From Pseudofrankia coriaricola (GTDB lineage: Bacteria; Actinomycetota; Actinomycetes; Frankiales; Frankiaceae), in the NCBI RefSeq assembly GCF_001854805.1, contig NZ_MBLO01000223.1, forward strand, positions 1-54,605: a stretch of DNA of 54,605 bases. The letters run 5' to 3'. This document shows positions 1 through 54,605 of the stretch, piece by piece (the stretch's first letter is position 1; each line of letters starts with the position of its first letter). A program made the position numbers and the translations under genes. Under the pieces are notes generated by a model that saw only the letters and a list, made by a program, of their open reading frames with translations, was not told where the DNA came from and did not search any database.

Positions 1-49
1 CTCGGACGCCCGCCCGGGACGATCAGCGGGCCGACGTCTGGAGTCCCGT

Positions 50-86
50 GCCGGATCGGCCTAGCCGATCCGGCAGGTCCGGGAGG
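50..86. repeat. Perfect 11-bp hairpin related to the hut-flanking repeats
   Basis: Positions 50-60 (GCCGGATCGGC) and 64-74 (GCCGATCCGGC) are perfect complements around a 3-nt loop, followed by AGGTCCGG. The same layout, CCGGATCGC..GCGATCTGG then TAGGTCCG, occurs at 20921-20949 in the repeat flanking hutF. This suggests a dispersed family of small palindromic repeats. Function unknown; it could also act as a terminator. Confidence 0.5.
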
Positions 87-343
87 CATAGTCCAGAGAC
101 GGAAGAGCAGCGACGATGGCTAAATGATCACCAGGACTGGTTGAACCTGGCGTAGTGAGCTTGGCCCCTGAGCACGGACACCGCACCTGAAGCGACCCTT
201 GGCCGCCAGGGAAGGTGTCGACCATGGCCGCACCACTCCCGCCAGCGCGCGGTCGAGCTCGCCCGCCGTCTGTACGATCAGTCATGAATATCGGGTTCAG
301 GGAGCCCGATCAGGCCTGTGACCTGCAGCGACAGGGGCCACGG

Positions 344-397
344 GTGTTGGGGATGTTTGTCGCGTACACCCAAGCGCGGGTCGAGCATCCCCAACAC
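344..397. repeat. 12-bp inverted repeat with 30-nt loop
   Basis: GTGTTGGGGATG at 344-355 is perfectly complementary to CATCCCCAACAC at 386-397. It lies about 60 nt past the stop of the minus-strand acyl-CoA dehydrogenase. It may be a transcription terminator for that gene or an operator; the loop is longer than usual for a terminator. Confidence 0.45.
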
Positions 398-454
398 AAG
401 CGGCGAGTTGCGTCGGCTTTCCCGACAGTCCCGCTGGCCCCGCCAGGTCAGAGC

Positions 455-1630
455 TCAGGCGGGTTCCTTGGGGAGGCCGAGGGCGCGTTCGGCGAGGATG
501 GTGCGCTGGATCTCGTTGGCGCCGCCGTAGATGGTCTCGGCGCGGCTGTTGAGGAAACCGCGCTGGAAGGCGTCAAGGGCGTAGCCGTCGCCGACGATCT
601 CCGCCGACGGGCCGAGCAGCTGCATCGAGAGCTCGCCGAGCCGCTGGTGCCAGGTGGCCCACTGCAGCTTGGAGACGGACGACTCCGAGCCGAGGTCGCC
701 GGTCCGGGTGAGCGTGCTGATCATCCGCAGGTTGGTGTAACGGACCACCTCGAGACCGATCCAGGCATCCGCGAGCCGCTGCCGGACCAGCGGGTCGGCG
801 GTGCGGCCCCGGTCGCGCAGCACGTCGACGAGCGAGCGCAGCTCGCGGGCGAACATGTACTGGTAAGGCAGGGTGGTGAGCAGCCGTTCCGCGCCTACGG
901 TGCCCATCGCGACCTTCCAGCCGCCCTCGACCCCGCCGACCACCAGGTCAGCGGCGGTCCGCGCGCCGGTGAGGAACACCTCGCAGAACTCCCGGCTGCC
1001 GACGATGTTGCGGATCGGCCGGATGTCGACGCCGGGCTGGTCGGCGGGGACCAGCAGCATCGAGATGCCGCGGTGCTTCGGCACGTCCGGGTTGGTCCGG
1101 CACAGCACGTACAGCCAGTCGGCGGTGTCGCCGAACGTCGTCCAGATCTTCTGACCGTCGATCACCCACTCGCCGCCGTCGCGCACGGCGCGGGTGCGCA
1201 GCCCGGCGAGGTCGGAGCCGGCGCCGGGCTCGGAGAACCCCTGGCCCCAGAACTGTTCGACGCGGGTGATCGCGGGCAGGAAGCGGGCCTTCTGGGCGGG
1301 GGTGCCGTGGCGCAGCAGCGTCGGGCCGAACAGGTCGCGGCCCTGGACGCCGACCCAGTAGGGCGCGGCCGCGGCCGCGTGCTCCTGGAGGAAGACGATC
1401 TCCTGGTCGACGGTGCCGCCGCGGCCGCCGTACTCCTCGGGCCAGCTGATGTTGAGCAGCCGGGCGTCGGCCAGCTCGTGCTCCCAGGCCAGCCGCAGGT
1501 CCCAGTGCTCGTCGTCCGTCGGCCCCCCGACGCCGCGGTGGCGGGCGAACTCGCCGACCAGATGGTCGGCGAGCCAGTCGCGCACCTCGGCCCGAAACTC
1601 GGCGTCCGCGGGGCTGTCCTTCATGTCCAT
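455..1630 (-). CDS. Acyl-CoA dehydrogenase (FadE-type), 391 aa
   Basis: A flavin-dependent enzyme that would form the alpha,beta double bond in an acyl-CoA. The N-terminal helical domain is followed by the flavin/substrate beta-barrel (WGQGFSEPGAGSDLAG near residue 135) and a C-terminal domain ending in AETIYGGANEIQ (364-375), the usual signature beside the active site. The length is normal for the family. ATG at 1630 is preceded by AGGAG about 8 nt upstream. It lies 46 nt downstream of an SDR gene on the same strand, probably one transcript. In mycobacterial steroid degradation such proteins often work as hetero-oligomers with a second, shorter dehydrogenase; the gene at 2705-3817 is a candidate partner. 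Substrate unknown. Confidence 0.93.
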   Translation of the reverse strand: MDMKDSPADAEFRAEVRDWLADHLVGEFARHRGVGGPTDDEHWDLRLAWEHELADARLLNISWPEEYGGRGGTVDQEIVFLQEHAAAAAPYWVGVQGRDLFGPTLLRHGTPAQKARFLPAITRVEQFWGQGFSEPGAGSDLAGLRTRAVRDGGEWVIDGQKIWTTFGDTADWLYVLCRTNPDVPKHRGISMLLVPADQPGVDIRPIRNIVGSREFCEVFLTGARTAADLVVGGVEGGWKVAMGTVGAERLLTTLPYQYMFARELRSLVDVLRDRGRTADPLVRQRLADAWIGLEVVRYTNLRMISTLTRTGDLGSESSVSKLQWATWHQRLGELSMQLLGPSAEIVGDGYALDAFQRGFLNSRAETIYGGANEIQRTILAERALGLPKEPA

Positions 1631-1679
1631 GGGGTCTCCTGTCCGTCGCCGCCGGCACCGCGCGGGTGGGCCGCGTGCG

Positions 1680-2582
1680 TCACGCGAACGCGACCCGCCC
1701 GGTCGGGGCGACGCCGAGCACGGGCGGCAGCCCGTCGACCAGTTCCTGCGCGCTCACCGCCGCGCCGGCGGTGCCGACGTACTCGCCGGCGACGGCCCAG
1801 CCGCGCAGGCGCTGCACCCGGTTGCCGTCGACGCGGAACACCTGGCCGGTGATCCAGGCCGACGCCTCGGAAGCGAGGTAGACGACGACGCCGGAGGCGT
1901 TCTCCGGGGCGCGCGGGTCGAAGCCGCTGGCCGTCGCCTCGGCGCCGAGCGGGATGCCGGCCGTCATTCGGGTCGCGGCCAGCGGGGAGATCGCATTGAC
2001 CGTGACGCCGTAGCGGCGCATCTCCATGGCGGCGATGGTGGTGAGGCTGACGATGCCGGCCTTGGCAGCGCCGTAGTTGGCCTGGCCGACCGTGCCGAAC
2101 AGGCCGGTACCGGAGGTGGTGTTGATGATGCGGCCGCTGACCGGCTCGCCGCGCTTGGCGGCGGCCCGCCAGTAGGCGCAGGCGTGCCGGGTGAGCGCGA
2201 AGGAGCCCTTGAGGTGGACGGCGACGACGGCGTCGAAGTCTGACTCGGTCATCGCGAACAGCATCCGATCGCGGATGATGCCGGCGTTGTTGACGACGAC
2301 GTCGAGCCGGCCGAACTCCTTCACGGTGCGCTCGACCAGCGCCTCGGTCGCGGCCCAGTCGGTGACCGACCCGTGGTCGGCGATGGCCCGCCCGCCGCTG
2401 GCGGTGATCTCTGTGGCGACCTCCTGGGCCGGGGACTCGGCGGTCTGTTCGCCGTGCAGGCCGGCCCCGAGGTCGTTGACCACGACCGTCGCGCCGGCCG
2501 CCGCCAGTGCCAGGCAGTGTGACCGGCCGAGGCCGCGCCCGCCGCCGGTCACGATCGCCACCCTGCCGTCGAGCATGCCCAC
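1680..2582 (-). CDS. Short-chain dehydrogenase/reductase (3-hydroxyacyl-CoA type)
   Basis: A classical SDR, NAD(P)-dependent oxidoreductase. It has the glycine-rich motif TGGGRGLG near the N-terminus, NNAG (residues about 92-95), an active-site Ser region (NTTSGTG) and YGAAK as the YxxxK catalytic pair. The sequence resembles the dehydrogenase part of peroxisomal-type multifunctional enzyme 2, consistent with oxidation of 3-hydroxyacyl-CoA. The start is uncertain: TTG 2588, GTG 2582 and ATG 2576 are in frame. GGGAGGG is best spaced (6 nt) for the GTG, which I chose. It is followed by the acyl-CoA dehydrogenase on the same strand and is divergent from the dehydrogenase at 2705. Confidence 0.9.
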   Translation of the reverse strand: MGMLDGRVAIVTGGGRGLGRSHCLALAAAGATVVVNDLGAGLHGEQTAESPAQEVATEITASGGRAIADHGSVTDWAATEALVERTVKEFGRLDVVVNNAGIIRDRMLFAMTESDFDAVVAVHLKGSFALTRHACAYWRAAAKRGEPVSGRIINTTSGTGLFGTVGQANYGAAKAGIVSLTTIAAMEMRRYGVTVNAISPLAATRMTAGIPLGAEATASGFDPRAPENASGVVVYLASEASAWITGQVFRVDGNRVQRLRGWAVAGEYVGTAGAAVSAQELVDGLPPVLGVAPTGRVAFA

Positions 2583-2704
2583 GGGCAACCCTCCCAGATC
2601 GCGGGTTAATCAGTTAACTTATCTATCTAGACTAAGCATAGGAGGCGGCATGGGCTGGGGCCAGCGGCCCGCCCGTTGCCCCGACTGACGGCGGAGGAGA
2701 ACCC
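2583..2704. promoter_or_regulatory. Divergent promoter region with AT-rich palindrome
   Basis: This 120-nt gap separates the minus-strand SDR from the plus-strand acyl-CoA dehydrogenase and must hold both promoters. An AT-rich core (2606-2640) is unusual in this GC-rich DNA. It contains the palindrome GTTAAC (2613-2618) and TCTAGA (2626-2631). Similar AT-rich blocks lie before the genes starting at 7196, 13808 and 15444. A regulator site is inferred, not shown. Confidence 0.45.
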
Positions 2705-3817
2705 GTGAACTTCGCGTTCAGCGAGGAACATGACCAGCTGCGCCAGATGGTCCGTGACCTGCTGGGCGACGCCTCGCCGGAGACCGAGGTCCGCCGCCTG
2801 ATGGAGACCGAGACCGGACTCGACCCGGCCGTCTGGGGGCAGCTCGGCGAGCTCGGCCTGCTCGGGCTCGCGGTGCCCGAGGAGTTCGGTGGCGCGGGCT
2901 ACGGCTTCGTCGAGGTCGGCATCGTGCTGGAGGAGGCCGGGCGGGCGCTGCTGTGCGCGCCCTACCTGTCGAGCGTGGTGCTGGCGACGTCGGCGCTGCT
3001 GCTCGCGGACGACGACTCCGCGAAGAAGGACTACCTGCCAGGCCTGGCAGCGGGCACCCTGCGCGGCACCCTGGCTCTGACTGAGGACCCGGGGCGGTGG
3101 GACGAGGGCGGTGTGACGGTGTCCGCCCGTCCCCGCGACGGCGGTTGGTCGCTGTCCGGGTCCAAGACCTACGTCCTGGACGGCCACACCGCCGACCTGA
3201 TCGTCGTCGCCGCCCGGACCGGTGCCGGCGTCAGCCTGTTCACCGTGGCCGGCGACGCGCCGGGTCTACGACGCGAGGCGTTGCCCACCATGGACATGAC
3301 CCGCAAGCAGGCCCGGCTCACCTTCGACGAGACGCCGGCTCGGCTGCTCGGCGCGGAGGGCGCCGGCTGGCCGGTGCTGGCGCGGGTCCTCGACCTGGCG
3401 GCCGTGGGGCTGGCCGCGGAGCAGGTGGGCGGTGCCGCCCGGGTGCTGGAGATGGCCGTCGACTACGCGAAGGTCCGCGTCCAGTTCGGCCGTCCGATCG
3501 GCTCGTTCCAGGCCATCAAGCACAAGTGCGCCGACATGCTCGTCGACGTCGAGTCGGCGCGGTCGGCGGCCTACTACGGTCTGTGGGCCGCCGGGGAGCG
3601 CAGCGAGGAGCTCGCCGCCGTCGCCTGCGTCGCCAAGTCCTTCTGCTCCGACGCCTACTTCCGCTGCGCGGGCGAGAACATCCAGATCCACGGCGGCATC
3701 GGGTTCACGTGGGAGCACCCGGCCCACCTGTACTTCAAGCGGGCGAAAGGCTCCCAGCTGCTGTTCGGCGACCCGACCTACCACCGGGAGCTGCTGGCCC
3801 AGCGCGTCGGCATCTAG
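2705..3817 (+). CDS. Acyl-CoA dehydrogenase, 370 aa
   Basis: A second acyl-CoA dehydrogenase. It has the N-terminal domain (FSEEHDQLRQMVRDLL), the middle beta-domain, and a C-terminal domain with FGRPIGSFQAIKHK and QIHGGIGFTWEHPAHLYFKR near residues 325-346. This last motif is typical of the FadE27/29-like subunits that form alpha2-beta2 enzymes with a FadE26/28-like partner. GTG at 2705 has GGAGGAG just upstream and is well supported. It is transcribed away from the SDR/acyl-CoA dehydrogenase pair, so the two dehydrogenases share a promoter region. Partnership with the protein at 455-1630 is an inference from this arrangement. Confidence 0.93.
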   Translation: MNFAFSEEHDQLRQMVRDLLGDASPETEVRRLMETETGLDPAVWGQLGELGLLGLAVPEEFGGAGYGFVEVGIVLEEAGRALLCAPYLSSVVLATSALLLADDDSAKKDYLPGLAAGTLRGTLALTEDPGRWDEGGVTVSARPRDGGWSLSGSKTYVLDGHTADLIVVAARTGAGVSLFTVAGDAPGLRREALPTMDMTRKQARLTFDETPARLLGAEGAGWPVLARVLDLAAVGLAAEQVGGAARVLEMAVDYAKVRVQFGRPIGSFQAIKHKCADMLVDVESARSAAYYGLWAAGERSEELAAVACVAKSFCSDAYFRCAGENIQIHGGIGFTWEHPAHLYFKRAKGSQLLFGDPTYHRELLAQRVGI

Positions 3818-4042
3818 CGCCAGGACGGTCCGTCAGGCGGGAAGCCAGCCCGTGGCGCGCCTATCGGTGGCGGCCTGGTATGACCAACACCCGCGCCGGC
3901 CCGATGCGCCGGGACGCCGCTCCGGTGGTGGCCCGGCGTGCCGGATAGACTTCTACTTGTACACCTCATTTAGAGAACCATTCCGGGAACAGAGCGTCCC
4001 ACCGGCCGTGCCCGCGGGTGGGCCAGGCGATCGGAGGACGGC

Positions 4043-4807
4043 GTGGCGAAGGCCAGCCAGGTCCGGGCTCCCAAGGCCGGCGAGCTCATCGCGGGCCAGC
4101 TGCGGCAGCAGATCATCCGCGGCACCCTGGAGCCCGGCGCGGTACTGCCGAGCGAGACCGTCCTGTCGACCCAGTTCGGGGTGTCGAAGCCGACGATGCG
4201 CGAGGCGTTCCGCATCCTGGAGGCCGAGCGGCTCATCGAGGTCCGCCGGGGCGCCAACGGAGGGGCCCGGGTGCAGGTGCCGGACACCGGGGCGGCCGCC
4301 CGCTACGCCGGCGCGATCCTGCAGCACCGGCGCGCCACGCTCAGCGATGTCTACGCGGTCCGCGCGCTGTTGGAGTCCAAGTCCGCGGGGATGCTCGCCG
4401 GCGCGCGTCGGGACGACGCCGTGGCGCGGCTAGAGAAGCTGCTCGGCGCGGAGGAGGCGGCGCTCGGCGCCGGCCAGGACGACGAGTTCCTCGCCGCCGA
4501 CGAGGCGTTCCACCTCGGCGTCGTCGAGCTGACCGGCAGCGAGACACTCAGCCTGCTGGTCCAGATGCTCTACAACATCGTCAAGGCGGCGGTGGCCTCG
4601 TCGAGCGAGGTCCACCGGCGCAAGGCCGACTCCGAGGCTCAGCGGGCACGGACGCACCGCAGCCACGTCCGGCTCGTCGAGATCCTCAAGGACGGCGGTG
4701 AGCCGGCCGAGGTCGAGGCCTACTGGAACCGCCACCTGACCACGGTGGCCGCGTTCCTGCTGGCGGACCTGCCCGCCGAGACGGCGCTCGACCTGCTGCT
4801 GACCTGA
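4043..4807 (+). CDS. GntR-family regulator, FadR (FCD) subfamily
   Basis: DNA-binding repressor or activator. The N-terminal winged helix (residues about 10-75) includes EPGAVLPSETVLSTQFGVSK and PTMREAFRILEAERLIEV, the GntR recognition helices. The C-terminal all-helical FCD domain (about 95-235) carries the spaced His residues (FHLGVVELTG, HRSHVRLVE, YWNRHLTTV) that bind metal or ligand in this subfamily. GTG at 4043 follows GGAGGACG. FCD regulators commonly respond to organic acids or acyl-CoAs, so control of the surrounding acyl-CoA genes is likely. TTGTACA at 3957-3963 in its own leader resembles the GT...AC core of GntR operators. Confidence 0.9.
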   Translation: MAKASQVRAPKAGELIAGQLRQQIIRGTLEPGAVLPSETVLSTQFGVSKPTMREAFRILEAERLIEVRRGANGGARVQVPDTGAAARYAGAILQHRRATLSDVYAVRALLESKSAGMLAGARRDDAVARLEKLLGAEEAALGAGQDDEFLAADEAFHLGVVELTGSETLSLLVQMLYNIVKAAVASSSEVHRRKADSEAQRARTHRSHVRLVEILKDGGEPAEVEAYWNRHLTTVAAFLLADLPAETALDLLLT

Positions 4808-4816
4808 CCCTCCGAC

Positions 4817-4850
4817 GGGCCGTCACGGCCCGGGCGCGGCCGCGCCGCGC
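4817..4850. terminator. Hairpins between convergent genes
   Basis: GGGCCG (4817-4822) and CGGCCC (4826-4831) form a 6-bp stem with a TCA loop, followed by a second GC-rich self-complementary stretch (about 4835-4848). It sits between the converging GntR and CoA-transferase genes, so a bidirectional terminator is likely. Confidence 0.5.
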
Positions 4851-4859
4851 GATCAGCCG

Positions 4860-7196
4860 TCAGGGGCCCATGACCCGCGGCGCGAGGTCCCAGCGCCGCT
4901 CGATCTCGTCCGTGTGCTCGCCCAGCAACGGCGGACGCGGGTAGACGGGGTCCGGGCAGGAGCGCAGCCGGAACGGTGAGCCGACCAGGGTGAGCTGGCC
5001 CAGCCGAGGGTGCTCGACTCCGCGCAGCGCACCCCGAGTCACGAGATCGTCGTCCGCGGCGAGGTCACTCGCGGCCGCCGACAGGCCCGCCGGCACCCCG
5101 GCGGCCGTCATACGGGCGACGAGGGACGCCGCGTCGTGGCGGCTGGTGTAGGCGGCGACCAGGGCATCGACCTCGGCCCTGCGAGCCACCCGGGCTCTCG
5201 ACGCCCGCAGGGCCGGGTCCGCGGCGGCCGGGCCGAGCAGGTCCGCGAGGGCGGCCCATTCCTCGTCGGTGCGGGCGGCCACCGCCACCCACCTGCGGTC
5301 CAGGGTCGGGAAGCAGTCATACGGGGCGGCGAACTCGACGGTGTTGCCGGCGCGCAGCGGCCGGCCGCCCCGGGAGGCCGCCAGCACCAGGTGGCCCTGC
5401 AGCACGACGAGCGCGTCACGGGCGGCCGCGTCGACGGTGACCCCACCGCCACCGTCCCACGCGTGCAGCAGCCCGGCGAGGACACCGAGGGCGCCGTTGG
5501 TGCCCGCGCGCAGGTCGTTGGTGTCGCGGATGTCCGACGGGGGCGCGTCGGGGTAGCCGGTCATCGCGCCGAGACCGCCCTCGGCGTTGAACACCGACGC
5601 GTAGCCGGGCCGGTCAGCGTCGAGGGCGTCCGCGCCGAAGCCGGACAGTGACAGGATGACCAGGTCCGGCCGGTGGACGCGCAGCGTCTCGTCGCACAGG
5701 CCCAGCCTGTCGCGCACACCCGGGCGATAATTCTCGACCAGCACGTCGGCGGCCTCCACGAGCCGCAGGACACGCTCACGGCCGGCGGGCGACTTGAGGT
5801 CGGCGAGCACCGAGCTCTTCGCCTGGTTGAGGTCCATGAACCGAATCGACGAGTCGAGGTCGGCGCCCGCGTTGGCCATGTCCCGGCGGAAGAGGTCCGG
5901 CGCGGTCGGGGACTCGACCCGCACGACGTCGGCGCCGAGGAACGCGAGCAGCTCGGTGGCGTACGGCCCGGCGGCGACCCAGGTCAGGTCGACGACCCGC
6001 AGCCCGCTCAGCGGCAGCCGCCCGGCCGACAGCGCGGGCGGCGTCGCGCCCTCCCCCGCCCTGGCGGCGTGCTTCTCAGCGGGCCGGACGAGGAAGGAGC
6101 GCGTGGGCGCCACCCCGCCGCCGACGACCGGGCCGAACAGACCGCGGGAGGCGATCGCCGGGTCGGCGGCGAGCTCCCCGGGCTCGAGGAACGGGCCGCC
6201 GGGACAGCCGGCTTCCAGCAGGACACGCCGGACCGCCTCGCGGGTCACCGTCGACGTCCACGACTCCAGCTCGTGGGTCAGCACGGTGGCGTTGTCGTAG
6301 CGGCGGCCGCGGTCGGCGAACCGCGGGTCGTCGGCCAGCTCGGGCCGGCCAAGGACCTGGCAGAAGGAGCGCCAGTGCCGTTCCTCGACCGGGCGGATCG
6401 CGACCCAGCCGTCGAGGCAGCGCAGCGCGCCGGCGTAGTCGTAGCCACGGTAGGTGCGGTCGTAGTCGCGGCCTTCGAACCACGCCCGGGACAGCGTCGT
6501 GCGGTTCAGGCCACGCTCGACCTGGTCACCGGCGACCTCGACGACGTCACCTGTGCCCCGGCGGCGCCGGCCGGCGAGGGCCGCGAGGGCGCCGACCGCG
6601 GCGGTGAGGCCCGCGTCGTGGTCGGCGAGGAAACGGCCCGCCCGGACCGGCGGGCGGTCGGGGAACAGCCGGTAGACGTTCTCGCTCGGCAGCGTCGCAC
6701 CCTCGCCGCCGGCGTGGTACGCGGTCAGCTCGCTGGCCGGACGGTCCGCGGCGGAACCGGTCAGGCCGTGGCCGGTGACCGAGACGATCACGAGTGCCGG
6801 GTGCCGCCGGGTCAGGTCGGCCAGGTCGACGCCGAGCGCGGCGAGCTCGGCCGGGGTGTGGTCGTCGACGAGGACGTCGACAGCGGCGGCGCCGGCCCGC
6901 AGCAGCCGCGCGTACTCCTCGGGTGTGCTCGCCGTGCGCGCGTGCTTGCCGCGGTTGGCGTCGTCGTACAGGCATCGGGCGGTGGACGCCGGGCCGTCGG
7001 CGAGGGCCAGCAACGGGTCACCGCCCGGCGGTTCGAGCCGCGACACGTCCGCGCCCAGCCAGGACAGCACCTGCGCGCACCACGGCGCCGCGACCCAGCG
7101 GCCGGTGTCGAGCGCCCGGACGCGGGCCAGCGGCCGAAACCACTCGTCACGCGCCGCCACGGCCGGCTTCGTCTCCACCACCACGACCCCCAACAT
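4860..7196 (-). CDS. Tandem-fused CaiB/BaiF (family III) CoA-transferase, 778 aa
   Basis: Moves CoA between acids without a free intermediate. The protein is two CoA-transferase modules in one chain. The first (about 20-370) has ALDTGRWVAAPWCAQVLSWL and a GADVSRLE segment. The second (about 395-770) repeats the pattern with VVDLTWVAAGPYATELLAFL and GADVVRVESP. Candidate catalytic Asp residues are in LADHDAGLTAAVG and TNDLRAGTNGALG. Single-module members are about 400 residues and usually dimerise, so this looks like a covalent pseudo-dimer. The ATG at 7196 has no ribosome site; a palindrome lies directly before it. Either the message is leaderless or translation starts at a GTG a few codons in, after TTGGGGG. 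Confidence 0.9.
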   Translation of the reverse strand: MLGVVVVETKPAVAARDEWFRPLARVRALDTGRWVAAPWCAQVLSWLGADVSRLEPPGGDPLLALADGPASTARCLYDDANRGKHARTASTPEEYARLLRAGAAAVDVLVDDHTPAELAALGVDLADLTRRHPALVIVSVTGHGLTGSAADRPASELTAYHAGGEGATLPSENVYRLFPDRPPVRAGRFLADHDAGLTAAVGALAALAGRRRRGTGDVVEVAGDQVERGLNRTTLSRAWFEGRDYDRTYRGYDYAGALRCLDGWVAIRPVEERHWRSFCQVLGRPELADDPRFADRGRRYDNATVLTHELESWTSTVTREAVRRVLLEAGCPGGPFLEPGELAADPAIASRGLFGPVVGGGVAPTRSFLVRPAEKHAARAGEGATPPALSAGRLPLSGLRVVDLTWVAAGPYATELLAFLGADVVRVESPTAPDLFRRDMANAGADLDSSIRFMDLNQAKSSVLADLKSPAGRERVLRLVEAADVLVENYRPGVRDRLGLCDETLRVHRPDLVILSLSGFGADALDADRPGYASVFNAEGGLGAMTGYPDAPPSDIRDTNDLRAGTNGALGVLAGLLHAWDGGGGVTVDAAARDALVVLQGHLVLAASRGGRPLRAGNTVEFAAPYDCFPTLDRRWVAVAARTDEEWAALADLLGPAAADPALRASRARVARRAEVDALVAAYTSRHDAASLVARMTAAGVPAGLSAAASDLAADDDLVTRGALRGVEHPRLGQLTLVGSPFRLRSCPDPVYPRPPLLGEHTDEIERRWDLAPRVMGP

Positions 7197-7202
7197 CGCA
7201 CA

Positions 7203-7220
7203 ATTAGTTAGCTAAATAAT
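7203..7220. promoter_or_regulatory. 18-bp AT-rich palindrome, candidate operator
   Basis: ATTAGTTAG at 7203-7211 and CTAAATAAT at 7212-7220 form a palindrome with one mismatched pair. It lies 7 nt upstream of the CoA-transferase start, in the gap after the TetR gene. An AT-rich 18-mer symmetric site in high-GC DNA is typical of a TetR- or GntR-type operator. The two regulators at 4043 and 7292 are the obvious candidates. Confidence 0.55.
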
Positions 7221-7291
7221 AGCCTTCTCTGTGCGAGCGGGCGGCGCCAAACCGGCCGTGCCGGAGGACGAGCGCCGTCGGTGCGGTGTCG

Positions 7292-7936
7292 CTACGGGAG
7301 CTGTCGCGGCGCCGCGGCGGCGGAGCCGCGTACCGGCCCGAAACCGGCCTCGAGGACGTCGAACGCCTCGGTCAGCAGCGCGGTCAGGCTCCGCTCACCG
7401 CGGGCGGCGAGCCAGCTGGCGAAGACCGCCTGCGCGGTGGCCAGCATGCTGACCGCCACGACCTGGGAGGTCACCCCGTCGTCGGCGCCGCCGGGCAGAC
7501 GGCTCGCGACGAACGCGGCCAGCTCGCCTGCGCAGCGGGTCTCGTACGCGACGTCGCGCGCGGCGGCGCCGGCGCTGCCGGTGAGGACCTGGCCGATCCG
7601 CACCACACGATCGACCTGGGCCGGGTCCATGTCGGCGGTCCGCAGGAAGGCCGCCCGCAGCGCGCGCACGCCGTCCTCGTCGGCCGGACGCGCCAGGGCG
7701 GCGCGGATCAGCCGGTCGAGCAGCCGGCGGTGGAAGCCGCGGACCACGTCCACCTTCGTCGGGAAGTAGCGGAAGAAGGTCCGTGACGAGGTCCCTGCCG
7801 CCGCCGCGATCTCCTGGACGGTCACCGCGTCGAAGCCGCGCTCGACGAAGAGCGCCATCGCTGCGTCCTCGATCTGGCTCTCGGCGAAGCGCCGCTGCCG
7901 GTCGACGAGCCTGGAGGCCGCCAGATCGTCGGCCAC
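7292..7936 (-). CDS. TetR-family transcriptional regulator
   Basis: The N-terminal helix-turn-helix is clear: RFAESQIEDAAMALFVERGF, VTVQEIAAAAGTSSRTFFRY and FPTKVDVV, the canonical TetR layout. The rest is a variable ligand-binding helical domain. I place the start at GTG 7936 because TetR proteins usually begin 10-20 residues before this helix. An in-frame start as far up as 8062 would add 42 Arg/Pro-rich residues. It lies between the SDR at 8123 and the CoA-transferase at 7196 on the same strand, and probably controls one or both. Confidence 0.87.
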   Translation of the reverse strand: MADDLAASRLVDRQRRFAESQIEDAAMALFVERGFDAVTVQEIAAAAGTSSRTFFRYFPTKVDVVRGFHRRLLDRLIRAALARPADEDGVRALRAAFLRTADMDPAQVDRVVRIGQVLTGSAGAAARDVAYETRCAGELAAFVASRLPGGADDGVTSQVVAVSMLATAQAVFASWLAARGERSLTALLTEAFDVLEAGFGPVRGSAAAAPRQLP

Positions 7937-8122
7937 CAGCCACCCCCAGTCCGACTCGCGACCCTGGCCGCGTGCGGAGAATCCGGCCCACGCGTCCCCG
8001 GCGCGGATCGGCCGCCGCGGCCGCCGGGACGCGCGGGCACGCCAGGGTCGACGGACGTCCACCGTAGCGGACCAGACGCGGGTGGCCGGCCGGCCCCACG
8101 CCGGCGGCCTCGCAGCAGCCCA

Positions 8123-8902
8123 TCAGTCCAGGTGCGGTTGGTGCAGGGCGGCGGTGGCGCCGCCGTCGACCGGGAGGGCGATGCCGGTGACGTAGGACGA
8201 CTCGTCAGAGGCGAGCCAGAGCGCGGCGTCGGCGATGTCTCCCGGCTGGGCCGTCCGGCCGAGTGGTATCTGCCGTCCGTAGGCCGCGAGCCGCTCCTCG
8301 GTACCAATCCAGTGCCGGAACGCGGGGGTCGCCACCGACCCCGGCACGATCGCGTTGACCCGCACCCCGTACATGCCGTACTCGACGGCGGCGGAGCGGA
8401 CGAGGGCGAGGATCCCGGCCTTCGCCGATCCGTACGGCGCGGTCCCCGGGACCGCGCCGACCCCCGCGGCCGACGACGTGCAGATGATCGAGCCACGGCC
8501 GGCCGGCACCATGACCCGCAGCGCCTCCCGGACACAGGCGAACATCGAGGTCAGGTTGAGTTCCAGGTCCGCACGCCAGCCCTCGTCGGCGATCGTCAGC
8601 AGCGGACCCTGGGCCAGGCCGTTGCCGGCGTTGCTGTGGAAGACGTCGAGCCGGCCGGTGTCGGCGACCGTGGCATCGACGAGCGCGGCGACGAACCCCG
8701 CGGCGGTGACGTCACCCGGGTGTACCCGCGCGCCGCCACCATCCTTGGTGACCAGCGCCGCGGTCTGTTCGGCCCGGTCGGCCGCGAGGTCGTTGACGAC
8801 CACGTACGCGCCCTCAGCGGCAAACCGCAGCGCCGTCGCCCGGCCGATCCCGGAACCGGCGCCGGTGACGACCGCCGTGCGGCCCCCGAGACGTTCTCCC
8901 AT
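8123..8902 (-). CDS. Short-chain dehydrogenase/reductase, 259 aa
   Basis: A classical SDR: TGAGSGIG cofactor motif near residues 13-20, D in VNDLAADR, SNAGNG, Ser in CTSSAAGVG, YGSAK as YxxxK, and a C-terminal SSYVTGIALPVDGG. The ATG at 8902 has AGGAGG about 8 nt upstream, which fixes the start inside a longer open frame that would run into the ATPase gene. It follows the Liv transporter genes on the same strand but is separated from them by a hairpin (8937-8956). It may have its own promoter or rely on read-through. Substrate unknown. Confidence 0.9.
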   Translation of the reverse strand: MGERLGGRTAVVTGAGSGIGRATALRFAAEGAYVVVNDLAADRAEQTAALVTKDGGGARVHPGDVTAAGFVAALVDATVADTGRLDVFHSNAGNGLAQGPLLTIADEGWRADLELNLTSMFACVREALRVMVPAGRGSIICTSSAAGVGAVPGTAPYGSAKAGILALVRSAAVEYGMYGVRVNAIVPGSVATPAFRHWIGTEERLAAYGRQIPLGRTAQPGDIADAALWLASDESSYVTGIALPVDGGATAALHQPHLD

Positions 8903-8936
8903 TGCCTGCCTCCTCTGGCCTCGGTCCCCCGCGGGT

Positions 8937-8956
8937 GACCCGGCATCGGCCGGGTC
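8937..8956 (-). terminator. 8-bp hairpin after the Liv ATPase
   Basis: GACCCGGC (8937-8944) and GCCGGGTC (8949-8956) pair perfectly around ATCG, 13 nt past the ATPase stop on the minus strand. A short stem-tetraloop at a gene end suggests a terminator or attenuator for the transporter operon. Confidence 0.55.
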
Positions 8957-8969
8957 CCGTCTCGCGCGC

Positions 8970-9731
8970 TCAGGACCCCGCGTAGTGCTGGAACAGGTCC
9001 GCGTCACTGAGCGCCGCGGCCGGCCCGAAGTAGGCGATCTGGCCGCGGCGCATAACGTAGGCGGTGGTGGCGAGCTCCAGCGCCCGGGTGACGAACTGGT
9101 CGACCACCAGCAGCGCGGCGCCGGCCGCAGGCAGCGTGGCCAGGAACACGAACACCTCGTCGACGACCTTGGGCGCAAGGCCCAGCGAGGCCTCGTCGAC
9201 GAGCACCAGCCGTGGGTCGCGCACGTAGGCGCTTACCAGGGCGAGCATCTGCTGCTCGCCGCCGCTGAGGGTGCCGGCGGTCTGCGCCAGGCGGCGGCCG
9301 AGCACGGGGAACGCCCCGACCGCGCGGTCCACGGCTGCGGCCTCCTGGCCGCGAGGTGCCTGCATCCGCAGGTTCTCGCGGACCGAGAGGGAACGGAAGA
9401 CACCCCTGCCCTCCGGCACGTGGCACAGGCCGGCGGCGAACCGCCGGTGCGTGGCCAGCGTCGTCACGTCCCGACCCAGCAGGGTGACCGTGCCGCGGCT
9501 CGCCGGCAGGAAGCCGCACACCGCGCGCAGCAGCGTGCTCTTCCCCGCGCCGTTCGGGCCGACGAGCGCCGTCACCTCGCCGGCCGGCACGGTCAGCGAC
9601 ACGTCGCGCAGCACGGTGGTCCGGTCATAGCCGGTCGTCAGGCCGCTCACGACAAGGGCCGGCTCAGGCCGCGACGGCTCCGTGGGGACCTGGCCGCCCA
9701 CGGAGGCGACCTCGGGGCTCGCGGTGCTCAC
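8970..9731 (-). CDS. livF: Branched-chain amino acid-type ABC transporter ATPase (LivF)
   Basis: One of the two ATPases driving a high-affinity Liv-type importer at the inner membrane. It has Walker A GPNGAGKST (residues about 58-66), signature LSGGEQQMLALV, Walker B LVLVDEASLGLAP and the H-loop region. The LivF type is shown by GRGVFRSLSVRENL and the short length (253 aa). GTG 9731 overlaps the stop of the upstream fused permease gene by 4 nt (GTGA), so the two are translationally coupled. A longer in-frame extension upstream is rejected because it is low-complexity Arg/Pro/Gly sequence lying inside the coupled gene. Confidence 0.92.
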   Translation of the reverse strand: MSTASPEVASVGGQVPTEPSRPEPALVVSGLTTGYDRTTVLRDVSLTVPAGEVTALVGPNGAGKSTLLRAVCGFLPASRGTVTLLGRDVTTLATHRRFAAGLCHVPEGRGVFRSLSVRENLRMQAPRGQEAAAVDRAVGAFPVLGRRLAQTAGTLSGGEQQMLALVSAYVRDPRLVLVDEASLGLAPKVVDEVFVFLATLPAAGAALLVVDQFVTRALELATTAYVMRRGQIAYFGPAAALSDADLFQHYAGS

Positions 9732-12502
9732 GCGTTCTCCCGTTCGGGCACGGCCGGCACGACCACCGCGTCGGATCCGAGGTAGGCGGCCTGCACGAGC
9801 GGGCTGGCGGCCACCACCGCCGGCTCCCCCTCGAACAGCAGCCGGCCGAAGTCCAGCACGTAGACGTACTCGCAGATCGTGAGGACGAGGGACATGTCGT
9901 GCTCGACGAGGAGGATCCCGCAGCCGCGCTCGGCGACCACCCTGCGCAGGACCTCGTCCAACGCCGCCGTCTCGGCGCGGTCGAGGCCGGAGGAGGGCTC
10001 GTCGAGAAGCAGGACGTCGAAGGGGCCGGCGAGGCCGCGGGCGAGCTCGACCAGGCGGCGCTGACCGGTGGACAGCGCCCCGGCCTGCTGTCCGGCGAGA
10101 TCGGCGATGCCGCACAGGTCGAGCGCGCCGAGCGCGGCGGCCCGGCTCTCGCGGCGCTGACGCGGAGTCGCCGCCAGCTGCGCCCAGACGTGGCCGCCGG
10201 CCAGGCTGGCCTCCCGCCCGAGGGCGACGTTGTCGGCGACCGTGAGCGAGTCACCGAGCTGCATCCGCTGGAAGGTGCGGCCGAGGCCGGCCCGGCCGCG
10301 GGCAGCCGGGCCGAGCCCGGTGATGTCCTGGCCGTGCAGGCCGATCCGGCCGGACACCCGGCGGTTCAGCCCACTGCAGGCGTCGAACGTCGTCGTCTTC
10401 CCCGCGCCGTTCGGGCCGATCAGGCCGGTGATCCGGCCCAGCGGCGCGGCGAACGACAGCCCGTCGACGGCGACCAGCCCACCGAACCGGACCCCGAGGC
10501 CGGCCACCTCGAGCCCGGCCCGCGGTGCGCCGTCCTGCTCGCGGGCCGGGGCGGCAGGCTCCCGAACGACCGGCCCGGCCGTCACGGCGGCCGCCGTGGC
10601 GGCCGCGGGCGCCAGCGCCGGGCCGGCCAGCGCCCGCGCGGGCCGGCTGAACCGGTCGAGGACGGCCCGCAGCCGTTCCGGCATCGCCGGGTGGCCGCCC
10701 TGGACCGCGATCTGGACGGCGAAGAAGCCGAAGATGACGTTGAGCCAGCTGGTGGTGTCGGCCCCGGTGAGGTAGGCCGGGATCGCCGACGTGATGCCGA
10801 TGAAGATCGCGTACCAGGGCTCGCCGAACGGGGCGAGCGCGAGCACCGCCACCAGGACCAGGGAGTAGAAGGCGGTGTAGTTCGTGTCGTTGGAGACCGC
10901 GAAGTGCACGGAGCCGCCGTACAGGATGCCGCCGATGGCCGCGAAGAACGCGGAGACACAGAAGACGATGACCCGGGTGGTGTTCGTCGACAGGCCCATC
11001 GTCATCACCGCGACCGGGGCCTCGGCCAGGCCGCGCAGCATCCGCCCGAGCCGGGAGGCGTGCAGCGCGACCATGACGAGGGCCGTGACGACGACGAACG
11101 CCAGCACGACGTAGTAGTAGGCCCGGTCCCCCGTCGCCACCGAGGGCCGGGGCATCGCGCGGCCGTCCTGCAGGACGGTGAACATGAAACCCCGGGCGTA
11201 GGCCAGTCGTTCGACGAGGATCCCGAAGCCGAACGTCGCGAGGGCGAGGAACAGCCCGGACAGCCGGATGGCCGGGATCGCGACGATCGCGCCCACGGGC
11301 ACGGCGACCAGGGCGCCGAGGAGCACGGCCACCAGCCAGGGCACCCCGTGGCCGACGGCGAACTGGGAGAACGCGACCGCGCCGATCGCGGCGAAGACCG
11401 ACTGGCACAGCGAGACCTGGCCGGAGGTGCGCACCAGCAGGCCCAGCGCCAGGACGATGACCATCTGGGTCAGGCCGATGGTGTAGAACCCGAGCTTGTC
11501 GGCGCCGACGACCAGCGGGACGAGCGCCAGCACCGCGAGGACGACCACCGCGGTCGCCGCCCGGACGGGCGTCGGCGCGTGGTAACGCAGCCGCGGTCGT
11601 GCCTCGGCGGCCGGACCCGTCGCGAGCCTGTTCTTCGGGGTGACCAGCAGGACGACGAACAGGACGATGAACGGCAGGCTGGCGGGCAGCCCCGACAGCC
11701 AGCTCACGTCGAGGATGTACTTCTTCGACAGGTCGGAGCCGACGCCGAGGAGCAGGCCGCCGGCGAACGTCAGCGGGATGTTCGAGAAGCCGCCGATGGC
11801 GGCGGCGCCGAACGCCTGCACGACCAGGAACGTCAGGCTGATCGCGTTGAGCCCGATGAACGGCAGGACGAGGACCCCGGACAGCGCGGCGAACGTGGTG
11901 CCGACCGCCCAGGAGATCCGTCGGACCCGGACGGGGCTCGTGGCCTGCATCGACAGCAGGTCCGGGTCGTCGACGACGGCGCGCATCGCGAGGCCCGTCC
12001 GCGACCAGCGGAAGACCGCGAACAGGAGGGCCACGGCGAGGACCGCCACGAGGGTGACCCACAGCTGCGGGTACTGGACGTTGACCCCGCCGACCCGGAA
12101 GCTGCGGCTGGCCATCGGCAGGAAGTGCCGCACCCGGATCGTGTCGGCGCCGTACCAGATGGTTGCCAGGCCCTGGACGACGAGGATCATCCCCACCGTT
12201 CCGACGATCTTCATTGCGGTGCCGCGCGACGCGAGGCCGCGCGCGATCCGCTCCATGCCCAGCCCGAGGACGGGCCCGGCGACGAGAACGGACACCGCCA
12301 GGGCCGGCCAGACGCCGAGGCCGAGGTCCAGGTGCAGCCAGTAGAAGAGGTAGGCGGCGGCGGTCGCCATGGCGCCATAGCCGAAGTTGAAGATGCCCGA
12401 CGTCTTGTAGGTCAGGACGAGGCCGGTGCCGGCGAGCCCGTAGATGGAGCCGGTGGCAATACCGCTGATGATGAACGGTAAGAACGCGTTCAGGGGAATC
12501 AC
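9728..12502 (-). CDS. Fused Liv-type permease-permease-ATPase (LivH-LivM-LivG), 924 aa
   Basis: A single chain that appears to contain three subunits normally encoded separately. Residues about 1-290 are a LivH-type permease (ISGIATGSIYGLAGTGLVLT, then several membrane segments). About 315-620 are a LivM-type permease (GLLVRTSGQVSLCQSVFAAI, SGLFLALATFGFGILVERLA). An Ala/Pro-rich linker (about 625-660) leads to a LivG ATPase with Walker A GPNGAGKTTT (about 695-704), signature LSTGQRRLVELARGL and Walker B VLLLDEPSSGLD (about 830). It would import a small amino-acid-like or acidic substrate with LivF and the binding protein at 12576. It is coupled to LivF by a GTGA overlap. The signature has STGQ where SGGQ is usual. 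Confidence 0.93.
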   Translation of the reverse strand: MIPLNAFLPFIISGIATGSIYGLAGTGLVLTYKTSGIFNFGYGAMATAAAYLFYWLHLDLGLGVWPALAVSVLVAGPVLGLGMERIARGLASRGTAMKIVGTVGMILVVQGLATIWYGADTIRVRHFLPMASRSFRVGGVNVQYPQLWVTLVAVLAVALLFAVFRWSRTGLAMRAVVDDPDLLSMQATSPVRVRRISWAVGTTFAALSGVLVLPFIGLNAISLTFLVVQAFGAAAIGGFSNIPLTFAGGLLLGVGSDLSKKYILDVSWLSGLPASLPFIVLFVVLLVTPKNRLATGPAAEARPRLRYHAPTPVRAATAVVVLAVLALVPLVVGADKLGFYTIGLTQMVIVLALGLLVRTSGQVSLCQSVFAAIGAVAFSQFAVGHGVPWLVAVLLGALVAVPVGAIVAIPAIRLSGLFLALATFGFGILVERLAYARGFMFTVLQDGRAMPRPSVATGDRAYYYVVLAFVVVTALVMVALHASRLGRMLRGLAEAPVAVMTMGLSTNTTRVIVFCVSAFFAAIGGILYGGSVHFAVSNDTNYTAFYSLVLVAVLALAPFGEPWYAIFIGITSAIPAYLTGADTTSWLNVIFGFFAVQIAVQGGHPAMPERLRAVLDRFSRPARALAGPALAPAAATAAAVTAGPVVREPAAPAREQDGAPRAGLEVAGLGVRFGGLVAVDGLSFAAPLGRITGLIGPNGAGKTTTFDACSGLNRRVSGRIGLHGQDITGLGPAARGRAGLGRTFQRMQLGDSLTVADNVALGREASLAGGHVWAQLAATPRQRRESRAAALGALDLCGIADLAGQQAGALSTGQRRLVELARGLAGPFDVLLLDEPSSGLDRAETAALDEVLRRVVAERGCGILLVEHDMSLVLTICEYVYVLDFGRLLFEGEPAVVAASPLVQAAYLGSDAVVVPAVPERENA

Positions 12503-12522
12503 CTCTCGCGAGCGAACACCCG

Positions 12523-12559
12523 GAGGGAGGGCCGGCGCGACGGTCCCCGGCCCTCCCTC
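12523..12559 (-). terminator. 13-bp intercistronic hairpin between binding protein and permease genes
   Basis: 12523-12535 (GAGGGAGGGCCGG) pairs perfectly with 12547-12559 around an 11-nt loop. It lies just past the stop of the substrate-binding gene (12576) and before the fused permease start (12502). Such hairpins often cause partial termination or protect the upstream message, giving more binding protein than permease. Confidence 0.65.
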
Positions 12560-12575
12560 GGACGGCTCGTCGGGA

Positions 12576-13808
12576 TCAGCTGCTGGCGTTGGCGCAGACG
12601 GTTTCGGCGCCGGCGGGGGCGGTCGTCTTGCCGTCCGCGATGCCGATGACGAAGGCGCACGGGTGGGCGCCGAAGCTGACGGGCTTGCCGGCGGTGAAGG
12701 TCACCGGGTTGGCGAGCAGCCCGCCGAGGGTCTCACCGTTGAAGGTGTTCAGGCCGGTCGTGACGTCCTTCGCGGTGACGGTCGCGCCGGGCGTCCCGAG
12801 CGCCTTGTGGATGGCCTCCAGCCCGCTCCAGGTGTACGACGCCGTGCCCTCCGCCCAGTTGTCATCCTTGGCGAACCGCTTCATCGCCGCGACGAAGGCG
12901 GTCGCGCCCGGGGTGTTCAGCGCCGACGGGAAGACGTGGGCCGGGCCGAAGGCGGTGAAGTCGGGGATGCCGAGCAGGTCCTTGCCGACGGCCTGGGCCG
13001 AGGTGCCGAAGGTCGGGTTGTAGCCCTGCGACTGGCAGTCCTCGACGAACTTGGCCGCGGCCGCGGTGGTGAAGTTCAGCTGGGCGTAGTCCACCTTCTC
13101 CTGCTGGAGTTTGAGGCATTCCGCGGTGTAGCTCGTGGCGGTGGAGCTGATCGCCAGGGAGGTGAAGCCGACACCCGCCTTGGCGGCGGCGGCCTCCAGT
13201 GGCGCGTTCGCCTGCTGGCAGGCGGCGACCTCGCTGCAGTAGAGGTCCGCGAACTTGGTCGCCTTGCCGTACTTCTTGGCGACGAAGACCTGGTCGCTCA
13301 GACCGGACAGCACGTCGGTCACGGTGGGGTACATGCCGGCCTTGGTGTACCAGTCGGTCGCGTTGGCAGCGCCGCTGACCAGCGGGATCCCGGCGGCGAT
13401 GACCGCGTCGGCGAAGGCACTGACCTCGTTGTCGGACGAGACGACGATGGCGACCGCCTTGTCGTCGATCAGTCGTTTGGCCGCTGCCTGCGCCTGCGCG
13501 GGGTCGCCCTTGTCATCCTCGACGAGGATCTTCACCGGGTGGCCGTTGATGCCGCCCAGCTGCTCGTTGACGTAGCGCTCCCAGGCCGGGCCGACGGTCG
13601 CGCCCTGGCTGCTGGAGCTCGCCTGCGCCCCGGTGAGCGAGCCGATGACGCCGATGTTGATCGGCGACCCGGTGGGTGCCGGCGCCGTCGTCTCGCTGGC
13701 CGCGGGACCCTTCGAGTCGTCGGACCCGCCGCACGCCGCGAGCAGGGTGGTGGCGCCGACGGCGACGACCGCTAGCCGGGCCCCGATGCCTAACTTCCCG
13801 TACCTCAC
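12576..13808 (-). CDS. ABC transporter substrate-binding lipoprotein (Liv/Leu-binding fold)
   Basis: Extracellular solute receptor for the Liv transporter encoded downstream. A signal peptide ends in the lipobox LLAAC with Cys26 as the lipidated residue. The mature part begins PINIGVIGSLTGAQASSSSQ, as in Peripla_BP_6 (LivK-like) proteins, and continues with VKILVEDDKGDPAQAQAAAK and a Rossmann-like two-lobe pattern. The length of 410 aa is usual. GTG at 13808 is preceded by AGGAGG about 9 nt upstream. Ligand unknown: neighbouring acyl-CoA genes suggest an organic acid rather than leucine, but this is an inference. Confidence 0.92.
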   Translation of the reverse strand: MRYGKLGIGARLAVVAVGATTLLAACGGSDDSKGPAASETTAPAPTGSPINIGVIGSLTGAQASSSSQGATVGPAWERYVNEQLGGINGHPVKILVEDDKGDPAQAQAAAKRLIDDKAVAIVVSSDNEVSAFADAVIAAGIPLVSGAANATDWYTKAGMYPTVTDVLSGLSDQVFVAKKYGKATKFADLYCSEVAACQQANAPLEAAAAKAGVGFTSLAISSTATSYTAECLKLQQEKVDYAQLNFTTAAAAKFVEDCQSQGYNPTFGTSAQAVGKDLLGIPDFTAFGPAHVFPSALNTPGATAFVAAMKRFAKDDNWAEGTASYTWSGLEAIHKALGTPGATVTAKDVTTGLNTFNGETLGGLLANPVTFTAGKPVSFGAHPCAFVIGIADGKTTAPAGAETVCANASS

Positions 13809-14046
13809 TGTTACCCAGCCTCCTCTGACCAGCGCGATCCCCCGCGCCGCTCCCCAGCTCAGCCCGCCGTCTCGACATCACGCCAGGTGGTGCGAAGGAC
13901 GGTAGGGGCCATGCGATCACATAGCAAGACATCAGACAGATTATTTATCTTTTTAAACGATGTTGCGATATGGGTTGGCTTTGGGTGCCGGGGACAGCCA
14001 GCCACCAGACGGGTGGGTCAGAAGCACACGGGCGACAAGACAAGAC
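13809..14046. promoter_or_regulatory. Upstream region of the Liv operon
   Basis: About 240 nt with no convincing gene, upstream of the binding-protein start (minus strand). It contains an AT-rich block (about 13937-13962, with ATTATTTATC and TTTTTAAAC) that stands out from the surroundings. It probably holds the promoter and a regulator site for the transporter. I see no clear -35/-10 pair. Confidence 0.4.
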
Positions 14047-14077
14047 GCGGCGGCCGCTCCGGCGTGGCGGCCGCCGC
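14047..14077 (-). terminator. 11-bp GC hairpin downstream of the amidohydrolase
   Basis: GCGGCGGCCGC at 14047-14057 and its exact complement at 14067-14077 enclose a 9-nt loop. Being between the amidohydrolase stop (14176) and the Liv operon on the same strand, it would insulate the transporter from read-through. Confidence 0.55.
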
Positions 14078-14175
14078 GCCGGCACATGGGCGAGGGCGGT
14101 GACACGCGCCTCGTGGGCCTCTCGCGGGCGTGTTGACGCGCTCGCATCGCGCCAACACGGCTCACTCGGTGGTTC

Positions 14176-15444
14176 TCAGCGCACGGCCACACCCTCATCG
14201 AGGTGGCCAGCGGCCGACTCAGGGCCGTCGATGTCGCGGCCGTCGGTGAGGCCGAAGCGCTCCAGGCCGTAACACCGGATCGCGTTTCCTCGCGCCAGCA
14301 GCCAGGTCTCCTCGTCGGACAGACCGGCCTGGGCCACCGTCTTCTCCAGGACCGCGAGCGAGTGGGGCCAGGTCGAGTCGCCGTGCGGGTAGTCGACCTC
14401 GAACATGATCTGCCGGATGCCGATCACGTCCCGTTGCAGCAGCCCGGCCACGTCGTCGTAGACGCAGCCGTAGAGCCGGTCGGCCAGGTAGCTGCTCGGC
14501 GGCCGGGTGATCAGGTTCTCGACATTGCCGTAGACGGGACGCTCGTTCCACACCTGGTCGAGGCGTTCGAGCAGGTAGGGCATCCAGCCGACCTGGCCCT
14601 CGGACAGCGCGACCTTCAGCGTCGCGAACCGCTCCAGCAGGCCGCTGGTCAGCCAGTCGCAGAACGCGTGCGCGGCGCCCTGGTAGGTGAGCGCCAGCGA
14701 CACCGCCCGCGGCGCGTCGGGAGAGGTCACCGGGAAGGTCGAGGACGACCCGATGTGCAGGTTCACCACCGTTCCGGACTCCTCGCAGGCCGCGAACAGC
14801 GGGTCCCAGTGACCGGTGTGGATACTCGGCAGCCGCAGTCGGGTCGGGTTCTCGGAGAACGCGACGGCGTAGGAGCCCTTGGCCGCGCACCGGCGGACCT
14901 CGGCGGCGGCGAGCTCGGGGTCCCACAGCGGGATCAGGGTCAGCGGGATGAGCCGGCCGTGGCCCGCGCCGCCGCACCACTCGTCGATCATCCAGTCGTT
15001 GTAGACCCGGATGCAGGCCAGGCCCAGTTCGCGGTCGGCGCACTCGTGGAAGGTCTGGCCGCAGAACCGCGGGAACGTCGGGAAGGCCAGGGACGCCTCG
15101 GTGTGGTTGGCGTCCATGTCCGCCAGCCGCGCGGACTGCTCGAAGCAGCCCGGACGGATGTCGTCGTAGAGCATCGGGTCCCAGTGGGCGCCCAGCCAGT
15201 TCTGGTCCTTGCCCGCGGCGGCGAAGCCTGGCAGGATCGCCGCCTGCTTCCCGTCGAAGTGCCACACGTCGGCCCAGCCGCCGTCATCGGTCTGCTCCCA
15301 CGCGCCGCGCGGCCCCGTGCCAAACCGGCCTCGGACGCGCTGGAGCACGGGCGCGGCCGCGGCGAAGCGGGCCGGAAGCCTGCTGGTCCACAGGTCACCC
15401 GGCTCCAGGACATGGTCGTCCACCGAAATGATCTTTGGCGTCAT
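14176..15444 (-). CDS. Amidohydrolase family 2 (metal-dependent hydrolase), 422 aa
   Basis: A TIM-barrel hydrolase or decarboxylase of the amidohydro_2 group (relatives include ACMSD and gamma-resorcylate decarboxylase). The N-terminus has SVDDHVLEPGDLW, matching the DxHxxE metal motif. The middle contains FPTFPRFCGQTF and VNLHIGSSSTFP with a conserved His. The C-terminus has FEVDYPHGDSTWPHS, with the acidic residue typical of the last strand. ATG 15444 (MTPKII) has GGAGG about 10 nt upstream; an upstream extension to 15558 lacks family sequence. Its role in the island is not clear; such proteins often act on ring carboxylates or lactones in catabolic clusters. Confidence 0.88.
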   Translation of the reverse strand: MTPKIISVDDHVLEPGDLWTSRLPARFAAAAPVLQRVRGRFGTGPRGAWEQTDDGGWADVWHFDGKQAAILPGFAAAGKDQNWLGAHWDPMLYDDIRPGCFEQSARLADMDANHTEASLAFPTFPRFCGQTFHECADRELGLACIRVYNDWMIDEWCGGAGHGRLIPLTLIPLWDPELAAAEVRRCAAKGSYAVAFSENPTRLRLPSIHTGHWDPLFAACEESGTVVNLHIGSSSTFPVTSPDAPRAVSLALTYQGAAHAFCDWLTSGLLERFATLKVALSEGQVGWMPYLLERLDQVWNERPVYGNVENLITRPPSSYLADRLYGCVYDDVAGLLQRDVIGIRQIMFEVDYPHGDSTWPHSLAVLEKTVAQAGLSDEETWLLARGNAIRCYGLERFGLTDGRDIDGPESAAGHLDEGVAVR

Positions 15445-15500
15445 GCGAGCAGAACCTCCGTCCCCGCGGCCAACCCGCATCGTCAAGGTAGAACAATAAG

Positions 15501-15512
15501 CTAATTGATTAG
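15501..15512. promoter_or_regulatory. AT-rich palindrome upstream of the amidohydrolase
   Basis: CTAATTGATTAG is palindromic except for its two central bases and lies in an AT-rich block (15490-15520) about 57 nt upstream of the amidohydrolase ATG. Together with the preceding GC it resembles the GCTAAATAATAG part of the 7203-7220 site, so both may bind the same regulator. Confidence 0.4.
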
Positions 15513-15579
15513 ACGATACAAGTCCGCGATCGTCCAGCGACCGCACGCCGGAGCACACCGCTGGTCGGGCGTCCCCGCC

Positions 15580-16365
15580 TCAACGGCTCATCCGCCGTGG
15601 AACAGCGCGTTCGCCGGTGAGCCGGGAGGCGACAAGGTCAGCCGTCTCGGCGACGAGGCCGACGATCCTGTCCCGAGCGGCGTCTGTGACCTCCGCCATG
15701 GGGTAGGTAACGGCGACGGCGGCAGCCGGCCGCCCGTCGCGGGTGAGCACGGGTACCGCCACGGAAGCAAAACCGGGCGTAACCTCACCGTCCTCCTCCG
15801 CGTGACCGCGCCGGCGAACGTCAACGAGCACCCGCCGTAGAGCGGACAGAGTCCATGGCCCCACGTCGTGGCGCAGCACGAAGGCGTCCCGGTCGGGGAA
15901 CAGCGCCCGCACCTGGGCCGCCGGCAGGACCGCGAGCATGGCACGGCCGCTTGCGGTGAGGTGGGCGGGGAGCCGGACCCCGACATCGGTGATCAGCGGA
16001 GGGCGTCGCGGTGCCCGCTCTTCGATGACGTATACGACCTCCCGCCCGTGAAGCACCGCCAGGTGGGCCGTGTGCCCCGCCCGGTCGACGAGGTTGGCCA
16101 GAGGGACCCGGGCAAAGCGCTGAAGCGGAACCTGCCGCGAGTAGCCGCTTCCGAGCTCGTAGGCGCTCAGCCCCAGGCTGTATCGACGTTCATCAGGAAG
16201 GCGCACGACGAAGCCCTCGGCCATCAGCGTGGAGAGCAGATGGTAGGTGGTGGAGCGCGGGAGCTTCAGGTCCCGGCTGATCGTGGCGGCGGCCACCGGT
16301 TGGGGCTGACGGCTCAGGTGGCGCAGGATCGCGAGCACCTGCGCTGCGGCCGGAACGTTGCTCAC
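15580..16365 (-). CDS. IclR-family regulator, divergent from hutH
   Basis: A probable regulator of the hut operon. The winged helix is at the N-terminus (PAAAQVLAILRHLSR, ATISRDLKLPRSTTYHLLST, LMAEGFVVRL). It is followed by the IclR effector domain (about 80-250), including HTAHLAVLHGREVVYVIEER and FASVAVPVLTRDGRPAAAVA. I chose GTG 16365 (VSNVPAAAQ), which gives a normal 261-residue protein; a longer frame to 16524 would overlap hutH. The 76-nt gap to hutH contains a symmetric site (16385-16402). In actinobacteria and other groups Hut clusters are controlled by several regulator families, so the role is inferred from position. Confidence 0.9.
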   Translation of the reverse strand: MSNVPAAAQVLAILRHLSRQPQPVAAATISRDLKLPRSTTYHLLSTLMAEGFVVRLPDERRYSLGLSAYELGSGYSRQVPLQRFARVPLANLVDRAGHTAHLAVLHGREVVYVIEERAPRRPPLITDVGVRLPAHLTASGRAMLAVLPAAQVRALFPDRDAFVLRHDVGPWTLSALRRVLVDVRRRGHAEEDGEVTPGFASVAVPVLTRDGRPAAAVAVTYPMAEVTDAARDRIVGLVAETADLVASRLTGERAVPRRMSR

Positions 16366-16384
16366 CTTGCGCCCGGGCGTCGAC

Positions 16385-16402
16385 TGTCTGGGATCACAGA
16401 CA
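16385..16402. promoter_or_regulatory. 18-bp palindrome in the iclR-hutH intergenic region
   Basis: TGTCTGGGATCACAGACA matches its own reverse complement at 16 of 18 positions. It lies midway between the divergent IclR and hutH starts, the usual place for an autoregulated IclR operator. The assignment to this regulator is inferred. Confidence 0.6.
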
Positions 16403-16441
16403 CATTGTGCTCTCCGGGTATGGCGCCCGGAGGGCAGGAGC

Positions 16442-17995
16442 GTGTGGACTCGTGGTGTGGAGGACGTGACTATCGGTGTGGGGGGGCTGACCGAGGACGA
16501 CGTCGTGTCCGTGGCCCGCGGCAACGCCCGAGTCCGCCTCTCCCCCGAGGCGCTCGAGGCGATCGCTCAGGGCCGCGTGGTGATCGATGCCCTGGCCGCC
16601 GGCGCTGAACCCCACTACGGCGTTTCCACTGGCTTCGGCGCACTGGCCACCCGGCACATCCCGGTGGGATTGCGCGCCCAGCTGCAACGCAGCCTGGTCC
16701 GCTCGCACGCCGCCACCTCGGGACCCGAGGTCGAGCGGGAGGCCGTCCGGGCGATGATGCTGCTGCGGCTCTCCACCCTGGCCACGGGCCGGACCGGCGT
16801 CCGCCCGGCGGTGGCGCAGACCTACGCGGACCTCATCAACGCCAGCATCACGCCCATCGTCCGCGAGTACGGCTCTCTCGGCTGCTCCGGGGATCTCGCG
16901 CCGCTCGCGCACTGCGCTCTGGCGGCTACCGGCGAGGGCGAGGTCCGCGACGCCGACGGTGCGGCGGTTCCCGCCGCCGCCGCTCTCGCGGCGGCCGGGA
17001 TCGAGCCATTGGTGCTGCGGGAGAAGGAGGGCCTCGCCCTCATCAACGGCACCGACGGGATGCTCGGCATGCTGGCCCTGGCCTGCCACGACCTCGCCCT
17101 CCTGCTGCGCACCGCGGACATCTCCGCGGCGATGAGCATCGAGGCGCTTCTCGGGACCGATGCCGTGTTTGTCCCCGAGCTGCAGGCACTACGACCGCAT
17201 CCCGGCCAGGCTGAGAGCGCCAAGAACCTCCGCGCCCTGTTGTCCGGGTCGCCGATCATGGCCAGCCACCGGAGCCCGGACTGCGCCCAGGTGCAGGACG
17301 CCTACTCGCTTCGGTGCACCCCGCAGGTGCACGGCGCGGCCCGGGACACCGTGACCCACGCACGGCTCGTCGCCTCCCGCGAACTCGCCAGCGCCGTCGA
17401 CAACCCCGTACTCACGCTCGACGGCCGCCTGGAGAGCAACGGAAACTTCCACGGAGCGCCCGTGGCGTACGTCCTCGACTTCCTCGCCATCGTCACCGCC
17501 GACGTCGCGTCGATGTCCGAGCGCAGGACGGACCGCATGCTCGATGTGCATCGCAGCCAGGGCCTTCCGGCGTTCCTTGCCGACGATCCCGGCGTCGACT
17601 CCGGACTGATGCTCGCCCAGTACACCCAGGCCGGCATCGTCTCCGAGCTGAAGCGTCTGGCCGCGCCGGCATCGGTCGACTCGATCCCCTCGAGCGCCAT
17701 GCAGGAGGACCACGTCTCGATGGGGTGGTCGGCCGCGCGCAAGCTGCGCCGTTCGCTCGACGGCCTGACCCGGGTGGTCGCCATCGAGATCCTGACGGCG
17801 AGCCGGGCACTCGACCTGCGCGCCCCGCTGGCTCCCGCCGCCGGTACCCACGCTGTCCGGGACCTCGTGCGGACCGTCACCGGGGGACCCGGTCCGGACC
17901 GCTACCTCTCCCCCGAGATCGAGGCTGTCGGGGGCCTGGTGGCGTCCGGCAGCGCCCTGGGCGCGGCTGATGCCGCCTGCGGCCCTCTCACCTGA
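16442..17995 (+). CDS. hutH: Histidine ammonia-lyase
   Basis: Converts L-histidine to trans-urocanate and ammonia, the first Hut step. The catalytic Tyr lies in HYGVSTGFGAL (about 58-68). The MIO-forming loop is GSLGCSGDLAPLAH, so the cofactor would arise from Cys148-Ser149-Gly150 rather than Ala-Ser-Gly. Further family blocks are YSLRCTPQVHGAARD, NGNFHGAPVAY and SAMQEDHVSMGWSAARKL with the conserved Glu. GTG 16442 has GGAGGGCAGGAG immediately before it; the frame extends upstream to 16358 without family sequence. At 517 residues the length is normal. It starts the hutH-hutU-M20-hutF-hutI series, 36 nt before hutU. Confidence 0.95.
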   Translation: MWTRGVEDVTIGVGGLTEDDVVSVARGNARVRLSPEALEAIAQGRVVIDALAAGAEPHYGVSTGFGALATRHIPVGLRAQLQRSLVRSHAATSGPEVEREAVRAMMLLRLSTLATGRTGVRPAVAQTYADLINASITPIVREYGSLGCSGDLAPLAHCALAATGEGEVRDADGAAVPAAAALAAAGIEPLVLREKEGLALINGTDGMLGMLALACHDLALLLRTADISAAMSIEALLGTDAVFVPELQALRPHPGQAESAKNLRALLSGSPIMASHRSPDCAQVQDAYSLRCTPQVHGAARDTVTHARLVASRELASAVDNPVLTLDGRLESNGNFHGAPVAYVLDFLAIVTADVASMSERRTDRMLDVHRSQGLPAFLADDPGVDSGLMLAQYTQAGIVSELKRLAAPASVDSIPSSAMQEDHVSMGWSAARKLRRSLDGLTRVVAIEILTASRALDLRAPLAPAAGTHAVRDLVRTVTGGPGPDRYLSPEIEAVGGLVASGSALGAADAACGPLT

Positions 17996-18031
17996 CCCAC
18001 CACCGTCCAGCCCGTCCCAAAGGAGTCCCCG

Positions 18032-19690
18032 ATGTCCGGCCCCCGCCCCGTACGGTCTCCTCGCGGGACTACATTGACCGCCCGGTCCTGGCAGACCGAG
18101 GCGCCGCTGCGGATGCTGCAGAACAACCTCGACCCCGAGGTCGCGGAGCGACCCGACGATCTCGTCGTCTACGGCGGCACCGGACGGGCCGCGCGAAGCT
18201 GGGACGCCTTCGACGCCATGATCCGGACGCTGACGACGCTGCGCGAGGATGAGACGATGCTCGTCCAGTCGGGCAAGCCGGTGGGCGTGCTGCGGACCCA
18301 CGAGTGGGCCCCTCGAGTGCTGATCGCCAACTCCAACCTCGTGGGCGACTGGTCCACCTGGCCGGAGTTCCGGCGGTTGGAAGCGCTGGGCCTCACCATG
18401 TACGGGCAGATGACCGCGGGATCCTGGATGTATATCGGGACCCAGGGCATCCTGCAGGGCACCTACGAGACGTTTGCCGCGGTGGCTGACAAGCGGTTCA
18501 ACGGGACCCTCACCGGGACGCTGACCCTCACCGGTGGCTGCGGCGGGATGGGTGGCGCGCAGCCGCTCGCCGTCACCCTCAACGGGGGCGTCTGCCTCAT
18601 CGTCGACGTCGACCACTCCCGGCTCCAGCGCCGGGTGGAGCACCGTTACCTCGACGAGGTCGCGCCGGATCTCGACACCGCCATCGCCACTGTCCTGCGG
18701 GCGAAAGCGGACCGCCGGGCGCTGTCCGTCGGGGTCACCGGCAACTGCGCCGAGGTCTTCCCGGAACTGCTGCGCCGCGGGCTCGCCGTCGACATTGTCA
18801 CCGACCAGACCAGCGCGCACGACCCACTCGCCTACCTCCCCGAGGGCGTCGCCGTCGAGGACTGGCACGACCTCGCCGAGCGCAAGCCCGAGGAGTTCAC
18901 CAACCGGGCCCGGGCAGCGATGGCCAAGCACGTGCAGGCGATGGTCGAGTTCCAGGACGCCGGCGCGGAGGTGTTCGACTACGGCAACTCGATCCGGGAG
19001 GAGGCCCGCCTCGGCGGGTACTCCCGGGCCTTCGAGTTCCCCGGCTTCGTGCCCGCCTACATCCGGCCGCTGTTCTGCGAGGGCAAGGGGCCGTTCCGCT
19101 GGGTTGCCCTGTCCGGCGACCCGGCCGACATCCACGCCACCGACGAGGCCGTCATGAAGCTCTTCCCCGACGACGACCGGCTCCAGCGGTGGATGCGTGG
19201 AGCGCGGGAACACATTGCCTTCCAAGGACTCCCGGCGCGCATCTGCTGGCTCGGCTACGGCGACCGCGATCGCGCCGGGGCGAGGTTCAACGAGATGGTG
19301 GCCTCCGGGGAGCTCACGGCCCCCATCGTCATCGGCCGGGACCACCTCGACACCGGCTCGGTCGCCTCCCCCTACCGCGAGACCGAATCGATGCTCGACG
19401 GCTCGGACGCCATCGCCGACTGGCCGCTCCTCAACGCGCTGGTGAACACCTCCTCGGGAGCCACCTGGGTCTCGATCCACCACGGCGGCGGGGTCGGCAT
19501 CGGCCGGTCCCTGCACGCCGGCCAGGTCACCGTGGCCGACGGCACGGAACTGGCCCGGCAGAAGCTCGAGCGGGTCCTGAGCAACGACCCGGCGACGGGC
19601 ATCCTCCGCCACGCCGATGCCGGTTACGGCAGAGCCGACGACGTCGCCCGCGCCACCGGGGTGCGGATGCCCATGCGGGAGGGCTCGTGA
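18032..19690 (+). CDS. hutU: Urocanate hydratase (urocanase)
   Basis: Adds water to urocanate to give 4-imidazolone-5-propionate using tightly bound NAD. Hallmarks are [15 protein letters not shown] (NAD site, about 170-184), [56 protein letters not shown], and near the C-terminus [17 protein letters not shown]. The 552-residue length is standard. The stop overlaps the next gene's GTG by 4 nt, so translation is coupled. If the locus also handles ergothioneine, this or a relative could hydrate thiourocanate, but the sequence alone looks like an ordinary urocanase. Confidence 0.96.
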
Positions 19691-20889
19691 CCTTCGAGGC
19701 CATGTGGGGCGACCTCTCGCCGGTCGGCCGCGCGGCGGCCACCGGCGGATACCGGAGGTTCGCCTGGACGTCCGAGGACAGCACGCTGCGGCACTGGTTC
19801 ACCGGAGAGGCGGCGGCCCGCGGTCTCGATGTCGTCACCGACCGCGCCGGCAACCTATGGGCCTGGTGGGGAAACCCCGACGCCGGAACCCCGGGGGTCG
19901 TGATCGGTTCTCATCTCGACTCGGTGCCCGACGGCGGCGCGTTCGACGGGCCGCTCGGCGTGGTATCCGCCTTCGCCGCCGTGGACCAACTGCGGGCCAG
20001 CGGCTTCCGACCAGCAGCCCCGGTGGGTATCGCCTGCTTCTCCGACGAGGAAGGTGCCCGGTTCGGCATCCCCTGCACCGGCTCGCGCCTCATCACCGGA
20101 GCCCTTCATGCCGACAGAGCCCGCGCGCTGCGCGACGGCGACGGCATCACGCTGGCAGAGGCGATGGCGCTTTCGGGCCACGACCCGCGGCAGGTCGGAC
20201 CGGACCCGGAAGCGCTGCGGCGCATCGGGATGTTCGTCGAGCTGCACGTCGAGCAGGGACGCGGCCTCGCCGATCTCGGCCGCCCGGTGGCGGTGGGCTC
20301 GTCGATCTGGCCGCATGGCCGGTGGCGCCTGGATCTGGAGGGTGAGGCCAACCACGCCGGCACCACCCGGCTCGCCGACCGCCGGGACCCGATGCTCGAC
20401 CTCGCGCACGTCGTCACGACCGCACGGACATCCGCCAGCATCGTCGGGTGCGTGGCCACCGTCGGGAAGGTGCAGGTGATCCCGAACGGGGTCAACGCGA
20501 TCCCGTCCCGGATCACCGCGTGGCTCGACGCCCGCGGCCCGCAGGAGGATCACGTCCGTTCCGTCGTCGGTGCCGTCGCCACGGCCGCGGGCTCCGATCC
20601 GGTCGAGGAGTCCTTCACCGCGGCGACGGATTTCGATGCCGTGCTCGTCGGCCGGCTGGCGAAGCTGCTCGGCGACGCCCCCGTACTCGGGACAGGCGCC
20701 GGTCACGACGCCGGGATCCTGGCCCGGGCGGGAATCCCCACGGCGATGCTCTTCGTGCGCAACCCCACCGGGGTCTCGCACTCCCCGGCCGAGCACGCGG
20801 AGACCGCCGACTGCCTCGCGGGGGTCGACGCCCTGGCTCAGGTCCTCGAAGACATAGCCGCTAGAGGGCCAAAGGGTGTGCGAAAATGA
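19687..20889 (+). CDS. M20-family amidohydrolase (allantoate amidohydrolase / N-carbamoyl amino acid hydrolase type)
   Basis: A two-metal hydrolase of the hydantoinase/carbamoylase group. Metal ligands are visible in [17 protein letters not shown] (His and Asp), [11 protein letters not shown] (Glu-Glu), FVELHVEQG (His) and VSHSPAEH (last His). The bridging domain has [16 protein letters not shown]. The 400-residue length fits. GTG 19687 overlaps the hutU stop (GTGA). It occupies the place of hutG: no classical N-formylglutamate deformylase is present. I infer that it releases glutamate from N-formylglutamate, or from N-carbamoyl-glutamate if the thio-pathway operates. Its last codons run into the repeat at 20864-20969, so the C-terminus may have been altered by that element. 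Confidence 0.9.
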
Positions 20890-20969
20890 TCTTTCTTCGC
20901 ACACCCGGCCGGGGTTCCTGCCGGATCGCGAAGCGATCTGGTAGGTCCGCATCATCCCCAGGATCACTG
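20864..20969. repeat. Left copy of a hairpin-bearing inverted repeat flanking hutF-hutI
   Basis: This segment recurs inverted at 23461-23657. The shared 60-odd nt block includes a perfect 11-bp stem, GGGTGTGCGAA (20874-20884) with its complement at 20896-20906, around AATGATCTTTC. The other copy reads GGGTATGCGAA with a matching change in the other arm. A second hairpin follows (20921-20929 with 20933-20941), and the shared end is CCCCAGGATCACTG (20956-20969), 11 nt before hutF. The stop codon of the M20 gene lies inside. It may be a small non-autonomous mobile repeat or a structured regulatory RNA. Confidence 0.8.
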
Positions 20970-20980
20970 AGGCGCGCGGG

Positions 20981-22294
20981 ATGAGGTGGTTCGCCGCCGA
21001 CGCCGTGCTGGCCACCGGCCCGGCGCGGAACGTCACTTTCGAGGCCGCTGACGGCCGGTTCACCAGCATTCGACCCGGCACCGAGCCGGGCGACGCCGTC
21101 CGACTGCCCGGCGTCGTGCTGCCCGGCTTCGCCAACGGCCACAGCCACGCCTTTCACCGCGCTCTGCGGGGGCGGACCCACGACGGCCCCGGCGACTTCT
21201 GGAGCTGGCGGCACGCGATGTACACCGTCGCCGGGCGCCTGGACCCGGACAGCTACCTGACCCTCGCCCGCGCGACCTACGCCGAGATGGCGCTGGCGGG
21301 AATCACGTCGGTCGGCGAGTTCCACTACCTGCATCACGCCTGCGGCGGCACCCCCTACGCCGACCCGAACGCGATGGCGGAGGCCCTGCGCCAGGCCGCC
21401 ACCGACGCCGGCATCCGGCTCACCCTCGTCGACACCTGCTACCTCGCGGGCGGTCTTGGAAGCGACGGCCACACGCCGCTTTCGGGACCGCAACTGCGGT
21501 TCGGTGACGGCACCGTCGACGCCTGGGCGGAGCGGGTCGACCTGCTCCGCCCGTCGGAGCGGATGCGGGTGGGGGTGGCGGCGCACTCGGTGCGGGCAGT
21601 ACCTCGGGAGGCGCTCCCCACCGTGGTCTCGCAGGCGCGGGGGCGGCCGCTGCACGTCCACCTGTCCGAGCAGCCCGCCGAGAACGAGGCCTGCGCCGGG
21701 TTCTACGGATGCACCCCGACCGCTCTGCTCGCGGAGGCCGGCGCGCTCGGGCACACCACCACGGCGGTCCACGCCACCCACCTGACCTCCGGCGACGTCG
21801 GCCTCCTGGGCCGCTCCGGGACCACGGTCTGCCTGTGCCCTGGTACCGAGCGCGACCTCGCCGACGGCATTGGGCCGGGCGGGGCGCTGCGCGACGCGGG
21901 TGCGCCGCTGAGTGTCGGCAGCGACCAGAACGCCTCCATCGACCTCTTCGGAGAGATCCGCGGGGTGGAGGAGCACGAGCGACTGACCTCGTTGCGGCGC
22001 GGCCGCTTCGGACATGACCAGCTCCTGGGCTTCCTCACCGACCACGCGGCGATCGGCTGGGATGCCGGCCGGCTCGAGGTGGGTGGCCGGGCCGATCTCG
22101 TGGCCGTGCGGCTCGACACGCCGCGTACCGCGGGGGTGGCGGCCGAGCGGGTCCTGATGGCCGCGACCGCCGCGGACGTCGACACCGTCGTGGTGGACGG
22201 CCGGACCGTGGTGACGGGCGGACAGCATGTCCTCGGCGACGTCGGCCGGCTACTCGGAGAGGCGATTTCAGCTGTGTGGGAGCAGGAACGATGA
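20981..22294 (+). CDS. hutF: Formimidoylglutamate deiminase
   Basis: Converts N-formimidoyl-L-glutamate to N-formyl-L-glutamate and ammonia in the five-step Hut route. It belongs to the amidohydrolase superfamily: [16 protein letters not shown] carries the HxH metal pair (about 47-62), [12 protein letters not shown] and VHATHLT carry later His ligands, and [15 protein letters not shown] carries the metal Asp. [11 protein letters not shown] is typical of HutF. The length of 437 aa is normal. ATG 20981 lies 11 nt after the flanking repeat and has only a weak ribosome site (TGAGG). The stop overlaps hutI (ATGA). Confidence 0.93.
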
Positions 22295-23466
22295 GCAGCA
22301 CCCTCGTCGGCGGAATCGGCGAGCTGGTCACCAACGACCCTTCGGTCGGTGACAGATCCACCCTTGGCATCCTGACGGACGCCGCCGTCGTGGTTTCGGA
22401 CGGCCGGGTCCGCTGGGTGGGTCGCGAGGCGGAGGCGCCGGCGGCGGACCGTCGCGTGGATCTCGGTGGGCGCGCGGTGATCCCCGGCTTCGTGGACTCC
22501 CATGCGCATCTCGTGTTCGCCGGCGACCGGTCCGCCGAGTTCGCCGCCCGGATGGCCGGAGCCCGCTACAGCGGCGGCGGCATAGCCACCACGGTGGCGG
22601 CCACCCGTAGGGCGACCGACGAGCAGTTGCGGACCTTGCTCGCCACGCGGATGACGGAGATGCACACGCAGGGAACCACGACGGTGGAGGTCAAGAGCGG
22701 TTACGGCCTCACCATCGCGGACGAGGTCCGGGCGCTGCGGCTGGCGCGGGAGGTCACCCCCGAGACCACGTTCCTGGGGGCGCACGTCGTGCCCCCAGGG
22801 ACCGATCGAGCGGACTACGTGAGGCTGGTGTGCGGGGAGATGCTCACCGCCTGCGCCCCCTACGCCCGGTGGATCGACGTCTTCTGCGAGCCGGCCAGCC
22901 CAACCGCGTTCGATGGCGACGAGGCACGCGCGATCCTGCTGGCGGGCCGGAGGACCGGACTCGGCCTCCGGGTCCACGGCAACCAGCTCTCAGCCGGGCC
23001 CGGGGTGCAACTGGCTGTCGAGCTGGGATGCGCGAGCGTCGACCATTGCACGCATCTGACCGACGCCGACGTCGACGCGCTGGCCGGCGGGTCCACAGTG
23101 GCGACGCTGCTGCCTGGCGTCGAGTTCTCCACCCGTTCCCCCTACCCCGACGCCCGGCGGCTGCTGGCAGCCGGCGTGACCGTGGCGCTGGCCACCGACT
23201 GCAACCCCGGCAGCTGCTACACGTCGTCGATGCCGCTGATGATCGCGCTGGCCGTCCGGGAGATGTCCATGACCCCGGCCGAGGCCCTGTCCGCGGCCAC
23301 AGTAGGTGGGGCACAAGCCCTGAGGCGCAACGATATCGGAGTCCTTGCTCCCGGCTACACGGCCGATCTTACGGTGCTGGACGCCCCCAGCTATCTGCAC
23401 CTGGCCTACCGCCCCGGCGTCCCTATCGCCCGCGCCCTCGCTCTTCCCGGTCGGTCCCACCAGTGA
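22291..23466 (+). CDS. hutI: Imidazolonepropionase
   Basis: Opens the ring of 4-imidazolone-5-propionate to N-formimidoyl-L-glutamate. Family marks are [19 protein letters not shown] (HxH metal site), [63 protein letters not shown] and [18 protein letters not shown]. The length is 391 aa. ATG 22291 overlaps the hutF stop by 4 nt and has GGAG about 10 nt upstream; an in-frame GTG at 22276 is less likely. The stop codon lies inside the first bases of the right-hand flanking repeat. Its product feeds hutF encoded just upstream. Confidence 0.95.
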
Positions 23467-23657
23467 TCCTGGGGACAACCGGACCTACCAGCAGACCTCC
23501 CAGATCACGACCTCCCAGATCGCTGACCTCCCAGATCGACTGCGTCGATCCGGCGGGGACCCTGTCGCCGATCTGGCAGGGACCCCGTTCGGCGATCCGG
23601 CAGGAACCCCGGCCGGGTATGCGAAGAAAGATCATTTTCGCATACCCTTTGGCCCTA
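23461..23657. repeat. Right copy of the inverted repeat, expanded by short tandem repeats
   Basis: Reverse-complement counterpart of 20864-20969. It has the same hairpin (GGGTATGCGAA at 23615-23625 with its complement at 23637-23647) and the same end block (23461-23474, spanning the hutI stop). Between them are extra units: GACCTCCCAGATC three times (23494, 23509, 23525) and CGATCYGGCRGGRACCC three times (23546, 23569, 23593; Y = C/T, R = A/G). It separates the convergent hutI and hutH-like genes and could act as a two-way terminator. Confidence 0.8.
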
Positions 23658-25076
23658 TAGGAAGCTGAGGAGCCGTTCGGCCATCTCGAGGTCGACGGTG
23701 AGATCGCGGTCCTCGGCGCCGCGGGGGAGGTCCGCCACCGCCGACCATGCGGCGTGCAGTCCCGTCGGCAGCGCGGCCTCGGCGGCAGCCGACCGGGCCT
23801 GGAGCCGGAGGCACCGGACCGCCGCGACCAGCTCTCCCGCAAGCACAGTGCGCAGCCGGATCGCTGTCTGGGCAGCCTGGGAGGCAGCCAGGGAGGCGAA
23901 GCTCGCGTCCTCCTCCACCCCGCGGGACAGTGTGACCGACTGCAGGCTGGCCGGGCTGGCGAGGGCCCGCATCTCCGCCAGCGCCGAGGCGACCACGTAC
24001 TCCGCAATCATGATCCCCGACGCCGCCGGGGTGCCCTCGCCGAGGAACGGCGCGAGGCCGGTGTAGGCCGGCTCGGCCAGCATGGTGAGCCGGGTGAGCG
24101 AGAGGTGCGCCGACTGGGACGCCGCCAGGACGACAGCGTCCAGTGCTTGACCGAGGTAGGAGGCGTGGAAGCCGCCGTGGTGGGCGATGCCATGGGCGGC
24201 CGAGACGATCGGGTTCTCCGAGCCGGTGTTCACCATCCGTGTCACCACGTCCGAGAGCGTGGCAAGGCTGTCAAGGAAGACGCCGTGCACCTGGGGCAGG
24301 CTGCGCAAACCGAACGGGTCCTGGATCCGCGCCCCAGCCGGGGTGCCGGCAACGAGCTCACGCATGCGGACACAGACATGCCGCGCGCCAGGGAAAGGCG
24401 TGGCCACCTCTACCGCGGGAGCGAACGCCTCGATGTTCCCGGTCACGCCGACGAAGGTCAGTGCCGCGACGACGTGAGCCGCCTCGGCCAGCGCAAGCAG
24501 GTCGGCACACGCGAGCGCGGCATCGGCGAGAGTGGCCGCGCTACTGGACAGGAACGGGACGGCGTCCCCGCTGCCGACGACGACCGGGCGGCGGATCGGA
24601 TTTGTCGTCATTACCTGCCCGCTGATGGCCAGGGCGGTGACGGCGAGCGCCGAGAGATCACCCGTACCAATGCTTCCCAGCTCTCGTACCGGTGGAAGCG
24701 CATCCAGCTGGAGCAGGTCGGCCAGGGCATCGAGGAGATCCGGTGACGCACCGTTGCCGTCCGCGGCCAACTGGTTCAACCGCACGACCAGCATCGCCCG
24801 GACCCGCTCGGCGGAGCGCAGCGAACCGCCCGACGTGGCGTGGCTGAGGATCAGACTCCGGGCCCCGGCCTCGGGGTCCGAGACCGTTTGGACGCGGTTG
24901 GCTCCGACCCCGGTCGTACGCCCGTAGATCGGCCTCTCGGACGAGGCGGCGTTCGCAAACGCCTGGGATCGCCGAACACGTTCGCGCGCTTCCTCTCCCA
25001 CGCGCACCGGCGTGAGCCGCCGCGCGACCGCGACGATGTCGTCGATCCGGAGACTGCTGCCGTCAATCTCGATCAT
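23655..25076 (-). CDS. Histidine ammonia-lyase-fold protein lacking the MIO triad; candidate ergothionase / histidine-betaine trimethylamine-lyase
   Basis: Overall an aromatic ammonia-lyase superfamily member: Tyr51 in IYGRTTGVGANR matches the catalytic Tyr of HAL, FGLRSLPQVHG and ENPIVSAAHG match substrate-site blocks, and SRGVEEDASFASLAASQAA keeps the conserved Glu region. But the loop reads GSIGTGDLSALA: it is one residue shorter than GSVGASGDLAPLA and has Gly137-Thr138-Gly139 in place of Ala-Ser-Gly, so normal MIO formation is not expected. Ergothionase, known from Treponema and Burkholderia, is a HAL-fold enzyme that expels trimethylamine. The divergent quaternary-amine transporter and nearby Hut genes make such a role attractive. 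ATG 25076 follows AGGAG by 8 nt. Confidence 0.85.
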   Translation of the reverse strand: MIEIDGSSLRIDDIVAVARRLTPVRVGEEARERVRRSQAFANAASSERPIYGRTTGVGANRVQTVSDPEAGARSLILSHATSGGSLRSAERVRAMLVVRLNQLAADGNGASPDLLDALADLLQLDALPPVRELGSIGTGDLSALAVTALAISGQVMTTNPIRRPVVVGSGDAVPFLSSSAATLADAALACADLLALAEAAHVVAALTFVGVTGNIEAFAPAVEVATPFPGARHVCVRMRELVAGTPAGARIQDPFGLRSLPQVHGVFLDSLATLSDVVTRMVNTGSENPIVSAAHGIAHHGGFHASYLGQALDAVVLAASQSAHLSLTRLTMLAEPAYTGLAPFLGEGTPAASGIMIAEYVVASALAEMRALASPASLQSVTLSRGVEEDASFASLAASQAAQTAIRLRTVLAGELVAAVRCLRLQARSAAAEAALPTGLHAAWSAVADLPRGAEDRDLTVDLEMAERLLSFL

Positions 25077-25102
25077 GGCGTTGCTCCTGAGCCGCCGCGG
25101 CG

Positions 25103-25116
25103 ACAGATCGTTCTGT
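25103..25116. promoter_or_regulatory. Palindrome in the leader of the HAL-like gene
   Basis: ACAGA-TCGT-TCTGT is a perfect 5+5 inverted repeat 27 nt upstream of the HAL-like start. TTCGCGAA follows at 25121-25128. Either may be an operator in this divergent promoter region (25077-25246). Confidence 0.4.
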
Positions 25117-25194
25117 TTCATTCGCGAAAACTGTCTGGCGACCCTCTTGGACCCAGAGGCCCTACATGGCATCTTATCGTCCAATGGCAGGCTA

Positions 25195-25211
25195 CTTCCA
25201 CCAGATGGAAG
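25195..25211. promoter_or_regulatory. CTTCCA-n5-TGGAAG palindrome, candidate IclR operator
   Basis: A perfect 6+6 inverted repeat lying 36 nt upstream of the IclR gene at 25247 and facing the divergent HAL-like gene. The half-site TGGAA/TTCCA is like that in the Escherichia coli IclR operator. Binding by the adjacent IclR protein is inferred. Confidence 0.5.
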
Positions 25212-25246
25212 CAGCCAGGGCTTCGGACGGGAGGGCGTGAGGCTGC

Positions 25247-25969
25247 ATGCCACTCGACGCCGAGGAGGAGTTCGCCATCGCCACCGGCAGCACTTCGACT
25301 CGCACGGTGGATCGCGCCTTGCTCCTGCTCTCCGAGGTGTGCGAACAGGAGTCACTCTCCTTGTCCGAGTGCGCCCGACGGGCCCACCTACCGGCCAGCA
25401 CGGCACTGCGGCTCCTGCGCACGCTCGAACGTGCCGGGTTCGTGTCGCGCAACGGCGAGGGAAGTTTCGGAGCCGGCCCGCGACTGATCCAACTGGGTGC
25501 GACCGCCATCGGGCGCAACACCTTGGTGAGGATCGCCACGCCTGCGCTGCACCGCATCGTGGCCGCCACGGGCGAGTCGGCCTACCTTTCGATGCGCGCG
25601 GCCCGCGACAGCGCCATCTACGTCGCGATGGTGGAGGGCACCCACTCTGTGCGGCACACGAGCTGGATCGGCCGAACGGTGCCGATGGCCGGGCTCGCGG
25701 TGGGGCGCGCTCTGATGGACGACGTCCCGCCGTCGGGCTACGTCGCCGAGCGCGACCGCCTCGAGCCCGACGTGACCGCCATCGCGGCACCCGTCCGGCA
25801 TCCGGGAGGGGTCGCAGGGGCCTTCAGCGTCCTCGGCCCGAGCTACCGCATCGACGACAACACGATGCACGACTACGGGCGAATCGTTGCCCAGGAAGCG
25901 CGGCTACTGAGTGCCCAGCTCGGAACGCCCAATCCCCCACCGACGGCGGAACAGGACACAGGGACATGA
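25247..25969 (+). CDS. IclR-family regulator of the quaternary-amine transporter operon
   Basis: Probable regulator of the adjacent transporter and HAL-like lyase. The winged helix is near residues 15-75 (TVDRALLLLSEVCEQ, LSECARRAHLPASTALRLLR, TLERAGFVSR). The effector domain follows (ATPALHRIVAATGESAYLSM, GRTVPMAGLAVGRAL, and a C-terminal VAGAFSVLGPSYRI). At 240 residues it is slightly short. It is the first gene of the operon and overlaps the ATPase start by 4 nt (ATGA), so regulator and transporter are co-translated. The divergent position to the lyase suggests that one ligand induces both import and breakdown. Confidence 0.9.
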   Translation: MPLDAEEEFAIATGSTSTRTVDRALLLLSEVCEQESLSLSECARRAHLPASTALRLLRTLERAGFVSRNGEGSFGAGPRLIQLGATAIGRNTLVRIATPALHRIVAATGESAYLSMRAARDSAIYVAMVEGTHSVRHTSWIGRTVPMAGLAVGRALMDDVPPSGYVAERDRLEPDVTAIAAPVRHPGGVAGAFSVLGPSYRIDDNTMHDYGRIVAQEARLLSAQLGTPNPPPTAEQDTGT

Positions 25970-27066
25970 TCAGATTTGACACAGTGTCGAAGCACTACCC
26001 CGATGGAACCGTCGCCGTCGACGAGCTGAACCTGGTAGCGCCGTCTGGGCAGATCACAGTGCTCGTCGGACCGTCCGGCTGCGGGAAGACCACCAGCCTG
26101 CGAATGATCAACCGGATGATCGAGCCGACCTCCGGCTCGATCTGGATAGACGATGTCGACACGGCTGGTATGGCCACCCACGAGCTGCGCCGCCGGATCG
26201 GCTACGTCATCCAGCACGCCGGGCTCTTTCCGCATCGCACGATCGTCGACAACGTCGCCGCTGTCCCGTTGCTGCTCGGGCACAACAAGAAGCAGGCGCG
26301 AACCCGTGCTGTCGAGCTCCTCGAACGGGTAGGGCTACCGGCCCACTTCGCCAAGCGGTACCCCGCGCAGCTGTCGGGCGGCCAGCAGCAACGTGTCGGG
26401 GTGGCCCGAGCCCTCGCCGCCGATCCACCGGTGATGCTCATGGACGAGCCGTTCTCCGCGGTCGACCCCGTCGTGCGCGAGCAGTTGCAGGACGAGTTCC
26501 TCCGACTGCAGGGAGACCTCGGCAAGACCATCGTGTTCGTCACCCACGACATCGACGAAGCGATCAAACTGGGCGACCAGGTCGCGGTGCTGAGGGTCGG
26601 CGGGCGGCTCGCGCAGCTCGCTCCCCCGCAAGAGCTGTTGAGTCGACCCGTCGATGCCTTTGTGGCGGGATTCGTGGGGCGGGACCGCGGCTATCGCGCG
26701 CTCGCCTTTACCAGCGCCGGAACGCTCTCTACCCACGCCGAGCAGACCGTCGCGCTGGGCGGCCCCGTGCCCTCGGGCTCCGACGACGGCACCTGGATCC
26801 TCGTGGTCGACGCCGCGGGCACGCCGCACGGCTGGCTGAATCTCGAACACCTGCGCGCCGGCGAAGAGACGGTGACCGAGGAGATGCTCTACCGCGGAGG
26901 CACCCTCGCCACCCAGGGAGGAACCCTGCGGGCGGCGCTCGACGCCTGCCTCTCGTCGCCGTCCGGGCGCGGCGTCGTCGTCGACGCCAGTGGTTGCCTG
27001 ATCGGCTCCGTCACGGCACGCGAAGTCCTCGATCTCATTGAGGCCCGGACGGCGATGGCATCGTGA
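25966..27066 (+). CDS. Quaternary-amine (OpuC/ProV-type) ABC transporter ATPase
   Basis: Energises import of a betaine-like solute. It has Walker A GPSGCGKTTS (about 36-45), Q-loop YVIQHAGLFPHRTI, signature LSGGQQQRVGVARAL, Walker B VMLMDEPFSAVDP and the H-loop VTHDIDEAI. This combination is typical of the OpuAA/OpuCA/ProV group. The C-terminal part (about 270-360) has the two-repeat pattern of CBS domains (ILVVDAAGTPHGWLNLEHL, VVVDASGCLIGSVTAREVL), which sense ionic strength or nucleotides in relatives. ATG 25966 overlaps the IclR stop; its own stop overlaps the next permease start. Confidence 0.93.
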   Translation: MIRFDTVSKHYPDGTVAVDELNLVAPSGQITVLVGPSGCGKTTSLRMINRMIEPTSGSIWIDDVDTAGMATHELRRRIGYVIQHAGLFPHRTIVDNVAAVPLLLGHNKKQARTRAVELLERVGLPAHFAKRYPAQLSGGQQQRVGVARALAADPPVMLMDEPFSAVDPVVREQLQDEFLRLQGDLGKTIVFVTHDIDEAIKLGDQVAVLRVGGRLAQLAPPQELLSRPVDAFVAGFVGRDRGYRALAFTSAGTLSTHAEQTVALGGPVPSGSDDGTWILVVDAAGTPHGWLNLEHLRAGEETVTEEMLYRGGTLATQGGTLRAALDACLSSPSGRGVVVDASGCLIGSVTAREVLDLIEARTAMAS

Positions 27067-27761
27067 TCTCCGCGGCCGGCACAAGCTCCAGCTCTTCCCC
27101 GCTGCACTTCATCGGGTATTTTATGGACCATCGCCACGAGGACCTCGGGTGGCTGTGGTCGCACACGTGGCTCTCGGTGCTCCCGGTGGTGATCGGGCTC
27201 GCGATCGCGCTCCCTCTCGGCTGGCTCGCGCGACGCCACCGGTTCGTCTACCCACCGCTGATCTCGATCACCGGTCTTCTCTACACGATCCCTTCGATCG
27301 CGTTGTTTGTCATGATCCCGCCGATTCTCGGCTTGAGTTCACTCGACCCGATCCAGGTGCCGATCGCTCTCACCGTCTACTCGGTGGCCCTGCTGGTGCG
27401 GGTCGTGGCCGACGGGCTCGCCTCGGTGCCCGAGGAGACGCTGCAGGCCGCCAGCGCCATCGGATACAAGGATCTGGGTCGCTTCTTCAAGGTGGAGCTC
27501 CCCATCGCCGTACCCGTCATCACGGCGGGCGTGCGGGTGGCTCTGGTGGCCAACGTCAGCATCGTCGCCGTCGCCGGGACGATCGGAATGTCAAACCTCG
27601 GGCAGCTGTTCACGACCGGTTTCCAGCTCTCGACCCCCACGCCGTACTACCCGCCGATCGTTCTCGGGATCGTGCTGTGTGTTCTGCTCGCCCTCGTGCT
27701 CGACGGCCTGGTCCTGCTGCTGAACCGGATACTCGTCCCGTGGCGGAGGGTTGCCCGATGA
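27063..27761 (+). CDS. Quaternary-amine ABC transporter permease 1 (OpuCB/ProW-type)
   Basis: An inner-membrane channel subunit with about five or six hydrophobic segments (for example LSVLPVVIGLAIALPLGWLA, ISITGLLYTIPSIALFVMIP). The ATPase-docking EAA-like loop is EETLQAASAIGYKDLGRFFK, followed by VELPIAVPVITAGVRVALVA. GTG 27063 overlaps the ATPase stop (GTGA), and an ATG at 27123 is an alternative. It should pair with the second permease encoded immediately after (ATGA overlap). Relatives carry glycine betaine, choline or, in the EgtUV system, ergothioneine. Confidence 0.92.
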   Translation: MISAAGTSSSSSPLHFIGYFMDHRHEDLGWLWSHTWLSVLPVVIGLAIALPLGWLARRHRFVYPPLISITGLLYTIPSIALFVMIPPILGLSSLDPIQVPIALTVYSVALLVRVVADGLASVPEETLQAASAIGYKDLGRFFKVELPIAVPVITAGVRVALVANVSIVAVAGTIGMSNLGQLFTTGFQLSTPTPYYPPIVLGIVLCVLLALVLDGLVLLLNRILVPWRRVAR

Positions 27762-28528
27762 TCATCACAAGGGTCTTCAACTGGCTCACCGACGGCGACA
27801 ACTGGAAAGACAGCCATCTGAACACCGGCATTCTCACCCAGCTCGAGGCGCATATCCGGTTCACGGGGATCGCTCTCGCCGTCGCCATCCTGATCGCGCT
27901 TCCCCTGGGCATGCTCATCGGCCACACCGGACGCGGCACCTGGTTGGTCTCGGCGGCCAACGCGGTCCGTGCCCTTCCCACGGTGGGCGTGCTGGTGCTG
28001 CTGACCGTGATCATCGCTCCACACTTCCACGGCCGTACGGACACCGGGTACCTGATCCCCACCGAGATCGTCCTGGTTCTGCTCGCCGTTCCACCCATCC
28101 TGGCGAACACCTACGCCGGGATCGACAACGTCTCCCCGGCGGTGCGCGACGCCGCGGCCGGCATGGGCATGACCGGTCCACAGGTTCTCTTCCAGGTCGA
28201 GCTGCCGTGCAGCCTCCCTCTCATCTTCTCCGGACTCCGGTCGGCAACCCTCCAGGTGATCGCGACCGCGACCATCGCCTCCTACGTTCCTCTCGGCGGT
28301 CTCGGGCGATTCATCTACGACGGCCTCGCGCAGCAGGACTATCCGCAGATGATCGGCGGAGGCGTGCTGGTGGCCGCTCTCGCGCTGACCACGGATCTCA
28401 TTTTCGCGACAATCCAACGCTACGCGGTCTCGCGAGGAATCACCGGACGGTTCCCCCGCGGGAGGCCGGCCGTGGCCTCGGAAGTCCAGTCGGCCGTCCT
28501 GACAGGGCCGGAAGTATCCCACGCCTGA
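27758..28528 (+). CDS. Quaternary-amine ABC transporter permease 2 (OpuCD-type)
   Basis: The second channel subunit. Membrane segments include IRFTGIALAVAILIALPLGM and ANAVRALPTVGVLVLLTVII. The EAA-like loop is NVSPAVRDAAAGMGMTGPQV, followed by LFQVELPCSLPLIFSGLRSA and ATIASYVPLGGLGRFIYDGL. The length (256 aa) is normal. ATG 27758 overlaps the previous stop by 4 nt. With the ATPase and first permease it makes a two-permease OpuC-type core complex. The binding protein gene follows 56 nt later. Confidence 0.92.
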   Translation: MIITRVFNWLTDGDNWKDSHLNTGILTQLEAHIRFTGIALAVAILIALPLGMLIGHTGRGTWLVSAANAVRALPTVGVLVLLTVIIAPHFHGRTDTGYLIPTEIVLVLLAVPPILANTYAGIDNVSPAVRDAAAGMGMTGPQVLFQVELPCSLPLIFSGLRSATLQVIATATIASYVPLGGLGRFIYDGLAQQDYPQMIGGGVLVAALALTTDLIFATIQRYAVSRGITGRFPRGRPAVASEVQSAVLTGPEVSHA

Positions 28529-28584
28529 TCTCTTCCGGAACCACATCCGAATGAGTCGTACCTCGACGCAACCAGGGAGAAAAG

Positions 28585-29532
28585 ATGAAGCGGAAATTCC
28601 TTAGATCAGTCACGGCCGTCGCCGCCGTCGCCGCGGTCGCCGCCGTCGGCCTGGCGGCCTGCGGGTCGAGCGACTCGCCCACCGCGAGCGGCAAGAGCGT
28701 CGCGAGCGGGTTGATCCTCGGCGGTCCGCCGGAGTTCAAGACGCGGGCCGACGGCGTGCCCGGCCTGGAGAAGAACTACGGCGTCACCTTTGGTAAGTTC
28801 ACCGTTACCGACACCGGTGGCCCGGTCACCGTGACGGCTCTGAAGAACGGGCAGATCGACGCGGCCGACCTGTTCACCACTGACCCCTCGATCGCGGCCA
28901 ACGACTTCGTGATTCTCACCGACCCGAAGAGCAACTTCGCGGCCCAGAACATCGTGCCGGTAATCAACAAGGCCAAGGCGACGGACGGCGTCAAGACGAC
29001 TCTCAACGCCATCCAGGCCAAGCTCACGACGTCCGGGCTCTCGGCGCTGCTCACCAAGGTGCAGACGGACAAGCAGGACCCGGATGCGGTGGCCAGGCAG
29101 TGGCTGTCCGACAACGGTCTTGCCGCCACCGGCACCGCGGCCTCGGGCGTCAGCCTGACCATCGGTTCCGCCAACTTCCCGGAGAACGTGATCCTCGCCG
29201 AGATCTACGCGGAGGCGCTCAAGGCGCAGGGCGCCTCAGTCAAGACCACGCTGAACATAGGCAGCCGGGAGAAGTACTACGCGGCGCTCAAGGACGGCTC
29301 GCTCGACCTGTTCGCCGAGTACACCGGCACGCTCCTGCAGTTCATCGACGCGTCCGCCACGGCCACCAGCTCCGCCGACGTGTACGCCGCGCTGGCAAAA
29401 GCCCTGCCCGCCAACCTGATCGAGCTCGACCAGGCGACCGCCCAGGACAGCGACGCCATCGTCGTCACCAAGGCGACGGCGGACAAGTACCACCTCGTCT
29501 CCATCGCCGACCTGGCCAAACTGGCCAGCTGA
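28585..29532 (+). CDS. Quaternary-amine binding lipoprotein with circularly permuted lobes
   Basis: Extracellular receptor for the transporter. A signal peptide ends in GLAAC with Cys26 lipidated. OpuCC/OsmF-type receptors normally start with the lobe bearing TIGSxNFxE and GSREVxYxALKxGxID, and end with the lobe bearing GGPPEFxTRxDGxPGLxKxYG. Here the order is reversed: residues 42-179 are the usual second lobe (GGPPEFKTRADGVPGLEKNY ... VARQWLSDNG) and 189-315 the usual first lobe (LTIGSANFPENVILAEIYAE, GSREKYYAALKDGSLDLFAE, YTGTLLQF). The C-terminal LVSIADLAKLAS would join naturally to GLILGGPPE at residue 42, as expected for a circular permutation. The ligand could be ergothioneine, hercynine or another betaine. 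Confidence 0.9.
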   Translation: MKRKFLRSVTAVAAVAAVAAVGLAACGSSDSPTASGKSVASGLILGGPPEFKTRADGVPGLEKNYGVTFGKFTVTDTGGPVTVTALKNGQIDAADLFTTDPSIAANDFVILTDPKSNFAAQNIVPVINKAKATDGVKTTLNAIQAKLTTSGLSALLTKVQTDKQDPDAVARQWLSDNGLAATGTAASGVSLTIGSANFPENVILAEIYAEALKAQGASVKTTLNIGSREKYYAALKDGSLDLFAEYTGTLLQFIDASATATSSADVYAALAKALPANLIELDQATAQDSDAIVVTKATADKYHLVSIADLAKLAS

Positions 29533-29553
29533 ACCCCGCGGCCGCGCTCCAGC

Positions 29554-29595
29554 CCGTCCAGTACCGACCGCTCTGGTTCGGTCGGTACTGGACGG
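29554..29595. terminator. 16-bp perfect hairpin terminator
   Basis: 29554-29569 pairs perfectly with 29580-29595 around a 10-nt loop, 21 nt past the stop of the binding-lipoprotein gene. It is the strongest hairpin I noticed in the window and should end the transporter operon. It has no U-run, which is common in actinobacteria. Confidence 0.8.
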
Positions 29596-29924
29596 TGGTT
29601 GCACACAGCTACCCAGCCCGTCGAGCGAGACCGCACGACCTCCCAGCATGACGCGGCAAGGTCACCCACCGCGCCCCTGGGGCCGGTCGGACGGGCGCTC
29701 ACAGCCGGGTTGGCGGCGGGGCCTCCTGCTCGGGCCCCGGGAATCGGATCGGCACCGTCGCACGCTCGACACCGTCCCGTGCGGCGGTCGCCTGGTCGGG
29801 TGCCCCGCCGACCAGCGACTGCGTCCGGTGCGAGCGCCAACCCTGCCCCCTTGGGCCCGCCGCCGGTAGACCCGCGGGGCCGTGGACGGCGCTGCGCCGC
29901 GGGTTGTCGACGTGCACAGCCACA
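29596..29924. other. Gene-free convergent intergenic stretch
   Basis: About 330 nt between the transporter terminator and the 3' end of the minus-strand DUF35 gene. Open frames here are Arg/Pro/Gly-rich shadows without family features. I see no gene, repeat or clear site. Confidence 0.5.
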
Positions 29925-30344
29925 CTAGCGGGCGTGCTTGCGGAAGACCGGGAGGCGGAAGGCGCCGGCGTCGTCTTCGCACTCGATGAACTCGACCTCG
30001 ACGGGCATGGCCGGCGTCATCTCGTCTCTGGTGAAGCCGACCGGATTGCTGACGAAGAGCGGGCCTTCGTCAAGCTCGACGAGGATGGTGTCCCAGGGCA
30101 GCGGGATCTCCCAATGGTACCGGTGCTCGAACGTGGCCCAGCTCACGAGCTCGCCGGTACCGGCGACACGTCGCCAGTCCAACTCGTCACCGCCGCAGTG
30201 CGCGCACCGCGTGACCGGGGGCCAAGCGAAGGAGCTACAGCCAGTACACCGCTGCAGCCGCAGCTCGCCCCTGTTGCAGAACTGCCAGAACTCGTCGTGG
30301 ACACCCCCGAGAAACCGGTTCGGTCTGCGCTCGGGCACGGTCAC
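29925..30344 (-). CDS. DUF35 OB-fold/zinc-ribbon protein, 139 aa
   Basis: A small acyl-CoA-associated protein with an N-terminal rubredoxin-like zinc ribbon (LQRCTGCSSF and RCAHCGGDEL, two CxxC pairs) and a C-terminal OB-fold (WRRVAGTGELVSWATFEHRY, DTILVELDEGP). GTG 30344 overlaps the stop of the thiolase-like gene by 4 nt. Such DUF35 proteins form tight complexes with thiolase-fold partners, for example the DUF35 domain of ChsH2 with the aldolase Ltp2 in steroid side-chain breakdown. The coupled pair here probably forms a similar complex. A frame extending to 30479 is rejected because it runs into the thiolase. Confidence 0.9.
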   Translation of the reverse strand: MTVPERRPNRFLGGVHDEFWQFCNRGELRLQRCTGCSSFAWPPVTRCAHCGGDELDWRRVAGTGELVSWATFEHRYHWEIPLPWDTILVELDEGPLFVSNPVGFTRDEMTPAMPVEVEFIECEDDAGAFRLPVFRKHAR

Positions 30345-31561
30345 CCTCCCCGCGTGAACAGGAGCGGGTGCGCGGACTCGGTCGTCGCCATCGAGAACAA
30401 CGACGTCGTCACGTCGTCGACCTGACGGCCACCCGCCTCGTGGCGCAGCTGGCGGACCGCCTCCACGACATGGTTCCACCCGTGCATGTACGCCTCGGAC
30501 AGCAAGCCGCCGCTCGTGTTCGTCGGCAGCGCGCCACCGAGGTCCATCTGGCCGTCCTTGCAGAACTCCAGGCCGGTACCGGCCTCGGCGAAGCCGTAGC
30601 CCTCAAGCTGCTCCACGAGGTGGATGCTGGATGCGTCGTAGCCCTGGAAATGACCCACGTCGGAACGGGCGAGGCCGGCCATCTCGAACGCCTGCCGCCC
30701 AGCCTCGGCGAAGTGGAGGCGAAGGCGCTCGCGCACCAGTTGGTGCATCTTCGCCGGGCCAGTCCTGGCGTGACCCCAGCCAGCCACCTCGACGGGGACA
30801 TGCGGGAGGTCGGTCGTCATGCCCGTCCTGCGCATGATCAGGCAGACGGCCCCGTTGTTCACAAGACAGATGTCGAAAAGGCGCAACGGCCGGACGATGT
30901 AACGAGACGTGAGGTAGTCGTCGATCGTGAGCCGCGCCCGCATGATCGCGTTCTCGTTCCGCCCCGCGTGGCGCCGCAACGTCATGGCGACGCTGCCCAG
31001 GTCTGCCTCGGTCGCGCCGAAGGTGTTCATGTAGTGCTGGAAGATGAAGGCCCAGTGGGCAGCCTGGGAACTCCAGCCCCAGGGCGTGAAGTAGTAGTAC
31101 GAGACCGGCGTCGCGCCCTCGTCACCGTAGGTCGCTCCGCCGTACACCCGTTGGGACGCCCTCGGCGCGGCGGCGTAGACGAGGGCGATCGTGTCGCATC
31201 TCCCCTCGGCGAGCGCCACCACGGCCGGCGGGATGACATGATCCATGATGTTGCCCTTGGCAACGGCGTACCGCGGCCGGATCCCCAACGCCTCCGCCAC
31301 CTCCCGCGGCGCAGGGCCCCCGTACATGAAGCAGGCGTTCACGCCGTCGATGTCGTCACGCCCCAACCCCGAATCCGCCAGCGCCCGCTCGAAGGCCACC
31401 GCGGCAAGAGACAAACCGTCGGGTGCGACATACGTCGCTTCCTTCTGCCGGCCCGCCCGGTAGTCCTTGGCGTAGTCCGACTCGCCGACGCCGACGATGG
31501 CGGCCACCCGGGAAAGCTCCCGAGCGGGCTCCGTGAAACCCTCCGTAATCACCACTCCCAC
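30341..31561 (-). CDS. Thiolase-fold lipid-transfer-type protein (Ltp/SCP2-thiolase-like)
   Basis: A thiolase superfamily protein of the non-condensing lipid-transfer group. Blocks include VAAIVGVGESDYAK, DDIDGVNACFMYGG, NNGAVCLIMRRTG, GHFQGYDASSIHLVEQLEGY, and TNTSGGLLSEAYMHGWNHVV with the conserved C-terminal His region. The classical nucleophilic Cys context of degradative thiolases is not obvious. Relatives such as Ltp2 act as retro-aldolases on beta-hydroxyacyl-CoAs together with a DUF35 partner, so an aldolase or thiolase role in cleaving a branched acyl-CoA is likely. GTG 31561 has GGTGAAG upstream and is followed by GTG GTG, so the exact start is uncertain. Confidence 0.88.
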   Translation of the reverse strand: MGVVITEGFTEPARELSRVAAIVGVGESDYAKDYRAGRQKEATYVAPDGLSLAAVAFERALADSGLGRDDIDGVNACFMYGGPAPREVAEALGIRPRYAVAKGNIMDHVIPPAVVALAEGRCDTIALVYAAAPRASQRVYGGATYGDEGATPVSYYYFTPWGWSSQAAHWAFIFQHYMNTFGATEADLGSVAMTLRRHAGRNENAIMRARLTIDDYLTSRYIVRPLRLFDICLVNNGAVCLIMRRTGMTTDLPHVPVEVAGWGHARTGPAKMHQLVRERLRLHFAEAGRQAFEMAGLARSDVGHFQGYDASSIHLVEQLEGYGFAEAGTGLEFCKDGQMDLGGALPTNTSGGLLSEAYMHGWNHVVEAVRQLRHEAGGRQVDDVTTSLFSMATTESAHPLLFTRGG

Positions 31562-31680
31562 TTCTTCACCTTGATGCCGAGCTCACAGCTGAACGTCCGC
31601 CAGTCCTGAGCGATGGCCAGTCCTTCCTATTCCGGTGAACCCTCGGTGACGGCGCGGGCGGCGGCGATCAGGTGCGAGGG

Positions 31681-31925
31681 TCACGTCGCTTCGCGTCCGG
31701 CTGTTGCCTGCCACTGTGCCGCCGGCTGTTCGATCCGGTAGAGCCGTGCCGCGTTCTCCCCACAGGATCTTCCGGCGCGCTCCGGTCTCGACCTGCCTGA
31801 GCCCCGCGGTGATGGTCTCCTGGATGTTCTCGAACAGGCAGGTGGTGCGCGGGAAGTCGGTCTCGAACAGGATGCTGTCAACCGGCAGCAGCTCGAGGAA
31901 GTTCTTTGGCGCCGCCGACTTGCGC
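31681..31925 (-). pseudogene. Amidohydrolase C-terminal remnant, frameshifted
   Basis: Only the last 80 or so residues of an amidohydrolase family 2 protein remain. One frame gives FLELLPVDSILFETDFPRTT and ETGARRKILW; the ending ENAARLYRIE is found in the next frame. The shift falls in the CCCC run at 31758-31761: one base fewer would restore KILWENAARLYRIE, the usual family ending. Nothing upstream encodes the catalytic barrel. A sequencing slip could explain the shift but not the missing N-terminus. Confidence 0.75.
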
Positions 31926-32134
31926 CGACGGACTCTGCTTGCAAACCGGACCCGGCCGCGTCCTGTCGGCTCATCATCGGTGAGTCGACCCGTGGCCGTC
32001 CTTGCAGGTTCGGCCAAGTGTCTGCCAATTTCGGCCAGACCTGTGTGCGCTGCCACCGCCGCCCCGGTGATCCGTGAGATGATCCAGTAAGCCAAGCGGT
32101 GGCCGATCAGCCGGACGTCGAACGACCCGATGCG

Positions 32135-32339
32135 CGGCCGGCATGTCCTGGCGCCGGTACCTCTTGGAAAGCCGGCTGCTGAAAGCCATAGCTCTGCTGG
32201 CCCAGGACGGCCAGAACGAGAACGTCAGCACCGTCGCACTCGCCGTCGGCCTCCAGAGCGTGAGCGCCTTCACCCGCGCGTTCGGCCAGTACACCGGGAG
32301 ACGCCGACCGGCTACCGCGAGCGCGTCCACTCCAGCTGA
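32135..32339 (+). pseudogene. AraC-family C-terminal remnant, frameshifted
   Basis: A fragment of the AraC/XylS DNA-binding domain: MSWRRYLLESRLLKAIALLA, VSTVALAVGLQSVSAFTRAF and GQYTG, then the ending ETPTGYRERVHSS in another frame. Adding one G in the GGG run near 32295-32297 would restore GQYTGETPTGYRERVHSS. The first helix-turn-helix and the whole effector domain are absent, so this is a broken gene. Confidence 0.75.
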
Positions 32340-32446
32340 ACCCGTTCAGGCGGCGAACCGGATGGTGGAACCCCACCCCGGCGTGGCAGAAAGGGGCAAG
32401 CACTTGACCGTAGGCGCAAACCGGCGCTCCTGGACGGAGGACACCG

Positions 32447-33031
32447 TCAGGCCGGCGCCCTCATGCCCTGGAGAACGAACAAAGTCATTTCCCGGTGCAG
32501 CTCCGACACCGCGTCCTTTCCGTTGATCGGCAACGTCCGCTCCGCTGCGATGGTCATCGCCCCGAGGATGGCCGCCGCCACTGCGCGCGGCCTGGCGACC
32601 GGACGCAACGATCCGTCTGCCGCGCCCTCCTCCAGCAGCTTCACCACGGGCCGCAGGTAGGCACGCGACGCCCGCTCGATGAGTTCGGGACGTCGCGTGG
32701 CTCGACCAAGATCAAGCTGGAGCGCCCGAAGCGCGACCGGATAGGTCGCGTATATGTCGATCTGCGCGTAAATGACTCGGTCCAGCCGCTCCGCAGCGTT
32801 CCCCGGCCCGTTCAACGCGGTCGAAATAGCTTCCTCGAACGCATCGAAAACGACGCCGCACATGTGCGAGAAAACTGCTTCCTTGCCTTCGAAATGATAG
32901 TACAACGTCGCCCTCGGAATACCGGTGGCGGCCGAGATCTCGCTCATCTTCGCCCCGTCGAGGCCACGTTCGGCGAACAGTTCGGCGGCCGCCATCACCT
33001 TGGCCGAGATCGAATCCGGAACTGGTCGCAT
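32447..33031 (-). CDS. TetR-family transcriptional regulator, 194 aa
   Basis: The N-terminal helix-turn-helix is canonical: ISAKVMAAAELFAERGLDGA, KMSEISAATGIPRATLYYHF and EGKEAVFSHM. The C-terminal domain (about 75-190) is the TetR_C type with RVIYAQIDIYATYPVALRAL. The ATG at 33031 is well placed relative to the first helix. It is flanked by gene remnants but appears intact. It probably represses the acyl-CoA synthetase encoded upstream on the same strand, or itself through the palindrome at 33074-33092. Confidence 0.9.
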   Translation of the reverse strand: MRPVPDSISAKVMAAAELFAERGLDGAKMSEISAATGIPRATLYYHFEGKEAVFSHMCGVVFDAFEEAISTALNGPGNAAERLDRVIYAQIDIYATYPVALRALQLDLGRATRRPELIERASRAYLRPVVKLLEEGAADGSLRPVARPRAVAAAILGAMTIAAERTLPINGKDAVSELHREMTLFVLQGMRAPA

Positions 33032-33073
33032 CGGACGTGTACCTCCCGGCTGGGGCAGCTCCTCGACAGAGCG

Positions 33074-33092
33074 TTTAAAATCCGATTCTATA
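33074..33092. promoter_or_regulatory. Imperfect AT-rich palindrome upstream of the TetR gene
   Basis: TTTAAAATC-C-GATTCTATA is symmetric at 7 of 9 pairs and lies about 45 nt before the TetR start. A TetR autoregulatory operator is inferred from its size, symmetry and position. Confidence 0.45.
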
Positions 33093-33229
33093 CGGCCGTC
33101 CTTGCGGCCGAGCAGGTTGGTCGCTGACGGTCACGTCACGCGCCGACGCGCCGCCCGCCGATCAGCCAGGTCAGGGCCCCGACAACGGGCGCCAGGACGA
33201 CCCCGACCCGACCTGTCGTCAGCGCCCGG

Positions 33230-33380
33230 TCACCCGCCGTCGACAACGACGGTCCGCCCCGGTGACGTACTTCCGGGGTCGCCGGCGAGCCACCGGAGGG
33301 CGCCGACCACGTCGGCGGCGGTGCCTTCCTGTGGCAGCGGCCTCGCGGATCGCGACGTCGCAGGCCGCGGCGCCGACTGG
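33230..33380 (-). pseudogene. SDR C-terminal remnant
   Basis: Read on the minus strand, the 150 nt immediately after the acyl-CoA synthetase stop encode RPLPQEGTAADVVGALRWLA, then GDPG and a terminal RTVVVDGG followed by TGA at 33230. This matches the last 45 residues of a short-chain dehydrogenase. Between them the expected KYVTG is present in another frame, so two compensating indels are likely. No N-terminal part is found, so this is a decayed gene end. Confidence 0.65.
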
Positions 33381-34949
33381 TCAGGTAGCGCTGGGACTCC
33401 GGTGCCGGTCGACGAGCTCAGGCAGCCCGGCGCGTTGCACCTTGCCCATGGCGTTCACCGGCAGAGCGTCCACCTGCGACCAGATCTCCGGAACCTTGTA
33501 CGGCGAGAGCTCGCGCCGGCACAGCTCGTCGAGCGCCACGAGGTCGAGCGGCGGGCCGGCACTCTCGACCACGGCGGCCACCCGCTGCCCGAGGCGCTCG
33601 TCGGGCACCGCATACACGGCGACCCTGGCGACGTCCGGATGCGTCGCGATGACCCGTTCCACCTCGAGCGGGTAGACGTTCGCGCCGCCCCGGATGATGA
33701 CCAGCTTCTTGCGGTCCAGCACCGTCAGCCATCCGGCGGCGTCGACGGTCCCGATGTCGCCGGTGGGGACAGGGCCTGGCTCGATGGGTCGGACGCCGCC
33801 GCGCTCCCAGTAGCCGAGCAGCGGCGTCCATCTGCCCGCCCAGGCGCCGGCGGTGGTTCCGCTCAGCCGCAGCTCGCCGAGGTCACCCGCCGGCAGGCGG
33901 CGGCCCTCGTCGTCGTAGGCCGCGACGTCATAGTGCCCCAGCACCTGCCCGCTCGCGCGCGGACGCCACTCGTCTCCGGGCGGGTCGATCGACACCACGG
34001 TCGGCGCCTCGGTCAGGCCGTAGGTGACCCGGGGAACCAGCCCGTGCGCCGCGGCGAACGCCTCGCGCAGCGCGTCCGGGGTGTCGCTGCCGCCGCTCCA
34101 CACCTCCCGCAGCGAGCCGAGGTCGAGGTCAGGGCGCCCGGCGAGGTCATAGAGCTGCGCGGGCGCGCCGTTCCACACCGTGACGCGCCGCGTGGAGATC
34201 CATTCCGCTACCCCTTCGAGGTCGCGCCGGTTCATGATGACGGCGCACCCGCCGGCCTGCGCGGTGAGCAGTGTGGACAGCACCATCAGGTTGAGGATCG
34301 TCAACGGGAAGCTGTCGCCCTTGCGCAGCTCGGGTCCCCAGCCTCGGGTCGCGACGAGGACCGCACCCGGAAGGAGCAGGTTGCGCTGGCTGTGCACGAC
34401 CGCCTTGGGGCGGCCCGATGTCCCACTGGTGAACGCGATCCCGGCCGGCGCATCGAGGTCCAGCTCGACCGCGGGGGCCGCCTCGTCGTGGGCGAGGAGC
34501 TCCGCCCACCGATCGGGGTCGACACAGTCCGGCGAGGTCAGCCGGCAACGCGGTCCGGCCAGCACGACCGTTGGCTCGCAGAGGTCGTACAGATCCTCCT
34601 GCTCGGTCGCGGCGAGCGCCTCGCCGACCCCCGCCCAGACGGCCCCGATCCGTTGCGCGCCGTGGAAGGCCGCGACGATGTCCAGATCGTTGGGCAGGCA
34701 GGCGGCGACACGGTGACCGGGGCGTACCCCCAGCGACCACAGAGCGCCGGCCGCCCGTCGCGCCTGGCCGCCGAGCTCGGCGTACGACCACATGCCGGAG
34801 AACGCCTCGATCGCGGTGGCATCCGGGCGCGACGCGAGCGCCGCGTCCAGCACCTCGGCGATCGTGCCAGGGGCAGCCGCCCCCCGGCCAGCCGTCGCGG
34901 CCCCGGGGGCGCGATCCGGGCGCTGCGCTGAGTCGCGTGTGCTGTTCAC
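33381..34949 (-). CDS. Acyl-CoA synthetase (AMP-binding, ANL superfamily)
   Basis: Activates a carboxylic acid to its CoA thioester through an acyl-adenylate. The P-loop motif is IAFTSGTSGRPKAVVHSQRN (about 178-197). VTYGLTEAPTV follows, then GDIGTVDAAGWLTVLDRKKL with the domain hinge and GGANVYPLEVERVI. The catalytic Lys is in NAMGKVQRAGLPE near the C-terminus. The size is normal. The start is uncertain: GTG 34949 (VNSTRD) and TTG 34964 are in frame and neither has a good ribosome site. The C-terminus is followed at once by an SDR remnant. The acid it activates is not known. Confidence 0.91.
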   Translation of the reverse strand: MNSTRDSAQRPDRAPGAATAGRGAAAPGTIAEVLDAALASRPDATAIEAFSGMWSYAELGGQARRAAGALWSLGVRPGHRVAACLPNDLDIVAAFHGAQRIGAVWAGVGEALAATEQEDLYDLCEPTVVLAGPRCRLTSPDCVDPDRWAELLAHDEAAPAVELDLDAPAGIAFTSGTSGRPKAVVHSQRNLLLPGAVLVATRGWGPELRKGDSFPLTILNLMVLSTLLTAQAGGCAVIMNRRDLEGVAEWISTRRVTVWNGAPAQLYDLAGRPDLDLGSLREVWSGGSDTPDALREAFAAAHGLVPRVTYGLTEAPTVVSIDPPGDEWRPRASGQVLGHYDVAAYDDEGRRLPAGDLGELRLSGTTAGAWAGRWTPLLGYWERGGVRPIEPGPVPTGDIGTVDAAGWLTVLDRKKLVIIRGGANVYPLEVERVIATHPDVARVAVYAVPDERLGQRVAAVVESAGPPLDLVALDELCRRELSPYKVPEIWSQVDALPVNAMGKVQRAGLPELVDRHRSPSAT

Positions 34950-35380
34950 GACATCTTGATACAACTATTCTTACAGGGATTCATCCGACACCCTCGATGG
35001 GCCCCTCTGAGGGACCGTCCGCCACCCGGATGCGGCTCGCGCCGGGAGCGACGACGGCGGTGCGCCGGTGCGCGCACCGGTCGGAGTCGATGATGCCTCA
35101 AAGCGCGTCAGATCCCTCTGGACGAGCCACGGGGCTAGCCAGCAGCGGGCGTCAGGACGCGCGGCACCGATAAAGCAACGCGAGCTGCGAGGAGTTCGCC
35201 TCGTTCCGGCTCCGATGGTCCGGCGAGCGCAAAACAGACGACCACCACAGCGATGGCGGTCTCTTCATCTAGGAGTGGTCGACACGTGACGGAAAATCGC
35301 TCCTGTGCTTCATACACCGGCTCGCGGCTGGTCACCGACCGCCGTAAGCGCCACGGCACGATACGTCGAGGCGCCGCGGC
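34950..35380. other. Divergent intergenic region, no gene seen
   Basis: About 430 nt between the minus-strand acyl-CoA synthetase and the plus-strand CoA-transferase. It should hold both promoters. A short AT-richer stretch (34958-34980) lies next to the synthetase start. Open frames inside are short and resemble nothing I know. Confidence 0.4.
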
Positions 35381-36559
35381 ATGACGCACTCAGGTCCGCT
35401 GTCCGGAGTACGTGTCGTCGATCTGACCTCGATGGTCATGGGCCCCTACTGCACCCAGATCATGGCTGACATGGGCGCCGACGTCATCAAGATCGAGATT
35501 CCCGCCGGCGATAACACCCGCTACATCTCGGTCGGGCCGGAGCCGGGAATGGCGGGTGTCTTCGTCAACGTGAACCGCGGCAAGCGCAGCGTCGTCCTGG
35601 ACCTTCGGTCCGACGAGGCCAGGGAAACGCTACGTGCCCTCATCCGACGCGGCGACGTGTTCATCCACTCGATGCGCGCGAAGGCGATCAACAAACTCGG
35701 GTTCGGTTACGAGGACGTGGCCACGCTCAACCCGTCGATCATCTACACCAACTGCTACGGCTACGGCCGCCGCGGCCAGGACGCGAATCTGACCGCCTAC
35801 GACGACACCATCCAGGCGGAATGCGGCCTGCCGTCAGTACAGGAGCAGCTCACCGGCGAGGCCAGCTACGTCGGCACCATCATGGCCGACAAGATAGGCG
35901 GACTAACTGCCCTGTACGCCACCATGATGGCGCTGTTCCACCGCGAGCGGACCGGCGAGGGCCAGGAGGTCGAGGTCAGCATGTTCGAGACCATGGCCGC
36001 GTTCATGCTGGTCGAACATGCCAACGGCGCGATGTTCAGCCCTCCCCTGGGCCCAGCGGTGTACCCCCGCGCGGTCACCCCCAACCGGAAGCCCTACCGC
36101 ACCAAGGACGGCTACATCTCCGCGCTGGTCTACAACGACAAGCAGTGGGTCGCGTTCGTCAATGCCGTGCGGCCGAGCTGGGCGGGCGAGCACTTCGCGA
36201 CCCTGGAGCAACGAGCACGCCAGATCGACACCGTCTATGCCCGGCTGGCGGAGACCTTCCTGGAGCACACGACGCAGGACTGGCTCGATCTGCTCCGGTC
36301 CCTTGACATTCCCGCCGCACCCGTCCGCACCCTCGACGAGCTGTTCGACAACCCGCATCTGAATCAGGCGGGATTCTTCGAGACGGTGGATTCCCCGAAT
36401 GGACCGGTGCGTTTCCCTGGCACACCGACGTGGTTCTCCCGGACCCCCGGCTTCATCGCCGGCCCTGCTCCCCGGCTCGGCGCCCACACCCAGGAGGTGA
36501 TCGACGAGCTTGGTGCCACCGCGGAAGGGGCGGTCATCACCGGGCGGGCCGAGAGCTGA
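35381..36559 (+). CDS. CaiB/BaiF (family III) CoA-transferase, 392 aa
   Basis: Transfers CoA between carboxylates. The N-terminal Rossmann-like part has VRVVDLTSMVMGPYCTQIMA and DMGADVIKIEIPAGDNTR. The substrate-site region has ADKIGGLTALYATMMALFHR, with Asp as the likely catalytic acylated residue, then GEGQEVEVSMFETMAAFMLV. The C-terminal part carries TPNRKPYRTKDGYISALVYN. It is a normal single-module enzyme, unlike the double-length version at 4860. ATG 35381 begins right at the family N-terminus. It is followed by a hairpin terminator, so it is probably transcribed alone. Confidence 0.92.
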   Translation: MTHSGPLSGVRVVDLTSMVMGPYCTQIMADMGADVIKIEIPAGDNTRYISVGPEPGMAGVFVNVNRGKRSVVLDLRSDEARETLRALIRRGDVFIHSMRAKAINKLGFGYEDVATLNPSIIYTNCYGYGRRGQDANLTAYDDTIQAECGLPSVQEQLTGEASYVGTIMADKIGGLTALYATMMALFHRERTGEGQEVEVSMFETMAAFMLVEHANGAMFSPPLGPAVYPRAVTPNRKPYRTKDGYISALVYNDKQWVAFVNAVRPSWAGEHFATLEQRARQIDTVYARLAETFLEHTTQDWLDLLRSLDIPAAPVRTLDELFDNPHLNQAGFFETVDSPNGPVRFPGTPTWFSRTPGFIAGPAPRLGAHTQEVIDELGATAEGAVITGRAES

Positions 36560-36560
36560 C

Positions 36561-36589
36561 GGCGGTGGGCGACGCGGTCCCCCACCGCC
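36561..36589 (+). terminator. 9-bp hairpin after the CoA-transferase
   Basis: GGCGGTGGG (36561-36569) pairs perfectly with CCCACCGCC (36581-36589), starting 2 nt after the stop codon. It lies between convergent genes and is a good terminator candidate. The remaining 150 nt up to 36738 show no gene. Confidence 0.7.
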
Positions 36590-36738
36590 CTTCGGTCACC
36601 CGCGGCCGTGCGGTCATCTCCCGGGTGGAGAGCGACCGCGGCGAGGTCGCGCGATGCGCCGCGTATCCGTCGCTGTCCGCGGCCGAGTGGAGCCGGCGCG
36701 GTCAGGGCGACGTCGCGGCAGTTGCTCGTACTGCCTGT

Positions 36739-37506
36739 TCAGTGTCCGATCCACCGGGGGGCACGCTTCTCCGCGAACGCCCTGGGCCCTTCCTGGGCGT
36801 CCTCGCTGTTGTAGCAGTGCTCGGAGGCGTACCTGGCGGCCTTCAGGGCCGCCGAACGCCCCATTTCGGTAGCGATCATCACCGTTTCCCGCGCGGCCCG
36901 CACCGAGAGCGGAGCGCCGGCGAGAATCTCACCGGCCAGCCCGAGCGCGGTGTCCATCAGCGCCACGGGTTCGGCGAGGCGGTTGACGAGCCCGATCTCG
37001 TGGGCCCGCCGCGCGGTGATCGGCCGGCCGGTGAGCAGGATCTCCATCATGATCCGCTGCGGAATCATGTGTATCAGCGGCGAGGCCCAGGGCGAGCTTC
37101 TGCCGACCTTGACCTCGGTGACCGCGAACCGCGCGCTGGTGCTGGCGACACAGAGGTCGCAGGCCTGCGCGATCATCCAGCCGCCGGCGAAGGCGACTCC
37201 GTTGACCGCCGCGATGGTGGGCTTCGACAGTTCGACCGTGTCGTACGGGAGGGCAAACATGTCGCGCGGCGGCACTCGCATTCCGGTCGCCACCATCTCC
37301 GTGAGGTCTCCGCCGGCGCAGAACGCCTGCTCGCCCGCGCCGGTGAGAATCGCGACGCGCAGCGCCGCCTCGCGCTCAAAGCGATACCAGGCGGCATCCA
37401 GGCCCTCGCGGACGTCGCGTGCCAGGCAGTTCCGGGTCTCGGGCCGGTTCAGGGTGATGACAGCGATGCCGTCGTCGCGGGCCTCGAACAGCACGGCCTC
37501 ACTCAT
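36739..37506 (-). CDS. Enoyl-CoA hydratase/isomerase (crotonase family), 255 aa
   Basis: Adds water to or isomerises an enoyl-CoA. The oxyanion-hole segments are LTGAGEQAFCAGGDLTEM (about 55-72) and AVNGVAFAGGWMIAQACDL (about 98-116). AVTEVKVGRSSPWASPL carries an acidic residue near the usual catalytic position. ATG 37506 shares one base with the stop of the upstream CoA-transferase gene (TGATG), so the two are coupled. Longer frames upstream lie inside that gene and are rejected. It probably handles the product of the CoA-transferase in the same short pathway. Confidence 0.92.
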   Translation of the reverse strand: MSEAVLFEARDDGIAVITLNRPETRNCLARDVREGLDAAWYRFEREAALRVAILTGAGEQAFCAGGDLTEMVATGMRVPPRDMFALPYDTVELSKPTIAAVNGVAFAGGWMIAQACDLCVASTSARFAVTEVKVGRSSPWASPLIHMIPQRIMMEILLTGRPITARRAHEIGLVNRLAEPVALMDTALGLAGEILAGAPLSVRAARETVMIATEMGRSAALKAARYASEHCYNSEDAQEGPRAFAEKRAPRWIGH

Positions 37507-38777
37507 CAGAAACCTCTCCGCTGAATCGTGTCGGCTTCCCGGGCCAGCTCCTCCTGAAAGGAGGGATGAGCGACGGCGATCAGCCGGCGGGTCCGCTCGG
37601 CGAGGGTCTGGCCCCTGAGCTCGGCCGCACCGAACTCGGTGACGATCACGTCGACGTCGCTGCGCGCGGTGGTGACTGGCCCGGAGAGCCGGGCGGTGAT
37701 CCTGCTGACCGTGCCGTTCTTGGCGGTGGCAGGCAGGGCGATGATGGCGTGGCCGCCCGGCGAGCGTGCGCCGGCGCGCACGAAGTCCACCTGGCCGCCG
37801 GTGCCGCCGAGGTACGCCGAGCCGTTCTGCTCGGCGTTCACCTGGCCGGTCAGGTCGACCTCCATCGCCGAGTTGATGGTCACCAGCCTGTCCAGCTGCG
37901 CGAGCACGCCGGCGTCGTGGGTGTAGGACGTCGCGCACATGCGGATCCGCGGGTTGTGGTCGGCGAACTCGTAGAGGCGTCTGGTGCCGATCAGCGCGCC
38001 GTTGATCGAGACCCCGGTGTCGATCCGCTTGCGCGCGTTGGTGACGACACCCGCTTCGACCAGTTCGATCAGACCATCGCCGAGCATGCCGGAGTGCACG
38101 CCCAGATCCGTGCGATCGTGCAGTTGGCGGAGGATGGCATCCGGCACGGCGCCGACCCCGGTCTGAATGACCGAGCCGTCCTCGATGTAGGTGGCGGCGT
38201 GCTTCGCGATGGCCTCATCGATCTCGCCGATCTTCGCCGCCGGCACCTCGACCGGGGGCCGCGAGACCGGCACGGCGTAGTCGATCTCGGATGCGGACAC
38301 GTGCTCGCCGTGGGTGAACGGCACCTGGTCGTTCACCTCCGCCACGACGACGCGCGCATTCGCGACGGCCGCCCGCACGTAGTCGCTGATCAGGCCGAGA
38401 CTGTGGTGCCCGTTCGCGTCGGCCGGGCTCACCTGGACGAAGGCGACCTCACACCCGATCAGCCCGGTCTCGATCATCGGCCCGACCTGGCTGACGTGAC
38501 AGGGGATGACGCTGAGCCTGTGCGCCTTCGTCAGCGAGCGCAACACGCCGATCGCACCCATGCTGGACAGCGAGAAGCTGTTGGTCGCCGCCGGCGTGAA
38601 CAGACCGGAGAAGCTGGTGGCGATGAAGGCCGAGAGCCCGTCGATGCCGCGGCCCTGCTCTATCAACGCCTCGACCAGCGAGGTCGGCTCACCGCAGGCC
38701 TGGCCCATCACGATGCGGTCGCCGGGGCGCAGGACCTGGCTGAGGTCGAGGTCGCCGGCGGCGGAGATCACCTTCAT
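37506..38777 (-). CDS. Acetyl-CoA hydrolase/4-hydroxybutyrate CoA-transferase-like protein, 423 aa
   Basis: A class I CoA-transferase type enzyme with the N-terminal domain (about 10-180: LRPGDRIVMGQACGEPTSLV, QVSPADANGHHSLGLISDYV) and a C-terminal domain with GVGAVPDAILRQL, HSGMLGDGLIELVEAGVV, and INSAMEVDLTGQVNAEQNGS followed by GGTGGQVDF, where the active-site Glu is expected. Its usual reaction moves CoA between acetate and a short acid such as 4-hydroxybutyrate. ATG 38777 fits the family N-terminus; the frame runs further upstream without family sequence. It forms a two-gene unit with the enoyl-CoA hydratase. Confidence 0.91.
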   Translation of the reverse strand: MKVISAAGDLDLSQVLRPGDRIVMGQACGEPTSLVEALIEQGRGIDGLSAFIATSFSGLFTPAATNSFSLSSMGAIGVLRSLTKAHRLSVIPCHVSQVGPMIETGLIGCEVAFVQVSPADANGHHSLGLISDYVRAAVANARVVVAEVNDQVPFTHGEHVSASEIDYAVPVSRPPVEVPAAKIGEIDEAIAKHAATYIEDGSVIQTGVGAVPDAILRQLHDRTDLGVHSGMLGDGLIELVEAGVVTNARKRIDTGVSINGALIGTRRLYEFADHNPRIRMCATSYTHDAGVLAQLDRLVTINSAMEVDLTGQVNAEQNGSAYLGGTGGQVDFVRAGARSPGGHAIIALPATAKNGTVSRITARLSGPVTTARSDVDVIVTEFGAAELRGQTLAERTRRLIAVAHPSFQEELAREADTIQRRGF

Positions 38778-39261
38778 ACGTCTCCAGTTCTCGGTTCGGT
38801 CCTTCTCCGACGCAGTAGGGCCTGGGTAGACCGGGTCCGCGCTGGCCTGACCGACCCGGCTGCCCGCGCTCGACGAGGCGCCACCGCGGCGGTCGGATAT
38901 GGACACTTGGACCCCAAGTATGGAATGGTAGTCCAACTTCTGGTCGTCGAGCGTCGGGAGAGGTGAGGATGATGGGCTGGCCCGCCGCAGGTGACCGAGG
39001 CGGCGCCGCGCCGGTGCTCGGTTCCGACCGCGCCGCCCGGGTCAGCGCGGGATCTGGCCCTACCGTTGGACCGGGCGGGCAGCCCCACCCGGCGGTCATT
39101 TCCACCGTCACGCGACCGTTCGGCGCGCCTGCTCTTCACAGTCCGCCGCGAAAAAGCTCCTCGTATTCAGATCCACCAGACCCGGGCCTTGCTGAGCGAG
39201 TTTCTCGTACACCCACGCCAATAGTCTTCCTTAACGACGATGTTTCTGGGAGCCCGTCGCC
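38778..39261. promoter_or_regulatory. Divergent promoter region with ACTTGG-n3-CCAAGT palindrome
   Basis: About 480 nt between the minus-strand CoA-transferase pair and the plus-strand cluster starting at 39262. A perfect 6+6 inverted repeat (38905-38910 and 38914-38919) lies about 130 nt upstream of the minus-strand start, near an AT-richer patch, and may be an operator. A 37-codon minus-strand frame starting at a TTG near 39222 has a plausible AAGGA site but no recognisable family. I see no other gene. Confidence 0.4.
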
Positions 39262-40872
39262 ATGTTGCTGCAAGGGGGGCGCTACACCAGCCCCACGTCC
39301 ACCAGCCTCGCTGAGGGATGGAGCCTGGAAAGACTCACCCCACCGAGCCGATTATTCGGTGCGAACGGGCTGCGTACCGGTCCCGACGGCCGTATCTACG
39401 TAGCCCAGGTCGCCGGCAGCCAGATCAGCGCGCTCAACGTCGACACCGGCGAGTTAGCCACGGTAAGCGCGCAGGGCGGCGACATCGTCGCGCCCGACGA
39501 TGTCGCCTTCGACGCCCAAGGCAACCTCTACGCCACGGAGTACTACGACGGGCGCGTGGCCGTGCGCGAGACCGACGGCAGCACTAGGGTGCTGCGCGAC
39601 GACGTGCCGGGCGCGAACGGCATCACCATCCACCAGGGCCGGCTGTTCATCGACGAATGCCGCATCGGCGGCCGCCTGCTGGAGATGTACGCCGACGGCA
39701 GCGCTCCCCGGGTGCTGGTGGAGAACCTGCCGATGCCCAACGCCATGGAGTTCGGTCCGGACGGCAAGCTCTACTATCCGGTGCTGGGCACCAACGACAT
39801 CTGGCGGATCGACGTCGACGGCGGCGAGCCCGAGCGGGTCGTGGGCGACCTGGGCGTCCCGGACGCGGTGAAGTTCGACGCCGAGGGCTACATCATCTCC
39901 ACCCAGGTCGGCACTGGCGAGGTGCTGCGGATCAACCCCCGCAACGGTGAGCGCACCACCCTGGCCAGCATCGCTCCTGGGCTGGACAACCTGACCTTCG
40001 TCGGGGACCGGCTGTTCGTGTCGAGCTTCACCGGGCAGATCACCGAGATCCTCGGCGGCGGTGGCGGAACCCGACAGGTGCTGCCCGGCGGGCTGACCTG
40101 GCCGCTGGACCTCACCGTGGGGCCCGACGGCATCCTGTACGTCTCCGATGGCACCTACTTCTACTTCCTGCCGCCCGGCGGCGACCTGCGGATGATGGGC
40201 TTCCTGTTCAGCCCCGGCTGGCCGGGATACATCCGCGGGGTAACCGCCGTCGGTGAAGGCGAGTTCATCGTCTCCACCTCGAACGGCCAGCTCGCGCGGT
40301 GGCGGCCAGCGGCCATGGAACACGACATTCTGGCCGGCGAAACCGAGCCGTTCGACCAGCTCTACGGCGTGGCGATCGGGCCGGACGGCGGCGTGGCGGC
40401 CGCCGAGCTCGGCGCCGGCCGCGTGGTGTCCGTGCGGGGCGGGCAGGTCGCGACCCTGGCCTCCGGGCTGGACCGGCCGATGGGCGTGGCGTTCGCCGGG
40501 GACGGCACCTGCCTGGTCTCCGAGTCCGGCGCCGGTCGGGTCGTCTCGGTCGCCAGCTCCGGCGTCGACACGGTGGTGGACGGCCTGGAGACACCGCAGG
40601 GCATCCTCGTCCGCGACGGGAAGCTCCTGATCGTGGATGCGGGCGCCAAGTCGCTGGTCAAGGTCGACCTCGGCAGCAAGTCCCGGGCCACGATCGCCCG
40701 CGATCTGCCGGTCGGTCCCCCGCTCGGGGTCGAGCCCAAGCCGCTGAAGGGGCTGCAGCCGTTCTCCGGTCCGCAGGGCCTCTTCGCCGGAATCGCCGCC
40801 GGGCCGGACGGCACGATCTACCTGTCCGCTGACGCCGAGGGCAGCGTCCTGGCCTTTCGCCAGGACGGGTGA
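39262..40872 (+). CDS. SMP-30/NHL-like double beta-propeller protein, 536 aa
   Basis: Built of about twelve repeats of a hydrophobic-GPDGxxYV pattern: GLRTGPDGRIYVAQ, DVAFDAQGNLYATE, GITIHQGRLFIDE, AMEFGPDGKLYYPV, AVKFDAEGYIISTQ, NLTFVGDRLFVSS, DLTVGPDGILYVSD, GVTAVGEGEFIVST, GVAIGPDGGVAAAE, GVAFAGDGTCLVSE, GILVRDGKLLIVD and GIAAGPDGTIYLSA. Six-bladed members of this class (gluconolactonase/SMP-30, strictosidine-synthase-like) are about half this size, so this is probably two propellers in tandem. No signal peptide is seen, so it is likely cytoplasmic. Its stop overlaps the following SDR. A lactonase role beside the Baeyer-Villiger-type gene downstream is plausible but unproven. Confidence 0.8.
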   Translation: MLLQGGRYTSPTSTSLAEGWSLERLTPPSRLFGANGLRTGPDGRIYVAQVAGSQISALNVDTGELATVSAQGGDIVAPDDVAFDAQGNLYATEYYDGRVAVRETDGSTRVLRDDVPGANGITIHQGRLFIDECRIGGRLLEMYADGSAPRVLVENLPMPNAMEFGPDGKLYYPVLGTNDIWRIDVDGGEPERVVGDLGVPDAVKFDAEGYIISTQVGTGEVLRINPRNGERTTLASIAPGLDNLTFVGDRLFVSSFTGQITEILGGGGGTRQVLPGGLTWPLDLTVGPDGILYVSDGTYFYFLPPGGDLRMMGFLFSPGWPGYIRGVTAVGEGEFIVSTSNGQLARWRPAAMEHDILAGETEPFDQLYGVAIGPDGGVAAAELGAGRVVSVRGGQVATLASGLDRPMGVAFAGDGTCLVSESGAGRVVSVASSGVDTVVDGLETPQGILVRDGKLLIVDAGAKSLVKVDLGSKSRATIARDLPVGPPLGVEPKPLKGLQPFSGPQGLFAGIAAGPDGTIYLSADAEGSVLAFRQDG

Positions 40873-41726
40873 GCGCCCTCATGGCCAACGACCTCATCGA
40901 CCTCGGCGGACGTGTCGTCATCGTCTCCGGCGCGGCCGGCGGTGGCATCGGTACCTCGGTGGTGAGCCTGGTCGCCCGCGCCGGAGCGACCGTCATCGCG
41001 GTGAGCCGGTCCCCGGTGAACCTCGACACCCACATCAAGCCCCTGGTGGCCCAAGGGCTCGCCGTCGTCCCGGTCGCGGCCGACGCCGCCACCGACGAGG
41101 GCGTCGCGACCGCGATGGCGGCCGCGGCAGAGGCGGACGGCGAGCTGTACGGGCTGGTCAACGTGGCCGGCGGCGCCGCGACGTCGACCTGGATGCCCTC
41201 GACCCGGGTCACCCGGGACGACTGGCGCGACCTGTTCACGTGGAACCTCGAGACGATGTTCTTCATGAGCCAGGCCGTCGCCGCCGAGCTGAAGCAGCGG
41301 GGCCGGCCGGGATCGATCGTCTCGATCTCCTCGATCAGCGGCCTGAACACCGCGCCGTTCCACATCGGCTACGGAACCGCCAAGGCCGCGCTGGTGGCGG
41401 CGACCCGCACCATGGCCGTCGAGCTGGCCCTGGACGACATCCGGGTCAACGCGGTCGCCCCCGGTGTGACCGCGACCCCAGCCTCGCGCACCTACGTCGA
41501 CGAGGACCCCGAACGCGACGCCCGCGCCATCGCCATGGGCCGGCGCGCCCGCCCGGAGGAACAGGCCGGAGCGATCCTCTTCCTGCTGTCCGACCTGTCC
41601 TCCTACATCACCGGGCAGACGATCCTGGTCGACGGCGGTCTCAATCTGAAATGGACCCACCTCGGCGCCGACAACACCTCGCTCTTCCTCAAGGACGAGG
41701 GATTTCGCGCCGCTGTCACGCGCTGA
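40869..41726 (+). CDS. Short-chain dehydrogenase/reductase
   Basis: An NAD(P)-dependent oxidoreductase. The cofactor motif is SGAAGGGIGTSV, followed by VNVAGGAATS, Ser in SISSISGLNT, YGTAK as YxxxK, and DLSSYITGQTILVDGGLNLK at the C-terminus. GTG 40869 overlaps the propeller gene stop (GTGA), while an ATG 12 nt later (40881) is an equally good start. Coupling to the propeller gene suggests consecutive steps, for instance oxidation of an alcohol to a ketone or of a lactol. It is followed after 100 nt by the Rieske oxygenase gene. Confidence 0.9.
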   Translation: MSALMANDLIDLGGRVVIVSGAAGGGIGTSVVSLVARAGATVIAVSRSPVNLDTHIKPLVAQGLAVVPVAADAATDEGVATAMAAAAEADGELYGLVNVAGGAATSTWMPSTRVTRDDWRDLFTWNLETMFFMSQAVAAELKQRGRPGSIVSISSISGLNTAPFHIGYGTAKAALVAATRTMAVELALDDIRVNAVAPGVTATPASRTYVDEDPERDARAIAMGRRARPEEQAGAILFLLSDLSSYITGQTILVDGGLNLKWTHLGADNTSLFLKDEGFRAAVTR

Positions 41727-41826
41727 CCCAGGACGATCTCACCAGCGTTTCCTCCGACACCAGTCGTAACCGAGGCGCCGACCCACCCATGTACCGATTA
41801 TCTCCCGGCGCGGGTTGGAGAATGTC

Positions 41827-43209
41827 ATGACCGAAACTGTCGACAACGTCCAGCGGGCGGTTTCCGCGCCGGCGGAGGCGCTGGCACGACCGATGACAAT
41901 CGGCGTCGAGGCCTATCTCTCCGAGGAGTACGCCCGGGCCGAGCGAGACAAGCTGTGGACCAATGTCTGGCAGCAGGTCGGCCGGGTCGAGGAGATTCCC
42001 GGGGTCGGCGACTTCCTGACCTACGAGATCCTCGACGACTCGCTCATCATCGTACGCACGGCGGCGGACAGGATCCGCGCGTACCACAACGTCTGCTCGC
42101 ACCGTGGCCGCCGGCTGGTGGACACCCCGGACGGCGCTCGTAACGCACACGGGCAGCGCCGGCAGTTCGTCTGCGGCTTCCACGGCTGGCGGTACAGCCT
42201 GGAGGGCGAGAACACCTTCGCGGCCGAACGCGAGGACTGGCCGTGCGGGCTGACCGACGAGGTCATCAGCCTCAAGCAGGTCCAGGTCGACACCTGGGGC
42301 GGCTGGGTCTGGATCAACCTCGACCCGGACTGTGAGCCGCTGCGGCAGTATCTCGAGCCCGCGGCCACCCTGCTCGACCCCTTCCAGCTGGAGAACATGC
42401 GCTATCGCTGGCGGAAGTGGCTGGTCTTCGACTGCAACTGGAAGGTCGCCCTCGAGGCCTTCATGGAGACCTACCACGTGCCGTACACCCACCCGGAGTT
42501 CATGAACTTCGGGAACTTCCTCGGGTGGGCCCGGGCGCAGGGCAAGCACAGCAACATCGGCTACGACGCGCCCAAGGGCATGGACGAGAACCAGGCAAAG
42601 CTGCGGGTCGGCAGCGGCCCCGACGCCCGGCGCTCGACGATCGAGCTGCAGAACTTCACCTGGGAGAACTCGAACACCAACACCACTCGGACCCTTGTCG
42701 ACGCCGCGCGGCGGCTGACCGAGGAGCTGCCGGAGGGAACGCCGCCCGGTGAGGTCCTGGCGCACTGGTTGGCCTCGGCGCGCCGCGACGACGCCGCGCG
42801 CGGAGTGATCTGGCCGACCGTCGACCCGCGGGACGTCGCCCAGGCTGGCACGGCGTGGCAGATCTTCCCGAACTTCCAGATCGGCCACGCGCTGAACAAC
42901 ATGCTGTGCTACAGCGCCCGGCCGTTCGGCTACGACCCCGACAAGTGCATCTTCGAGGCCGCGGTGTACGAACTCTTCCCTGCCGGCGAGGAGCCGGCGA
43001 CCGAGTGGGAGTTCACGCCCGCGGACGACCCGCGCTGGCGCACCGTCCTGCCGCAGGACTTCTCCAACATGGCCGCCGTCCAGCAGGGGATGAAGTCGCG
43101 CGGCTTCTCCGGCCCGAAGCCGAACCCGTACCGCGAGCGCAGCGTGGTGAACCTGCATCACAACCTGGCCACGTACATGGGAACGGGTGCGCCGAGCGAT
43201 CTCGCCTGA
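41827..43209 (+). CDS. Rieske-type ring-hydroxylating oxygenase, alpha subunit, 460 aa
   Basis: A terminal oxygenase that inserts oxygen into a ring or C-H bond using electrons from a separate reductase. The Rieske cluster ligands are Cys90 and His92 (NVCSHRGRRL) and Cys116 and His119 (FVCGFHGW); the spacing between pairs is longer than usual because of a GARNAHGQ loop. The non-haem iron site is ALEAFMETYHVPYTHPEF with the two His. ATG 41827 has GGAG 6 nt upstream. No ferredoxin or reductase gene is in the window, so electrons must come from elsewhere. It starts the longest run of same-strand catabolic genes here. Confidence 0.93.
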   Translation: MTETVDNVQRAVSAPAEALARPMTIGVEAYLSEEYARAERDKLWTNVWQQVGRVEEIPGVGDFLTYEILDDSLIIVRTAADRIRAYHNVCSHRGRRLVDTPDGARNAHGQRRQFVCGFHGWRYSLEGENTFAAEREDWPCGLTDEVISLKQVQVDTWGGWVWINLDPDCEPLRQYLEPAATLLDPFQLENMRYRWRKWLVFDCNWKVALEAFMETYHVPYTHPEFMNFGNFLGWARAQGKHSNIGYDAPKGMDENQAKLRVGSGPDARRSTIELQNFTWENSNTNTTRTLVDAARRLTEELPEGTPPGEVLAHWLASARRDDAARGVIWPTVDPRDVAQAGTAWQIFPNFQIGHALNNMLCYSARPFGYDPDKCIFEAAVYELFPAGEEPATEWEFTPADDPRWRTVLPQDFSNMAAVQQGMKSRGFSGPKPNPYRERSVVNLHHNLATYMGTGAPSDLA

Positions 43210-43272
43210 TCGCCGGAAACGCCGTCCCCACGACGAACGACCCGCACAAGAGCCCTGAGGCGAGGACTTCGC

Positions 43273-45099
43273 ATGCAGAACTGCGCACCCACGCAGACGC
43301 CAGAGATCGACCATGACGCGCTGCGGACCAGGTACCTGGCGGAGCGGGACAAGCGGATCCGCCCCGAGGGGCAGAAGCAGTACCTCGTGGCCGAGGGCGA
43401 CTTCGAGGAGTTCTTCGAGGCCGACCCGTACACGCCGACCGTGCCGCGCCCGCCGATCTCGGAGAGCATCGACGTCGCGATTCTCGGCGGCGGCTGGGCG
43501 GGGCTCACCGCCGGCGTCCGGCTCAAGGAGGCCGGTGTCACCGACTTCCGGATCCTCGAGCACGCCGGTGACTTCGGCGGCGCGTGGTACTGGAACCGCT
43601 ACCCCGGCATCCAGTGCGACACCGAGAGCTACTGCTACCTGCCGCTACTCGAGGAGACCGGCTACATCCCGAAGGAGAAGTACGCGCGCGGGGACGAGTG
43701 CTTCGAGCACGCGCAGCGCATCGGGAAGCATTTCGGCCTGTACGACAAGGCCATCTTCAGCACGCGGATCACGTCGCTGGAGTGGGATGGGTCGATCAAG
43801 CGGTGGCGTATCGGGACCAACCGGAACGACGACATCCGCGCCCGCTTCGTCGTCATGTGCCAGGGCCCTTTCAACAAGCCGAAGCTCCCCGGCGTCCCCG
43901 GCATCGAGGAGTTCAAGGGCCACACGATCCACACCGCTCGCTGGGACTACCAGTACACCGGCGGCGACCTGTTCGGCGGCCTCGACAAGCTCGCCGGCAA
44001 GAAGGTCGCCGTGATCGGCACGGGCGCGAGCGGTATCCAGGCGATCCCGCACATCGCCGAGACCGCCGAGCACCTCTACGTCTTCCAGCGCACAGCGTCC
44101 TCCATCGCCGAGCGCGGCGACGTCCCCACCGACCCCGAATGGGTCAGGACCCTGCGGCCGGGGTGGCAGAAGGAGCGGCAGCGCAACTTCCACACCGCGG
44201 CGTACGAGGCCTTCGCCCCAGGCCAGCCCGACCTCATCTGCGACAACTGGACCGAGATCAGCCGCAATCTGCAGGCGCATCTGGACGCCACCAACGGCTG
44301 GGCCGCGCTGGCGGACCCGGTGACGTTCATGGAGCTTCGGGAGATCGTCGACTACCAGGTGATGGAGCGGCTTCGTCAGCGCATCGACGCCGCCGTCGAC
44401 GACCCGGCGACCGCGGAGGCGCTGAAGCCCTACTACCGGTTCCTGTGCAAGCGGCCGTGCTTCAACGACGCCTACCTGCCGACCTTCAACCGCCCGAACG
44501 TCTCCCTCATCGACGTATCGAGGTCGAAGGGCGTCGAGAGGATCACCACGGGCGGCATCATCGCCGACGGCGTGGAGCACGAGGTCGACTGCATCGTCTT
44601 CGCCAGCGGTTTCGAGATCACCACGGATCTCGACCGCAGGCTCGCCATCCACCCCTTCACCGGCCGCGACGCCCTCTCGCTTTACGACAACTGGGCCAAG
44701 GGCTACCGCACCCTGCACGGCACGATGACGCACGGCTTCCCCAACCAGTTCTTCACGGGGTACATCCAGGGTGGTATCACGGCGGCCGTGCCGGCGATGT
44801 TCGAACAGCAGGCCGTCCACATCGCCTACATCATCAAGGAGACGCTGACTCGCGGCGCCTCCGTCGTGGAGCCCACCGCGGAAGCCCAGGACGAGTGGGT
44901 CGCGACGATCCGGGCGTCCGCGATCGACAACACCAACTACGCCCGGGAGTGCACCCCCGGCTACTACAACAACGAGGGCGAGCAGGAGATCCGCTCGGTT
45001 CTCGGCGACCCCTACTGGCCCGGCTTCTACGCCATGGAGGAGCTCCTTCAGAGCTGGCGCGACGCGGGCGACCTGGCAGGCCTCGAGCTGGACAAGTGA
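43273..45099 (+). CDS. FAD-dependent Baeyer-Villiger-type monooxygenase, 608 aa
   Basis: Inserts oxygen next to a ketone (or oxidises a heteroatom) using FAD and NADPH. It has the first Rossmann motif LGGGWAGL (about 71-78), the class fingerprint FKGHTIHTARWD (about 214-225, fitting FxGxxxHTxxW), and the second Rossmann motif VIGTGASGIQ. GGAWYWNRYPGIQCDTES is the typical substrate/FAD region. An N-terminal extension of about 60 residues is found in cyclopentadecanone- and steroid-type relatives. ATG 43273 starts 63 nt after the Rieske gene. In a pathway it would turn a ring ketone into a lactone or ester. Confidence 0.93.
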   Translation: MQNCAPTQTPEIDHDALRTRYLAERDKRIRPEGQKQYLVAEGDFEEFFEADPYTPTVPRPPISESIDVAILGGGWAGLTAGVRLKEAGVTDFRILEHAGDFGGAWYWNRYPGIQCDTESYCYLPLLEETGYIPKEKYARGDECFEHAQRIGKHFGLYDKAIFSTRITSLEWDGSIKRWRIGTNRNDDIRARFVVMCQGPFNKPKLPGVPGIEEFKGHTIHTARWDYQYTGGDLFGGLDKLAGKKVAVIGTGASGIQAIPHIAETAEHLYVFQRTASSIAERGDVPTDPEWVRTLRPGWQKERQRNFHTAAYEAFAPGQPDLICDNWTEISRNLQAHLDATNGWAALADPVTFMELREIVDYQVMERLRQRIDAAVDDPATAEALKPYYRFLCKRPCFNDAYLPTFNRPNVSLIDVSRSKGVERITTGGIIADGVEHEVDCIVFASGFEITTDLDRRLAIHPFTGRDALSLYDNWAKGYRTLHGTMTHGFPNQFFTGYIQGGITAAVPAMFEQQAVHIAYIIKETLTRGASVVEPTAEAQDEWVATIRASAIDNTNYARECTPGYYNNEGEQEIRSVLGDPYWPGFYAMEELLQSWRDAGDLAGLELDK

Positions 45100-45141
45100 C
45101 GAACACCGGGCCGGTGGCTCCTGTCGTGAGAGGAATCTCCC

Positions 45142-46065
45142 GTGGCTGAACTGAGATTCGACGACCGCGTGGCCGTGGTGACCGGTGCCGGTCGGGGCCT
45201 GGGCCGTGCCTATGCCCTGTTACTCGCCGCGAAGGGGGCGAAGGTCGTCGTCAACGACCCGGGCGTGAGCACGCGCGGCGACGGCGTCGACGCGGGTCCC
45301 GCGCAGGAGGTCGTCAAGGAGGTCGCGGCGGCCGGCGGAGAGGCCGTCGTCTCCACCGACTCGGTGGCGACCCCGGCGGGCGGCCAGGCGATCATCCAGG
45401 CGGCACTGGACCACTTCGGCCGGCTCGACGTCCTCATCCACAACGCCGGGACCCACCGCCCGGCGTCGCTGTCGGAGATGGCATACGAGGACTTCGAGGC
45501 CGTCGTGGACGTCCACCTGCGGGGTGGCTTCCACGTGGTCCGGGCCGCGTTCCCGCTGATGTCCCAGGCGGGCTACGGCCGGGTGGTGCTGACCTCGTCG
45601 ATCGGCGGCCTGTACGGCAACCACGGGATCGCCAACTACGCCACGTCGAAGGCGGGCATGATCGGACTTTCCAACGTGGTCGCGCTGGAGGGGGCGGCCT
45701 CGGGCGTGAAGTGCAACGTCATCGTCCCCGCCGCGGTCACCAGGCTGGCCGAGGGGATCGACACCTCGGCCTACCCACCCATGGGACCGGAGCTGACGGC
45801 GCCGGCGGTGGGCTGGCTGGCGCACGAGTCCTGCTCGATCACCGGCGAGATCCTGGTGTCGATCGCCGGCCGGCTGGCCCGGGCCTTCGTCGGCGAGAGC
45901 CCGGGGGTCTACCGGCCCTCCTGGACGGTCGAGCAGGTCGCGGCGGACATCGAGCGCATCCGCGACGTCCGGGACCCCTGGGTGCTGCCGGTCGTCCCCT
46001 CGGCCCACGTCGACCACATCGTCAACAGCTTCGCGATGGCCACGAAGGGGTCTGACCACCAATGA
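45142..46065 (+). CDS. SDR resembling multifunctional-enzyme-type 3-hydroxyacyl-CoA dehydrogenase
   Basis: A classical SDR with TGAGRGLGRAYALLLA, VVVNDPGVSTRGDGVD (the loop seen in peroxisomal multifunctional enzyme 2-like proteins), IHNAGTHRPA, Ser in LTSSIGGLYG, and YATSK as YxxxK. The C-terminal extension (about 235-300) exceeds a simple SDR and fits that subgroup. GTG 45142 has AGAGGA about 7 nt upstream. It overlaps the ThDP enzyme start by 4 nt (ATGA), so these two are co-translated and probably act in sequence. Confidence 0.91.
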   Translation: MAELRFDDRVAVVTGAGRGLGRAYALLLAAKGAKVVVNDPGVSTRGDGVDAGPAQEVVKEVAAAGGEAVVSTDSVATPAGGQAIIQAALDHFGRLDVLIHNAGTHRPASLSEMAYEDFEAVVDVHLRGGFHVVRAAFPLMSQAGYGRVVLTSSIGGLYGNHGIANYATSKAGMIGLSNVVALEGAASGVKCNVIVPAAVTRLAEGIDTSAYPPMGPELTAPAVGWLAHESCSITGEILVSIAGRLARAFVGESPGVYRPSWTVEQVAADIERIRDVRDPWVLPVVPSAHVDHIVNSFAMATKGSDHQ

Positions 46066-47768
46066 AGGTGAAAGTCTACGAGCGCATCCTGCACCTGTTC
46101 GAGGCCGAGGGAATCAACACGATCTTCGGCATTCCGGACCCGAACTTCGTGCACATGTTCCACCTGGCCGAGGAACGCGGCTGGAACGTGGTCGCCCCGC
46201 ACCACGAGGAGGCCGCCGGCTTCATGGCGGAAGCGGTCTCCCGGATGACCGGCAAGGCCGCCGTGTGCGTCGGCACGCTGGGCCCGGGTGTCGCCAACCT
46301 GGCCGGCGCGATGATGTGCGCGAAGGTCGAGAACTCGCCGGTCATCTTCCTGGGCGGCCAGCGTGCCCGGATCACCGAGCAGCGGGTCCGGCGCGGCCGT
46401 ATCCAGTTCGTGCGGCAGGCCGAGCTCTTCGAGCCCTCGGTCAAGTACTGCGCCAGCATCGAGTACCCGGACCAGACCGACGAGGTCGTCCGCGAGGGCC
46501 TGCGCAGGGCGCTGTCGGGAACTCCCGGCCCGGTCTACATCGAGTACCCCTCCCACATCATCCAGGAGGAGCTCGACGTACCTCCGGCGGCGGAGCCCAG
46601 GAAGTACCGCCTGGTCAACCAGACGGCCGGCGCGGATGTGATCGCCGAGGCGGCGGAGCTCATCCGCGCGGCCAGGCAGCCGATCATCCTTGTCGGCCAC
46701 GGCGTGCACACCGCCCGGGCCGGGGAGTCGGTCAGGGCCCTCGCGGACCTGATGGCCTGCCCGGCAATCCAGACGTCCGGCGGCACCTCGTTCATCAAGG
46801 GGCTCGAGGACCGTACCTTCCCCTACGGCTTCTCGTCGGCGTCGATCGACGCCGTCGTGAAGTCCGACCTGTGCCTCGCCATCGGCACGGAGCTCGGCGA
46901 GCCGGCCCACTACGGCCGGGGACGGCACTGGGTCGCGAACGAGGCCAACCGCAAGTGGATCCTCGTCGAGCAGGACCCCGCGGCGATCGGCGTCAACCGG
47001 TCGATCGACGTGCCGCTCGTCGGTGACCTGCGCGCGATCGTCCCGCAGCTCGTCGAGGCGCTGAGGGACACGCCGCGGACCGCGACGCCGGAGCTCGCGG
47101 CCTGGATCAGGCAGGACGCGGACCAGCTGGCGGAACTGGCGGAGACGGCGCCCTCGGGGATGTCCCCCGTGCACCCGGCCCGACTGATCGTCGAGGCGAC
47201 CAAGGACTTCCCGGCGGATGGCATCATGATCCGCGACGGCGGCGCCACCACGATCTTCGGCTGGACCTACTCGCAGGCGAAGCCGCATGACGTGATCTGG
47301 AACCAGAACTTCGGGCACCTCGGCACCGGGCTTCCCTACGCCATCGGCGCCTCGGTGGCGGACGACGGCAGGCGCCCCGTGATGCTGGTCACCGGCGACT
47401 CGTCGTTCCAGTTCCAGATCGCGGAGCTGGAGACGGCCGCCCGCCTGAACCTGCCGCTGGTCTGCGTCGTGGCCGTCGACTACGCCTGGGGTCTCGAGGT
47501 GGGCGTCTACAAGCGGACCTTCGGCCAGGGTTCGCTGGAGACGGGCACGCACTGGAGCACGGCGACGCGCTTCGACAAGGTCGCCGAGGGCTTCGGCTGC
47601 TACGGCGAGTACGTCGACCGCGACGAGGACATCGCCCCCGCCATCAAGCGGGCCTGGGCCAGTGGCAAGCCTGGCGTCATCCACGTGGTGGTCGACCCGA
47701 AGGCGAACTCGGAGGAGATGCCGAGTTACGACGAGTTCCGTACCTGGTACGCGGAGGGAACGCAGTGA
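46062..47768 (+). CDS. Thiamine diphosphate-dependent enzyme (acetolactate synthase/decarboxylase-like), 568 aa
   Basis: It has the three-domain ThDP fold: an N-terminal PYR domain with the catalytic Glu in APHHEEAAGFMAEAVSRMTG (about 45-64), a central domain (about 195-330), and a C-terminal PP domain. The Mg/ThDP motif, usually GDG...NN, reads GDSSFQFQ...VAVDYAWG (about 445-475), so the canonical Asn-Asn is replaced by Val-Asp. Possible reactions are decarboxylation of a 2-oxo acid or cleavage of a 2-hydroxyacyl-CoA, either giving an aldehyde for the aldehyde dehydrogenase encoded next. ATG 46062 overlaps the SDR stop. The exact reaction cannot be read from the sequence. Confidence 0.9.
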   Translation: MKVKVYERILHLFEAEGINTIFGIPDPNFVHMFHLAEERGWNVVAPHHEEAAGFMAEAVSRMTGKAAVCVGTLGPGVANLAGAMMCAKVENSPVIFLGGQRARITEQRVRRGRIQFVRQAELFEPSVKYCASIEYPDQTDEVVREGLRRALSGTPGPVYIEYPSHIIQEELDVPPAAEPRKYRLVNQTAGADVIAEAAELIRAARQPIILVGHGVHTARAGESVRALADLMACPAIQTSGGTSFIKGLEDRTFPYGFSSASIDAVVKSDLCLAIGTELGEPAHYGRGRHWVANEANRKWILVEQDPAAIGVNRSIDVPLVGDLRAIVPQLVEALRDTPRTATPELAAWIRQDADQLAELAETAPSGMSPVHPARLIVEATKDFPADGIMIRDGGATTIFGWTYSQAKPHDVIWNQNFGHLGTGLPYAIGASVADDGRRPVMLVTGDSSFQFQIAELETAARLNLPLVCVVAVDYAWGLEVGVYKRTFGQGSLETGTHWSTATRFDKVAEGFGCYGEYVDRDEDIAPAIKRAWASGKPGVIHVVVDPKANSEEMPSYDEFRTWYAEGTQ

Positions 47769-47901
47769 CCCGCCGCGCCATCCGGTCGTTCGACAGTTCA
47801 GCGGGACGAACGGGGAGCGATCAGGATTTTCCGTCGCGCCGCCGGCGGCCTCAGTCCCCGGAGACACGGTTGGGCCTCTCACGAGCGGAAGCGGCGGAGA
47901 C

Positions 47902-49335
47902 ATGCGCGAATATCTGAAGTTCTACATCGGCGGACAGTGGGTCGACCCGGCCGAGTCGCGGACGTTCGACGTCGTGAACCCCGCGACCGAACAGGTCGCC
48001 GGGAAGGTCGCCGCCGGCTCGGCCGCCGACGTGGACCGGGCGGTCGTGGCCGCCCGCGCGGCCTTTCCCGGTTACGCGGCGACGAGCGTCCAAGAACGGG
48101 TCGAGCTGCTCCAGAACATCCTCGACGTGTACCAGAAGCGCGCGGCCGACCTCGGCGTGGCACTGACGGAGGAAATGGGTGCGCCGGCCACGCTCGCGGG
48201 CGGGTTCCAGGTCGGTCTCGGCGCCGGGCACCTGACGACGGCGATCGAGAACCTCAGGAACTTCGCGTTCGAGGAGCAGCGTGGCGCCACGCTGGTCGTC
48301 AGGGAGCCGATCGGGGTCTGCGGCCTGATCACGCCGTGGAACTGGCCGATGAACCAGATCGCGGTGAAACTCTTCCCGGCGCTTGCCACCGGCTGCACCG
48401 TGGTGCTCAAACCGTCGGAGCGCTCGCCGTTCACCGGGCAGATCTTCGCCGAGATCCTGGCGGCGGCCGGCATCCCCGCCGGTGTCTTCAACCTGGTCCA
48501 GGGCGACGGGCCGGGCGTCGGTGTGCCGCTGTCGTCGCACCCCGATGTCGACATGGTGTCCTTCACCGGTTCGACTCGGGCTGGCGTCGAGATCGCCCGC
48601 AACGCCGCGCCCACCGTCAAGCGGGTGACTCAGGAGCTGGGCGGCAAGGGCCCGAACATCCTGCTCGACGACGAGACCTTCGTCGAGAACGTCGTCAAGG
48701 GCGTCGGCGGCGTGATGGGCAACTCCGGCCAGACCTGCAGCGCGCCGACCCGGATGCTGGTGCCGAGCGCGCGGATGGACGAGGCCATCGCCATCGCGCG
48801 GACGGCGGCCGAGAACACCACGGTCGGCGACCCCAACACCGAGGTCGCGATCGGGCCGGTGTCGTCGGGCTCCGCGTTCGACAGGATCCAGACGCTGATC
48901 CAGAAGGGCATCGACGAGGGCGCCACGCTGGTGGCCGGCGGCACCGGACGTCCGGACGGGCTGACGAAGGGCTTCTACGTCAGGCCCACCGTCTTCGCCA
49001 ACGTCACGAACGACATGACCGTCGCTCGGGAGGAGATCTTCGGGCCGATACTGGTGATCATCGGCTACGACAGCCTCGACCAGGCCGTCGAGATCGCCAA
49101 CGACACCGAGTACGGCCTGTCCTCCCAGGTCGCCGGCAAGGACCTCGCGCAGGCCCGGGCGGTGGCGCGGCGGATCCGCTCGGGCTGGGTGGTGGTCAAC
49201 GACGCGTTCGACTTCCAGGCCCCGTTCGGGGGCTACAAGAAGAGCGGTAACGGGCGCGAGTGGGGCGACCTCTCCTTCCACGAGTACCTCGAGACGAAGG
49301 CCATTCTCGGATACTCGCCGGAGGAGGCCGGCTGA
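47902..49335 (+). CDS. NAD(P)-dependent aldehyde dehydrogenase, 477 aa
   Basis: Oxidises an aldehyde to an acid. It has the cofactor region TPWNWPMNQIAVKLFPAL, FTGSTRAGVEIAR, catalytic Glu in TQELGGKGPNIL (about 246), the nucleophilic Cys in NSGQTCSAPTR (about 279), and EEIFGPILVI with PFGGYKKSGNGREWG near the C-terminus. ATG 47902 matches the family N-terminus (YLKFYIGGQWVDP); a longer frame upstream overlaps the ThDP gene and is rejected. It lies 133 nt after the ThDP enzyme, suiting oxidation of the aldehyde that such an enzyme could make. Confidence 0.94.
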   Translation: MREYLKFYIGGQWVDPAESRTFDVVNPATEQVAGKVAAGSAADVDRAVVAARAAFPGYAATSVQERVELLQNILDVYQKRAADLGVALTEEMGAPATLAGGFQVGLGAGHLTTAIENLRNFAFEEQRGATLVVREPIGVCGLITPWNWPMNQIAVKLFPALATGCTVVLKPSERSPFTGQIFAEILAAAGIPAGVFNLVQGDGPGVGVPLSSHPDVDMVSFTGSTRAGVEIARNAAPTVKRVTQELGGKGPNILLDDETFVENVVKGVGGVMGNSGQTCSAPTRMLVPSARMDEAIAIARTAAENTTVGDPNTEVAIGPVSSGSAFDRIQTLIQKGIDEGATLVAGGTGRPDGLTKGFYVRPTVFANVTNDMTVAREEIFGPILVIIGYDSLDQAVEIANDTEYGLSSQVAGKDLAQARAVARRIRSGWVVVNDAFDFQAPFGGYKKSGNGREWGDLSFHEYLETKAILGYSPEEAG

Positions 49336-49664
49336 TAGAATGAAAGATGGTCCGACTACTGTCCGACCGCGGCACCAGGTGTTAACCAGGCCCGCCCAAG
49401 GGAAGATCCTCCGCATTCTTCGCCTCGTTTTCCGACCTGAGACGCTGACTGCGCCGTAGTTTTTGTTTAAACCCGGAGAAGTGGCAGCCAGGGCGCCGTA
49501 CGAACAGCCGTCCACGCTCACGGCGTGGGTACCCGCGGACCTGGTTTCACTGGGCCGAGCCGCGCCTCCAAGTCGGCTCCACAAACCTGGTTCGATCGCA
49601 GGTGGCACGGGATCGCCGAGTTTGGCGCGCGCTTTTGACAGACCGAGGAGGGACAGAATCTCCG
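49336..49664. other. Intergenic region, possible internal promoter
   Basis: About 330 nt with no gene. A direct repeat GTCCGAC-TACT-GTCCGAC (49350-49356 and 49361-49367) lies soon after the aldehyde dehydrogenase stop. An AT-richer patch with a T-run (49457-49470) follows. It may contain a terminator and a new promoter for the genes from 49665 onward. Confidence 0.4.
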
Positions 49665-50648
49665 ATGTTTTCCGCGATTCTGATCGAGAAGGGCCACGCG
49701 GGGCAGACGGCCACGGTCACGAACCTCGACGAGGCAGCGCTCCCCGATGGGGACGTCACCATCGACGTGGAGTATTCCACGCTGAACTACAAGGACGGCC
49801 TCGCGATCACCGCGAAGTCGCCCGTGGTTCGAAAGTTCCCGATGGTGCCGGGCATCGACCTCGCCGGCGTCGTCACCGACAGCACCCACGCGGACTGGAA
49901 GAAGGGCGACCTCGTGGTGCTCAACGGCTGGGGCGTAGGTGAGACCCACTGGGGCGGCCTCTCCCAGCGCGCCCGCCTCAACGGGGACTGGCTCGTGCCG
50001 CTGCCGTCCGTCTTCACCTCCCGGCAGGCGATGGCGATCGGCACCGCCGGATACACGGCGAGCCTCTGCGTGGACGCCCTCCTGAACCACGGTGTGCGCC
50101 CGGAGCAGGGCGAGGTCCTCGTGACCGGGGCGACGGGTGGTGTCGGCAGCGTGGCTGTCGCGCTCCTGGCGAAGGCCGGGTTCAAGGTCGCCGCCGCGAC
50201 CGGGAAGGCGACGGAGGCCGAGTACCTCCGGCGGCTCGGCGCGGCGACGGTCATCGACCGCTCCGAGCTGGGCAGCGCCGGGCGCCCCATGCAGAAGGAG
50301 CGGTGGGCGGGCGTCGTCGATTCCGTCGGCAGCCACACGCTGGCGAACGCCTGTGCGCAGACGCGGTACGGCGGCGCGGTCGCCGCGTGCGGTCTGGCCC
50401 AGGGCATGGACTTCCCGGCGTCGGTCGCCCCGTTCATCCTGCGTGGCGTGTCGCTGCTCGGCGTCGACAGCGTGATGGCGCCCGCGGGGCCTCGGCTCGC
50501 CGCCTGGGACCGCCTGGCGCGAGACCTGGGTGTACAGGCGCTCGACGTGATTGCCGAGGAGATCGCGCTGGCGGACGCGATCGCCGCGGCGGACCGGTTC
50601 CTGGACGGCAAGGTGCGGGGCCGCATCGTCGTCGACGTCAATCGATAG
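49665..50648 (+). CDS. Medium-chain reductase, AcuI/YhdH-like (acrylyl-CoA reductase type), 327 aa
   Basis: A zinc-independent NADPH-dependent enoyl reductase. It starts [18 protein letters not shown] and has [52 protein letters not shown] and the Rossmann motif [20 protein letters not shown], all characteristic of the AcuI/YhdH branch that reduces acryloyl-CoA. No structural or catalytic zinc Cys motif is seen. ATG 49665 lies about 12 nt after GGAGGG. A role in reducing a short alpha,beta-unsaturated CoA intermediate of this cluster is likely. The next gene begins 13 nt downstream. Confidence 0.91.
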
Positions 50649-50661
50649 TCGGGAGTGCAAG

Positions 50662-51885
50662 ATGACCAAGAAGGCCACCAAGCCGGAGATCGTCGAGCTC
50701 GACCTCTCCGATGTCGATCACCGGTTGGGTAAGCCGGTCGGCGGCGGGCAGTTGTGGGATCCGTGCAGCTCCTCGGACATCCGCCGCTGGGCGATGGCGA
50801 TGGACTACCCCAACCCGTTGCACTGGGATGAGGAGTTCGCCCGCAGGTCCAGGTTCGGTGGACTCGTCGCGCCACAGTCCATCGCGGTCGGCCTGGACTT
50901 CGGGCACGGCGTGGCGCCCGCCTGCGTGGGATACATCCCCGGCAGCCACCTGATCTTCGGGGGCGAGGAGTGGTGGTTCTACGGCTGTCCCGTCCGGGCC
51001 GGGGACAAGCTCTTCCAGGAGCGGCGCTTCCACGACTACAAGGTCGCTGAGACCAGGTTTGCCGGGCCCACGATGTTCTCCCGCGGAGACACCGTCCACA
51101 CCAACCAGCACGGCGCGTTGGTGGCCCGCGAGCGTTCGACCGCGATCCGGTACCTCGCCTCCGAGGCCGGGAAGCGCGGGATGTACGAGAACCAGCTCGG
51201 CGAGAAGAAGAGCTGGACGTCCACCGAGTTGGCGCAGATCGAGAAGGCGCGTCACGGCTGGCTCCTGTCGAACCGCCTCGGCGTGTCGCCGCACTTCGAC
51301 GAGGTGAAGGTCGGCGACACGCTGCCGCGGCGTGTGATCGGCCCGCACAGCATCGCAAGCTTCACCACCGAGTACCGCGCGTTTCTGTTCAACATCTGGG
51401 GCGCGTTCCACTGGACCACGCCGCCCGGCATCGAGGATCCGTGGGTAAACCAGGACCCGGGCTGGGTGGAGGGCTTCAGCTTCGACGAGGAAGGCGCCCG
51501 GATCGACCCGCGCCTGCGTGACGGCCTGTACGTCGGTCCCTCGCGCGGCCACATCGACGCCGACAAGGCCAGCGAGGTCGGCATGGTGCGCGCCTACGGC
51601 TACGGCGCCACGATGGGCGCCTGGTGCACCGACTACCTCAGCTACTGGGCCGGCCACAACGGCATGGTGCGCCACTCCAAGGCGAGTTTCCGGCTGCCCG
51701 CCTTCGAGGGTGACGTGACCTACTTCGATGCCGAGGTCGTCGGCAAGGAGACGGACTCGGTCTGGGGCATGCCGCTCGTCCAGGTGAAGCTGCGCCTCAC
51801 CAACCAGGACGGCGGCGTGCTGGTGGACTGCACGGCCGAGGTCGAGCTTCCGTTCGGCAGCGACCGGGAAGCGACAGAGGCCTAG
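50662..51885 (+). CDS. Double hot-dog MaoC/FAS1-type dehydratase-like protein, 407 aa
   Basis: Probably an enoyl-CoA hydratase or acyl dehydratase of the hot-dog fold. The N-terminal module (about 25-165) has MAMDYPNPLHWDEEFARRSR, FGGLVAPQSIAVG and EEWWFYGCPVRAGDKL, as in FAS1-like dehydratase domains. The C-terminal module (about 205-395) has FDEVKVGDTLPRRVIGPH and a second hot-dog pattern ending GGVLVDCTAEVELPFG. The length is about twice a single MaoC domain. ATG 50662 follows GGGAG by 6 nt. It lies 13 nt after the AcuI-like gene and 3 nt before the acyl-CoA synthetase, so all three are one transcript. Confidence 0.86.
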   Translation: MTKKATKPEIVELDLSDVDHRLGKPVGGGQLWDPCSSSDIRRWAMAMDYPNPLHWDEEFARRSRFGGLVAPQSIAVGLDFGHGVAPACVGYIPGSHLIFGGEEWWFYGCPVRAGDKLFQERRFHDYKVAETRFAGPTMFSRGDTVHTNQHGALVARERSTAIRYLASEAGKRGMYENQLGEKKSWTSTELAQIEKARHGWLLSNRLGVSPHFDEVKVGDTLPRRVIGPHSIASFTTEYRAFLFNIWGAFHWTTPPGIEDPWVNQDPGWVEGFSFDEEGARIDPRLRDGLYVGPSRGHIDADKASEVGMVRAYGYGATMGAWCTDYLSYWAGHNGMVRHSKASFRLPAFEGDVTYFDAEVVGKETDSVWGMPLVQVKLRLTNQDGGVLVDCTAEVELPFGSDREATEA

Positions 51886-51888
51886 ACG

Positions 51889-53607
51889 ATGGGTGCACAG
51901 ACGGACGGCCCGCCTGCCGGCACGCCCTCGCTCGTGTGGGGCCTCCCACTGAGCGAGGAGCCGGGGCTCGGGCCGCTCACGCTTCCCGGCTTCCTGCGCG
52001 AGGTCACCACGAGGTACCCGGAGCGCGAGGCGCTCGTTCTGCGCGCGGCCCGGGGCGTCGAACGCTGGACGTACGCCGAGCTTTGGGAACGCGCCATCGA
52101 GGTGGCGAGCGCCCTGCGGGCGTGCGGCGTGGGCAGGGATACCCGGGTGGGCGTCCTGATGACCAACCGTCCCGAATGGATCTCCGCGGTGTTCGGCACG
52201 GCACTCGCGGGCGGTGTGGCGGTCGCGCTCAGCACGTTCTCGACGCCTGCCGAGCTCGATCACCTCCTGCGGGCTTCGGCAGTCTCCGTGCTCCTCGTCG
52301 AGCGCAAGGTGCTGACGAAGGACTTCGTCAGCGTCCTGTTCGAGCTGGAATCGGAGATCGCCAAGGCCGCTCCCGGCACGTTGCAGTCGGCGAGGTTCCC
52401 CTTCCTGCGCCGTCTCGTGGCGCTCGGCGAGTCCGCGCCGGGCGAGACGGTCGAAACCTGGGACGGGTTCCTGGCCCGTGGCCGCGACCAGCCGCGCGAA
52501 CTGGTCGAGGCGACCGGCGCCGCGACGAACCCGTGCGACGCCGCCCTGATCTTCTTCTCGTCGGGCACCACCAGCAGGCCGAAAGGCATCCTGAACTCCC
52601 ATCGCGGGGTCGCCGCGCAGTTGTGGCGATTCGGGCGCCTGTACGGGTTCACCCCGGCGGACCACGTCCGCTGCTGGACCGCGAACGGGTTCTTCTGGTC
52701 CGGCAACTTCGGCATGGCACTGGGCGGAGCCTTCTCCAGCGGCGGCAGCCTGGTGCTGCAGCCCACCTTCGTCCCCGGTGAGGCGCTCGAGCTCATGCAG
52801 GCGGAGCGGGTGAACTTCCCGTTCGCCTGGCCGCACCAGTGGGCGCAGCTCGAATCGGCGCCCAACTGGGATCAGGCGGACCTCAGCAGCATGCGGTTCG
52901 CGGACGTCAACACCGCGATCGCGCGGCACCCGACGGTGTCGACCACGTGGACCGAGCCGGGCCACGCCTACGGGAACACCGAGACGTTCACGATCTCGAC
53001 CTGCTTTCCGGCCAACACCCCGCACGAGACGCACCAGAACAGCAGTGGCCCGCCACTGCCGGGAAACACGCTCAAGGTCGTCGATCCGCTCACCGGTGCC
53101 GTCGTTCCGCGCGGCGAACGGGGCGAGATCTGCGTGAAGGGGCCCACGCTCATGCTGGGCTACCTCGGCACGCCGCTCGACGAGACGCTCGATGCCGAGG
53201 GCTTCTTCCGCACCGGTGACGGCGGCTATCTGGACGACGCCGGGCTGCTCTTCTGGGAAGGCAGGCTGACGGACATCATCAAGACCGGCGGCGCGAACGT
53301 CTCACCGCGCGAGGTGGACGAGGTGCTCGCCGGCTGTCCCGGCGTCAAGGTGGGGCGCACCGTCGGCGTGCCGCACGAGACGCTCGGTGAGATCGTCGTC
53401 GCCTGCGTCGTCCGCCATGAGGGCGCGACCGTCGACACCGGGGAGATTCGCGGGTTCCTGCGGGACCGCCTGGCGAGTTACAAGGTCCCGCGGCACGTTC
53501 TCGTGTTCGACGAGGACGACATCGTCCTCACCGGCAGCGCGAAGATCAAGATCGGCGATCTCCGCCAGTTGGCCACCCAGCGGCTACAGAGCTCGGGCTC
53601 GGGCTGA
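51889..53607 (+). CDS. Acyl-CoA synthetase (AMP-binding, ANL superfamily), 572 aa
   Basis: Forms an acyl-CoA by way of an adenylate. The P-loop is LIFFSSGTTSRPKGILNSHR (about 222-241). The A5-like region is HAYGNTETFTIS, then FFRTGDGGYLDDAGLLFWEG with GRLTDIIKTGGANVSPREVD at the domain hinge. The catalytic Lys is in LTGSAKIKIGDLRQ near the C-terminus. ATG 51889 lies 3 nt after the hot-dog gene stop. It would activate the carboxylic acid released by the oxygenase/aldehyde dehydrogenase steps of the cluster. Confidence 0.93.
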   Translation: MGAQTDGPPAGTPSLVWGLPLSEEPGLGPLTLPGFLREVTTRYPEREALVLRAARGVERWTYAELWERAIEVASALRACGVGRDTRVGVLMTNRPEWISAVFGTALAGGVAVALSTFSTPAELDHLLRASAVSVLLVERKVLTKDFVSVLFELESEIAKAAPGTLQSARFPFLRRLVALGESAPGETVETWDGFLARGRDQPRELVEATGAATNPCDAALIFFSSGTTSRPKGILNSHRGVAAQLWRFGRLYGFTPADHVRCWTANGFFWSGNFGMALGGAFSSGGSLVLQPTFVPGEALELMQAERVNFPFAWPHQWAQLESAPNWDQADLSSMRFADVNTAIARHPTVSTTWTEPGHAYGNTETFTISTCFPANTPHETHQNSSGPPLPGNTLKVVDPLTGAVVPRGERGEICVKGPTLMLGYLGTPLDETLDAEGFFRTGDGGYLDDAGLLFWEGRLTDIIKTGGANVSPREVDEVLAGCPGVKVGRTVGVPHETLGEIVVACVVRHEGATVDTGEIRGFLRDRLASYKVPRHVLVFDEDDIVLTGSAKIKIGDLRQLATQRLQSSGSG

Positions 53608-53721
53608 CGTACGCCGGATGAAGACCGTCCGTCTCAGGCCGTTATCCGGCACAGTCCAGAAACCGCGCCCCCTGATCATTCCATGACGAGTCGACCGTTC
53701 GAGGCAAGGAAGGAGCGACGA

Positions 53722-54558
53722 ATGGCCACGATTGCGACGGAGAAGCTGGGCGCGTTTGTCGGCGCCGAGGTGGTGGGCATCGATGTCGACCGCCTGCTGA
53801 ACGACGAGGACGTGCCGCGGGCGGTCATGGCGGCGCTAGAGGAGAACGGCGTCCTGCTGTTCCGCGAGCTGCACATCGACGACGCGGCGCAGGTCGCGTT
53901 CTGCCGGCGGCTGGGCGAGCCCGTGCGCTTCAAGGGCTACCGGATCCCGGAGATCATGGAGATCAGTTTCGATCCGGGAAACCCGAACGTCGAGTACTTC
54001 CGGAGCAATGACCTCTGGCACATGGACGGAGCCCTGGACGGAAGTGCGCCGCCGAAGGCCTCGGTGATGAGCGGGCACGTCGTGACGTCAGAGGGCGGCG
54101 AGACGGAGTTCGCCAGCGCGTACGCCGCCTATGACGACCTCTCCGCCAAGGAGAAGGAGCGGTTCGCGAAGCTGCGGGTGATCCACACGTTCGAGGCGGT
54201 CCAGCGGCTCAGCTATCCGAACCCGACCCCCGAGCAGCTGGCGGAGTGGAACTCTCCGTCGCGGCCACCGCGTGAGCACCCGCTGGTGTGGGAGCACCGC
54301 TCGGGGCGGCGTTCACTGGTGTTCGGGGCGACGACGGCGCACGTGGTCGGCATGGACCCCGAAGAGAGCCGGGCCCTGCTGGATGATCTGGAGCACCGGG
54401 CCACCACGCCAGACCGGGTGCTCCGGCACACCTGGTCGGTCGGGGACATGGTGATCTGGGACAACCTGGGCCTCGTCCACCGGGCCTGCCCGTTCGACCG
54501 CGGCACGCCGCGTGAGATGCACCGCAGCACGCTCCTCGGCGACGAGCCGATCCAGTGA
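53722..54558 (+). CDS. TauD/TfdA-family Fe(II)/2-oxoglutarate dioxygenase, 278 aa
   Basis: Hydroxylates its substrate using 2-oxoglutarate and O2. The iron triad is visible as His and Asp in LWHMDGALDG (about 97-106) and the distal His in LGLVHRACPF (about 254-263). The Arg that binds 2-oxoglutarate is in REMHRSTLLGDE. The N-terminus (LGAFVGAEVVGIDVDRLLND) is typical. ATG 53722 follows AAGGAGCG closely. It overlaps the following SDR by 4 nt (GTGA). Members attack ether, sulfonate or C-H bonds of many acids; the substrate here is unknown. Confidence 0.93.
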   Translation: MATIATEKLGAFVGAEVVGIDVDRLLNDEDVPRAVMAALEENGVLLFRELHIDDAAQVAFCRRLGEPVRFKGYRIPEIMEISFDPGNPNVEYFRSNDLWHMDGALDGSAPPKASVMSGHVVTSEGGETEFASAYAAYDDLSAKEKERFAKLRVIHTFEAVQRLSYPNPTPEQLAEWNSPSRPPREHPLVWEHRSGRRSLVFGATTAHVVGMDPEESRALLDDLEHRATTPDRVLRHTWSVGDMVIWDNLGLVHRACPFDRGTPREMHRSTLLGDEPIQ

Positions 54559-54605
54559 GCGGGCGCACGGCCATCGTCACCGGTGGCGCCTCGGGCATCG
54601 GTGCG
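54555..54605 (+). CDS. SDR, 5' end only (cut by window edge)
   Basis: GTG at 54555 overlaps the dioxygenase stop and opens a frame reading SGRTAIVTGGASGIGA to the end of the window. TGGASGIG is the SDR cofactor-binding motif at its usual N-terminal place. Only 17 codons are present. Confidence 0.75.
   Translation, partial: MSGRTAIVTGGASGIGA

Follow-up and report, generated by a model that had tools for sequence, protein, structure and literature searches.

A MIO-less relative of ergothionase beside histidine-utilization genes in Actinomycetota as a candidate hercynine trimethylamine-lyase

What is the role of a protein with the fold of histidine ammonia-lyase (HAL) that lacks the residues forming the MIO prosthetic group and is encoded beside a Hut operon with its own HutH? 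This question is raised by a locus in the soil actinomycete Pseudofrankia coriaricola, which was analyzed within a stretch of 54,605 nucleotides (the window; contig NZ_MBLO01000223.1). The lyase gene is divergent from a series encoding an IclR-family regulator, an ATPase, two permeases, and a lipoprotein, and convergent with hutH-hutU-M20-hutF-hutI (Table 1); profile and Pfam matches placed all genes listed for this locus by a first-pass annotation where it had put them. The palindrome in the gap between the lyase gene and iclR2 is retained with one change in a congener (L028), and no operator common to both IclR intergenic regions was found, a 9-base word being their sole overlap.

Table 1. 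Features of the lyase locus and the adjoining Hut operon (window coordinates)
Feature	Position	Strand	Remarks
iclR1, IclR-family regulator, divergent from hutH	15580..16524	-	true start probably inside the ORF
HutH, MIO-containing histidine ammonia-lyase	16454..17995 (start approximate)	+	motif CSG; 627 bits vs cut-off 539
HutU, canonical urocanase	18032..19690	+	TIGR01228, 895 bits vs cut-off 375
M20 amidohydrolase	19687..20889	+	presumed N-formylglutamate step; NF006770
HutF, formimidoylglutamate deiminase	20981..22294	+	profile match
HutI, imidazolonepropionase	22276..23466	+	Pfam amidohydrolase fold; named from operon position
MIO-less HAL-fold lyase	23655..25076	-	473 aa; PF00221, 300.9 bits; predicted hercynine (histidine-betaine) trimethylamine-lyase
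MIO-triad deletion site in lyase	24657..24677	-	encodes residues 134-140 (GSIGTGD); coordinates derived from the lyase start at 25076
Candidate operator palindrome	25195..25211	.	CTTCCA-CCAGA-TGGAAG; lyase/iclR2 intergenic region
iclR2, IclR-family regulator	25247..25969	+	
OpuC/ProV-type ABC ATPase	25966..27066	+	TIGR01186, 297 bits, below cut-off 326.6
ABC permease 1	27063..27761	+	PF00528
ABC permease 2	27758..28528	+	PF00528
Substrate-binding lipoprotein, OpuAC family	28585..29532	+	circularly permuted

In the scheme that we infer, from the substrate and the release of trimethylamine to the importer's ligand and IclR control, the presumed substrate would be taken up by the ABC importer adjoining the lyase and the IclR regulator. 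The lyase would then cleave the amine off a histidine quaternised at its alpha nitrogen, hercynine (N-alpha-trimethylhistidine, or histidine betaine) being the likeliest candidate. This would yield trimethylamine and urocanate, and the latter would enter the Hut pathway and be converted to glutamate by the ordinary HutU, HutI, HutF, and M20 enzymes. Trimethylamine leaves easily, and therefore MIO would not be needed. This reading is held tentatively, with a probability just short of even. By title or beginning of the abstract, no hercynine lyase was found in the open-licence PMC literature, a scope that subscription journals mostly fall outside.

Against the hutH profile TIGR01225, the lyase reached 242.4 bits (cut-off 539.15), which places it outside the HutH family in spite of a shared fold, shared Tyr/His/Arg/Glu site residues, and a shared location in Hut operons. 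Alignment with the window's HutH (GSLGCSGDL, compared with GSIG-TGDL in the lyase) revealed that the Ala/Cys-Ser-Gly triad forming MIO is absent from the lyase, which is one residue shorter at this point. The same loss was observed in all 102 family rows and all six ergothionase-like rows, and the earlier description of a HAL-fold gene without the MIO triad is confirmed. Thr138 is conserved in all 102 rows, 13 of which have Ala or Ser at residue 139. Tyr51, His79, Arg258, and Glu388, which have roles in HAL, are conserved in 101-102 of the 102 family rows and are also present in HutH. Val57, Asp171, and Ser177 are common to the family and the ergothionase-like rows, whereas HutH has Phe, Glu, and Asn at these sites. 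Among the residues invariant in ergothionase-like rows, Lys63, Asn416, Gly408, and Leu55 are mostly replaced in the family by Arg, Phe, Arg, and Arg, respectively (Lys63 by Arg in 94 of 102 rows).

The predicted structure of the lyase (pLDDT 88) had ergothionase 6s7j as its first solved match (E 9.4e-25, TMq 0.88). In the phylogenetic tree, the family and the ergothionases lie on one side and the MIO lyases on the other (split support 99/95), and a 100/100 branch separates the family from the ergothionase-like rows. The family is thus kin of ergothionase but forms its own clade with different active-site residues. The kinship proposed by the first-pass annotation is borne out by alignment, structure match, and the 99/95 split, and the comparison with ergothionases and HALs that it had called for put the lyase on the ergothionase side, yet in a separate clade in which the ergothionase-invariant residues are mostly replaced. 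The kinship rests on the 99/95 branch and not on the AU test, which gave p 0.144 for a grouping of the family with ergothionase-like rows without SinoB11 and rejected (p 0.026) a MIO-less set that was badly drawn, as it contained the long-branch L176 and left out L174 and L175, which are also MIO-less. The T. denticola ergothionase (6s7j/6s7q) shares with the lyase the HAL fold, the missing MIO residue, and the Val/Asp/Ser substitutions, but differs in clade, in the four replaced residues, and in context: the HutUs scored near family members are of the canonical type, and the importer resembles ProX.

Gene neighborhoods link the lyase to both the transporter and the Hut enzymes. In a first sample of 20 lyase loci from a class-wide search, an OpuC-type transporter was found beside the lyase in 15 and hutU within the stretch in nine, which argues that the association is not due to chance. 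Among 80 loci, the transporter was detected near the lyase in 36 (L114 additionally has a lone binding-protein gene at a contig edge) and hutU in 18, belonging to six families with unlike arrangements; this repeated linkage agrees with the original proposal that the lyase works with Hut enzymes. Thirteen of these 18 loci have no hutH in the stretch. The order iclR-opuA-perm-perm-sbp-hutU-lyase occurs in Arthrobacter L051 and Paenarthrobacter L113, and the order hutU-M20-hutF-hutI-lyase in ten Actinomycetospora-related genomes, in six of which a HutH query (E<=1e-20) matched the lyase itself and nothing else. In some genomes, the lyase is thus the only detected entry to the Hut operon. HutH is also present in 10 of 11 genomes of one set and 10 of 17 of another, so the lyase-hutU linkage could partly reflect HutH. 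Two features of these neighborhoods count against the hercynine reading. In 38 of the 80 loci, the DNA retrieved carries neither the transporter nor any hut gene, and genome G406, whose lyase is 94% to A. termitidis, lacks both HutU (at E<=1e-40) and HutH, with no hut genes left between the lyase and its neighbor. The lyase of two Actinomycetospora-type genomes (L179; L110/L189) is adjoined by an operon similar to the N-methylglutamate route, with genes for a type III glutamine synthetase, a glutamate-synthase-like protein, and an FAD oxidoreductase; this gene set was found in none of the other loci examined, and two genomes are too few to be used.

Whether the product is urocanate or thiourocanate can be approached through the hydratase. 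The window's HutU scored 654 bits against the thiourocanate hydratase profile NF058530, under its cut-off of 930, and the family-linked HutUs were canonical in all five cases scored (the window, L051, L034, L031, and L032). No thiourocanate hydratase above the cut-off was found in the lyase's own genome, where a thiourocanate route is thus unsupported, and none was a best match among the 80 lyase loci. In five ergothionase-like control loci, the hutU-like gene adjoining a Burkholderia ergothionase relative (L049) encodes a thiourocanate hydratase (1050 bits vs 930), L050 (Paracoccus) encodes a HutU of the canonical type, and in L048, L052, and L056 neither lies within 17-20 kb. Since only one of the five controls has it, the absence of thiourocanate hydratase near the lyase is in itself poorly informative; as a whole, gene context points to urocanate as the product.

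The importer had been likened to EgtU. According to PMC9732360, the EgtU residues needed for ergothioneine include K242, G244, and F293. The binding protein in the window's clade is, judging from its sequence, circularly permuted: residues 40-180 correspond to the C-terminal half of solved relatives and 188-314 to their N-terminal half. A close relative likewise has the opposite order and is 54% and 59% identical over the respective halves. The predicted structure of the permuted protein was poor (mean pLDDT 53, six rows) and was left unused. EgtU sites were mapped on the relatives L122 and A4 and transferred to the window via the match to L065. OpuC/ProX architecture and positions Glu375 and Arg379 are shared with EgtU/EgtUC, but K242, G244, F293, Y341, and Y443 are not conserved, and the full four-residue aromatic cage of EgtU is absent (F293 to Tyr, Y341 to Asp, Y419 to Phe, and Y443 to Gln, leaving two of four positions aromatic). 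This mapping ruled out the importer as EgtU. All 11 canonical-order relatives share Arg82, Glu83, Asp144, Glu176, and Arg180 (numbered as in A4 row 1), Asp144 occupying the position of EgtU Tyr341. The protein resembles M. tuberculosis ProX and YehZ-type proteins, likened here by description (PMC5894108), in being ProX-like without a full betaine cage, and differs from them in its linkage to the lyase and in the permuted form of the window's clade; MtProX, described as cage-less, bound polyphenols but not betaine, choline, or carnitine (PMC5894108). Because the EgtU residues are absent and the cage is halved, import of a trimethylated histidine is suggested by gene linkage only, and the halved cage, as read from the alignment, would count against hercynine.

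These data bear differently on the alternatives. The lyase might form urocanate from another histidine derivative, such as N-alpha-methyl or dimethyl histidine, a histidine conjugate, or imidazole-lactate, with a ProX-like importer that does not bind betaine. Such a substrate would account equally for the linkage to canonical hutU and would suit the halved cage and the invariant charged residues; on the other hand, the alternative groups leave less readily than trimethylamine, and characterised MIO-less HAL-fold enzymes are known only for trimethylamine elimination (PMC13405746). This option appears unlikely. An ergothionase converting ergothioneine to thiourocanate and trimethylamine, served by an EgtU-like importer, is rather improbable. 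It would fit the MIO loss and fold in common with the T. denticola enzyme, the EgtD encoded in the same genome, which suggests a capacity to make the ergothioneine precursor, and the three controls that likewise have no hydratase nearby; against it stand the hydratase searches of the genome and the 80 loci, the replaced ergothionase-invariant residues, and an importer without EgtU determinants. Of the trimethylated-histidine proposal in the first-pass annotation, hercynine feeding HutU has become the preferred reading, and the ergothioneine branch and the EgtU-like importer are not supported.

It is also conceivable that the lyase is a MIO-independent histidine ammonia-lyase, perhaps acting through Thr138 in a Gly-Thr-Gly triad, which replaces HutH in some genomes. 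Its place in Hut operons without hutH, the six of ten genomes in which no HutH was found, and the invariance of Thr138 agree with this idea. However, ammonia leaves poorly without MIO as a matter of general chemistry, Ala or Ser at residue 139 would disfavor cyclisation, HutH co-occurs in the window and in 10 of 11 genomes of one set, and the S143T variant of HAL is reportedly inactive, which makes this explanation very unlikely. A similarly low probability is assigned to a lyase that has lost its activity or acts on a non-imidazole substrate, the hut linkage being partly an inherited neighborhood; the 38 bare loci and G406 are in its favor, but the catalytic-site residues are nearly invariant across 102 rows and hutU linkage recurs in unlike arrangements and families. 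More novel still would be a second, MIO-free Hut entry across Actinomycetota, the sole one detected in at least six genomes, which in its boldest form would make urocanate from free histidine, either without MIO or with a Thr138-derived prosthetic group; this reading is highly doubtful.

The family comprises at least 574 actinobacterial stretches in one scan, and its members are likely annotated as histidine ammonia-lyases. Hercynine, from which the antioxidant ergothioneine is made, is also the main metabolite of ergothioneine after human intake (PMC7653990), and in soil crusts the release of histidine betaine is followed by its depletion by unidentified organisms (PMC4595634). If the hercynine reading is true, a large actinobacterial enzyme family would provide a testable answer to the question of who consumes histidine betaine, and the lyase would be a bacterial source of trimethylamine. 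It would also explain Hut operons without hutH, represent a case in which loss of a prosthetic group opened a new substrate, and offer a second bacterial way into the classic histidine-breakdown pathway.

The genes of this locus were found as named in the first-pass annotation. The genome (11.2 Mb, with actinomycetes as its kin; window on contig C223) encodes a HAL-fold lyase that is convergent with hutI and divergent from an IclR regulator gene, downstream of which lie the genes for an OpuC-type ATPase, two permeases and an OpuAC lipoprotein. The lyase scored 242 bits against the HutH profile, far below the cut-off of 539, and its MIO triad is one residue short when aligned with HutH of the same window (GSIG-TGDL vs GSLGCSGDL). 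As a query it had two matches in its own genome, itself and HutH. The dispersed palindromic repeat of the window has at least 44 matches in this genome (40 of 361 candidates scored).

Features of the window, its genome and related loci, with profile scores in bits
Feature	Position	Strand	Details
HAL-fold lyase	25076-23655	(-)	473 aa; PF00221 300.9
Palindrome CTTCCACCAGATGGAAG	25195-25211		lyase/iclR2 intergenic region; candidate operator for IclR
Dispersed palindromic repeat	20861-20929	(-)	window
Dispersed palindromic repeat	23580-23664	(+)	window
Binding lipoprotein	28585-29532		window
EgtD (histidine methyltransferase), over cut-off	C4:12452-13354		own genome
EgtD, over cut-off	C259:253949-254977		own genome
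HutU, window			TIGR01228 895; NF058530 654
HutU, locus L051			TIGR01228 875; NF058530 626
HutU, locus L034			TIGR01228 903; NF058530 652
HutU, locus L031			TIGR01228 924; NF058530 652
HutU, locus L032			TIGR01228 928; NF058530 663
MIO-less HAL-fold protein, L055	8001-9455		different kind from lyase
N-methylglutamate-use-like operon, L179	1214-7243		convergent with lyase
N-methylglutamate-use-like operon, L189	942-6955		convergent with lyase

Among the 35 genomes of the order, two carry a relative of the lyase at E≤1e-60, as do 25 of the 393 genomes of the class; both counts include its own genome. When the collection of named genomes was scanned with two peptide patterns of the family, at least 595 stretches matched, at least 574 of them relatives by tblastn. 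The top phmmer hit among solved structures was a Thermoplasma HAL (E 1.4e-42), with ergothionase second (E 9.9e-33); Foldseek with the AlphaFold model (mean pLDDT 88) ranked ergothionase 6s7j (E 9.4e-25, TMq 0.88) above aminomutases and HALs.

The active site is nearly uniform across 102 aligned family sequences, in which at least two genomes are present twice (L029/L059 and L030/L063). The MIO-triad deletion and Tyr51, His79, Thr138, Ser177, Gln252, Arg258, Glu287, Asn288 and His299 were found in all 102, and Glu388 in 101. Val57, Asp171, Ser177 and the missing MIO residue are common to the family and all six ergothionase-like sequences, whereas HutH is without these. The family nevertheless differs from ergothionase-like proteins at Lys63 (Arg in 94 sequences), Leu55 (Arg in 97), Gly408 (Arg in 90), Asn416 (Phe in 101) and Leu277 (Phe or Tyr in 100). 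In that control group the T. denticola protein is the sole characterised ergothionase, and the other five are plasmid-borne with 35-40% identity to it. Four catalytic residues are reportedly named in the ergothionase structure paper.

Both trees were unrooted. The family (35 sequences), the ergothionase-like proteins (6) and HutH (10) were each split off by a branch of full or almost full support in the 52-sequence tree, and the family lies outside the ergothionase group. With eight further paralogues included (39 sequences), a 99/95 branch placed the family, the ergothionase-like proteins, L055 and L174/L175, all MIO-less, opposite HutH and the MIO-containing paralogues, for which one MIO loss preceding the split of the family from ergothionase is the simple reading. 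HAL-fold proteins without MIO thus come in more kinds than the lyase and ergothionase, namely L055 (GSIGA-GDL), L174/L175 (GSVGS-SDL) and L176 (GSLGT-GDL); the last, on a long branch, groups with HutH and the MIO-containing paralogues. L055 neighbours LLM oxidoreductases, an ornithine-cyclodeaminase-like gene and an SsuA-type binding protein.

A lyase acting on ergothioneine would yield thiourocanate, and one acting on hercynine urocanate. All five family-linked HutUs scored were canonical urocanases (TIGR01228) rather than thiourocanate hydratases (NF058530, cut-off 930). Thiourocanate hydratase was the best match in none of the best 80 loci of at least 574 relatives. The ergothionase-like control is mixed: a Burkholderia relative (L049) adjoins a hutU-like thiourocanate hydratase gene (1050 bits), a Paracoccus locus (L050) has canonical HutU (943/676) adjoining its own HutH, and L048, L052 and L056 have neither enzyme in the 17-20 kb fetched; hydratase absence near the lyase therefore proves little. 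Linkage to canonical hutU and the lack of any thiourocanate hydratase over cut-off in the whole own genome weigh more. The ergothioneine option of the first-pass annotation is not supported, while it was right to propose that hercynine would feed HutU. The product is likely urocanate, and hercynine is the best single reading of the substrate, at roughly even chances. The neighbourhood of the ergothionase-like lyases of L048 (Polaromonas plasmid) and L050 (plasmid) includes a putative sulfate exporter or a gene of the YeiH family, a setting that could suit an ergothioneine-sulfonate route.

In 20 loci from the class-wide search, the OpuC-type transporter adjoins the lyase in 15 and hutU lies within the stretch in 9. 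The best 80 loci of at least 574 relatives contained the transporter in 36, hutU in 18, hutH in 8 and neither transporter nor hut gene in 38, while in one more (L114) only the gene for the binding protein is present, at the edge of a contig; for the 54 loci whose flanks both reach at least 9.5 kb, the counts were 23, 15, 7 and 27. hutH was absent from the stretch in 13 of the 18 hutU loci, which belong to Kineosporiaceae, Thermomonosporaceae, Streptosporangiaceae, Pseudonocardiaceae, Micrococcaceae and Streptomycetaceae. The hutU linkage takes unlike arrangements: the hut operon abuts the lyase 3' end in the window and lies past the binding protein in Kineosporia and Actinomadura; hutU is between binding protein and lyase on a single strand in Arthrobacter sp. 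StoSoilB13 (L051) and Paenarthrobacter (L113); and in Sphaerisporangium (L109) the lyase is transcribed away from a hutU, M20, hutF and hutI group. Among 41 loci checked for other neighbours (37 without transporter or hut genes and four more), an MFS transporter adjoins the lyase in 8, as also in L099, and RpiR-type regulators are recurrent. Lentzea copies adjoin an SNF2-type helicase and several Amycolatopsis-type copies lie near pyruvate kinase; these stand among unrelated genes. In two Actinomycetospora-type genomes, the operon convergent with the lyase resembles those for N-methylglutamate (methylamine) use and could consume the methylamines released.

Actinomycetospora termitidis and 16 lyase-bearing relatives were searched with HutH and HutU of the window. 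In ten of these genomes a hutU-M20-hutF-hutI-lyase operon places hutU some 4 kb away from the lyase. In six of them (G394, G413, G420, G408, G410 and G411) the lyase was the only HutH match at E≤1e-20, all being multi-contig assemblies (G410 contig, 8.6 kb) in any single one of which HutH may be missed; the other four (G405, G414, G409 and G418) additionally have true HutH. G406, which carries a lyase with 94% identity to the A. termitidis enzyme, had no HutU (E≤1e-40) or HutH, the hut genes being gone from between lyase and neighbour, which counts against a strict HutU requirement. The family motifs are kept in the lyases checked (L180-L184 and L187-L189; the matched piece of L184 begins past the Tyr motif), and thus there is no sign of a substrate switch.

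The importer was proposed to be EgtU-like. EgtU residues (EgtUC chain numbering of PMC9732360, offset verified on N339, Y341, E375, R379, Y419 and Y443) were mapped on normal-order relatives and transferred to the window protein through its match to L065. K242 is replaced by Ala or Thr, invariant G244 by Phe or Asn (gap-dependent), F293 by Tyr, Y341 by Asp, Y419 by Phe and Y443 by Gln, with E375 and R379 retained. The available text of PMC9732360 reports that G244F lowered the affinity of EgtU about 100-fold. The replacement of K242, G244, F293, Y341 and Y443 leaves the proposal without support, and an EgtU identity is ruled out by the mapping. MtProX, in the available text of PMC5894108, is described without the aromatic residues and bound polyphenols, not betaine, choline or carnitine. 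We therefore infer betaine uptake solely from gene linkage to the lyase.

The OpuAC/ProX-type lipoprotein is a natural circular permutation: its residues 40-180 correspond to the C-terminal half and 188-314 to the N-terminal half of solved relatives, the swapped halves are 54% and 59% identical to normal-order L065, and the signal peptide is joined to the normally C-terminal half. By the order of two motifs, six proteins are permuted (window, L057, L059, L060, L063 and L068), 24 have normal order and 13 are uncallable; L028, L058, L061 and L062 may be permuted too, since the permuted protein matches them without a break. Permuted cases present in the lyase tree cluster near the window and nowhere else in it. 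Our literature search found no circular permutation in glycine-betaine binding proteins.

EgtD was present in nine of ten further genomes and absent from Paenarthrobacter; most of these organisms could therefore make hercynine themselves, and at least one would need an outside supply. As far as the available text of PMC4595634 reports, a soil-crust cyanobacterium leaks histidine betaine and none of the tested isolates, including an Arthrobacter and a Modestobacter, took it up; nevertheless, the intact crust depleted it. An ecological link of the lyase family to soil-crust histidine betaine is thus suggestive.
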